This document shows, in pieces, positions 1 to 47,911 of a DNA stretch of 47,911 nt (position 1 is the first letter of the stretch; each line of letters opens with the position of its first letter). The notes beneath the pieces are model-generated. The model had not been told where the DNA came from, searched no databases, and was given only the letters and a program-made list of their open reading frames with translations. This DNA is from Plicaturopsis crispa FD-325 SS-3 (lineage: Eukaryota > Basidiomycota > Agaricomycetes > Amylocorticiales > Amylocorticiaceae), in the NCBI GenBank assembly GCA_000827205.1, contig KN832565.1, positions 31,546 through 79,456 of the forward strand. The letters run 5' to 3'. Position numbers and translations under genes: made by a program.

Positions 1-1267
1 AGGCTCGCGCCCCCATAGCCACCTCCACCTCCTCGATATTCGGTAACGCGCGCATGAACGCCGCGGGGATTACGGGCGGGGGCCAGTCGGAGATCTCGTC
101 TACGTCGAGGGGCTCAAGAGAGTAGTCCTCCTGCACGCGCACGGGCCAGGGCCACGACCCGTCGATAGTGAGCGCGCGGAGGCGCGGGTACGTGAGCCGT
201 CCACACTGCAGCACCGACGCGAGGTCGTGGAACTGGGCCGGCAGCCCCGGGCCCCGCAGCACGAGCCGCTCCAGCGCCGGCGTCGCCAGCAGGCCGCCCA
301 GCACGTGTGCGAGGTACCCTCTATAGTGCGACGTGCCCAGCTCTGCGCGGCAGTGGATTTCTAGGCGTGTCAGGCAGGGCAGGTCGATGGGCGCGTCGAC
401 GGGGGGCGGGGCGTTGGGATCCCATTGGATCCAGGGTTGGACGGTTAGCGTTTGGAGGAGGGGGGTGCGGGTGAGCCAGGCGCGCAGGGCGCGAGTGTTC
501 AGGTGTAGGTGGTCGCCTGCGACTTTGTGGGCGCAGAAGTGCTTTAAGGCGGGGTACGCAGAGGAAGAAGGAACATCCGCGGGGTGGTAGTACCCGAGGA
601 GCGCGAACGTGTCGAGCGCGAGCTCCTCGAGCAGCGGCGCGCCGCCCGCAAATAATGGTATAGGGGACCGCTCGAGGTTGAACCAGCTCTGGCTCAGGCG
701 CGAGACGCTGCTGCGCGCGACAGGGGATATGCACAGCCTACGTAGTTGCGGCACGTACAAAGGCGAGAGCATGCGCGCGCTCTCCACGTTTATATCGTGC
801 GCGATGAAGGAGCGCCAGCGCGCCGCGAGCGGGAGGAGCGCCGTCATGAAGCGCACGTCGTCGTACGGCCCGGAGAGGATGTCGAGCGGGTGGGAGCGCG
901 AGCGTGCGAGGAAGAGGGTCAGGATGGGGAGCGGGTACGCGGACGCGTGGCGAGGGTGAGTGTGGATGCGGGCCCAGAGGGAGGGCGTGTTGAGGGCGAG
1001 GGCGCGCCAGTATCGGGAGACGTGCGAGATGGCTATGGGGAAGGGGAGCGTTCCTTTGAGGACTTCGGGCGGGCCTTCGGAGAATATGTTGATGAGCATC
1101 TCGTTTGGGAGATGTGAGATGTTCGTGCGAGAGCCGTGCGAGATCTGAGAGTCGTCGGAAGGAGTGTTTTTCTGTTGTTCCACTGGACGCCGCGCCTCAG
1201 TGGGCTCGGCGACGGATTGCCGCTCGAGTCTTTCGGTCGACGTTGCATCGTAGGTATCGCTGGACAT
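1..1267 (-). CDS. F-box/LRR-like protein, partial (3' end beyond the window)
   Basis: One uninterrupted reading frame of 422 codons runs from an ATG at 1267 to the left edge without a stop, so the C-terminus is missing. Near residues 48-58 it reads ISHLPNEMLINIF, the start of an F-box, followed by ISHVSRYWRALAL and LWARIHT, a pattern shared with the other F-box genes in this window. After the F-box come leucine-rich stretches such as LEELALDTF and TPALERLVLRGPG, typical of degenerate LRR solenoids in Agaricomycete F-box proteins. By family knowledge it would bind Skp1 through the F-box and present substrates to an SCF ubiquitin ligase; the substrate is unknown. An acceptor-like CTACAG lies two bases before the ATG, so a 5'-UTR intron is likely, as in its paralogs. 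F-box assignment is firm; function is inferred. Confidence 0.85.
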   Translation of the reverse strand, partial: MSSDTYDATSTERLERQSVAEPTEARRPVEQQKNTPSDDSQISHGSRTNISHLPNEMLINIFSEGPPEVLKGTLPFPIAISHVSRYWRALALNTPSLWARIHTHPRHASAYPLPILTLFLARSRSHPLDILSGPYDDVRFMTALLPLAARWRSFIAHDINVESARMLSPLYVPQLRRLCISPVARSSVSRLSQSWFNLERSPIPLFAGGAPLLEELALDTFALLGYYHPADVPSSSAYPALKHFCAHKVAGDHLHLNTRALRAWLTRTPLLQTLTVQPWIQWDPNAPPPVDAPIDLPCLTRLEIHCRAELGTSHYRGYLAHVLGGLLATPALERLVLRGPGLPAQFHDLASVLQCGRLTYPRLRALTIDGSWPWPVRVQEDYSLEPLDVDEISDWPPPVIPAAFMRALPNIEEVEVAMGARA

Positions 1268-2221
1268 TGCCTGTAGATTGCGTTGCGAGGAGCGTGATAT
1301 TCACGCTTCTGCACAAGTGAACAATATGAAGTCACGTACGGCTCACGCACGGTAAGGTTATGCAGATATGTGGGGAGCGAGTACAGAATGGCTACACGCA
1401 GGAAACAAGCGAAGACGGACGAGGATCTATGTACCAAAATTGACCATCGATCAACATACAAACCCACGGAGATGTACTATGTATTGGAACGCACGGATAG
1501 AGCACTGCGTTCCGTGCAGATTCCAGGGAGGGTAGAGCGACGTGGCGCTCCGAGATGTTTCGATGGCCTGCGGGAAAATAGATAAATGCAAAGTCCACGG
1601 AAACCATACAGCTGATACTCACAAGGAACTTGGAGTATGAATGCGTGCAGAACAGGACAGTGAGCACAGCGATCGCGGTTATCTATGCTGGTGTTTCGTT
1701 CGAGAGATCGTGAGCCTATGCCAGCCGTGGCCTCGTATGTCTGCAAGAAATCTTGTTTGTTTGTCGCAAGTCAAGTCGAGCAAAGGTAAGAGGACACGTA
1801 CGATCACTCAGCAAGACGCGAACCCCGCAGCTCTATTCACTAGATTATATTGTTGAAACATTGGCGATGCGCGTCGAAGCTGAACGTTTGCTGAACAGTT
1901 CGGAACGTCGTGAAAGGTCGTGCACGCAGGATTGGGACTCCGCGCATTTGAAACCACAGCTTCAGAACCAGAGCACTTTCAGCTCTCAGATCTCAGCGAC
2001 GGCCATGTTGGCGTCTTCGCAACACCCGGAAACTCTCTTTACACAGCACCAACCTACCCAAGCACTCGGACGCTGGACTATTGCTAGCTAAAAGTCTCGA
2101 AAACTCAACCCGATTTCATGTCTGTATTTTTCCGCGTATCATATATGTACCTACGCTGACGCTGGAAATTGGTATGCCAGTACTTCTTTCGTCCGTCGGA
2201 ATAATACAGGTCGTCGAGGAC
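1268..2221. other. Divergent intergenic region between an F-box and a BTB gene
   Basis: About 950 bp separate the divergently transcribed F-box gene (minus) and BTB gene (plus). Short open frames here lack any recognisable motif and look like chance. I see no TATA box, tRNA or repeat. The last 50 bp contain an acceptor-like AATACAG 15 bp before the BTB start codon, which may mark a 5'-UTR intron. Confidence 0.5.
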
Positions 2222-3241
2222 ATGGATATCGATACCCAAGCCGGCGCCCAGCTCCAGCGCAGTCCCGACGTGTGGTTCGATGACGGCAACGTGATCATTC
2301 AGGCGGGGTCCACCCTCTTCCGAATCTACAAAGGGATTCTCCAGGCGCGGTCAACCGTGTTCAATGACATGTTCTCGTTTCCCCAGCCGAGTGACCAGGA
2401 GTTGATGGAAGGATGTCCCGTGGTCTTATTTCACGACGCGGCACCCGATATGACAGTCTTTCTGAAGGCCATATACGACTCAGGGTGAGCCTCGTCGTCT
2501 GTTCATTGCGCAGACAACGCTAAGCTACCAACGGGCTCAACGACCTAAAGGTTTTTTGAGCGCCCATCGCAAACAAGCTTCTCCGTCGTAGCTGGTATCC
2601 TCAGACTCGCTACCAAGTACGACGTCGCATACCTTCGCCAGCGCGTCATCTCTCAGCTTGTCGAGATCTATCCACCCACCCTGGAAAAGTGGGATCAACG
2701 CTCCAACATTCCGCCTCTCATTTCCGATGCCGCTACCTCTCATTTCGCGCTCGTCAATCTCGCGAGAGAAACCGACGTGCCCAGCGTATTGCCTGCCGCA
2801 CTTTACTGCTGCTCCATGCACGGCGCGGAGGACATCATCGACGGCATCGTACAGCCGGACGGTTCGCGCTCGGAGCTGTCTCCCGCAGATATGCGGGCCT
2901 GCCTGCTCGCCCGCGAGACCTTTGCGCGCCACCCGCCGATGCTGGCATTCATGGCTGATCTCGGATTCATTGAGGGACTTATCGAAAGTCTCTGTGAGGA
3001 TCCGAATACATGCGTGAAAGACGAGATCAGCATCCTGCGCTCTTGTGCACTGGCGGAGAGGAGCTTCGACCTACTCGATGGCCGAGTGTTGACGAAGGAT
3101 GCGTCATTCGTGCACACCCTGTGTGATGAGTGTGCGGGAGCGATAAAATATGATTTCGAGCGTCAGCGCCTGTCGATCTGGGAACGTCTTCCCGCGCTGT
3201 ATGGCCTTCCGCCCTGGGAGACACTCTTGCAAGGGGCCTAG
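2222..3241 (+). CDS. BTB/POZ domain protein, first of a tandem pair
   Basis: Two exons, 2222-2484 and 2551-3241, encode 317 residues. The 66-nt intron starts GTGAGC and ends CTAAAG. The start at MDIDTQ was chosen because the paralog begins MDIQET and alignment starts there; an upstream in-frame ATG at 2174 exists. The BTB fold covers roughly residues 10-130: SPDVWFDDGNVIIQ, FRIYKGILQARS, FNDMFSFPQP and, after the intron, FSVVAGILRLATKYDV with YLRQRVISQL. The C-terminal half is the helical region usual for this basidiomycete family, with repeated cysteines near its end. By family, BTB proteins dimerise and can act as CUL3 ubiquitin-ligase adaptors; no MATH, Kelch or zinc-finger partner domain is present, so the role here is open. 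The neighbouring copy shows recent tandem duplication. Confidence 0.85.
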
Positions 3242-3801
3242 TGGTAGCCTCGCCACTTTCAAGGTAGGCCCCGTATCTCAATTTCGAAGATTACATCCCC
3301 TAGGCTAACCTCTATTTGGATAGTCCCAATGATGACACGTGTGGCTTGCTGGTCTGCTAAATTCGACACAGGTTCTCACTCGAATGTACATTGAATTGTG
3401 ATCAGTAGTGTTTGTTGTGGATGTGACCGTAGAAAACAGTCTATATGTATACTTGCATGCTCCGAATATATTCCTGACAGAAGGAAAACCGCTATATGTC
3501 GGACATGAGCATAATTTACCACCCAAGCTTCAATTCGGCATAAGTCACAATGATAATCGAAAATCTCGTATGCGTTGTTTGGTTCGCTCGGTGTAGCCAA
3601 ATCAACGCCACCCGGACCGGCTAAGTCACGGTCGACGCGCCTGTCCTTCATACGCTTTCATACGCGTTCAAGTTCACTTCCTACCAGTTGCACTGTTCCT
3701 AACGCCCAGCAACCCATAACGAGTCAAATGTATGTAGATCTGCATGCATGCTTTACCGCGGCTTCATGTGCTTACGTGTCTGTGCTGCAGCAGCCAATTG
3801 C
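3242..3801. other. Intergenic region between tandem BTB genes
   Basis: 560 bp between the two BTB genes. It is AT-richer than the genes and holds no convincing coding frame. A GTATGT at about 3729 and a CTGCAG at 3785-3790 could bound a 5'-UTR intron of the downstream gene; this is inference. Confidence 0.4.
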
Positions 3802-4822
3802 ATGGATATCCAAGAAACTGCAACTTCCCGCTCAGACACGGGTGGACTACAGCGCAGCCCCGACGTTTGGTTCGAGGACGGCAATGTAATCGTACAGGCC
3901 GAGTCCACGTTATTTCGAATCTACAAGGGGATACTCCAGGCGCGGTCGAGCGTGTTCAACGACATGTTCTCATTCCCTCAGCCAAGCGACCAGGAGACTA
4001 TAGAAGGGTGCCCCATAGTTCTGGTCCACGACTCAGCGCCTGATATGGCCGTCTTTTTGAAGGCGATATACGACTCAGGGTGAGCACGTTTACTCCTCCT
4101 TTTGTACCAAGACGCTCAGTTGGTCTACAACCCGAAGGTTTTACGAGCGCTCTTCGCAGACGAGCTTCTCCGTCACAGCCGGTATCCTGAGGCTTTCCAC
4201 CAAGTACGATGTCGCGTATCTCCGCCATCGCGCCATCCACCAGCTTAGGGATGTCCATCCCACGACTCTCAAGGAATGGGACGATCGCACACACATACCG
4301 TTGATCTCTGATGTCGCGACATCACATTTTGCGATTGTTAACCTCGCCAGAGAGACCGACGTACTCATGATCCTTCCCGCTGCACTGTACCGCTGCTCTA
4401 TGCACAGTGTGTCGGACATATTCAACGGTCTCGTGCAGCCGGACGGCTCCCGTACGGAATTGTCCCAGACGGATAAGCTTCTGTGCCTCAACGCTCGCGA
4501 GTGTTTTGCATGTCACGAGCCAATGCTAGCCTTCATGGGTAACCCCGACTACGTGGCCGACTCGCTCAGCACCCAATGGTGCGAATCCCGAGTTGCGTGT
4601 AGCCTTGAGATAAACGTGACGAAAGTGCTGCGTGCCTATGCGGAGGCCGAGAAGAGCATTGACTTGCTCGATGACAGTCATTATCCCATCGATGTAGCGG
4701 ACGTTGTGGAGGATCTATGCAAAGAGTGCGCCGCGTTATTCAGGCGTGTCTTTGACAGCAAGCGTGAGCAGGTCTGGCACACCCTTCCTGGTTCGTTCGG
4801 ACTTCCGCCCTGGCATTATTGA
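3802..4822 (+). CDS. BTB/POZ domain protein, second of a tandem pair
   Basis: Exons 3802-4079 and 4138-4822 encode 320 residues. The intron is in exactly the same codon and phase as in the upstream paralog (after YDSG), with donor GTGAGC and acceptor CCGAAG. The BTB core is nearly identical: SPDVWFEDGNVIVQ, FRIYKGILQARSSVFNDMF, FSVTAGILRLSTKYDVAYL. The C-terminal region diverges more (for example YVADSLSTQWCE against FIEGLIESLCED), but both end in a motif reading GLPPW near the C-terminus. This pattern suggests purifying selection on the BTB core and freer change in the C-terminal half. Likely role as for its neighbour: dimerisation and possible CUL3 adaptor function, inferred from family only. 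Frame is intact throughout. Confidence 0.85.
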
Positions 4823-4999
4823 GTTGCAAGGACACCGTAAGCAAATCGTTATTATTGCCTGTCCTACTTAGCTAATCCTCTTGCTCTTGGCATTCAGACA
4901 CGACAATGATAGAAGTTGTATTATCTAGCGAGCAAAAATGCACTGACTACCATGTACTGCTAGCACAACCAATGTCTAGCCTCTCTTACACATGCTATA

Positions 5000-5766
5000 T
5001 CACCAGTTTGTGAACATGACCAAGCGAGGGCAGTGATAAAGTGCCAAATGAACTCTCTGCTGGAGCCAGACAAGGTCAGTGCCGCTGGGCAGGCTTTCGC
5101 GATCCCATTTTACCACGAGACGTTCAAGGGGACATCCTGCAGCAATACGCGATGCGACGAGCTCAGTCGGCTTGTCTTCCTCGGTCGGATAATAAGCTTC
5201 GAGCACGAGAGATCGTAGGCGCGGCCAGGGTGGGTTCGTATCGCTCGGGAGTCGCTCGAGGCTCGCCGTCAATGACGAAAGATGATGTGTGACAGCTTGG
5301 GCTACGACAACAGCGTGCGTGATGCTGGGAAACGCGCGCACAAGAATCGGCGTAGGCTCCGCGCCGATGAGGTGCAGGGTGCGGATACGCGGGAATGGGT
5401 CATGGCCTTCACTGCATCGAGCCTGGATCCACGTCGCAAATTGGTCAAGTTGAGCGGGATGCGCATAGTTGAGCTTCAGGCACTCGAGCGCCGGGGTGAG
5501 AGAACTTGCACCACATGGGTAGTGGGCAGTAGTCGTTAGGCTGCCAAATGCCGCGAATTTCGAGCGTCTCAAGCGACGGACGGTACGGTGATAGCGACTG
5601 AAGGTGTGTTGTAGAAATCGAACCGTTTGATGTCGACGACGAGCTCTTTTAGCGAATTCGTTTGAGCCAGCACTTCGTGAACCAGCGCAAAGGAGGCTTT
5701 GAGGCGAGGACACACGCGGGAGAGCTTGAGCACTGTAAGCGAGCTGTATATGGACAACTAGGAGGA
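5000..5766 (-). pseudogene. F-box/LRR gene fragment, broken 3' copy of the next gene
   Basis: The segment matches the C-terminal half of the F-box protein encoded at 5846-7261: LTVLKLSRVC, LKELVVDIKRFDFYN, DPFPRIRTLHLIGAEPTP, LSSLTASLERLP, PPWPRLRSLVLEAYYPTEEDK and LQQRVHLALYHCPRLV all have close counterparts there. The F-box and the first 200 or so residues are missing. The matching stretches lie in three different frames: the part ending AITVPS, then SLETLEIRGIWQPND, then LTPALECLKL, so at least two frameshifts separate them between about 5510 and 5580. A 237-codon frame (5000-5713) remains open in the last part. I read this as a partial tandem duplicate that has decayed. An expressed short protein cannot be excluded from sequence alone. 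Confidence 0.75.
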
Positions 5767-5845
5767 GTAGAAGTAAATGAGCGCATGTGTGATGAAGGCA
5801 GAGAGAAACGTGTACACACGCGGGACAAATGCATTCTGACCTATC

Positions 5846-7261
5846 TCATCCTGTCAAGGATGTATGCTCGCTTGCGCGGTCAGACAACTCGCCGAAGTTC
5901 GCGGTACTGACCAAGCGAGGGACATGGTAAAGCTCCAAGTGAACTCGCTGCTGTAGCCAGCCGAGGTCAGCACCGTTGGGAAAGTACTGTCGGTCCCACC
6001 GCACAACAAGACGCTGGAGAGGACACTCTGCAGCGATGCGTGCTGCAACGAGGTCCGAGAGCCTGTCTTCCTCCGTTGGATGATAAGACTTGAGGACTAA
6101 AGATCGTAGACATGGCCATGGTGCGCGCGTCTCGCCGGGGAGTCGCTCGAGGCTCGCCGTCAGTGATGAAAGATGGAATGTTGCAGTTTGGACTGCTACG
6201 ACGGCGTGCGTGATGCTGGGAAATACACGCACGAGGGCAGGTGTAGGCTCTGCTCCGTGAAGGTGTAGGGCGCGTATCCGCGGGAACGGATCGCGGCCAT
6301 TGTCGAGTTGTGTTTTGAGCCACATAGCAAAGCGGTCAAGCTCTTCAGGACAAGCATTGCGGAACTTCAGACATTTGAGGGCCGGCGTCATGATGCAGGT
6401 GCAGACCAAGACTAATCGAGTGTACAGATCGTGTCGTTGACGGATCCCACGGATGTCGAGAGTTTCGAGCGATGGGACTGTGACCGCAGCGCGGGCATCC
6501 CAGAAGTTGAATCGGGCGATGTCGATGATCAGCTCCTTCAGTGACAACATACGGGCGACCACCTTCTGGGCCGTACCGATTGAGCCCTCCTCGTCGTCGG
6601 TGCATCCTCGGGAAAGGTTAAGTACCGTGATAGATTCGAACGTGCTGGCGGGGAGACGGCATACCGAGAAGGTGTCCCCTGCGAAGTTGAGTGATGACAA
6701 GAGCGGGCAGCCACCCTTGAATATGCTGATGCGTCGCGACCTCGTATGACGGCCCATATTGATATCTAAGTGGCGAAGATTCGGAGCATGCAACGGGGTA
6801 AATTGACGAAAAAATGGTCTTGGGTCAAATTCATCATCGTGGCCATAGTATTCTTCGTCGATGTATGCACGGATCGTGAGCGATGACAGCCTGTCGACGT
6901 TGGCAAGAATCCTCTCGAAGAACTCAGCTGAATCAATGTTGCACCGGATGTCTAGTAGGCGCGGGCGGGATAGTTCGAGATGGAGGTCAAGGAGGTCAAG
7001 CGGGTAAGAAAATTCCTCCTCGCTTTGGACGTGACCAGACCGATTCCAAATGCGAGTCCAGAGAACAGAGTAGCTGAGAGCGATGTGGCGCCAGCGCCGC
7101 GAGACATGCGAGACAATGACTGATGACGGCAACATCCACGGCGAATATAAAGGATCGCCGTACGAGAATATTTCCGCCAAGATCTCGTCGGGACAGTGCG
7201 AGATGGGTGCGTGCTCAGAGTCAGAATTCGCATGAGACTGCGGAGCGTCCAACGTATGCAT
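5846..7261 (-). CDS. F-box/LRR-like protein
   Basis: Single coding exon of 471 residues starting at the ATG at 7261 (MHTLDAPQ). The F-box lies at about residues 20-65: ISHCPDEILAEIFSYG, VIVSHVSRRWRHIALS, LWTRIW. Leucine-rich segments follow, such as LRHLDINMG, ITVLNLSRGC, LKELIIDIARF and LRSLVLKSYHP. A 5'-UTR intron is likely at 7282-7337 (donor GTAAGT, acceptor CTCTAG), a position also occupied by introns in the paralogs at 8131-9531 and 10500-11876. Family knowledge predicts Skp1 binding and a substrate-receptor role in an SCF ubiquitin ligase in nucleus or cytoplasm; the substrate is unknown. Its own 3' half is present again just downstream as a decayed fragment. Frame is intact and ends at a TGA. 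Confidence 0.85.
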   Translation of the reverse strand: MHTLDAPQSHANSDSEHAPISHCPDEILAEIFSYGDPLYSPWMLPSSVIVSHVSRRWRHIALSYSVLWTRIWNRSGHVQSEEEFSYPLDLLDLHLELSRPRLLDIRCNIDSAEFFERILANVDRLSSLTIRAYIDEEYYGHDDEFDPRPFFRQFTPLHAPNLRHLDINMGRHTRSRRISIFKGGCPLLSSLNFAGDTFSVCRLPASTFESITVLNLSRGCTDDEEGSIGTAQKVVARMLSLKELIIDIARFNFWDARAAVTVPSLETLDIRGIRQRHDLYTRLVLVCTCIMTPALKCLKFRNACPEELDRFAMWLKTQLDNGRDPFPRIRALHLHGAEPTPALVRVFPSITHAVVAVQTATFHLSSLTASLERLPGETRAPWPCLRSLVLKSYHPTEEDRLSDLVAARIAAECPLQRLVVRWDRQYFPNGADLGWLQQRVHLELYHVPRLVSTANFGELSDRASEHTSLTG

Positions 7262-7337
7262 GATACCAGTCGGCGGTATCACTAGAGTAGAGAGTCAGTA
7301 ATGAGATAGAATACAGAAACACTATTTGCCTACTTAC

Positions 7338-8130
7338 TAGATTGGTATTTGTCTTGTTGACTTAATTCACGTCGAAGGCAATGCGGCTGCAAGACACTGT
7401 TTCTGTCGGTGATGGGTGAATGCAACTTGGCCCGCTATGAACTCACGGTTACAATAGTAACACGCAACCAGCCGTGCAGTAAGCGTGGAGCTTAGGACGC
7501 TTTGCGAATGTTAGATCGAATTAATGTGTTTTGTTGTCGTTGAGCAAAGCGACTCTGTAAATGAGTGAGCAGCGCGAGAGCAGGGCTTCGCGGCGTCCGC
7601 GAAACGTGGACCGCGGTAAGGGGCTTTTTCCTTCTCTAGCGATGCTGCCCCTGTCTCATTTTCTACAGTCCAATTCGTCCCAAAATCTCGCCGAAGACCA
7701 AAGCGCTGACAATAAATGAGGACAACGTTGGACGCAATGCAACGTCAGCACTACTCACTCGTGTCTCTCCCAGGCATCTTGGCGAGACCGTATCGAGAAG
7801 CGCAGGCTGAACGACAACCTTGCGATCTGATAGCGGCAGTGAGGTGCGGTATAAGGCCGTATGCCTCGGCGAGTCGTAAACATAGGCTCGACACAGCACG
7901 AGGATCCGTTGACATGTGTATTTCTGGGTAGAGGTAGATGTGCAAGAAACATGGCGAAGAAATCATAAGCGAGGCACGGTAGGACCACATGTGATCGTTG
8001 CGCGTCAACTTGCTTTCGTTCCTCGCGACCGTCATTGGCAATGCACGATCGCTCTGTCCATGTTCGTTACTAATTGGCGCCTGAGATATTGAACAACGGG
8101 AGACGCTCACCATACGCAACGCGATCACCG
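7338..8130. other. Intergenic region with duplicated 3' flank
   Basis: The part from about 7900 to 8130 is the 3' flank of the F-box gene at 8131 and is repeated, diverged, at about 10330-10499 next to its paralog. A landmark is the block AAATCATAAG(C/T)GAGGC in both. The rest (7338-7900) shows no gene, RNA or repeat that I can support. Confidence 0.5.
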
Positions 8131-9531
8131 TCAAGGCCAGGAGCTCGTGAGACCGAGCCAAACGCGCTCGCGGAGCCAGGCCACACTTTCGCCCGAGGGC
8201 AAGAGCGACTCCTGGCTTTTCAGGGATAGATACTGAAGGGGTACAGTCCCGCCGCTGAGACGGGGGCTAACAATCGTAGAGAAGTCCGTCGTCCGCAATT
8301 CTGGCGCGTAGGTTTCGATCTCGAGAGCTTGGAGTCGAGGCCAGAGAGGGCGTGAGAGTTCGTCGCTTTTACTGAGAAGGAGGATGTCGTTGTCGAAAGT
8401 AGGAGATTCCCGCAGTGTCACACAGTCGACATTAGGGAAGGTGCGCATCAGACCTTCGGTGAGCATGGTCCTTTCGAGCGTCAGGGTACGCAGGTTGACA
8501 AATCTTGTCAAGGGCGGCGCATACTGCGTGAAGGTGTCGAGCATTGAATATTCAACCGAGCGAAAGACTACCTGCTGCAGTGATGGCATATAGAATACAG
8601 TCAGTGCCGCCAGGAGATAGTAGAAGTCGGTTTCGTCAAGCTCGTAGGGGGGCTCAATATCGATTGTAGTGGCGTGAGGAAGAAAGATCGCACGGTGCAC
8701 GCCAACGACCGGTGCGGGAAGGAAATTGATCGGGCAATTGGTTAGATTTAGCGCTTTCAGTGTGTTGGCGGCCCCCAAAACTGTCTTGATCTGGGGAACA
8801 GTGACGTGACAGGGTGCACCTGAAGAAAACTTGGAAGTCTCGCCGATGTGCAGCATCTCCAGAGATAGTAACGGCGTCGGGAAAGTGCACACGGTCAGAA
8901 GGTGTCCACTCAGCACGAGGATAGATAGCTTAGGCAAGCCACCCATGAACACAGGCCAAGACTTGTCTAACAATCGGTCTGCATCCACCTCGACGTCGAC
9001 GTGAAGGAATTCGAGGTGTGAGAGGTTGGGGGCGGAGAGGTTGGCCCAGTCATGCAGCATTGTGGACCAGACATCGTGGACTACCAGGATGGACCAGCGG
9101 TGAACGTCCGGGATGAGCCTGTCGAAGAATTCGTGGGCTTCATACCAGGTTTCTATCCTCAGGAGGCAAGAGCGCGACCTTGCGATGTGAGCGTCCAGGA
9201 GGCCAGGTGGGTATGCATTATATAGATCACGACCGGAGTAGATGTTGGTCCAAAGCATAGGCATGCCAATCGCCACCGCGCGCCAGTAACGCGAAACATG
9301 TGAGACCGTAACATTAAATGGCAGAGAGTTGTCGCTAAACTCAACCCGGCCAAACGAAAATATCTCCCCGAGTATCTCGCTCGGAAGCGACGATATAGGG
9401 GCCTTTTCGCGGCCGGAGGCGCTGCTGAGTGCGAGCGTACTGTTGGGCGTGCATTTGGCACCCTCGTCGGGCCGCGATGAACGCAGCGCGAAATCGGAGT
9501 CGTCGGGTGCGACCTTGTACTCCTCGGGCAT
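8131..9531 (-). CDS. F-box/LRR-like protein, copy 1 of tandem duplicate
   Basis: One coding exon, 466 residues, ATG at 9531 (MPEEYKVAPDD). The F-box is at about residues 40-90: ISSLPSEILGEIFSFG, VTVSHVSRYWRAVAIG, LWTNIYSG. Later segments (LSHLEFLHVDVE, LKALNLTNCPINF, FVNLRTLTLERTML, WPRLQALEIETYAP) are degenerate leucine-rich repeats. A 5'-UTR intron at 9560-9632 (GTCAGT to CTTGTAG) has a counterpart at 11893-11963 in the paralog. The protein aligns end to end with the one at 10500-11876, with matching motifs such as AWLRERV near the C-terminus. Expected role: substrate receptor of an SCF ubiquitin ligase; substrate unknown. Frame is intact, and the last residues differ from the paralog, so the exact C-terminus or a small 3' intron is uncertain. 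Confidence 0.85.
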   Translation of the reverse strand: MPEEYKVAPDDSDFALRSSRPDEGAKCTPNSTLALSSASGREKAPISSLPSEILGEIFSFGRVEFSDNSLPFNVTVSHVSRYWRAVAIGMPMLWTNIYSGRDLYNAYPPGLLDAHIARSRSCLLRIETWYEAHEFFDRLIPDVHRWSILVVHDVWSTMLHDWANLSAPNLSHLEFLHVDVEVDADRLLDKSWPVFMGGLPKLSILVLSGHLLTVCTFPTPLLSLEMLHIGETSKFSSGAPCHVTVPQIKTVLGAANTLKALNLTNCPINFLPAPVVGVHRAIFLPHATTIDIEPPYELDETDFYYLLAALTVFYMPSLQQVVFRSVEYSMLDTFTQYAPPLTRFVNLRTLTLERTMLTEGLMRTFPNVDCVTLRESPTFDNDILLLSKSDELSRPLWPRLQALEIETYAPELRTTDFSTIVSPRLSGGTVPLQYLSLKSQESLLPSGESVAWLRERVWLGLTSSWP

Positions 9532-9632
9532 TGCTGGAGGGGCGAAGTATTGTGGGCAGCTACAAGGACAGCACTGAAAGATGTCGTTGATAAATATGAT
9601 TCGTCTCGAAACACGAACGGTTTTCTACTGAC

Positions 9633-10499
9633 CTTCTACGCGAGGCCCTCGGACAAATAACCAGTCGTCTATCGAGTACCAATCTCCTAGATACGGCTCG
9701 GGTATAAGGGCGTGCGTTGTGTACTTTTATTCGCGGGCGCAGAACTAAAGAGGGGCTCGCAAGTGAGTAGGTACGAAACTGAGCTCGATTCCAGAGCGTA
9801 TTCACCTTGGCCGTTTGCTGACGTTCTTCTAAACCAGTATCGCACCGTCACTCCTCGACGAGCAGGATCACTATGAACGACGCGCAGAGAATTAGCTCTA
9901 CACTCTCGAGAGCATCCAGAAACGTACCTTTGGGTTTGAGGAAATTGGACGCGTCGTCCAACGCGACGCCGCTCAGCGCTGTCAACGCTGTACCGGTTTC
10001 TCACTCAATATTGTATGCCCCAGCAGGCGAGGGCGGGTACTCGACGTACAGAAGGGCTTTGCCACAGTTCATAAACAAAGGAAACGAAAAGAAATGGTGG
10101 TCGAGCGTGGTGGTCAAAATGATGATAATAATCCTCTTCAAGTTCGCGTTCAGCGAATGTTCGGTTCGGGCGGCCCGGGCGCTGCCGCTCGTCTTGACTC
10201 TTTGAAGTGCTCGCAATGCGTTCTAAACTTCTAGTCACTTCCTTCAAGCTTCACGCGCGCCATACTTATTTGAAAGCAGCCAGTCTCATCACCAAAGATC
10301 AATAACATCGAACGCGCATGATGAACGAAGCAAACGAAAGAGAAAAATACATAGCGAATAAATCATAAGTGAGGCGTGTAGTGCACGACAGCAGTTTGCT
10401 ATCGTCATTGGAGGCCTATACTCACTGGTTAGCATTTGAGACAACAACATAAGGGTAGCGGTCACCAAGCATAGCGCGGACGCCGTCAAACCCTTCCAC
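9633..10499. other. Intergenic spacer between duplicated F-box genes
   Basis: The first roughly 240 bp are the 5' flank of the copy-1 F-box gene and match the 5' flank of copy 2 (for example AAGTGAGTA and ACTGAGCTC in the same order). The last 170 bp are the matching 3' flank of copy 2. The middle shows no supported gene or RNA. Confidence 0.5.
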
Positions 10500-11876
10500 T
10501 TAAATCTTCACGAGATACAGCCTAACGCGCTCGCGTAGCCAGGCCACACTGTCACCCGCAGGCAAGGAAGATTCCGGGCTCTTCAAGATCAAGAAGCGGA
10601 GGGGCAAACTCTCGCCGACGAGACGCGTGGTGACAGTCGGGGTGAAATCCGCCGTCCGTAACGACTCGTGGGTCTCGATCTCGAGCACTTGGAGACGAGG
10701 CCAAAGGGGGCGCGAATGCTCGTCCGTTTTGCTGAACAGGGGCAGGTAGACATTGAGGTCCCAACATTGCCGCAGCGTCACATAGCTGACGTTTGGGAAG
10801 ATGCGCATCAGATCTTCCGTGAGATCTGTCTCCTCGAGCGTCAGGGTTTCGACGCTCGGAACTGTGTTAAAACGCAGCATGAAGTCCGTGAGGTGCTCGA
10901 TGAGCGCGGCGTCAACGGTCCGCAGGATGACGTGCTGCAGGGACGGCATCCAGCAGATGGTCATCGCCGATGTGAGGTAGTGGGTGTCGGTGTTGAAGCC
11001 GTCGTACGGGGGCTTGAAGTCGAAGGTCGTGAGGCGCGGAAGCTTAATGAAGCTGTCGACGCCGTTGAGCGGCTCGCTGAAGAAGTCGGTCAGGCAGTCG
11101 GTTATTTTGAGGGTTTTAAGCGAATCGGCGTCCGTCAGGACCGCCTTTAGCGCGGCGGTCATGATGTGCCAGGGCTCCGAGTCCTCAACTGGGATCGTGG
11201 GGGTCTCGATGATGTGCAACGTCTCTAGTGACCGTAGTGGCATCGGGAAGATGCACGCGGACAAAAGCTTTCCGCTCAGCACAAGGCTCGTCAGCTTCGG
11301 CAAGCCGCCTGTGAACAAAGGCCAGTCCTGATCAAACAGCCGCTCGGTATCCTCCTCGCAGTCGATGTGGACGAGCTCAAGATGCGTGAGGTTTGGGGCG
11401 TATAGCTTATCCCAGTCGCGCAGCATCATGCACCAGACGTCGCGCACGACCAGAGTGGCCCAGCGGTGAACGTGCGGAGTAAGCTTGTAGAAAGACAGGT
11501 CATCTTCGTACCAGGTGTCGATATGCAGGAGGCAGGATCCGGACCTTTCGAGGAAGACGTCGAGGAGGCTAGGCGGGAATTTACTATACAGTGTACGACC
11601 GGAGTGGATGCGAGTCCATAACATGGGCATGCCGATCGCTGCTGCGCGCCAGTGGCGGCAAACATGGGAGATTGTAACCTGAGATGGCAGCTCCTTGTCG
11701 CCAAACTCGGTTGGGCCGTAAAGAAAGATTTCCCCGAGTATCTCGTTTGGAAGCCACGATATAGAGACGGTCCTGCCGGTGGCGCTGGCAAGCGTGCGTT
11801 TCGCAACCTCGTCGTGCTGGGGTAGATGCAGTATCGACTCGGGGTCGCCAGGTGTGGTATTGTGCTCCTCTTGCAT
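10500..11876 (-). CDS. F-box/LRR-like protein, copy 2 of tandem duplicate
   Basis: One coding exon of 458 residues. I start at the ATG at 11876 (MQEEHN), which aligns with MPEEYK of copy 1. F-box motif at about residues 35-85: ISWLPNEILGEIFLYG, VTISHVCRHWRAAAIG, LWTRIHSG. Leucine-rich segments include LTHLELVHIDCE, LKTLKITDCLTDF and WPRLQVLEIETHE. The 5'-UTR intron at 11893-11963 begins GTGCGT and ends CTTGTAG. Family role: Skp1-binding substrate receptor of SCF ligases. Compared with copy 1, the F-box is better kept than the LRR-like part, the pattern expected when substrate recognition diversifies. Intact frame; function inferred only. Confidence 0.85.
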   Translation of the reverse strand: MQEEHNTTPGDPESILHLPQHDEVAKRTLASATGRTVSISWLPNEILGEIFLYGPTEFGDKELPSQVTISHVCRHWRAAAIGMPMLWTRIHSGRTLYSKFPPSLLDVFLERSGSCLLHIDTWYEDDLSFYKLTPHVHRWATLVVRDVWCMMLRDWDKLYAPNLTHLELVHIDCEEDTERLFDQDWPLFTGGLPKLTSLVLSGKLLSACIFPMPLRSLETLHIIETPTIPVEDSEPWHIMTAALKAVLTDADSLKTLKITDCLTDFFSEPLNGVDSFIKLPRLTTFDFKPPYDGFNTDTHYLTSAMTICWMPSLQHVILRTVDAALIEHLTDFMLRFNTVPSVETLTLEETDLTEDLMRIFPNVSYVTLRQCWDLNVYLPLFSKTDEHSRPLWPRLQVLEIETHESLRTADFTPTVTTRLVGESLPLRFLILKSPESSLPAGDSVAWLRERVRLYLVKI

Positions 11877-11963
11877 TTTCGGAGATGCGAAGCTACAAGG
11901 ATAACTTTTATGGACGTAGTCAATATGAGATCGTCCCGAGAATGTGACGCGCTTTCTACGCAC

Positions 11964-12633
11964 CTTCTAGTAAGCGAGGCCCTTGGACGATTGAACAGTC
12001 GTCTATCACTCGTTTATTCGAATCCGATGTGGGTCTGACTGTGAGGGCTTGGAATGTCGCCGTGTAGTGTCTGTATCTCTGGACGCACACTGAAGTGAGT
12101 AAAATTACGACTGAGCTCAAATGAAGAGGGTACTTACCCGTGTGCTGGGATCCCTCCAGATTCGCGTCACAAGCTCTTCCCTCGACCGGAAATGACTGGA
12201 AGAATGTGAGCATTGACTTCTCATTTATGAGACAGTAAGAACAGCGTACATTTGCGAGCCGTCTGGGCGCGTCGTCCGTATACGTGGTCTTGGACAGCTT
12301 TATGGTCGAGTTTACTAGGCCTCAGGAGGTGTCCAAAACACGATCAAAACCAAGTGCAGAGCAGAATGAAACGAACGAAAAAATATTCGTGCAAGCAAGT
12401 GGCGGTCGAGTTTCGAAAGTGTCTTGCTCTTGAGCTCGTCGCGACGGAGTTCTACGGCCCGAAGTAGCCGCCATGCGCCATCCTCGACGACGTTCCACGA
12501 GGCTCGCAAGCGTCTACCCTACATCCTCAGCCTGCCCCCGTACGCGTCCCGTAATATACAGATATATTACCCGTAATCCCCAAGATGAAAAATAGCATCG
12601 CCAAGTCGAAGTAAATCTACGGGACCCAAAAGT
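11964..12633. other. Intergenic region
   Basis: Holds the upstream flank of the copy-2 F-box gene (to about 12140) and the 3' flank of the GDSL esterase gene, both transcribed leftward. No other gene, RNA or repeat is supported. Confidence 0.45.
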
Positions 12634-13967
12634 TCACGGCACCACGCAGCTGCTGAGCACCTCCTCGACATAATCCGCCATAATCCGGTGCGTCTCCTTG
12701 CTCGGATGCCTAGTGCACCGTCAAATCAGTACCACATAAATGCTTGCAGCCACAGGAGTGGAACCGGCACCCACCTCGGGATCCAATAGAAATAATGCTC
12801 CGGGTCATCGCACTCCGGGTCAATCGTCGCCCCTTGCACGCAATTGTCCGTACTCGTATACCCAAACGCCTCATACCCCGGCGGGCCATCGAGCACGCCG
12901 TCCCATATGCGCGCAAAGTCCGCAAACGCGACGTCCAAGCGCGAGGCGTTGGTGTGGAAGGCGTGGAGGCCGTCGAAGATGGACTGCTTGTACGCCTCGC
13001 CGGCGGCGGAGTGCGCGCCGCGGCCGTAGACGTCGGTGATGAGGAATGCGCGCGCGTTGGTGGGGGCGGAGGAGAGGATGGATATTTGGTTCAGGATGGC
13101 TTGGGCTGCTTGGGGCATGTGGTCGCCGTCGACTGTTGCAATGTTAGCTGATAATTTCAACCAGAAATCCATCCTTACTCTTCGACGCCTCGTAATCGCT
13201 AATCATTGCGAGGTGAGCTACATATTCGATGAGGGGCGGGAAGGAAAAAACGCACTTGATCCCAAAGAATATCGTGTACAGAGTGGTGTTTGGGTCCAAT
13301 TTATTATCTTGAGTGACAAAAGTGTTCACTAAGAATGAGCGAAAGTAAGCGACAATGTTGCACGACAGAGACCAAAGGGATGTGCACCTTGGCCCAAGAA
13401 ATCTACTCTCGTTGGGTTGCTAGGCCACAAACTCAAGTCTGTGCAAGCTCCCGCTTCCTGAGATTTAGTCAAAAGTGAGCACCGGTACCAAAGTATATTA
13501 TTGTATCATGCATGAAATTCCCTCAGTGAAATAAGAAGAGGAACGCACAGCATAGTCCATCAGCCGTGCACCAATATCCGACGCAATGCCCTCGATCCAC
13601 ACCGGTCCGTTCGTAGAGCGGTTGCCCGCGAGCGAGCTGGGCGGAGTAAGGACGGGCGGGCGAAGAGCAGATCCGTTCTGAATTCCGCCGTCGGTATAAG
13701 AATCCTGTGCATTCCCTCAATCAACGATCCCGAGAGCACAGTACCACAGGAATGACTACTTACGCCGAATGAGACGATCGTCTTGTACGCGTTCAAGTTG
13801 AGCCCCGCGTTCACATCTGTGACATTGCCTGCTAGAGGTCCGCATTTCGGGCTCACCGCGAGATGGATGCCGTCGTTAGAGCCCTGGCGTGCATCCAGAG
13901 ACCTCGCGCGCGCAGTCGCCGACAACAGCAGGAATAAACCTGCGCACAGAGCAGACAAACGAGCCAT
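12634..13967 (-). CDS. Secreted GDSL-type esterase/lipase (CE16-like)
   Basis: Seven exons give 318 residues: 13764-13967, 13549-13704, 13388-13457, 13256-13328, 13179-13198, 12775-13132 and 12634-12709; one exon is only 20 nt. All introns are GT-AG. An N-terminal signal peptide (ARLSALCAGLFLLLSATARA) is followed by SFGDSYTDGG, placing the catalytic serine at residue 70, exactly across the first intron. Conserved block V motifs follow in order: NGPVWIEGIA, LWPSNPTRVDFLGQ, TTLYTIFFGIND, GDHMPQAAQ, and near the C-terminus RHPSKETHRIMADYV with the probable catalytic histidine at 295. This order matches basidiomycete carbohydrate esterases of the CE16/GDSL group, which remove acetyl groups from plant polysaccharide fragments outside the cell. 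Substrate is inferred from family, and a general lipase role is possible. A TATA box lies about 60 bp upstream. Confidence 0.9.
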
Positions 13968-14024
13968 AGATGAGAGCGCTAGCGAGAACAACAACAGCTA
14001 TTGATACTCACGACATCGACTTCC

Positions 14025-14034
14025 TTTATATAAA
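14025..14034 (-). promoter_or_regulatory. TATA box of the GDSL esterase gene
   Basis: TTTATATAAA sits 58-67 bp upstream of the esterase ATG on the minus strand, the distance expected for a fungal TATA element with a short leader. It is the clearest core-promoter motif in the window and fits an inducible secreted-enzyme gene. Confidence 0.65.
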
Positions 14035-14855
14035 TGCCCGTTTCGAGGGCCGGTGGACGGATGTCCTGCATGGCGATTTCGACATCGTTCGGCGATCTAG
14101 AGCACGAAGTGTATAGGACAACAACGCACCATTGGGTAACGAGCGCACGCCGACGGCAGTAGCACAGAGGCTATTGCTGGACGCGAAGCGTAATTACAGT
14201 AACGTCCGGCCCCGTGCTTAGATTAACGCTGCGAATGGGATCAGGTGGCCAGCAGCACACAAGGCGAGCCATAACGAGTGTCGAGGTGCTGAAGCGTACC
14301 AATGGCAGGCTGAGAGTCTGAGAGCAATTGTGTTGAGATGATGGCGGAGACTGGGAAGGCGTACGTCCGCACTTGACGCGCGACATGATGGGCAATATCG
14401 CTATACCGAAGAGGGTCAGCTGGGCAGTGGGCATGCGTATTGACGGCAGCAGGAACGGCGAGAGGTTCTGTTCTTTCGTCGAATGCTCGTTGTTCGGGTG
14501 ATGTGGCTGGGAGGAAGGCGGATATGATTCACGTGCCCCGACGCAGCCACACGATCCGACCCATCCGCATACAGGCGTCGGCCATGGTATGGCTGGGCTT
14601 GGAACAGAGGGTCACCCATGTAGAGATCGAACATAGGCCTAGGATCACCGTAACAGCCTGTAATAAATACATGGTCGGAGTTGAACATGCGAATTGTAGC
14701 GTCCAAATAAAATCTCCTGCGATAGCACTCTGCCTTCACACAAACGACGATATCAGCGATGGAAGGGAAGTAGGAGTCCGAATTGACATACTTGCCAATA
14801 GCTTGCGCTACGTTGTGTGTACTGTTGCTACCGGGGCACCAGCTAGGTAACCCCT
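14035..14855. other. Intergenic region between esterase and GLTP-fold genes
   Basis: About 820 bp, upstream of the esterase and downstream of the GLTP-like gene (both minus). Open frames such as the one at 14440-14850 have no recognisable motif. No repeat or RNA seen. Confidence 0.4.
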
Positions 14856-15744
14856 TCAAATCCGACCCCACCCCCCATCTTCTAACCATGCGCGTACACC
14901 CTGAACGACCTTGCCAAGTCCCTCCAGCCACCGCTCGAGTGCCGGCTCGAAATGGGCAGGCGGACCCTGATCGGGTGGCGCCTGCGACAGACGCGCAAGG
15001 AAGACGGGACGCGTAGGCGTCGAACGAAGCGCGATCTACGCAGAACAGTTGTCAGAACGAACCCGGGCCCGTGAAGCAGAAGTGGCATGCGTACGTATAT
15101 GACCCCGCGGACACCCCATCCGTGGTGTTTTTTCAGCACCTCGTCGTACGCATGCCGGAAGGAGAGATGGAGGGGCGTGGATGGATTTGCGAGCGTGTGC
15201 TCGAGCGCGATATGCGTGAATGTGAGTGCTCTAGAAATATACGTGAGCGAATGAATATTATTTGCATACGAAGGATACACGTACCGTACGAGACGGACGA
15301 GACAGCCGCACGCGTATCCGTGCCCATCTGACTTCTCGGATTCTACGAGTGCCTGCAGGGTATTTGAGCGCGGAGGGTGTTGTCCGTGACGTTCACGAAG
15401 CCCCTACGCGTGCCTCAGTAAGACTACGCGCACAGTTCGGAGCAAAAAAAACACACCGATATATTTCCTTGCATGTCGTGTTGCACGAACGCGAACACGC
15501 TCGAACCAAGCAGATCTTCGCGTACAAAAGATGGTTGGTCCTGCTTTACACCCGTAGACAGATGAAGCACTCACCGAAAAGCGTCACTAGACCGTCTGCC
15601 GCCTCTAAGAATTGGAGGGTGTCCACCCCGTCAGAGGTCACCGGCACATCTGCGAAGGACTGGGAGCGCCTATGTTAGCCCCAGCGTTCGGACACTCAGA
15701 CACTGCAGCGAGCTCACCTTCACGGTCTCAAAATACGGCGCCAT
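14856..15744 (-). CDS. Glycolipid-transfer-protein-fold lipid carrier
   Basis: Six exons (15718-15744, 15575-15659, 15457-15515, 15285-15403, 15095-15230, 14856-15035) encode 201 residues, the usual length for the GLTP family. The N-terminus MAPYFETVK-SFADVPV and FLEAADGLVTLF are typical of fungal GLTPs. The helix with the headgroup-binding Asp and Asn reads HDMQGNISGLRER (Asp51, Asn55), and the conserved His is His133 in LKKHHGW. At the position of the lysine that follows Asp/Asn in GLTP there is Gly58, and the tryptophan that stacks on the sugar is replaced by Arg94 in LVRLVRAL. Arginine at that position and the motif PTRPVFL are features I recall from ceramide-1-phosphate transfer proteins. 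It should move a sphingolipid between membranes in the cytosol; which one is uncertain. All splice sites are GT-AG. Confidence 0.85.
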
Positions 15745-16203
15745 GTCCGATTCGACGTAAAGTGAGCTAGTGGTTCGAATGCAAAGTACTCAATGCCGGC
15801 GTCGTGCTGAACGCGGGATATCGATCCAGCTAACACGAGGCAAGCGTTGACCTGCAGCAAGGCAAACACGGTGGTGCACCACGTCAAGCTCCTATGTCCT
15901 GGTAAAGGGCTCCATAAACCTGGGGCCGCAGTTCATGGCTTTGTTGGTGGGAGTACAAGCAGGCGTGCATAGAATCGTTTTTGAACGTCGCAAGTTTCAA
16001 AGGCCAGCCACGTGGGGCAAGTCGCAGACGTCCGCAGACGCGTCCATCGTTCGCGTCGCGCGGACGCGTAAATTCAAAGCGTGGTCAACGAGGGAAAGTG
16101 ATAATCGTTGATAATTGCACGGTAAGATGATGCAGAGCAGTACACAGTCTTGTAATGTAATAATCCGTTGATAATCATAATGGTATCCTCATATAATGGG
16201 TAT
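15745..16203. other. Intergenic region
   Basis: About 460 bp upstream of the GLTP-like gene and downstream of the acidic-tail F-box gene. Nothing further recognised. Confidence 0.4.
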
Positions 16204-17799
16204 TCAGAAGTCCATCCTGTCATCCAGGTCGCTGGTCGAGTCCATGTCATCATCGTCATCCGAGGAGTCGTCGTCGTCGTCTTCGTACGCGACATTCTCA
16301 TCCACCACAAACACCTCATCCGCAAGGCCATCCAGACGCCACCCTTCGACAGCACAGACCTCCCCGAGCAACAGCGTCGCGCCGTGACATCCTACGGTCA
16401 TCGAAGCCCACGGGCGGACAGCTAGCTGCTCCGCGTAGTCCATCAGGCAAGACCGCTGCCCGAGGAACGAGGCGAGCTGGTTGGGGTCGGCGTGGGTGAG
16501 CGAGAAACGCGTGACGGTAGCCGCGGGGAGCGTCTGCGGGGGCAGGCCGGAGCATTTGGTGGCGGCGGCGGCGGCGCGGTTCGGGATCCCCATGTTCAGG
16601 GCGTGCAGCAGCGCCGCGTCGGGGCGATCCACGTCGAGGGTCTTGAGCGAAGAGAAGGCCATCAGAACGCGAACGGGCACCAGAAGGCGGGGATCCATTG
16701 TGCGGCCGATAAACGTCTCGAGCCGGTAAACGTCGATGCCGTCTTCGGGAGCGTTGAACACGATGTTCTGCAGTATGAGGTGCTCGATGGCATGCAGCGG
16801 AAGCGGCATGTAGTTGATCAGCGCGTCGAAGAGCGGCGTCGCGTCGCTGTCTTCCTCCGCGAAGTGCACGGTGTTGAGGTCCGCCAGCACGAGCGTGCGC
16901 AGTTGCGGTGCGTTTATCGAGAGGACCAGCGCGATGGTCTCAAGCGGCTCCGTGTACCCGAGAGTGAGCGCCTTCAGGGCGGGGAGCGTGACGATGTCGA
17001 GCTCGCCGACGACGTCGAAGTGCACGGGCGCCCCGCCTTGGATTTCGAGCCGCTCGAGGGTGCCGGCGTTGGCGCGGAGGAGGCGGCACATCTCGCCGTG
17101 CGTGAGGCGTACGTCCCGCGCCATATGGCTCAGGGTCAGGGACGTCAGCGTCGTCGGAGAGCATTGCGACCAAAGGAGATGGGTCCCCACGAACGACATG
17201 TTTCTCAGCCGGGGTAGCGACGGGGCAAGCACCGACTGCCGCAGCGCACGGGGCCAGAATTCGTCGTTGAAAGGTTGGCTGGCCGCGTACTCCATGTTCC
17301 AGGTTTCCAGAAGTGGCATCGAGGCATGCGACAGCTCCGATAGCACGAAAAGCATACTGGGCCAGGTGTTTGCGACTAGTGAGACTTCTCGGAAGCGGTG
17401 AGCGTGTGGGAGGAGCGAAGAAAAGAGCTCGAAGGGAATGTTTGCGGGATCCAGCATGTCGACATTAGACGTCCGCCTGCGAAGGTCCAGACGTACGTCG
17501 AGGGGCAGAACACCGGAGCGGGCAATAGACATCTGCACCAGGGGAAATTCGAGGTCATAGAGATCGTCGTCCTTCGTGTGAAAAGCCTTGTTTGGGGAGA
17601 CCGAGATAGTCGTCCATAGGGTAGGTGTCATGAGCGCGACGTCGTGCCATTGCTTGCATACTTGTGAGGCGAGGATGGGAAACATGGGGTCCGGCGAGTC
17701 GTAAGTTCCAATCTGGAAGATGTTATGCAGCACATCTGCGGGAATCTGGCGAGCGCCCAGCGCTTGTGTGGGTACATTGAACTTGTAGATGACAGGCAT
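16204..17799 (-). CDS. F-box-like protein with acidic C-terminal tail
   Basis: One coding exon, 531 residues, ATG at 17799 (MPVIYKFNV). The F-box-like motif at about residues 18-70 reads IPADVLHNIFQIGTY, LASQVCKQWHDVALM, LWTTISV. Leucine-rich segments follow (LRNMSFVGTHLL, LERLEIQGGAP, LKALTLGYTEP, IEHLILQNIVF, LKTLDVDRP). The last 30 residues are extraordinarily acidic, with two runs of five aspartates around serines, unlike the other F-box genes here. A 5'-UTR intron is likely at 17807-17859 (GTGCGC to TTCAG), and a TATATAAG motif lies further upstream. Role by family: SCF substrate receptor. The acidic tail could bind a basic partner or affect stability; that is inference. Confidence 0.85.
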   Translation of the reverse strand: MPVIYKFNVPTQALGARQIPADVLHNIFQIGTYDSPDPMFPILASQVCKQWHDVALMTPTLWTTISVSPNKAFHTKDDDLYDLEFPLVQMSIARSGVLPLDVRLDLRRRTSNVDMLDPANIPFELFSSLLPHAHRFREVSLVANTWPSMLFVLSELSHASMPLLETWNMEYAASQPFNDEFWPRALRQSVLAPSLPRLRNMSFVGTHLLWSQCSPTTLTSLTLSHMARDVRLTHGEMCRLLRANAGTLERLEIQGGAPVHFDVVGELDIVTLPALKALTLGYTEPLETIALVLSINAPQLRTLVLADLNTVHFAEEDSDATPLFDALINYMPLPLHAIEHLILQNIVFNAPEDGIDVYRLETFIGRTMDPRLLVPVRVLMAFSSLKTLDVDRPDAALLHALNMGIPNRAAAAATKCSGLPPQTLPAATVTRFSLTHADPNQLASFLGQRSCLMDYAEQLAVRPWASMTVGCHGATLLLGEVCAVEGWRLDGLADEVFVVDENVAYEDDDDDSSDDDDDMDSTSDLDDRMDF

Positions 17800-17946
17800 G
17801 ATTGTGCTGAACACAGATGTGGTCAGTGAGAGAACTAGCCGTTTCAGCTAGATGCGCACCTAGAGCTGGTAGTCTTTGCAGATATACAGTGTCTATTAGA
17901 TGAGCGTAGGAAATTGGGGAAAAGAGTGAGTGCGGACGACGGGAGT

Positions 17947-17954
17947 CTTATATA
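17947..17954 (-). promoter_or_regulatory. Candidate TATA box of the acidic-tail F-box gene
   Basis: TATATAAG on the minus strand, about 150 bp upstream of the ATG. With the predicted 53-nt 5'-UTR intron removed, the leader would be about 65-70 nt if transcription begins some 30 bp downstream of the motif. Confidence 0.45.
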
Positions 17955-18847
17955 GAGCACCGACAGTGCTTTCGCCAAGTCGGGACACCAAAGCGGCCAC
18001 CCAATCATGTCGGGTGGCCAACTACAAAGAGGCGGCACGAGTGTGGACAAGTGGACTGCGCGTGCCACGATGCACCAAAGCGAGACCTCTTCACAGTCAA
18101 AGCTCGGCCAAAGCGAATTCACGCCATTGTCGTGTCCGAGCTGTGATCACGCACCTCGATTCGGCTGAGATTGAGATGGCTGCACGGCTCGAGGAAAGGT
18201 ACCGCTGGGCACATCTCGAGTGATTTTGTGACAACATCTGGGGGAAAAGGCGGTGGTCCCTTCGTCCACAGGCATGCCGCTCGCGAAACAATATCTAGTA
18301 GTGGTCCTCTGCTCGAAGCCATGGTCATTTCCCAGAGATTCAGCATATTAAGACTTACTGCTAATTACCATGGAATCCCATCGATAGACGACGGTGGATC
18401 GTAGGTCACCAGTGACGGGGTGTTGCATAAGCGCGCACGCCGCGACCAACGTTAACCTTGACAAACCGTCCCGACTGCAGGCTCAAACAAGGCTCAGCCG
18501 TGATGATGGCACCGCCGAGCATAGGAGCCGTGTCATCGTGTGCTAGAGGAGTGGGCTGAATGGCTGTAGGGCTCGCACGCATGAGCGATTGCTGAGATGA
18601 AAGACGGCATTGCAACTAAGTGGTTAAAGTGTTCAAAGTTTTAAGTGATGAACGCAAACCTAAGGACGTCAAAGATTATACTGATAATTCAAACTCAGAT
18701 GTGATCGTCCATTGAAGAAGATTACAAAAGACTACAAATCCATTGCAAATTCAATACAAAAGGCTTCAAGTAAATTGAAGCGCCGCTTAAAACGCATTGA
18801 TCGACGAAATCTTCACATTTGCACCGCGCACGTCCTCATCACCGCCA
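17955..18847. other. Divergent intergenic region upstream of the eL8 gene
   Basis: About 900 bp between the F-box gene (minus) and the ribosomal protein gene (plus). The final 250 bp before the leader are clearly A-rich compared with the rest of the window, as expected for a strong nucleosome-poor promoter. No gene is supported; a minus-strand frame at 18119-18346 is discussed under rejected items. Confidence 0.4.
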
Positions 18848-18850
18848 ACA

Positions 18851-18893
18851 ACCCTCTCCTCTATCTCCTCCCTCCTCAAGACACCCCTTCAAA
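18851..18893 (+). promoter_or_regulatory. Pyrimidine-rich leader of the ribosomal protein gene
   Basis: A run of almost only C and T (18851-18877) precedes the start codon by about 15-40 bp. CT-rich tracts at the transcription start are common in highly expressed filamentous-fungal genes. Here it supports the choice of the ATG at 18894. Confidence 0.55.
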
Positions 18894-20190
18894 ATGGTAA
18901 GCCAAGCCGTCTCGATGCCCGCGATCGGCTCTAGCAAACGTCGTATCCTCTAAAACACTCCCAAGAGGATGGATGGTAAGTCTTTCACCCGGATGTACAC
19001 CGTACGCGATCTCCCGATCTAACGTATCTTTTTCCCGCAGACGTACAGCATGCACTGGAACTCGTTCGAGTATCCCTGTCATACAGCTGAGCCTTTTAGG
19101 CAATGACGCTACCCATGCTGGGCCCGCACTCTTCACCGGGTGCGGGCGCTAGAGCTCCGCGGGCGACGCGTATCCGTGTTATAAGCACTGCGCTGACCCC
19201 CCGTCTCAATGACCAGCCCCCCAAGAAAGCCGGATCCGGAAAGAAGCCCGCCCCTGCGCCCGCCGCAGCCGGCAAGGCCCCCAAGGCCGTCCGCAACCCC
19301 CTCTTCGAGTCGAAGCCCAAAAACTTCGGCATTGGTACGGTTGTCCCTCATCCGTCTCCTCGGTTCTTTGGCTGATAGATTGGTGTGAAGGCCAGGACAT
19401 CCAGCACAAGACCGACTTGACGCGTTTCGTCAAGTGGCCCGAATACGTCCGCCTGCAGCGCCAGAAGGTCATCCTGCACCAGCGCCTGAAGGTTCCCCCC
19501 GCCATCGCGCAGTTCTCGCACACGCTCGACAAGAACACGGCGACCCAGCTTTTCAAGCTCCTCAACAAGTACCGTCCGGAGTCGAAGCAGGAGAAGAAGG
19601 CGCGTCTTGAGGCTACTGCCAAGGCCACCGCTGAGGAGAAGGAGAAGAGCGCTAAGGTCAGTAAGCTTTATCGGCTGCCTTGCTGCACGCACTGAACCTT
19701 TCGCAGGACTCCAAGAAGCCCTTGTTCGTCAAGTACGGACTCAACCACACCGTCGCCCTCATCGAGGCGAAGAAGGCGGCGCTCGTCCTCATCGCACACG
19801 ATGTTGACCCCATTGAGCTCGTCGTGTTCATCCCCGCGCTCTGCCGCAAGATGGGTGTCCCCTACGTTATCGTCAAGGGCAAGGCCCGTCTCGGCACCGT
19901 CGTCCACAAAAAGACCGCCGCTGTCCTCGCCATCCAGGAGGTCCGCTCCGAGGACGAGCGCGAGCTCGCCACGCTCGTGAGCGCTGCCAAGGCCAACTTG
20001 TACGTTGCATTTTCCCTCGTGTTGTCCTCGGGCGCCATCTAATTCATTGCCATGTAGCTCGGACAAGTACGAGGAGCAGCGCAGGCAGTGGGGTGGAGGA
20101 CTCCGTGGCAACAAGTCGACCCAGATGCTCCGCAAGCGTGCTAAGGCTGCCGGTACCACCGTCTCTGCCGCCACCATTGGCAAGCTCTAG
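18894..20190 (+). CDS. RPL8: 60S ribosomal protein L8 (eL8, L7a family)
   Basis: Five exons (18894-18896, 19217-19334, 19391-19656, 19707-19999, 20058-20190) give 270 residues. The first coding exon is only the ATG; a 320-nt intron separates it from [10 protein letters not shown]. The basic N-terminus is followed by [45 protein letters not shown] and [13 protein letters not shown], all hallmarks of eukaryotic L7a. The L7Ae RNA-binding fold is at about residues 130-215: [48 protein letters not shown]. It belongs to the large ribosomal subunit and binds rRNA near the 5.8S/25S region. The C-terminus [14 protein letters not shown] is typical. Very high confidence in identity; only intron 1 boundaries rest on consensus (GTAAGC, ACCAG). 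Confidence 0.97.
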
Positions 20191-21095
20191 ATGCTTCACC
20201 GCGCACATCTTTTAGCAACGTATGGGTATGGAGTGGAGGAGGGCTACGCAGTTGTCGGTATCAGTCGTATGTCAGTGCCTTGTCCGTCCAGGTTATGCAT
20301 CTATGCTATGCTGTTCATCTACTCGCGTTGGCTCTGCGGATCGGCCCATCAATGACGGGCTACATGGAGACGAGCAGTGCGCTCCATCCTCGCTAGCTAG
20401 TCAATGCCGCCGTGTGTATTTCTATGTTTTTTTATCAATCTTATGGTCAGATGGCTGTAGCGATCTTATGAAGTGCGAAAAGAGATTGAGACCGTGGTGT
20501 CCGCCTGCTACACACATCTGATTGGAGCCTACAATGATGCGACGCCGCAATATGAATGCGCATACTCGTTACGCTCGAGTCTGACGTGAGTCCGTGGGCG
20601 CTGCGAACTAAACTGGTAACCGTCTGACTATGAGAGCAAGCGTCGAAAGTGCCTTCCTAATAGACAGATCGTTATAAGTCTAGCTGCGGTCCCGCGATTG
20701 GACAAGGTCGAAAGATCCCAATGTCTTTCGTAATTATTTTACGACGACGCTCCGTGCTTTTCGCTTTGCGCGAGCGCTACGGAGCTGTTTGACCTGCACA
20801 CCAAGGCCTAGTACGGGGATCGTGTCAAAGCACCTCGCGTAACATAGGCCTACACTAAGGGCGAGCGTAGTGGTATGATAGTCTTGGTTCTCATGCCCTA
20901 CGAGTTTCCTCGAGCGCAGACATGATCCCCTTGTAATGCCCTTCACATATCCCGTATGTCAAGAGCAATCGACACCGCTACCATCGGCCGCACACCGGCC
21001 AGACCGGGGGGAGGGGGTCACTGTGAGCACACGGCATGAATACTTAAGCTTTATAGGTTCAAGTTATTCGCACCTCAAAATACAACAAAATTATC
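20191..21095. other. Intergenic region
   Basis: About 900 bp holding the 3' end of the ribosomal protein gene and the promoter of the monooxygenase. A weak TATA-like TTTATAGG lies about 45 bp before the monooxygenase ATG. No gene or RNA recognised. Confidence 0.4.
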
Positions 21096-23143
21096 ATGCC
21101 GTCCCCGCAATCCGTACTCGTCGTATGTTTGTTCCCGCCCACTATATAGTCTTGACCACGAAATGATGGGTTCCTTCTAGGTCGGCGCTGGCCCCGCTGG
21201 GCTTGTCGCAGCACTCAACCTCGCGCAGAATGGCGTGCCCGTGCGTATCATCGACAAGGACCGCAAATATTTTATCGGCCAGCGCGGTGCATTGGTCGCA
21301 GTAAGTCGTATGCTTGTCCTCGTCGCGCCGATTATTAACGAAAGAGACCCAGCCGCGTACACTCGAGGCCTACAAGATCCTCGGAGTCCTGCCGCAGATA
21401 CTCGTCGCCGCAGGTCCTGTGCTTCCCATGCGCCAGTACGCCCTGCCGGAGGGCAAAGTGCCCGTGAAGACCTGGCCGATGATCGAAGCCATGGACCCCA
21501 CGCCGGCGATTCCAATCGTGAGTTGCCGCTTTGCGTCTCGGCGCGCGCGTCTACTGACCAGGTGGTGCAGGCGATCCCGGTAATCCTGGGGCAGGCTCAC
21601 GCACAGCGGATCCTCCGCGACAAGCTGGGCGAGTACGGCGTGTCCGTCGAGCTCGGCGTCGAGCTGCGCTCGTTTACGCAGGACGCCGAGAAGGTTGTTG
21701 CGCAGCTCGTCAAGACCACTGAAGACGGGAAAGAGACACCTGAGACCGCAACGTATAACTGGATCGTGGGGACAGACGGCGGACACAGTGGGTGTCCTCT
21801 CTAAATATACCGGACGACGCACTGACAGTGAAGAGCAGGTGTGGTGCGCAAGCAGCTTGGCCTTCCGTTCATTGGCGAATCCCTGCAAGAGAACTTCGTG
21901 ATAGGCGACATTCGCCTAACGGGCCTCGACCATGAGGTGCGCGTTTTCGATTAGCATCTACACCAAATTAATGAATACGGCTGCATACTAGTACTTCCAC
22001 ATGTGGCTGGACAAAGATTTAACTGTCGGCCTGCGGCCCACTGAGAACGCCGACAAGGACGACATGTTCGCCTTCGCCATCCGCGGTCAGGACGTCGACT
22101 ACGACAAGTGCGCTACGGACTACGACGCCTTGTGGGAGTGTTTGATTCGGAAAACCGGCCGTACGGATTTGGTGTTCAAGGAGGTCGTGTGCGCTGCGCA
22201 CTGGCGTCCAAATATCCGGATGGTGAGGGCGTTCAATAGCGGGCGGGCGCTCGTGGCGGGCGGTACGTGAGCTGTGCGCTATGTCCGGGGCCCTAGACTC
22301 ATGCGTACGCTGCCCTAGATGCCGCGCATGTCCATAGCCTCACCGGTGGACAGGGGATGAACTCGTCTGTTCTCGATTCTGTGCGTTAGCCACTCCATGA
22401 TTGCACGACCGTGGCTTACCTTGACGAAAAATCAGATGAACCTCGGCTGGAAGCTATCCCTCGTCGCAAAAGGGCTCGCCCCCGCCTCGCTCCTGGACAC
22501 ATACACCGACGAGCGCGTCCCCGTCCTTGCCGAAATGCTCAACCTAACCACTGCGCTCCTTGGCGGCGCGCTCTCCGGGCCCGTGGATGACGTCTCCCCC
22601 TGGGTGCGCGGAAAACTGCTCTACCAGCTTGGCGTCAACTACCGCTGGAGCGGCATCACCCTCGACGCGGACGCCCTCTCAGCGGGCGAGGACGTGAACA
22701 GCCTAAAGGCGCGCGCGTATGGCGGGCAGGGAAACGCACTAGGGCGCGTGCGGGCGGGAGAGGGCGCGCGAGATGCGCCTGCCCTGGTCGACGTGCGCAC
22801 GGGCGCCAAGACGTCGGTGTACGAGATCCTTAACGTGACCCGGCATACGGCGTTCGTGCTCCACGGCGTCGACAACACGGAGGCTATCCTCGGCGCGCTG
22901 GGGCGGTTCCCGGAGGGGACGGTGGAGACGGTGCTGCTGCTGCCAAAGGGGTCTGAGAGTGGTGCGCCGGCAGAGGGGGCGGACCGGGTGCTGGTGGACA
23001 GCGAGGGGCATGCGTGGGCGACGTTTGCGGGAGAGGTGCAGGTGGGTGCGGTCATTGTGCGGCCTGATAGCTTCGTAGGCGCGGTTGTGCGCGATGCTGC
23101 GGCTGTCGACGCGTACTTGAAAGGAATCTTTGGACACGATTGA
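21096..23143 (+). CDS. FAD-dependent aromatic monooxygenase (phenol 2-monooxygenase type)
   Basis: Eight exons (21096-21122, 21181-21300, 21347-21517, 21571-21787, 21839-21936, 21992-22262, 22319-22380, 22436-23143) encode 557 residues. The Rossmann FAD motif VVGAGPAGLVAALNLAQNG starts at residue 9 and ends in IIDKD, with GxGxxG intact. QPRTLEAYKILG follows. The DG motif is WIVGTDGGHSVVRKQLGL at about residue 172, and the FAD-ribityl GD motif AGDAAHVHSLTGGQGMN has Asp302. The C-terminal 150 residues match the thioredoxin-like domain seen in phenol hydroxylases (around LVDVRTGAKTS). By family it hydroxylates an aromatic ring with NAD(P)H and oxygen, in phenol breakdown or secondary metabolism. 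No biosynthetic partners adjoin it, so a catabolic or detoxifying role seems likelier. Substrate unknown. Confidence 0.92.
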
Positions 23144-25269
23144 GTCGATAGTTGCTTGGAAAATTTGTTATATTGTAAGATGGTGTTCAATAGATCGTGC
23201 CCGTCTTTCAATGGCGTTTTGATCGTCGTCGATATTCTAAAGTCATGGGATAAAATGTTAGCAGTTGAGTGTGGCGTTGATGCGGCGTACCAAAAGACTA
23301 ACCTATTTCAATGAGACTGACGATGCCACATACTGGTCGACCTATGCTCACGGTGAGCGCGCGATGTCCCAATACTTTGACAATTTGAGGGATCGTATGT
23401 ACCTCGTTATATTGAATGAACACAACCCCTGGACCCTCATTAGAAGCTCGACATCGCCACATAGTTTAACTTATACGTAACGTCCGTCGTCGATTGTATA
23501 AGCTTTTGCGGCACCGAGTACAGCACGCTGAGCCCTGTGGCTGTCGTAGGAGAGGGTCACGCGCACGGATGGGGAGTGGTGAAGGAGGGCGCTGCCTTCC
23601 GTTGTGGCTGAAACAATGGCATATGCAGACCGAAGTTTGAGAAAGTACGGACATGCGTGTGGGGTCGGTCCGGATCTGGCCATAGCATTTCGTACATCAT
23701 CAAGCACGATGACAGCGGATGGAATACATACATGGAGCAGGGCCGTTGGGTACTGTGTGAGATTCCTGCAGAATCGGTGCTCGTTGCAGACAGCGAAGTG
23801 CTGGTCAAGGACTCGTGCTGCACGTAGTTTCATGTCTTGACTTTAACCGAGAGAATGAGGGGATCGACCGTGGTAGATGCCAGGATTGTGAGAGAGTCGA
23901 CTGACAGCCTGGGCATCTGCATTAATTCTTGCAGCCCGTTCCGCGTCGAAGTCTCGAAGAAGAATCGATTATCCATTTTCGTGTCATCGGTACAACGCAC
24001 CCGGGGAAACAGAGATGGAGATCAGGAAGGTAAGGTCTATGGAAAAATGACCGGATGCTGGGGTATGCTCGAGCTCGGGCTGCTCAGCAGATATCATGAT
24101 ATCGCGAGCAATCATAAGTAGAGCGAGTGCTGCAATGCCGCCGATGCTGCACTGATCATGATTGCAACTGTATGTGTCGGGGATTTAGCATGCGGTTTGG
24201 GCAGAGATACGCAGAAGGGGAAAAACATACTTGCACGTCGGGGGCCGACAACGACGGTAGAACGACGGTAGAGAAACGTCCTGGGCAACATCTCGGCAAG
24301 GACTCTGACAGGAGACAGTGGCAGGAAGAGACCCAGTTTCTCCAGACTTCGTCTGACTCTCAGCCACCGTTCGGCATTATCCGGAAAGGAATTGAGCAAG
24401 GGTTCTGAATCTGTTGAACCTTGAATCTTCGCCTACGGTCTCATCAGCTTGCCCATATCCCGAGTACTGTACCGTTGAGAGCGACGTTTTAACGTTTTAA
24501 CGGTCAATTTTGTTGAAACGGTGAGACCAAAAGCAATGGGCATGGGTATCACCACTGTATCACCACATACCGCCTAACCAGAAACCGGCTAGGGCGATCC
24601 CAGGACTTGCTCAGGACCGACTGCTGGGCGGCATCCCCGGATTATATGGATCTACGATACGACACCCTTAGCCGGCTCAAATGAATCGCTACCAACCTGT
24701 CGTATCCGTTGCGAAGCCATATGTAAGTCGAAGTCGGGTCAAGAAAGGCGGAATGGAACTGCGAAAGGACGGAGCTCACTGCGAGAACTCGGGAGTCTAC
24801 CCTGCTCGACAGCGTGGGGGCCCTACTCCAGCTCTCGAAAGAGTACCTGCTGGAGCTCACACTCAGCGAATGGTCTTGAAACATATCTTACACGACGTAC
24901 ATAGGATTCCAAGGATATCTGCTCACCCAAGGTCTCGCAAGGCACACAGTTGATGGGGTCGGTATGATAAACGGCGTAATAATGATATCACTGCCGGGCT
25001 CTTTCGACAAGTCGTGGCATGGGACCCCAAACGATAGGATTTGATCTGCACTTGATCTGGGATGTTGCCGTTGCTCTGTTGGCTCTGACAGGATAACAAA
25101 ATACGACGGAACCTCGTCCGAACGCCGTGTATCATTTCTTGCTCCCCACCTCCATTCACCCCCCGGACCAACAACTGCGTCCTGTCGTTTGTGCGTATCC
25201 TATACGCGCCCTATCTGACGCGGTGCCTAACATTCCTACCCAGAAAGTGGCAGGCACACTTATTCATCC
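23144..25269. other. 2.1-kb region without a supported gene
   Basis: Several frames of 60-120 codons exist on both strands (for example minus 23471-23833 and minus 24642-24884), but none shows a domain, a signal peptide with consistent exons, or a paralog in this window. The tract could hold a decayed gene. The last 130 bp before 25270 are C/T-rich and likely serve as the promoter and leader of the next gene. Confidence 0.4.
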
Positions 25270-27828
25270 ATGGCCTCTTCCAACGACCCCTCGGCCCGTT
25301 TCTTCAGATCGACTCGTAAATTTCTAGGTGGAAAGCCAAACCCCCAGGCGCAACGAAAGTCTACCTCTTCTGGGTCCACAGTCACGACGCGACAGCATTC
25401 TCCGACTCGTACACATTCGCATTCAAACTCATATTCGCCCAGTTCGCCAGCCCCGTCAGTGATGACCGACACATCGTCAAACCTCCGCCACGCACAATCA
25501 CCTTCACATTCTGAATACTCTAAATCGAAACATTCTATCGAATATGTATCACCAACCTCGCCAAAGTACACTAGTTCCTCGTCGTACAAAAACGTTCGCC
25601 CGGGATCTGCTGGGCAAAAGCCACGGCCGCGCTCCCCTCCGTCCATGTACGCCACACTTGACCTTGGCCCGGTAAAGCAGGCCAAGCCGAATCCATATCT
25701 ACGGACGCGTTCGCAGGCCATCGCGCTGAAGGAGAAGGAACGCGAGCGCGAGCGCGAAAAGCCTCCTCCTCTAATCACTGGACCCCTTCCTCCGCTATTC
25801 GGACTGAAGTCCTTCAAATTGAAGCGTAGCGGAAGTACTACCAGCGGCCGTGCATCAATGAGCCCCTCGACCACGTACACAGAGTCTCCAGACGTCAAGG
25901 AGTCCCAAAGCATGTCAAGCGGTAGCCTAGGCCATTCCAGCTCTCGAATGGCATCTATCAGCTCGCACAATTCCCTGTACGCGGTGTATGGGGCGGAAGA
26001 GCGCGATGTAGATGTTCGCGAGCAGGGTCATATACGCCGTGCCGCGTCTGCATCCAGTATTCTTCCTGCCGCACCGCCAGCACTGCGGACTCAGGCGTCG
26101 TTCCCGCGTCGCCGTCCGCCGTCGATGATTCCTGAGTCGCCCGGTGGCTCCTTCGAGAGCCTCCCTATGGAATGGGAGGCTGCTCCCGCATCTGCGCCCT
26201 CTGGCACGAGCTCCACCACATCCTCGGCATCTCTGCCGATGTCGTCCTCTTCCCATGCCTCCACTTCCAGCTTCACCTCGTCGTCAGCACCACATTCCCC
26301 TGAAAAGTCATCCAGTGTAGACGTTCGAGCTATGCGGCGCCACGCGAAGGTTTCACGCGCCCTGGGCGATGATGTCCCGCCCGAACTCGTTTTCCCGCCA
26401 CACCCTGCTGTGTCCCCGTTGCGTCGCACCACGTTCTCTACCCTTGCGGCTCCGCCGGAGCGACGCAGTGTGACTGTCAGCATGACGTCCGAAGCTGAGC
26501 ACGAGCACGTAATCTCTACTGCCACTACGGTGCGCATGGTCAATGCTCCAGCGCGGATCATCACAGCCTCTCCTGTGCCCGCGACTCCTGCTATCACTAC
26601 GACATTGGCGGTCAATGGCGCTGACGAGGATGATGAGCCTGACAGTCCCATGATGTTTTCCCCTCCTACGCCTGGCGCTCTCGATAACCCCAGACCATTC
26701 CCGCGCGATGACAATGAGTATATCGCTGCTGAGGATAATGTCATTACCATCTCTGACGACGAAACCGACGAAGACGACGACACGGCGTCCATGCGCTCGG
26801 ACTTCAGCGATCTCAATGCGGGGGCCAGCGTCGTTACATTTTCTCCCCTTGACAAGAGATTCTCTCCACGCAGCCCGATCACGTTTGCACCGCCTAGCCC
26901 GGGCGCAGGGTCGCGTCCTGTGTCGCACCTGGAGGGGTTACAGCGGTTTGAACCACCTGAGGGCGCCCCGCGGCGATATCAGCCTTCCGGCCCACTTCAG
27001 CCGCCCACGCGTTTCGAGTTTCAGGCCGTTAAGGCCGATCACGGCTCTTCCGCCATGAATTTTACAGTCAACCCTGCTGCTGATATATCGGCGGTGGGCG
27101 GTGGCGGACAGCGTGCCCCCGGGAGCGCCGAATCTAATCGACAGTTCAAGGCTAAACACGTTGCGCATACACAGAGCGCCAACTATGTCCACGCCTCTGC
27201 GCCGCAGAGTGCCAATGCTAATTCGATCCAACGGAGTACCTCGCCCATTTGTATCGAGCGGGATCTCTCGTCGAAGCCGCGCGGTCCACGACGCCCGCTT
27301 CCCCCACGCCCTTCGTCGCCTGCGCAGCAGCAACAGCAACAGCCTGTGGTTCCCGAGATAGCGAAGCCCATCCGGCCCAAAGTCGTGACTGCCCTTCCAG
27401 AGCGGAAGAATACTACCCGGCCCAGCACAGCAGATGGTGTCATGCAGTCGGTCAGGCCCACCATGTCCAACAGTCCGAGCCGTATAAACGCCTCGCGACC
27501 GCGCACAGCCAACCCGACTATCAACACGGATGTCACGAAGCCGCTGTCCATGCGCAGCCCTGCCCGTCCACACACGTCCAACGGCCCCACGTGGTCACAG
27601 ACGATCACCGTCTCTTCACGACCCCGTACCTCCAGTGATGCCGGACCGCCACCTTCGCCGTCGCCTTACTCGACGCTGGTCAGGCCGACCGAGTATCTGG
27701 ATGTTCCGTCCACTGATGCAATGCGCGGGGCGGAGACCAAGCGCAGCGAGCGACAGAACGGGTGGAGCGGCGAGTGGAACAAGGAGGACATGCGCGATGT
27801 CATTAGGAAACTCAGGGAGCTAAAGTAA
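25270..27828 (+). CDS. Large Ser/Pro-rich disordered protein, unknown function
   Basis: A single exon of 852 residues starting MASSNDPSARFF. I do not recognise a catalytic domain. The N-terminal 200 residues are rich in serine, threonine and proline. A basic/charged stretch KEKEREREREK lies near residue 155 followed by PPPLITGPLPPLFGLKSFKL; an acidic patch DDETDEDDD near 498; and six glutamines near 687. The C-terminus (WSGEWNKEDMRDVIRKLREL) is predicted helical and is the most conserved-looking part; I recall similar endings in basidiomycete hypothetical proteins. Codon use keeps the frame free of stops over 2.5 kb, which is strong evidence for coding. Composition suggests a phosphorylated scaffold or regulator, but that is a guess. 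Antisense frames inside it are by-products of composition. Confidence 0.85.
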   Translation: MASSNDPSARFFRSTRKFLGGKPNPQAQRKSTSSGSTVTTRQHSPTRTHSHSNSYSPSSPAPSVMTDTSSNLRHAQSPSHSEYSKSKHSIEYVSPTSPKYTSSSSYKNVRPGSAGQKPRPRSPPSMYATLDLGPVKQAKPNPYLRTRSQAIALKEKEREREREKPPPLITGPLPPLFGLKSFKLKRSGSTTSGRASMSPSTTYTESPDVKESQSMSSGSLGHSSSRMASISSHNSLYAVYGAEERDVDVREQGHIRRAASASSILPAAPPALRTQASFPRRRPPSMIPESPGGSFESLPMEWEAAPASAPSGTSSTTSSASLPMSSSSHASTSSFTSSSAPHSPEKSSSVDVRAMRRHAKVSRALGDDVPPELVFPPHPAVSPLRRTTFSTLAAPPERRSVTVSMTSEAEHEHVISTATTVRMVNAPARIITASPVPATPAITTTLAVNGADEDDEPDSPMMFSPPTPGALDNPRPFPRDDNEYIAAEDNVITISDDETDEDDDTASMRSDFSDLNAGASVVTFSPLDKRFSPRSPITFAPPSPGAGSRPVSHLEGLQRFEPPEGAPRRYQPSGPLQPPTRFEFQAVKADHGSSAMNFTVNPAADISAVGGGGQRAPGSAESNRQFKAKHVAHTQSANYVHASAPQSANANSIQRSTSPICIERDLSSKPRGPRRPLPPRPSSPAQQQQQQPVVPEIAKPIRPKVVTALPERKNTTRPSTADGVMQSVRPTMSNSPSRINASRPRTANPTINTDVTKPLSMRSPARPHTSNGPTWSQTITVSSRPRTSSDAGPPPSPSPYSTLVRPTEYLDVPSTDAMRGAETKRSERQNGWSGEWNKEDMRDVIRKLRELK

Positions 27829-30240
27829 CGTGCTCCATTCTATCTTTTCCCGTCGTTTAATCTTTTGCTGGGTTTTATTACTTCTTACGCGTTTGTGTGT
27901 CCCTTGCTTGTTCAGGCGTCTTTCCCGACCCTCCGACTCTCCTTACCCTGGCCTATGGTGCCCTTGTCCACTGCTGTTCTTCGTGCAAATTATGCAATGT
28001 TTTTTTACCTGTACTGTTCTGCTCTATTTCCTTACGCTCACGCCTTTTAGACGTGGTTTCTTGATACTGCTCACGGTCAGGTCCCACCCTCTTTTTCCCC
28101 GCTCTCGCGCCTGTTCATTCTACTCATCTATTTCCTGTATACCCACATTGGAACGAAGAATTCACCCGACTTGATTTTGTTATTCCCCTTCATGCGTGGT
28201 GTGGCCATGGCATATTCTAGGTTACATCTTAGGTCCACATTTCCCTGTAGCAAATTATGGTTTAAATAATACAGGTGTTTCGGTGGAAAGGTTGAACGTT
28301 GAACTTTGAGGGACTGCGCAGGGGACTGTGTGGAACGGAACGGCCAGCGAAAGGCTGGATCGTATATGTGACGTGCGAACACTCGGAGTGGGATCCCCAG
28401 TGAGAAACAAGGAATCGGGATTCTCGAGGAAACAAGGACAGTTTTGGATATACTTGGAAATGTGAGAATAAGTTCGCGTCTTCGACTCTTCGTCGCCACT
28501 GCTTCGCCAACAGAGAAAATGCTATAGGAAACTACATTCGGCCCCGCACAGTCTCCGTAGGACAGCGAGACCTTCCACAGTACAACGCCTTCCAATCCAG
28601 GTGTCGATGGTCGTCAGTAGACAAGGTGAGACCGTGTATCGGATCGCTATGATAGAAACGCAGGAACGTTGGGGTGAAGTGGAGTAGGCGTTGCGATTGA
28701 ATTTGACAAATAAGGCCGAACCGGTACGGATTCGTGACGAGCGCCAACTGAGCAGCGGGGACTTGACAACAATCACCACGCCCGTTCTGCACAAAGGGAT
28801 GTATTAGTATGTGTATGAGCGGATAAAAAATTTCGGCGGGGATTGGACGAACGTTTCATGCACGAGTTGTTCCCGACACTGTGGCCTCCAGGGCTGTGGC
28901 GGGAGATGCACTCAGGATGCGAGCGACCGTGGAATAGCGGGTCCGCCCTCGGACAGTGTACGGATGGCAGGCCGGGACGAGAAGAGAGCGCAATGCTGTT
29001 GTCGCAGCTGTGTGATCCAATGTGAATTCCTACGCGGAAATCTTGCTCGGGGATTGCGATCCATATGCTTTGACACATTGGACACGAAAAAAATGCCAGG
29101 GAAGGCACGAGGGGTATGCACAACGAAGCACTGCTTGTTAAATCATACGCAGATAAACTTAGAACAAATGCATCACAGAGAAATCAGCGACGCGTGAGAT
29201 ATACAACGTCAAGGACAAGTTACCTTTCGCGAGAGAAATCGACAAGCGATCAATATACTCTCATGTTGTAATATTGAGAATTCGCGACTTCTAGTGCGAG
29301 CCGTGGATGCAAGACTTACTGGGGCTGCAAGCTGAGACAAACATTGCTAAGTCCAGTAGCAAGTACCGTAATGTTCGGTCGTAAACGCTCAGTCTACCTG
29401 GAAGTGCTTATTTAGATGGGAGATTCAGTGAATAAAAATCATGACATTCGCACCTCAAACAATTTCACTGTCTCGTAGTCCGACAGCGCGGGACTGACAC
29501 GAACATCGGGAATCCCACTGGAAAGCGCAGATGTGGCTGGCTGGTGAAAAAAGAACCATCAATGTGGTTGATGTCACTAGCTTGAGAGAATATTTTATCC
29601 AAGTCGAGCCGGTGGGTACAACTATCACTTCTCCCTTGGGGTTACAATGTAAGCTCCACGCAAAAAAGGAGGTGAGGACGGACTGGAAGAGCGCACGTCG
29701 TATGCTACCAGGCCAGTTATCACTTCTCAGCCTTGCGCAGCCCTTCCAGTATCTGGAAATATTGGCGTCGAGTCCAAGATGCGATGTCCAGCGTCGATGT
29801 TCAACGTTCCAAACGTTGGTTCAACACAAGTTCAACGCGACAGAACGCGACTCAGAAACCACGTTGGCAAAATCGCGGAGTACGAACTTTATGGCGGCGT
29901 TCAACAAGTGGCGGGCACCCAGGGCCAGTGGCGACTGTTCTCGTCTCTGAACTCGAAGCCTTTGAAATTTGAACTTGCTCGCTCTCGCCCATGTGTCGAC
30001 AATGATCAGTCAAACAAGCTGAGTGAACGACATCTGAAAACCTTGGAAAACTTCGCCGTGCAGGATCTCTGGTGTGTCTTCAACCAGGACGACATTGGCA
30101 CCCAAGCTGAAAACGAAGCAGGATATATAAGCGCGCCGTCGTCCGAGTTGGGCCCGCCAAGGACTCTCCTAAAGCCCGTCGTACCCTATGCGAGTGTGTA
30201 GTGCATGAACACATCAGCAATCTCGCATTTTTCTTGCGCT
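27829..30240. other. 2.4-kb region without a supported gene
   Basis: The first 300 bp are T/C-rich and look like the 3'-UTR of the large disordered-protein gene. From about 28150 on, short frames on both strands lack recognisable motifs. The right part (from about 29700) has several CAAC/GTTC repeats and merges into the left flank of the transposon; the left end of that element may lie within it. Confidence 0.4.
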
Positions 30241-30280
30241 ACTTTTGCCACTTTCGAGCTTGAGGAAAGAGAGTAAGTAG

Positions 30281-30346
30281 GACAAGAACGACAAGCTATC
30301 AAGCTCAAGTAGCTCAAGTCGAAAAAGTAAGACAAGTCAGCAAGTT
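30281..30346. repeat. Left subterminal CAAG repeat cluster
   Basis: Seven CAAG tetramers in 66 bp, mostly as GACAAG, TCAAGCT or CTCAAGT, just outside the transposase stop codon. The right side of the element carries the complement. Confidence 0.55.
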
Positions 30347-30388
30347 AGATTATCATGGTTAGGTAGGCTATCACTACGTATACGAAAA

Positions 30389-33300
30389 TCAAGATAAAAA
30401 TTCATGAACATGGTGATCACCGTACTTGTTAACAAAGTAAGCGTCGAAGGAATCCAAAGTATACGAGAAGTGGAAATCTTCAGGAAGAAATTCGGAGCCA
30501 TATACACCCATGAGATGCGCGGCGCGGATGATACAGTCCAAGTGAATGACCGCCATAGAACGGCGTCGACCGCGTCCGTGTCCCGTATATTCTGGTCTAA
30601 CCACCCACAACCCCGTATCCTCATCCGGTGCATCATCCTCTGGGACCAACCACTCGACGAGAGCGCAAGGGTAGGATTCGTTCTCGAACGTGAACGAGAA
30701 AAAAAGACGAACACGCGCGATGGCCATTCCAAGCATTCCGGGTAGATCGGGATCAGTCTCGACAAAGACAGTGTCGCGGCGCTCGTGTTCTCCCCTCCAG
30801 AGTGGTATTGATCGTATGCGTTCCCGGTGCATGCCGCCGGCCCCGCAGACATCACTGGGAGAATAAAAGCGAGCAATAGCTGAGTGAAATACAGAAACTC
30901 GTCCAGAAAAGGAGGGGCAATCGTCGAGGGCAATATCAGATGAGGGGGTCCGAGTCGGCGAGTCGGGATGTATCTGGTCAAAGAGGAAGCGGCGTATAAG
31001 TTCAGGAAGGTGCGGCTGATCGATCTGGGTAGCGAGGTCATGGAGATATGGTTTGTAGTTGCGCGCTAGTACACGAGAAATGGATAAGAACACGGTCAAA
31101 TGCAAAGACGTCGCAATCTCGTACCTGGACTATGGGCTAACTCGACAGCTGCCATGACTCGAGGCCCCGTCACAGGACCACATTCCTCGTCACCCTCGTC
31201 TTTCTCCGCAGTGTCCTCAACGGGAACCGGTGGTACAGGCTCTTCTCCTGCGAGCATACGTGCTGTGTACGAAGTCGTCGACCCCTCCATCATTCCCCAC
31301 CGTGCAAATACACTGCGCGCCGCTCTGAGCTTGTCCATCCTGAAATTGATCCGAAGCATCTGGACGAGGGCCTTGAACTTGCTAGATCGACGCCATGGGG
31401 CCTTGACCGCTGTGATATGCTTGGACTCCGTGATTGAAGAGCAGAGTCCGTTAGGCGATCCGAAGAGAATGATTGAGCGCAAATAATGAACGAGAGCATG
31501 TTGTCGTGGGAGTGATATGACGTCGACGCGAACACCGGTATCTATGAAAACTTGGCGATACTGGTGAAAGCGGCCAAGGGCTTCCTCGATTTTGACGAGG
31601 TCCGCTGAGTCAATTGAGTTCCGCCGAACTAGGTAACAAAAGTCCAAGAATGCGGCGAGGCACTTGACCATCGCGGGCGGCACATGGCCTGCAATAGCGG
31701 GAAGATAAACCTGCGAGCCGTGGTGTTATGTGAGTTGAGTGTGACTACGCACTGGCACGGCGGTGAGTCGGCAGAATGGCATACCTTCATCAAGGCCTTC
31801 GAGTCATCCCCCGTCCATTGTGTGAAGTTACGACCCTGAGGAAACCGTCGCAATCCCGGGAAGGCAGGTGCCGCAGCAATTCTAGAGTAGAATGAGTTAT
31901 ATGGACCACTTGTCAAAAAATGACATACCGCCGGTCAATGTCATCAATTATCTGGTGCGCACGAGCTTCCCCATGTTCTACATGGAGGTACTGATTCACC
32001 CAGGTCACAATATGATCTTTGAATGTTCCCTTGATAACTTGATGGAGCAAGTCCGAGCACAGAAGTTCGTGAATGTCCGCCCGCGGAAATTCATGCGTAA
32101 AGGGCTATTGAGAAGGGTTGAGTGAGTACGGTGATATACATAGACATGAATGGACTAACCACAACATCGCAGCGGATGCCAAAATCATCCCACAGGATCC
32201 CCGGATCAAATATGGTGATCAGGAAGTCCGTTTTGCCATGAGAGCGCCGTCGGGAACCTTCACGATCAAGATTGTTCGGAGGCGCATCACATCTGTGTAC
32301 TCCGGTCAAGATGCATTCATTTAGACAGTAGACAATTCTTACTTCGGGCACCACCCTGAGACTATCCCTGAGAGCCAAACCTGTTCAGGATAGTCGGCAA
32401 TGTAAGGACCGAGACCATAGATGGCACGGCGGAAGTGCCCATCGGGGCAGCGGATGACTTCAGGCGTGGTCATGCCCGGCTTCAGTGGTAAGAACACTTT
32501 AGCGAGGCATGCGTGATACAGCTGGCGGCAAAACTTCTGATACTCGGGTCGCTTCTGATGTTTCCTCGAAGCTGCCCAGTGTGATCACCATGAGATAAGT
32601 CCAGACGTCGAGTGAGAAATCACAGCCTTACTTTTTGGAATGGGGAGAAACGCGACCGGTAGAACGGCATTCCCGTGTGCGCGACGAGCAACATTTGAGA
32701 AGACACCTGGGGACATGTACACGGGATGGTATTCTTGGTGGCCCGTAGCGACAGAGCATGTAGTCTTGTCGCTGCCCGCTATGACGGGCACAAACATCCC
32801 ACCCTTCGTCTGCGGATCTTGCGCAATCGTGTCCTGCGCAATAAATCAGTTTCATGCAATATCTTTCGATACACGGCACACCTTACCGCTTGCTTCCACG
32901 CCCAGTCTGCGGACATCAGATTTGACCATATGCGATTTCCGTTGGGGCCAAATTGTTGGTAAGGGACGTAGTGGGTCTCGCCATGGTAATCGGTCGCGGA
33001 AAGCTGATTTCGAAGGACCACATTTGCGTCGCGTGTGCAGAGCTCATACGTCTCAGTCATCCATTTGGGTGGGATCCCAGGAGGACGAGGACCCTCATAG
33101 TGGATTTTGTACGTGTGCCAAGGGGCATCCCCATGCTGAATACGGTCAATCGTAGCATATAGCTGTGAGGCGTTGTTCCACGGAGCATTGCCACCGTATT
33201 GGAGAACAGTCGCAGCCCACATGTCGAGAGCAGCATTGATTTGGGATTCAGAGCTCTTCGCCTCCACGAAGTGATGGTGCGCGAAATCGAACTCGATGCG

Positions 33301-33653
33301 TGACGAAAACGGACGCCACGCATCATGTGCAGGCGCGAAAGGCGGCGGGGGCGGCGCAGTGTGAGGGGCTAGATATGTACCGTGTTCATCGCACGGAAGA
33401 GCTGCGCAGAAACGATCAGCTGTTAGCAAGTGCGTGGAAAGCCCAGACACTTACCATTGAGGTGGCGATGATAGCGGTATTGGAACCTTGGGGCCTCATC
33501 ATCAGAGTCCTTTGAGGAGTCCGATCCTTGTGAAGGCTGACGGTGGATAGCGTTGCGGTGTTGGGTGAGACCCCGGGAAGACTTGAACGAGGCATGGCAT
33601 TCTTGACAGGTATGTGTTTTTGTTCGGGAATTATGCGGCCAAGGCATGGGCAT
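30389..33653 (-). CDS. Plavaka transposase
   Basis: Nine exons (33455-33653, 32887-33401, 32632-32833, 32343-32571, 32160-32292, 31929-32104, 31785-31881, 31125-31710, 30389-31065) encode 937 residues with every junction in frame. An N-terminal C2H2 zinc finger (Cys16, Cys19, His32, His37; CQECHASF) is followed by conserved Plavaka blocks in order: AALDMWAATV, DWAWKQA, GSDKTTCSVATG, CPDGHFRRAIYGLGPYIADY, ILWDDFGI, ADIHELLCSDLLHQVIKGTF, GLRRFPQGRNFTQWTGDD, FCYLVRRNSID, FGSPNGLCSSITESKHI, and C-terminal PGMLGMAIARVRLFFSFTFE with AYFVNKYGDHH. This matches the transposases of the Plavaka lineage of basidiomycete cut-and-paste elements (RNase-H-like DDE fold, usually grouped near CACTA). It acts in the nucleus on the element ends. 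A second ATG at 33647 is an alternative start. Confidence 0.92.
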
Positions 33654-33808
33654 GCAAGAGAACGAGACGATGGTATGATGTGAGCGGCACTGCAAAGCAG
33701 GAAACGTTAGAAAGTGTGGCACCGCAACAAACAAACATATACATTTACCTCCAGCAAGTCGCGACAAGTTTCTCTTTGCCGTCTGCTACCTGTGCTCCTC
33801 TACATCTT
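33654..33808. promoter_or_regulatory. Divergent promoter of the transposon
   Basis: Only 155 bp separate the start codons of the transposase (minus) and AT-hook gene (plus), so both must be driven from this stretch and their leaders are short. No clear TATA box was found. Confidence 0.55.
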
Positions 33809-36539
33809 ATGGCAGCTGCACGCCGCACGTCTTCGCGCATTAACGCTAGGTCCGAGTTGACATCAACATCACAACAGGCCCCGCCGACAGTGGACCCGAC
33901 ACCTGCTAGCACGGTCACGAATCCGTCAAAACAGCGTGGCGGCGCAAAGAAACGCGAGCGCGCACCTAGTGCACCCAAGCAGCCTGCAGATGAGGCCGCG
34001 GACGGAACTAGCCACCCGCCTGCTAAGAGAAACAAGCAGGGAGGGGAACCTTCGGAAGCAGGCACCAAGCGTCCCCGAGGACGTCCTCGCAAGGATGCAG
34101 CTAGGCCACCTAATCATACGGAGGTCGTCATGCAGGGTCTACATTCTCCCCCCAACCAGCCCTTGACTCAGCACAGTCCGAGCGGCAGTACACAGATGGC
34201 TACGACTACATCACCGGTGGAGGACATGCCACCCCCAGCGGCAACTAGCGCAGAGTTACCTCCCACCTCGCCACCAAAGTCGGCGAAGTTTCGAGGAAAG
34301 GAGATACCGTCCAGGTCTCCCCTCCCCGACCGTGTGAAGCGCGTTCGGAACCCTGCCGCGCCCCAGCTGCCGCGTCATAAGCGGACCTCCGCTGAGATGC
34401 GGGAGCTCGAAAGGCAGCAGCAGGAGCTCCAGCAACAAGCGGAGATGCTGAATCAGAAGAAGATGATGATGGCGGCGCAGATGGAATTGGAGAGCGAGCA
34501 GCAGGAGGCTGAGGAGGATGAATCATTGGTTAAACACATATCCGAGGTTCAAGACCACACTGCCAGCACTCACGGTTATGGAAATGTTGCTCCGTTTGAA
34601 CCAGACGACGACTTCACTGCACCAGACGACGATTTCACGGCGCGGACCGACAGAGAGATGGATCCCCATCTCGGCCGGGAGTTTTTGGCGAGGGAAGATG
34701 CGGACATGAGAGATGGGACAGGTGAATTGGTGGGAGACGATGATCCTGACTCGGAGAGCGACAACGACAGAGATGCAACACCTGCGAAGGGGAAAAATAG
34801 CAAAGTAGGTTTTCAGTTATGTCCCGATTTGTTGTGTGAGATACTGACTAACCCTTGAAAATGCAGGCCAAGAAGAAAAAGCCGGTGAAGGGGGAGACAC
34901 GCTCAGCGCTGGATGCCATGAAGGACACGGCTTTGAAGGAGTTGTCGATGAAGACGCCGGCGTCAAAAGGCAAGGCAAGGTCAGTACAATCAACAATCAT
35001 GATAACTCCCACGCTCACTTCCCATTTTGATCTGTTTTCACGTCGCAAGCACTGTTCCCAAACCAAAGGCCACTGCTGCTCGATCGTCAGGTCTCGTACG
35101 CGATTGGAGGAACAGGGTGCATGCAGTAGGATCCGAAGCTAGTTCCAGCAAGACGAAGCCTGCCAAGCCTGCCTCGGACGACGACACGCTGGGACTCGGA
35201 GGTTTAGATGACGACGATGCCAGCGCAGTTCGACCGCAGTTCAGCACTCAGGCAGGTCGCAGTAGGGACCGAAACAATGAGGCATGTTGTTAGATTAGTT
35301 ATTTGCATTATACGGAGCTAACAGCTGCTTTGTAGATGGTAGGTTTTGTATCGGACGGTGAAGAATCCGAATCGTATCAGCCAAAGACGCCCAAAACGCA
35401 GGGTGCCATCGCCACCGCTGGGCGTGTTGCGAGCTCGAAGTCGAAACCATCTACCTCAAAAGCGAAAGCTCCTTCCGACGTGCACACCTCTGGAACAACT
35501 TCACGGACTGTTCCGTCGCATGTGCCTTCCGACTCAAGTTCATCTTCCTTGGTAACGCAACGCTCCCTCTCACGACTTCCCCAGTGGGCTCAGGCCGACT
35601 GGAACGCAATCTTTCTACCCATGCTATATTCGTATCTGGGCAGCTTGGATAACCCGTGGCTTCTGCTAAACGAAGGAGACCGCGACTGTATTCCAGAGCT
35701 TCAAGCGATGGTTAATACCTGCTACCCAGAGATTGCATACCGTGTGCGGTTCAACGATGGCATATATCTCACAGTGAGCTTCCCGGTATTCTTCTCGTAA
35801 CTCCGTGCACGCGCTTACTCGCCGGATCCCAGGCAAAAGACAGAGTTAACGATAAACGGTGCTGGTTCGGTCGGCGCGCAATCGCGATTCTTGAGAAACT
35901 TTTCAAGACAGCCGAATACAACGGGAAGCCTTCCAAGATAGCGGCATATGCCCAGTACGCTACCCGTGGCGACGGTCCTGCAATCTATGGTATTCCCGCT
36001 CCGTTCCACTGCGCCGATCGCAAGTCTCGGGAGTATACGGTACGCTATGAATCAGCCGTTGAGCCTGCCCCATGCCTAAGCTGATTTCTCGCATATAGCT
36101 CCCGCGCGACCTCTTCGAGTCACCGTATATCCTCGAGCTCCTCGCGGGTTACTTAAATTTCATGAAGGCATCCGAGATAGACTACGACGTACCGCGGGGC
36201 GCTCTCGCCCTGGCGGCAACTGCGGTAAGTGGCTTCAATGTATCTGTCGGTGATTCGTCCTAAAGATTGGCAAAGATTGAAAGGGCATTCACAATGTATC
36301 ACACCGGGAAACAGGTCCCTTTGGGCCAATTCTCTCGGGACAAGACTCAAGATCTTGTCAACGACTACATGGTCAGTATCCAGAAGCTGTCCGACCGGCG
36401 TTGGAGCAGCATTCTCGAGAAATGTGGGCAAGCTGTAGGGCCTCCGAAGACAATTGCCCCTGCCCTCCAACACACCCGTCGCAATTTATACGTCCCGCCG
36501 AGCAGTCCCATTGCCGAAGATGAAAACTCAGATCAATAG
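33809..36539 (+). CDS. AT-hook, coiled-coil protein with basidiomycete C-terminal domain; transposon passenger
   Basis: Seven exons (33809-34804, 34867-34979, 35050-35281, 35336-35773, 35833-36039, 36099-36224, 36276-36539) give 791 residues. A basic N-terminus contains an AT-hook, KRPRGRPRK, at residues 87-95. A glutamine-rich coiled coil lies at about 195-240, a small tandem repeat PDDDFTA follows near 270, then acidic patches. From about residue 525 an ordered domain begins: LPQWAQADWNAIFLPML, YRVRFNDGIYLTAKDRV, GRRAIAILEKLF, KIAAYAQYATRGDGPA, RGALALAATAIERAF. I recall this domain in many Agaricomycete hypothetical proteins but cannot give it a sure name. The AT-hook suggests binding to AT-rich DNA. 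Its place inside the element hints at a transposition helper or silencing function. The intron at 35282 has a GC donor. Function unknown. Confidence 0.8.
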
Positions 36540-36861
36540 CTTTTCGGTCACTGCGGTATGTTGTCTGCTCCTACCCTTTTGTTCTCGCACGCATGCTTAA
36601 CTTATGACAGATCATCGCGCGATCTCGAACCCGACTCACCAGCTCATTCACACACGCCGTGACGTCGTCGACTCGCTCGGAGCATTCCACCACCATAACT
36701 ACATTCAGCCCCGCTTACACTCCTTTTAATTCGTGGCTTGCGCAGCCGCCATAATTTGCTTATCTTTCATCGACTCCTTACTTGCACGTCCTGTCGTTCA
36801 TTGAGCCTTCGCCCATAATTTTACTGTACAGCCCGGCTTTGATCTTTAATGAAATCGATGC

Positions 36862-37070
36862 ACTTTCTTGACTTGGACACTTGGAAGCTTGGTGACTTAT
36901 GCGACCTGCGCGACTTACGGGCACTTGCGACTTTCCGAGAGCAAGATTGAGAGGAACTTGACCGAAAACAGACCTAGCTTTCAGCCTTGCGAACTTTTTC
37001 ACTTTTTACCGCTGAAATGACTTGCGCAAGCTTGTGCAAGCTTGCACAAGCTTGCACAAGTGCTATAAGA
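36862..37070. repeat. Right subterminal CTTG repeat cluster
   Basis: Eleven CTTG tetramers in 200 bp, in the opposite sense to the left cluster, ending in a near-perfect array of the unit GCAAGCTTGCACAAGCTT, whose AAGCTT cores are palindromic. It abuts the XPF gene. Confidence 0.55.
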
Positions 37071-37143
37071 AATTTGTAAGATTACTGATGCATATCCTAC
37101 CCCAAGCGAGAAGGACCGTTGTCAGGCTGTGCCCGTGAACGCG

Positions 37144-40100
37144 ATGGATCCTGAAAAGCCTCAAAACTTACTCCCATTCCATGAATCCATAATCTCGCAG
37201 ATATGCGACCCCTCTACCAGCGAGCTCCTTCTTCTTGCGCGTGGTCTTGGTCTGCGGCGCGTCATATGCACCCTCATGAAGATATACGACTCGCCGAAGA
37301 ACCTTGTGCTTCTCGTGAACGCCACGCCCGAGGAGGAGGCAGCAATGGGCGAGGAGCTGGGGATTATGGGGTGTAGGAAACCTGGGCTAAGAATCGTTGG
37401 ATACGAGACTGGCAAAAAGGATAGGCAAGTGTTCCTACACAGTCGCATGGAAAGCCTTTTGACGCGACCGGTGTTTGCAGGCAAGACCTATACCACAAGG
37501 GCGGCCTGATATCTGTTACCTCGCGGATATTAGTAGTCGACATGCTCCAAGCCGACATCCCTATCGACCTCATAACGGGCATCATCGTCTTACACGGTGA
37601 AAAGTATGCACCGATTGTCCCAATTGTACTATTTTAATGTCGCAATAATTGATTACGGCCCTACGAACAGGGTAACGGCGCTTTCTCTGGAAGCTTTCAT
37701 CGTGCGCCTATATCGCGAGAAGAATAAAGATGGCTTTCTCAAGGCCTTTTCGGACCAACCGGAACACATCACTAGCGGAATGTCGCCGCTCAAGAATATC
37801 ATGAAGGAGCTTCAGCTCCGCACCGTCCACATATATCCTAGGCAAGTTTAGTGCACGACCTTTTCGTTCTCGCCGGGCGTTTACGGGTGTCAGCAGATTT
37901 CAGGAAGAAATCAAGCAGTCGCTAGAAAGACGGAGGGCCGATGTGATTGAGCTGTATCAGCCCATGAGTGAATCGATGGAAGCTATACACTATGCCCTGG
38001 TCCAGTGTATCACAACGACCCTCTCAGAGCTTAAACGCTCGAACACAACTGTAAGACTATCCTCTAGTGCTGGGAAAGCTTGCTTACCAGGTTATACAGC
38101 TTGATCTTGACGACTTCAAAGTCGAAAATGTGTACTTCCGCTCATTCGACGCGATTGTCCGGCGACAGTTGGATCCCGTCTGGCATAAAGTAGGCCCAAA
38201 GACCAAACAGCTGGTTAACGATCTTTCTACGCTCCGTCGCCTACTGAAGTAAGCCTGTTCGTTGGCCGCCGTCTCTTTTATCTCACGAACCTCTGCAGTT
38301 ACCTCCTCACTTACGACCCGCTCGCATTCCATGCCTACCTCGAAACTCTCATTGCCGCAAACTCGACGGGTCCCTCGGGCGGCGTCAAGCAGCACCAATC
38401 ACCGTGGCTCCTAACCGACGCGGCCAACGTCATATTTCAGGGTGCAAAGCGCCGCTGCTACATCACAACCGCGAAGCCGCAACCTACGCGTGGGCCTGCC
38501 GACGATGAAGATGCATGGGACGCGCTGGACGATGTACATGGACGCGGTGTGCCTCTACCCAAAGCCAACCCTTACAAGAGAAAGGCGTGGGTCCCTGAAG
38601 GCATGGATCCAGTACTCGAAGAATTGCCGAAATGGTCTCTGGTGACGGAGATACTGAACGAAGTCGAGGGGGAGATCATCCGGCAGGAGTCTCCCGCCTC
38701 CACAGGGCGCGCGGGTGCACAGGTCAGAGGCTCGAACACTGTCCTTGTGATGACGTCGTCAACGCGCACGGCCACCCTGCTCAGTGAGTTCCTGTCGACC
38801 ATGGACACCACCGCGAAACCGGGGTCCCAAGGGCGCAAGATGATGGAACAGAAGCTGCGGCTGTATCTATGGTGGAAGGGCAAACTCAGCGAACGGAAGC
38901 AGGATGGTCGAGCGCCCTTTGGACTCCCGAATAAGGATGGCCAGAGGAACACGCAAGCTGAGATGAGTGAAGCGATGAAGAAGAAGGACCAGGCTACGAG
39001 GGAGCGGAACGCGAGTCGGCGTCGGGTCAGAGGCGGGGCGCCGTCTGCAACTGCATCAGGCAGCCGTGTCAAACCAGAACAAGTCGACTCCGCACTGGGG
39101 GAGGGGGAAATGCGCGACGAGGCGGAGAGCATTGCCGATTTGTGGGCTCATTTGTCTGGTTATATTCTTGCGTAATTGTTCTCATTTACATCTATCTCAG
39201 TCTCGCCACCCAAGGGGAGACCCTGCTAATCGGCGACGAGCAAGTGGTGCTGGACCTTACCTCGGATGACTTCGACCTCGAGTTCGATGCGCACTACGGG
39301 CTGCTGGCTCCAGAGCAGACTGTGCTCGTGCGCGCGTACTCGGACGACACGGACGACCAGATGCTCTGGGAAATCCAACCGCGGTTCATAATCATGTTCG
39401 AGCCGAACCAGGACTTTGTCCGGCGTGTCGAGGCTCGTATCTGCTTTTCCTCATTTTACGCTTTTTTGCTAATGTGGGCTACGCATCGTAGGTCTATCGC
39501 AGTCTAAGCCCTGGGCTCGGTGTGCGGGTGTACTTCATGGTGTACAAGGACAGCTGCGAGGAGCACAAGTACCTCGCAGGTATCCGGCGCGAGAAAGAGT
39601 CATTTGAGCGGCTCATCAAAGAGCGTGGGGTTCGTTGCCTGCTCCTCTGTTTTGCGAAAAACCGTTTTCGCTGACGCGACGGGTCAGAACATGCTTCTGC
39701 CCATTTTCGAAGACCGTACCACCAGCGAGGGCGATGCCATGATCAAAACTATCAGCACGCGCATTGCAGGGGGGCGGAAGGAAATAAGCAAGGAGCCCTC
39801 TCGGGTAAGTTGCCAGCCGGACGAGCCCCAAATCAGTATTCACTTAGTTGTGGTTTGCATAGGTGATCGTCGACATGCGAGAATTCCGCTCGACCCTGCC
39901 GTCGCTTCTGCACGCCGCGAAGCTACTCGTGATTCCTGCGACGCTCACGGTCGGCGATTATATTCTGACCCCAGATATATGCGTCGAGCGCAAGAGCATA
40001 CCGGATCTAGTGTCGAGTTTCAATAGCGGTCGCTTGTGAGCCACTCGGTGAATTATCGGTTACTACGATTGACGTTGCTGCTTCTTGCAGGTACACACAA

Positions 40101-40697
40101 TGCGAGCTGATGTCTGTACACTACAAGCAGCCAATCCTTCTGATTGAATTCGAGGAATACAAGTCCTTCTCTTTCGAGGTAACGGATCCATTGATCTTTT
40201 CAAAAAGCCTTTCTGATTTCTTTGACTAGACGGTAGCCGACGTCAAATCGTTCGCGAAGACAAGCAAGTTTCCGCCGAAAAAGCAGTCGGGTCCATCGGA
40301 AAAAGACAGTGGCCCGTCCTCATCCTCGATACAGTCCAAGCTCGTCTTGCTGACACTGACTTTCCCCCGCGTCCGCATCATCTGGTCGTCCTCGCCGTAC
40401 GCCACCGCCGAAATCTTCAACGATCTAAAGTCGAACATGCCAGAGCCCGACCCCGCACACGCGATCGCCGTCGGTGCGGAGGCCGACCCTGACGCAGGGG
40501 CAGGCATAAACGCTGCCGCCGAAGAGCTCTTGCGCGCGCTGCCCGGCATAACGGCGAAGAATGTGAAATACGTGATGAGCAAGGTGGGCAGCGTCCGGCA
40601 GTTCTGTGAGATGAGCCGTGCGCAGGTGCAGGACATACTGGGAGTTGAGCCTGGCAAGGAGTGTTGGGAGTTCATGCACCGCGGCGACAGGAAATAG
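37144..40697 (+). CDS. RAD1: DNA repair endonuclease XPF/Rad1
   Basis: Twelve exons (37144-37424, 37481-37603, 37671-37841, 37897-38050, 38100-38248, 38299-39141, 39201-39432, 39492-39629, 39688-39804, 39863-40035, 40091-40178, 40230-40697) encode 978 residues, the family's usual size. The inactive helicase-like part carries [34 protein letters not shown] and [26 protein letters not shown] and [13 protein letters not shown] follow. The ERCC4 nuclease motif is complete: GD (767-768), ERK (778-780) and Asp784. A double helix-hairpin-helix domain lies at about 920-975 ([17 protein letters not shown]). With Rad10/ERCC1 it makes the 5' incision in nucleotide-excision repair and acts in single-strand annealing. 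Introns after exons 1 and 3 use GC donors (AG|GCAAGT). The exon 6 and 7 ends are less certain. A transposon ends just upstream. Confidence 0.95.
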
Positions 40698-41401
40698 CGC
40701 CCCCTCGTGTATCCACGGCTTTTGCGCCGTTTGTGATCTCCCGTTGGGACATTTTGGTTATATAGCGTATTGTATATTGTAATACACAGATTTTGATTCG
40801 TGCCCCATCGTATACCGTCCGCCCTCGCGTTCTCGAGGATTCATGAGGGGGATCCGCGCACAGGACTATGCGGCCACGTCTGTGAGCAGCCTTTCGGTGT
40901 CCCTGATAAGTCTGGTATTTGGAAGTAGAATATCTTGTCTCGTACTGCAGGATACCGGAGTGTAGCGGCGAGACGCTATGAGTAGGTCCTACGTATGACG
41001 TCCTCGCACCAGGATTCGAGGTAAGATCTCTGCGTATGTAGGACCGGTACGGGAGATGGCTTGTACTTCGAGAAGAGGTTGTCGGGGATGCACATCTGCA
41101 GAGGATGTAGCGTAACGTGTCTGGATGGTTTAGCATGAGCGAGGACGTGGTTTGGTATCGGGGCATCCTTTGCCCGTCGATTTCAACAGCGGCGAGCATC
41201 TCGGCTTGCGAAGTGGAGCTATACTTGGTAGGAGTATTGAGGATAAGGTAAAGGTGGGTTTGACCCTCACTTTCCAAGACACTGATTTCCAGGTTTTCGT
41301 GAGCCAGTGACATGCAATATGCAGAGGAACCCGAATACCTAAAAATGCTACAGCAATAGTACAATACACGTTCAATCACTAAAATGTCCCCAACGCTCAC
41401 C
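40698..41401. other. Convergent intergenic region
   Basis: 700 bp between the 3' ends of XPF (plus) and the LENG1-like gene (minus). A long minus-strand frame (40672-41544) runs through it but has no motif and overlaps both genes; I do not call it. T/A-rich stretches at 40750-40790 may contain the XPF polyadenylation site. Confidence 0.45.
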
Positions 41402-42443
41402 TCACCACTGCCGTCGTCTAGGCTCCTCCCCTCGCCGTCGACCTCTATCCTCACTGCCCCACCCACGGTCCCTAGCATCTCTTCTATCCCGCCCGCGGTG
41501 CGCCTCACGCACCTCCTGCCGATTGAACTGGTCCGCATACCCACCGTCGTCGTCCCCGCGTACAGTGCTCGGCGTCGCGCTCCCTTGCATCTCCCGCTTC
41601 TTGCGCGCTATGAGGTCGAGCGCGCGCTGGCGCTCGGATGACTCGCGCGTGAGCCGCGCGCCGACCTCGGGCGGGTGCATGGACGCGGGCGGGGGAGGGC
41701 GGCGGTATCTATCGGATGCGGCTGCGGAAGAGGATGATGAGGGGCGCGAGGCGAGCTGGCGCGTTATGGAAGTGAGGGGGTCGTTGATGTTCTTGAAGGC
41801 AAGATCGCGTTTTCTGTGCATTGGTCTGAGTCAACATTGCACGATGCGTCATAGATGCACGGGCACAAACCGGCGGTCCTCCTCGAGCTCTTTGCGCTCG
41901 CTGTTCTTCTCCGAGTACCAGGGTTTGAGATCCTTCGCAGAGGGCGCGAGAGGGACGCCTTTCTCTGTCTCGACAGGCTCATTCTTCTTTCTCGTCGCAT
42001 TGACGGCAGCTGATATTGCGTTCTGCGAGGATGTATGAGCTTTACAGTACGAGGGACAGCAATGTGAAAACATAATACATGTTCCAAGTCCTCGAAGAGG
42101 TTGATATGACCACCCGTAGTCGGCACGGCGGACGAGGACGAGCTAGGCTGCGCGTCCAACGCCGCCATATCGTCCTTCTCCTTCTCTTTTCCCCATCTTC
42201 TGCCAGAGTCCAACGCGCCCGCACGCTCCCGCAGCCGGTCTATCCTGGCTTCTGAATCCTACATAACGCAACCGTGAGCAAGGACATGGATGGCAGGGCA
42301 AATCGACGCACTGCGAGCATCATGCGGCCCTCCTCCTTCTCCTCCTTGAGTCGTGCCTCCTCCTCATCTTTGCGGACTTTCTCGATGTTGTCCCGTCTGT
42401 ACGGATGGTAGGATTTGTGGTGGGCGATAACGAGCCGGCCCAT
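41402..42443 (-). CDS. LENG1-like protein with Cir_N domain
   Basis: Four exons (42312-42443, 42079-42258, 41871-42022, 41402-41825) encode 295 residues. The first exon encodes a Cir_N-type domain: HHKSYHPYRRDNIEKVRKDE, then EEARLKEEKEEGRMMLADSE. HINLFEDLEH and LKPWYSEKNSERKELEEDRR are further conserved pieces, matching the human LENG1 layout, and the C-terminal third is arginine-rich and low in complexity (GRDRRDARDRG). The family, found across eukaryotes, is basic and nuclear, and related Cir_N proteins associate with the spliceosome (for example CWC25) or with a transcriptional co-repressor. I infer an RNA-processing role; direct evidence in the sequence is limited to the domain. It converges with the XPF gene. 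All introns are GT-AG. Confidence 0.85.
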
Positions 42444-42532
42444 GTTTGGTGGAGAAGGTGGAGGTGGAAAGCAAGCAGTGGCTTTCGGGAGCCTGGTCCG
42501 TCTGGACAACCAAAATAGGAGATTTTTAATTC

Positions 42533-43510
42533 TTGTCAGGCTACTACCCAGACGCCCATGTCCTCCGGTGGCTGCTCTCTGACTGCTCGAATCTTTACTT
42601 CGCACTTGCCACCACGTTGGACGTTGGAGGGTTACAAAATGAAGCCTGAAGACGCTGAGGCGCGAATAAGGGTTCCACGCCGTTCATACAGATCGCTCCC
42701 ACTGGCAGCGTGCATACGCATCAAATCAATGTATCTGCTTGGTATCAAAAAGACTGGACTCGAAAGACTGGATGGCCGCAATACTAAGTATAGTTCTGCA
42801 CTCGGGACTAGCATCCCATCGTGATACTACCATACGGGCCCCCGTGGTCGGTCGCGTTGCCTTGGAGGAGAGTCGGGACGGCGCCTGCGGTGCACAGAGT
42901 ACTATTATTGTCCTGGCCTGGGCGCATCCATACAAACAGTTATAAGGTATTGCCATGGTACAGAGAGCGTGTTATCTCACCTGGACACACTTCCCAGACA
43001 CCGGCATCGGTGATGTGGATCTCCCCTGAGAGTCTCGGATCCATCCGTTATTGGGGAGCGTTCAAGTCAGGTTACTACCCAGGCGCCCATGTCCCGCGGT
43101 GGCTGCTCTCGGGCTGCACTTGCCAGTTGCCACCGGCGTTGAAGCTTGAAGACGTTTAGGCACAAATGAGGGCTTGAAATTTTTCCATACACATTGTTCC
43201 CCCTGGCATAGTGCAGACGCATTAAGCAAATTTATTTGCTTGTTAACATACGGTCGGACGGACGCAATACTATTACAGTAAGTACTGCAATAGAGATTAG
43301 CATCCCAGCGCGATACCACCATACGGGCCCCCGTGGTCGGTCAAGTTGCCTTGGAGCAGAGTCGGGACGTCGCCTGCGGTGCATAGAGTACTGTTATTGT
43401 CCTGGCCTGGATGCACAGTCAATATATGGCCATGATCAACAAAAAACATGCTAGTTCACCTGGGCACACTTCCCAGACGCCAGCATCGGTTATGTGGACC
43501 TCCCCTGATG
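42533..43510. repeat. Tandem duplication of the lipase 3' end
   Basis: Two direct copies, about 42533-43030 and 43063-43510, share the lipase's penultimate-exon end, its last intron, the terminal exon and a few hundred bases of 3' flank. Landmarks present in both are CTACTACCCAG or TTACTACCCAG at the left edge, CATACGGGCCCCCGTGGTCG in the terminal exon, and TCCCCTGA at the right edge. About 30 bp lie between the copies. The copies differ at many flank positions but little in the exon. Confidence 0.85.
42808..43030 (-). other. Second, intact terminal exon of the lipase (alternative exon 7)
   Basis: In the downstream copy the terminal exon (42808-42917) has the same length, 110 nt, as the real exon 7, an acceptor GCGCCCAG and an open frame ending GNATDHGGPYGSITMGC and a TAG. 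Upstream of it lie the last 50 nt of the penultimate exon (GEIHITDAGVWEVCPG) with a good donor at 42981. The rest of the gene is not repeated. It could be a relic or a usable alternative last exon. Confidence 0.7.
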
Positions 43511-44539
43511 GTTGGCGGTAGCCGAGGACAGTGCCCGGCAGCGTGGGGATAGGATCCTCCCTGTTGTGGATGTGGGTGACGTTCACCTTATCAGAGTCGA
43601 CGTAGTCCGCGAACGCTTGATTTCCAACCTGTTCAGTGTTATAAGATGCGCTGGAAGGAGAAATAAGTGTGTTTTCTCACCATGGGAAGGCCGTAGAGGA
43701 CAGTCTTGAACGTGGTATTCGAAGGAAGGTGGAGAGGGAGGTAGACAGAATCGATAAGGGAGAGCGCGGCGCCTAGAGAGTGCCCCACCGTCGTCACAGA
43801 TGTCGCGCCGTATTTCTGCAATCCCGATTGAACAGCCGCCAATATGGCCGTCGCAGTTCTACAGCACGAATAATAAGCACACTGCATCCAACGGTCAATG
43901 GGCAGTCGTACTGGGCCTGTTCAGTCTTGAAACCACTATGGACCTGGATAGAGGAGCTGAGACCCGGAAACAGGGTCGAATCGAAGCTCGTTAGGAAGAG
44001 ATCAATGTCGGTGAGGATAGGGATGCTAGCGCGATGAGAGGCATCAGTTGGGAGCTAGGTGCACCGTACAATGGGCTCACATCTTCGAGGCGTCGGTCGC
44101 TTGGTGCGCTACGATGACCGTCGCCAGAGACGGATCGTAGCCCACATACCCTAGATCGCATACCGCACCCCTTTAGTCTGCGTACACAAACGGACAGGAA
44201 CATGTCTACTCACAATACTGAACAAAGGCACCATCTCCACCGGACGCGATCGGTTTAAACCCCGGATTCGCGTCGCAGTTGGCTGGAAGCATGGTACCGT
44301 GTAAGTATCGGACATCGCGTCGCATTCAGAAAATATGAAGGCATACCTCCACACGACCATGTCAGCGTCGCCGATGGCACGCAAGACGCGGTGCTCGTAA
44401 ACCAAGTGTATGGGGTGAACGTGTCAATCTGGGCAGGCGACAACGCACTGATGCTCCCATTGCTCTGGCGAGGATGCACCGCGCCGCCATGAGCCACACA
44501 TGCGCCGAGCAGTAGAGCAGCGAGGGTGGAATACGACAT
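43297..44539 (-). CDS. Secreted class-3 lipase/esterase
   Basis: Seven GT-AG exons (44347-44539, 44214-44282, 44081-44150, 43912-44025, 43681-43858, 43460-43628, 43297-43406) encode 300 residues. The signal peptide is SYSTLAALLLGACVAHGGAV. Then follow ALSPAQIDTFTPYTWFTS, ANCDANPGFKPIASGG, YVGYDPSLATVIVAHQATD, VHSGFKTEQAQTATAILAAV and the nucleophile elbow VGHSLGAAL with Ser176. The remaining triad members are probably Asp233 (NREDPIPTLPG) and His289 (TDHGGPYGG), so the last exon carries the catalytic histidine. The order of motifs matches basidiomycete class-3 lipases. It should hydrolyse acylglycerols or related esters outside the cell. A weak TATA-like AATATATC lies about 95 bp upstream. 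Its 3' end is duplicated in tandem just downstream. Confidence 0.93.
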
Positions 44540-45752
44540 CGCGCGGACTGCGGCGAGTACTATGAGGTCCTGGAGGAGGAGCAACCGGTGGGTTCACGAC
44601 GAATAGATGGCGTTTAAGTAAGTGCTTTTGATATATTTTTAGGAAATATATCGATTTAGTCACCTGTCCATGGCCAGCTCCGCGCGCGTTATGTACGCTC
44701 GGTCAGAAGACTGCGGATGCCAGAGACTCCGAGAGACTCTGCCCGAGGCAGTCTGAGGCGGTGCGTTTTTGAACGACCCTGACAGTGATCATGGGTGAGT
44801 TACAGAACTTTGTGAGGAACGTACTTGTCATTTGATCTTATGCGGCAGCAGCTAGGATGCCACGTGGTTCGGAATCAGGTTTTCCGACCTGGCCTTGACT
44901 GATCTTCTCTGCGTCTCTCCGACTCTCTCGTCTGCTTTTCGAATTTATGACTTGTTCATGACAGGAAAAACTTGCAAAGCAAGTCGTATAGTCATCAAAG
45001 CTTTGGCTGTTTAGTAGTTCCAACATTCGCATGGTTACCAAGTTCCAACGGCGTCCAATGCCAGAAAATCATCGCTCGCTTCTATCCGCATCCGAACACT
45101 ATCGTGTGGTACTCTGACTCAAAGCCGCGTACGCCTTTCAAAGCTTGTTCGGGTCGTACGAGTACAGCTGAAATAGGCTTTCAGACGTGGGATACAATGT
45201 TAATCTCCGAGCTTCGATTGAGTACGGTAGCTCAGGATTTTCCTGTCTACGACCTCATCCCCAAACTGCCCCCAACGCTCTTGTCTTTCAAAGCTTCAAA
45301 TAGCGGTTTATCCTCGTCACGGAAGGCGGGTAGCTCAAGGGCCTCTTGGGACGCGCTTAAGGCGAAACCACACGTACGTACCCGTGGACCACGGCACAGA
45401 TCGAGTTCTGTGCGCTGTCTCCACCTTCAAGTTCGGAGGTGTCCACGAGCAATCAAGTTGAATTCATACTGTTCTACAGCACAGAGAACCCTCTCTAGCT
45501 TCAGGTACTAAGAAGGTAACGTCTGTTACACCCTTTTTCATCTATTACCGAATTTAAGACGCGATTATTGAAATTGGTATAGAAAGCCACGCAACGCGTC
45601 GCAGGAAGGGTTCCGCTGTAGGGAGGACGCAGAAGGTATCCACCGTCTATCAACGAAACCCACTACTGTTTTGTCGAGGTGAGCCTATGTATCAAACCGG
45701 GGACGGGCATAAGCGTTCTGACGCACATAATTGATCCAGTGGCTTCAACGAA
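44540..45752. other. Divergent intergenic region
   Basis: 1.2 kb between the lipase (minus) and the F-box gene (plus). It holds both promoters. A 179-codon plus-strand frame at 44972-45511 has no recognisable motif and is not called. No RNA gene or repeat seen. Confidence 0.4.
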
Positions 45753-47229
45753 ATGCACAACTGTCTTCGAATCAGCGAAATTATTTCGCATGTATGCTCC
45801 GACTTACTCGATGCCGATGGGGACTTCGGTCCCAAGGGTCTCGCTCGCCTTGCGCGTACATGCCGTGCATTCCGTGACCCCGCTTTGGATATACTATGGC
45901 ACACCCTGCTCGCTCTGGAGCCGCTCATACGCACGCTACCCGCGGACCTTTGGGAGATACAAGAACGCGAACAAATATTTGGTCCTATTGTAGATGAAAA
46001 GAAAATTGTACGTTCCACATATCGCTTAACACCTATCAGGGTCTTAAACAGACCAGTTTCTCTCGAGGCCGATGATGGACAGCGACTGGACACGGTTTCA
46101 CCTATATGCGCGGCGCGTTCGTGTCTTGGAGCTCAGCGAGTCCGCATCGTATGGTTACACCAACAAGTTCGATCCAGACCTGCTCTCTGCGTTGCATCTC
46201 GGGGCATCCATGCTTCCGCTTCTACCAAATCTTCGAGAACTCGCGCTCGGAATCAATGACGCTGAGAGCCTCATGCCTCACCTCGGAATGCTGTTCCATC
46301 CACAGTTAATGTTCTTCGCCATCGGATTATCTGAAGCAAATCTGTCACTAGGAATTGCTACTCTGCGGCATCTTCCCACAGCATTGCCTGGACTCACGTC
46401 GCTCACTGCGTACTCTTTCTCCGGAGACGGTCATTTGCTCGACGTCATTGCCGTGAGCAGGATAGCAGGGGCTTGGAATGGCCTCGTAGACTTGAGTGTT
46501 TCTGGCCTGACGCCACAGGCGATGGCGACGGTATCCACTTTACCATATCTACAAACACTCTACTTGCGCTTCCTCAAGCTCCCTGACATGCAGCATATAC
46601 TCAAGCCTTCGTTCCCCTCTCTCCGCTCCCTCGAATTTTCTACGCCGTTCATGGCCAACTCCATAGCTTTTCTATCGCTGCTATCGCCAAAGCATCCTCT
46701 CCACACCGTTGCGATTTGGCCGGAGGACTTGGTACCCACGTTCGAACTATGGCGCTCGTTTTTCGAAGCCCTATCTGAGCATTGCTCGCTACCAGCGCTT
46801 ACACATGTTACGCTCGAGGACAAGATAAAGCGTGACATGCAGCCGGATGGAGTCCTTGCCGACATGTCTATGATCCTTGCGCCACTATTTCCCTCGCATC
46901 GCCTGGAATTTCTCCGTGTCAATCCTCCATGGGGATTCATCGTCGATGATGCCCTCGCGCGGGTGATGGCTGCTTCATGGCCACACCTACGCGAACTGGA
47001 TTTCCTGCCCAACATTCACCGCCGCCCAGGACCCCCGACAACCACCCAAAATGTGTGTTTTCAATCCGGATGCGAAACGGCGCGTAGCGCCGGAGGTCTG
47101 TTCAAATCCGGATGCCAAATGGCCAAATTTTGGGCCAAGGTTTGTGCAAATTTCCGGATGCAAGACGCGGTGAGGCGCAGGTCTGTGCAAAATCCGGATG
47201 CGAGATTTCTCGAGATCAGGCTGTGGTGA
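45753..47229 (+). CDS. F-box-like protein with repeat-derived C-terminal tail
   Basis: Exons 45753-46007 and 46057-47229 encode 475 residues. The N-terminus MHNCLRISEIISHVCSDL, LARLARTCRAF and ALDILWHTL is the F-box-like start of a second Agaricomycete F-box family, distinct from those at the left of the window. The intron (GTACGT to GACCAG) was placed to join the conserved FLSRPMMDSDWTRFHLYA-RRVRVLEL. LRR-like segments follow (LPNLRELALGI, LPYLQTLYLRFLKL, SLRSLEFSTP). After HLRELDFLPNIHRR the host sequence stops near 47025 and the frame continues for about 65 codons into a repeat of TCCGGATGC units. Relatives I recall go on for another 100-200 residues of LRR, so the protein is truncated and has gained a foreign tail. 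It may be a dying gene; whether it is expressed is unknown. Confidence 0.75.
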
Positions 47230-47400
47230 GGCTCCGACACCTGCAAGACCGTCGTTTGGGGACAAAATATCATTTTCTGCACACTCGAACGTCTCCTCGT
47301 ACCATTGAGCTCTGCTGGCGCAGTAGCGATTTTTTTACGATTTTCTCGGGATTTTAGCGATTTTTGATGTCTGTGCCACTTTCCGGATACACGGCTATCC
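47030..47400. repeat. Repeat of about 42-bp units with TCCGGATGC and hairpin-like cores
   Basis: Four units begin at 47064, 47106, 47151 and 47192 (spacings 42, 45, 41). Each opens with ATCCGGATGC or TTCCGGATGC, contains a self-complementary core in at least three cases (CGGCGC-GTA-GCGCCG; TGGCC with GGCCA; TCTCGAGA), and most end in TGTGCAAA or TGTTCAA. A lone TTCCGGATAC recurs near 47382. It looks like part of a dispersed, possibly mobile repeat that entered the F-box gene. Confidence 0.6.
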
Positions 47401-47408
47401 CGGTTTTC

Positions 47409-47545
47409 TTTGGAAACTAGATGGCTGCCAATTATCTGTCCCTCGGTGTACGTCCTTTGGAATCTAACTGGTCAGGCAGCTATCTGACAGCACGAGATGT
47501 TTCTCTGGATTCCAATGAATGGCCAGCTGTAATTCTATGGCGATC
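47409..47545. repeat. Diverged direct repeats
   Basis: TTTGGAAACTAGATGGCTG at 47409 and TTTGGAATCTAACTGGTCAG at 47455 are each followed by TATCTG; a third weaker copy begins near 47517 (GGATTCCAATGAATGGCCAG). The spacing is about 46 bp and then about 60 bp. They may be internal parts of the same inserted repeat. Confidence 0.4.
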
Positions 47546-47911
47546 ACCGCGTGATTTCAGGTGTCATCAGCTCGATTTTTGTCACGGTTGGTGAATCACT
47601 TTGCACTCTCACAATATCTCCCCGTTTTGCTCTGCACAACTCCTGTAATTGTATGCGGTCAAATGATATTTATTGTAGCCTTATGCACACAATAAAGTGA
47701 ACGAAAACCTCTGTGAGGATCAGAACCAGAGGTTCACTAAACTGTCGCGTTTCGGCGGAGCGGGTTCTGCGGACTCGCTGAGACGATCGCGAAGGGAGGA
47801 GACGAGGGGTGGAGTCGCGGTTGGAGTCGCGAGTGGGCGGAGGAGGCGAGGTGAAGCCGCGGTGAAGTGGCGGAGGTGAGGAGAGGAAGTGGACAAGTCG
47901 CGGGGACGCCG
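47546..47911. other. Right end of the window, no gene
   Basis: AT-rich until about 47700, then strongly purine-rich on the plus strand (47790-47911, mostly G and A, with GGAG, GAGG and AGTCGCGG recurring). No gene is supported; the 60-codon frame at 47697 is most likely chance. Confidence 0.4.

Follow-up and report, generated by a model that had tools for sequence, protein, structure and literature searches.

The contig KN832565.1 of Plicaturopsis crispa FD-325 SS-3 carries a Plavaka transposase gene and, in the opposite direction, a second gene whose product has an AT-hook. This raises the question whether both genes belong to a single transposon and, if so, what the second protein contributes to it. 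In the following, the window denotes the whole analysed stretch of 47,911 nucleotides, and plain coordinates refer to positions within it.

Extent of the element

The interval 30212-37090 (6,879 bp) is one Plavaka transposon that encloses the transposase gene and the divergent second gene (Table 1). Its ends were sought with the pattern published for the PlavakaB type, namely termini CATCA..TGATG and a target-site duplication (TSD) of 2 or 3 bp (Kojima 2025, PMC12730594; accessible text). In the inverted-end search, the pair 30212/37090 was found to be identical at 19 of 25 positions with CA on both sides, compared to 15 for the runner-up pair, and the termini agree with the PlavakaB type. The preliminary description had assigned 30245-37070 to one element; the assignment holds, while the true span is slightly longer.

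The terminal inverted repeats (TIRs) are imperfect, which suggests that the element is not very young. No close copy was found in the same genome, in which the matching parts of related copies share 65-77% DNA identity. The element is thus the sole member of its own family in this genome.

The right end of the element is separated by 53 bp from the ATG (37144) of a downstream gene (window 37091-37144). The first exon of this gene matches the XPF DNA repair endonuclease (PDB sequences, E 0.003), which places the insertion just upstream of a coding region.

Table 1 Features of the two-gene element in the window
Feature	Position	Strand	Remark
Left target-site duplication	30210..30211	.	CA
Left terminal inverted repeat	30212..30236	+	CATCAGCAATCTCGCATTTTTCTTG; 19/25 identical to the inward-read right end
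Left subterminal stretch tested	30242..30661	+	9 inward CAAG
Plavaka transposase gene	30389..33653	-	9 exons, 937 aa; weak N-terminal C2H2 zinc-finger match
Interval between start codons	33654..33808	.	155 bp
Second gene	33809..36539	+	7 exons, 791 aa; DUF6532-related
AT-hook	34067..34093	+	KRPRGRPRK, aa 87-95 of the second protein
DUF6532-like C-terminal domain	35570..36518	+	over exons 4-7
Right subterminal stretch tested	36641..37060	-	13 copies of CTTG on the + strand, i.e. inward CAAG
Right terminal inverted repeat	37066..37090	-	+ strand ending TGATG
Right target-site duplication	37091..37092	.	CA

The two genes

When rebuilt from the sequence, the transposase gene forms a single frame with 0 internal stops, interrupted by eight introns, each 47-74 bp long and bounded by GT..AG. 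The 937-aa product covers model positions 1-325 of 325 of PF18759 (E 1.2e-123, 412.9 bits, curated cut-off 26.3), in line with the intact transposase over nine in-frame exons that had been noticed at first inspection. The N-terminal C2H2 match is weak and falls below the cut-off. The candidate motifs GSDKT (258), CPKC (380) and ITESKH (610) were assigned by eye, against the patterns DD..E, C(2)C and H(3-4)H.

The start codons of the two genes, 33653 (-) and 33809 (+), lie 155 bp apart, the spacing stated in the preliminary description. Its account of a divergent seven-exon gene with an AT-hook and a domain of unknown function is likewise confirmed: the 791-aa product carries the hook at residues 87-95 and ends in a DUF6532-like C-terminus. 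In the frame-consistent gene model, intron 3 has a GC donor (GCATGT, 35282-35287). The N-terminus of the protein is basic and of low complexity and is followed by a coiled-coil-like stretch (both assigned by eye).

The C-terminus matches the DUF6532 model PF20149 with an E value of 2.6e-4 and 21.4 bits, which is below the 24-bit cut-off. Among hand-spliced relatives of the window clade, 6/6 match PF20149 (E 2.3e-6 to 0.032), one of them above the cut-off. These scores point to a diverged relative of DUF6532 that falls short of formal membership. A Myb, SANT or MADF domain was not detected in the second protein by Pfam matches at E up to 1, and none of the solved structures matches its domain by sequence. 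Based on small alignments, no direct profile-profile link was found between the second proteins of clade 1 (the window type) and clade 2, nor between DUF6532 and DUF6698, so that clade 1 is tied to DUF6532 via Pfam matches alone. DUF6532 and DUF6698 are Pfam families for which we know of no function.

The second gene had been introduced as an AT-hook gene. The hook is real in the window but does not define the family: a clear canonical hook, (K/R)RGRPRK in a long frame, was observed in 2/17 second genes examined (the window and L018), the survey covering 17/19 second genes without L036 and L037, in which the gene was not reassembled. The GRP-type matches in L029, L030 and L033 may or may not be AT-hooks. 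The AT-hook was therefore rejected as a conserved signature, whereas the DUF6532-like domain is general. Motifs of the form K[KR]x[KR] occur five times in the second protein of the window and 0 times in its transposase. Over all copies this contrast is weak, with 3 motifs in 14,175 transposase residues, near chance by a rough estimate, and the motif is absent in 3/6 other second-protein N-termini.

Pairing of the two genes in other copies

The genome searched comprises 33.2 Mb in 49 contigs. Plavaka loci were grouped into at least 23 core loci and at least 12 distant, weaker ones; these numbers are lower bounds, because the search scores best candidates only, and the short C-terminal fragments C2:3582497 and C23:145127 were left out. 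We read 21 of the at least 23 core copies, i.e. the window and 20 others, mostly as 10-kb stretches. Outside these 21 are the core copies C17:99k and C7:1664k; in the latter, the 3.1 kb examined upstream contain no second gene, a stretch that may be too short to tell.

A second gene was found in 19/21 core copies read and is divergent every time. L026 shows a divergent N-terminal-like frame only (by eye), with an N stretch about 1.1 kb further on. In L027, whose sequence turns to N at about 9.2 kb, a second gene was not detected. With the second protein of the window as query, four places were found, all adjoining a Plavaka copy. The DUF6532 model yielded 17 loci (our own clustering of 39 hits). 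A core Plavaka copy is present within 5 kb at 12 of them, in divergent orientation at 11, compared to a chance of 0.7% per locus. An iterated profile of the window-type domain added L022-L025, which the six-frame Pfam search had missed; three of them were also spotted by eye. Since nearly all related copies read carry the same pair, the second gene seems to serve the transposon as a dedicated helper and not to be a chance neighbour.

The remaining DUF6532 loci are C17:94847, near a core copy but on the same strand, C5:1954897, near a contig end, and four far from any core Plavaka. Lone copies or fragments therefore exist, as 5/17 loci are not divergently paired and one more is near a contig end. 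Such loci, together with the lack of a known function for DUF6532, would suit a passenger gene without part in transposition. We regard this as improbable, given that 19/21 copies retain the gene, always divergent, with correlated distances and amino-acid constraint (see below), and that a CATCAGGAAAA end lies 0.77 kb downstream of the lone locus C5:300551, as the remnant of an element would show.

Ends and target-site duplications across copies

End pairs of the other copies were sought with CATCAG-like patterns, and one scan also scored TSDs. L018, L022, L025, L034 and L038 have one no-mismatch end candidate per outer side, while end placement involved a choice in L020, L023, L031, L032 and L035. 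Nine of the 21 copies lack one or both ends in the stretches read and were excluded from the TSD count (L019, L024, L026, L027, L028, L029, L030, L033 and L037). Both ends could be placed in 12 core elements; each of these contains both genes and is flanked by a TSD of exactly 2 bp. CATCAG is present at the left end in 12/12 and at the right end in 10/12 of them, the right end of L032 and L035 being CATCTG. When the distant element L046 is included, the 2-bp TSD is found in 13/13 elements, with a 3- to 6-bp match in 0/13 (3 bp: 0/13). The comparison with copies in the same genome, as proposed in the preliminary description, thus delivered termini and 2-bp TSDs with both genes enclosed in 12/12 cases. 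The view that both genes lie within one element is upheld by TIRs and TSDs outside both genes in the window and 11 further core copies.

Other Plavaka copies that end between the two genes would speak against a common element, as had been pointed out beforehand. No TSD-supported end of this kind was found in any copy. L036 has one exact CATCAGCAAAA between both genes (L036:2737, minus strand), for which no duplication matches the left end; its outer end pair is identical at 25/25 positions and shows an AG/AG duplication. In L024, a one-mismatch end site lies between the two genes; 38 one-mismatch end sites were found in total, with about 8 expected by chance.

The flanks of different elements share no similarity (12/13 could be compared, with one or both flanks exceeding 80 bp), but the interiors match in 25/78 element pairs, indicating separate insertions and not segmental duplications. 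A host AT-hook gene beside which a Plavaka element happened to insert was also considered. The nearness of two independent genes in the window is all that would favour it; in view of a TIR and TSD outside both genes and of homologous divergent pairs at 19 loci, its probability is negligible, and it was rejected.

Several structures were observed in passing. The only match between flanks was found within L018 (element at 1553-8151), whose two flanks resemble each other over 115 bp (78% identity). The Plavaka element C7:282850-299482, one of the 12 core elements above, reaches 16.6 kb because its genes are about 11 kb apart; its ends and a CT duplication still match. An element of 1,784 bp with CATCAGGAAAAA ends and an AC duplication (L033:2153-3936) is nested in the Plavaka region of C6:617k, and no clear subterminal motif was found in this 1.8-kb element.

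Genome-wide, CATCAGSAAAA occurs 285 times, compared to 24 times for the reversed control (12 times as often). Among the first 100 matches listed, neighbour pairs within 10 kb are directed inward in 28 cases, outward in 4 and the same way in 6; 22/28 of these inward pairs span 1.5-3.4 kb. These spans suggest that the genome contains many shorter, probably non-autonomous relatives of Plavaka.

Subterminal repeats and co-divergence

Repeats were counted in bases 31-450 from each end and compared to 400 dinucleotide shuffles. CAAG was the word named in the preliminary description, and GTAG emerged from scanning the elements themselves; since both were chosen after seeing the data, all p-values for words are descriptive. 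In the window, inward CAAG was counted 9 times on the left and 13 times on the right, i.e. 22 against 7.1 expected (p = 0.002). The reported CAAG and CTTG clusters do face each other, but their orientation is not pure. CTTG in the opposite orientation (2 + 5) is rarer than CAAG, yet also above the expected 1.9 (p = 0.002), so that the arrays are mainly, not purely, inward.

CAAG is enriched in 5/6 clade-1 elements (p ≤ 0.005, the exception being L025 with p = 0.21), and clade 2 shows nominal enrichment in 1/6 (L034, p = 0.037). GTAG is enriched in 5/6 clade-2 elements (p ≤ 0.03, the exception being L036 with p = 0.085) and in 0/6 elements of the window type. The reverse word CTTG is enriched in the window, L022, L023 and nominally L034, and CTAC in L038, so the orientation is a tendency. 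Judging from these counts, the subterminal motifs appear to be clade-specific, either CAAG or GTAG.

The distances between transposases and those between second proteins are correlated over 17 pairs (r = 0.88, p = 1e-4), with values of 0.96 and 0.92 within the clades; L036 and L037, with the second gene not reassembled, were omitted. Nearest neighbours agree for 13/17 pairs. The amino acid sequence of the second gene changes faster than that of the transposase in 9/9 pairs. Five of the nine pairs are saturated. The other 4/9 have a dS below 2, and for them the second gene shows a dN/dS of 0.12-0.16 (components 0.12/0.99, 0.18/1.13, 0.24/1.77 and 0.27/1.84), values that are rough because dS is 1.0-1.8. 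The second protein is accordingly constrained yet faster-evolving, and the accessible texts describe CACTA binding proteins (PMC2613891) and the MADF proteins of PIF elements (PMC9710019) in the same terms.

Proposed role of the second protein

The element is an autonomous-looking, two-gene, EnSpm-like cut-and-paste transposon, and we consider it fairly probable that its second protein is an accessory subunit of its own transposase for end recognition, assembly or delivery and that it binds the subterminal arrays. In favour of this are the location of both genes within one element, the joint movement of the pair, the co-divergence, the amino-acid constraint on the second gene and the clade-specific subterminal words; the presence of a clear AT-hook in 2/17 second genes examined speaks against it. 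The transposase would recognise and cut the CATCAG ends and join them to the target, giving rise to the 2-bp duplication. The second protein would bind the short subterminal repeat arrays, the transposase or both, and would be needed for transposition; it may also deliver the transposase, compare TNPA of CACTA and the Myb-like protein of PIF/Harbinger. The layout suits this accessory role: repeat arrays lie at both ends, the partner is specific to the element and has basic stretches, and the two genes diverge from an interval of 155 bp. The co-divergence does not reveal whether the repeats go with the transposase or with the second protein, and the transposase, which has a zinc-finger-like motif of its own, could bind them alone.

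A regulatory role is less likely, but deserves consideration. As far as the source is accessible, the binding sites of VANC proteins are dense arrays of short, equally oriented motifs, and the proteins evolve together with these targets (PMC5735166). By analogy, the second protein might act as an anti-silencing or regulatory factor that binds the motif arrays at the ends and keeps the element expressed, outside the transposition complex. Short, mainly one-orientation arrays in non-coding ends would suit this role, as would a word and a protein that are both clade-specific and the faster change of the second protein in 9/9 pairs. The near-universal presence of the gene in the core copies read and the co-divergence suit a core subunit at least equally well, and the role of an accessory subunit remains our preferred reading.

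The distant lineage

L046 (G000:C5:1100701-1108745) is an element of the distant Plavaka lineage with CATCAGGAAAAA ends and a TC duplication. No DUF6532 match was found in it, and part of the element reads N. A downstream gene on the same strand matches DUF6698 (PF20414) in two frames (E 2.8e-24 and 7.1e-11). Six of nine DUF6698 loci, including one below the cut-off, are no more than 7 kb away from a Plavaka locus of the distant lineage, compared to a chance of about 0.5% per locus. Their orientation is mixed, three being on the same strand and three divergent. Within 15 kb, 0/9 DUF6698 loci have a core copy and 0/17 DUF6532 loci have a copy of the distant lineage.

These data, which include one distant element read and, for partner exclusivity, one genome, allow a broader but tentative reading. 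Plavaka may be a modular superfamily, with every lineage of the transposase tied to an exclusive partner, a divergent DUF6532 protein in the core lineage and a DUF6698 protein in the distant one. Both DUFs could then be subunits for end recognition or delivery, and the principle known from TNPA and the Myb-like proteins would have been invented independently once more.

Comparison with known systems

In the open-licence PMC literature, no description of a pairing of DUF6532 with Plavaka was found; as Repbase and the founding paper of 2014, outside this scope, may describe second proteins, novelty is claimed tentatively. Within the same literature, as far as accessible, DUF6532 was found only in a domain list that also names Plavaka and KDZ. 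No mention of DUF6698 was found there, nor of Plavaka joined with a second ORF or of KDZ with an AT-hook. Plavaka is also mentioned in PMC8955403, PMC9674265 and PMC11244446 (accessible portions). The terms AT-hook and subterminal are absent from PMC12730594.

Taken together, the members of DUF6532 and DUF6698 in this genome can largely be placed as transposon genes. With its ends defined, a TSD of 2 bp and a layout of two genes, Plavaka becomes open to annotation that recovers whole elements. The system further allows transposase, partner and subterminal repeats to be followed as they diverge together.

VANDAL elements are found in plants and have a Mutator-type transposase. Like the element described here, they encode a protein of their own and bear motif arrays in their non-coding parts (accessible text of PMC5735166). 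PIF/Harbinger and Nuwa elements are alike in consisting of two genes, a transposase and a Myb/SANT/MADF protein (PMC9710019; for Nuwa PMC12730594; both as far as accessible). Their second protein is described to interact with the transposase and to be required for its nuclear localisation; in Harbinger3_DR, the Myb-like protein also binds a 9-bp subterminal motif (PMC9710019, accessible part). These systems differ in their transposase family, and the second protein of the window has no Myb/SANT/MADF match.

PlavakaB shares the PF18759 transposase, the CATCA..TGATG termini and the 2-bp TSD with the window element. It differs in gene content, as the accessible text describes the transposase, joined by a TET/JBP gene in some families, and names no DUF6532 or DUF6698 partner (PMC12730594). 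According to the same text, Plavaka transposases are recognisably similar to those of EnSpm. CACTA/EnSpm elements are thus alike in the published relationship of their transposase clade, in their subterminal arrays and in having a second protein: for En/Spm, TNPA is known to recognise the subterminal repeats (PMC2613891, accessible text), and binding by the second protein here would be analogous. They differ in that TNPA and TNPD arise from alternatively spliced transcripts of one gene region, whereas here two separate genes are read divergently, between CATCAG ends that are flanked by a TSD of 2 bp.
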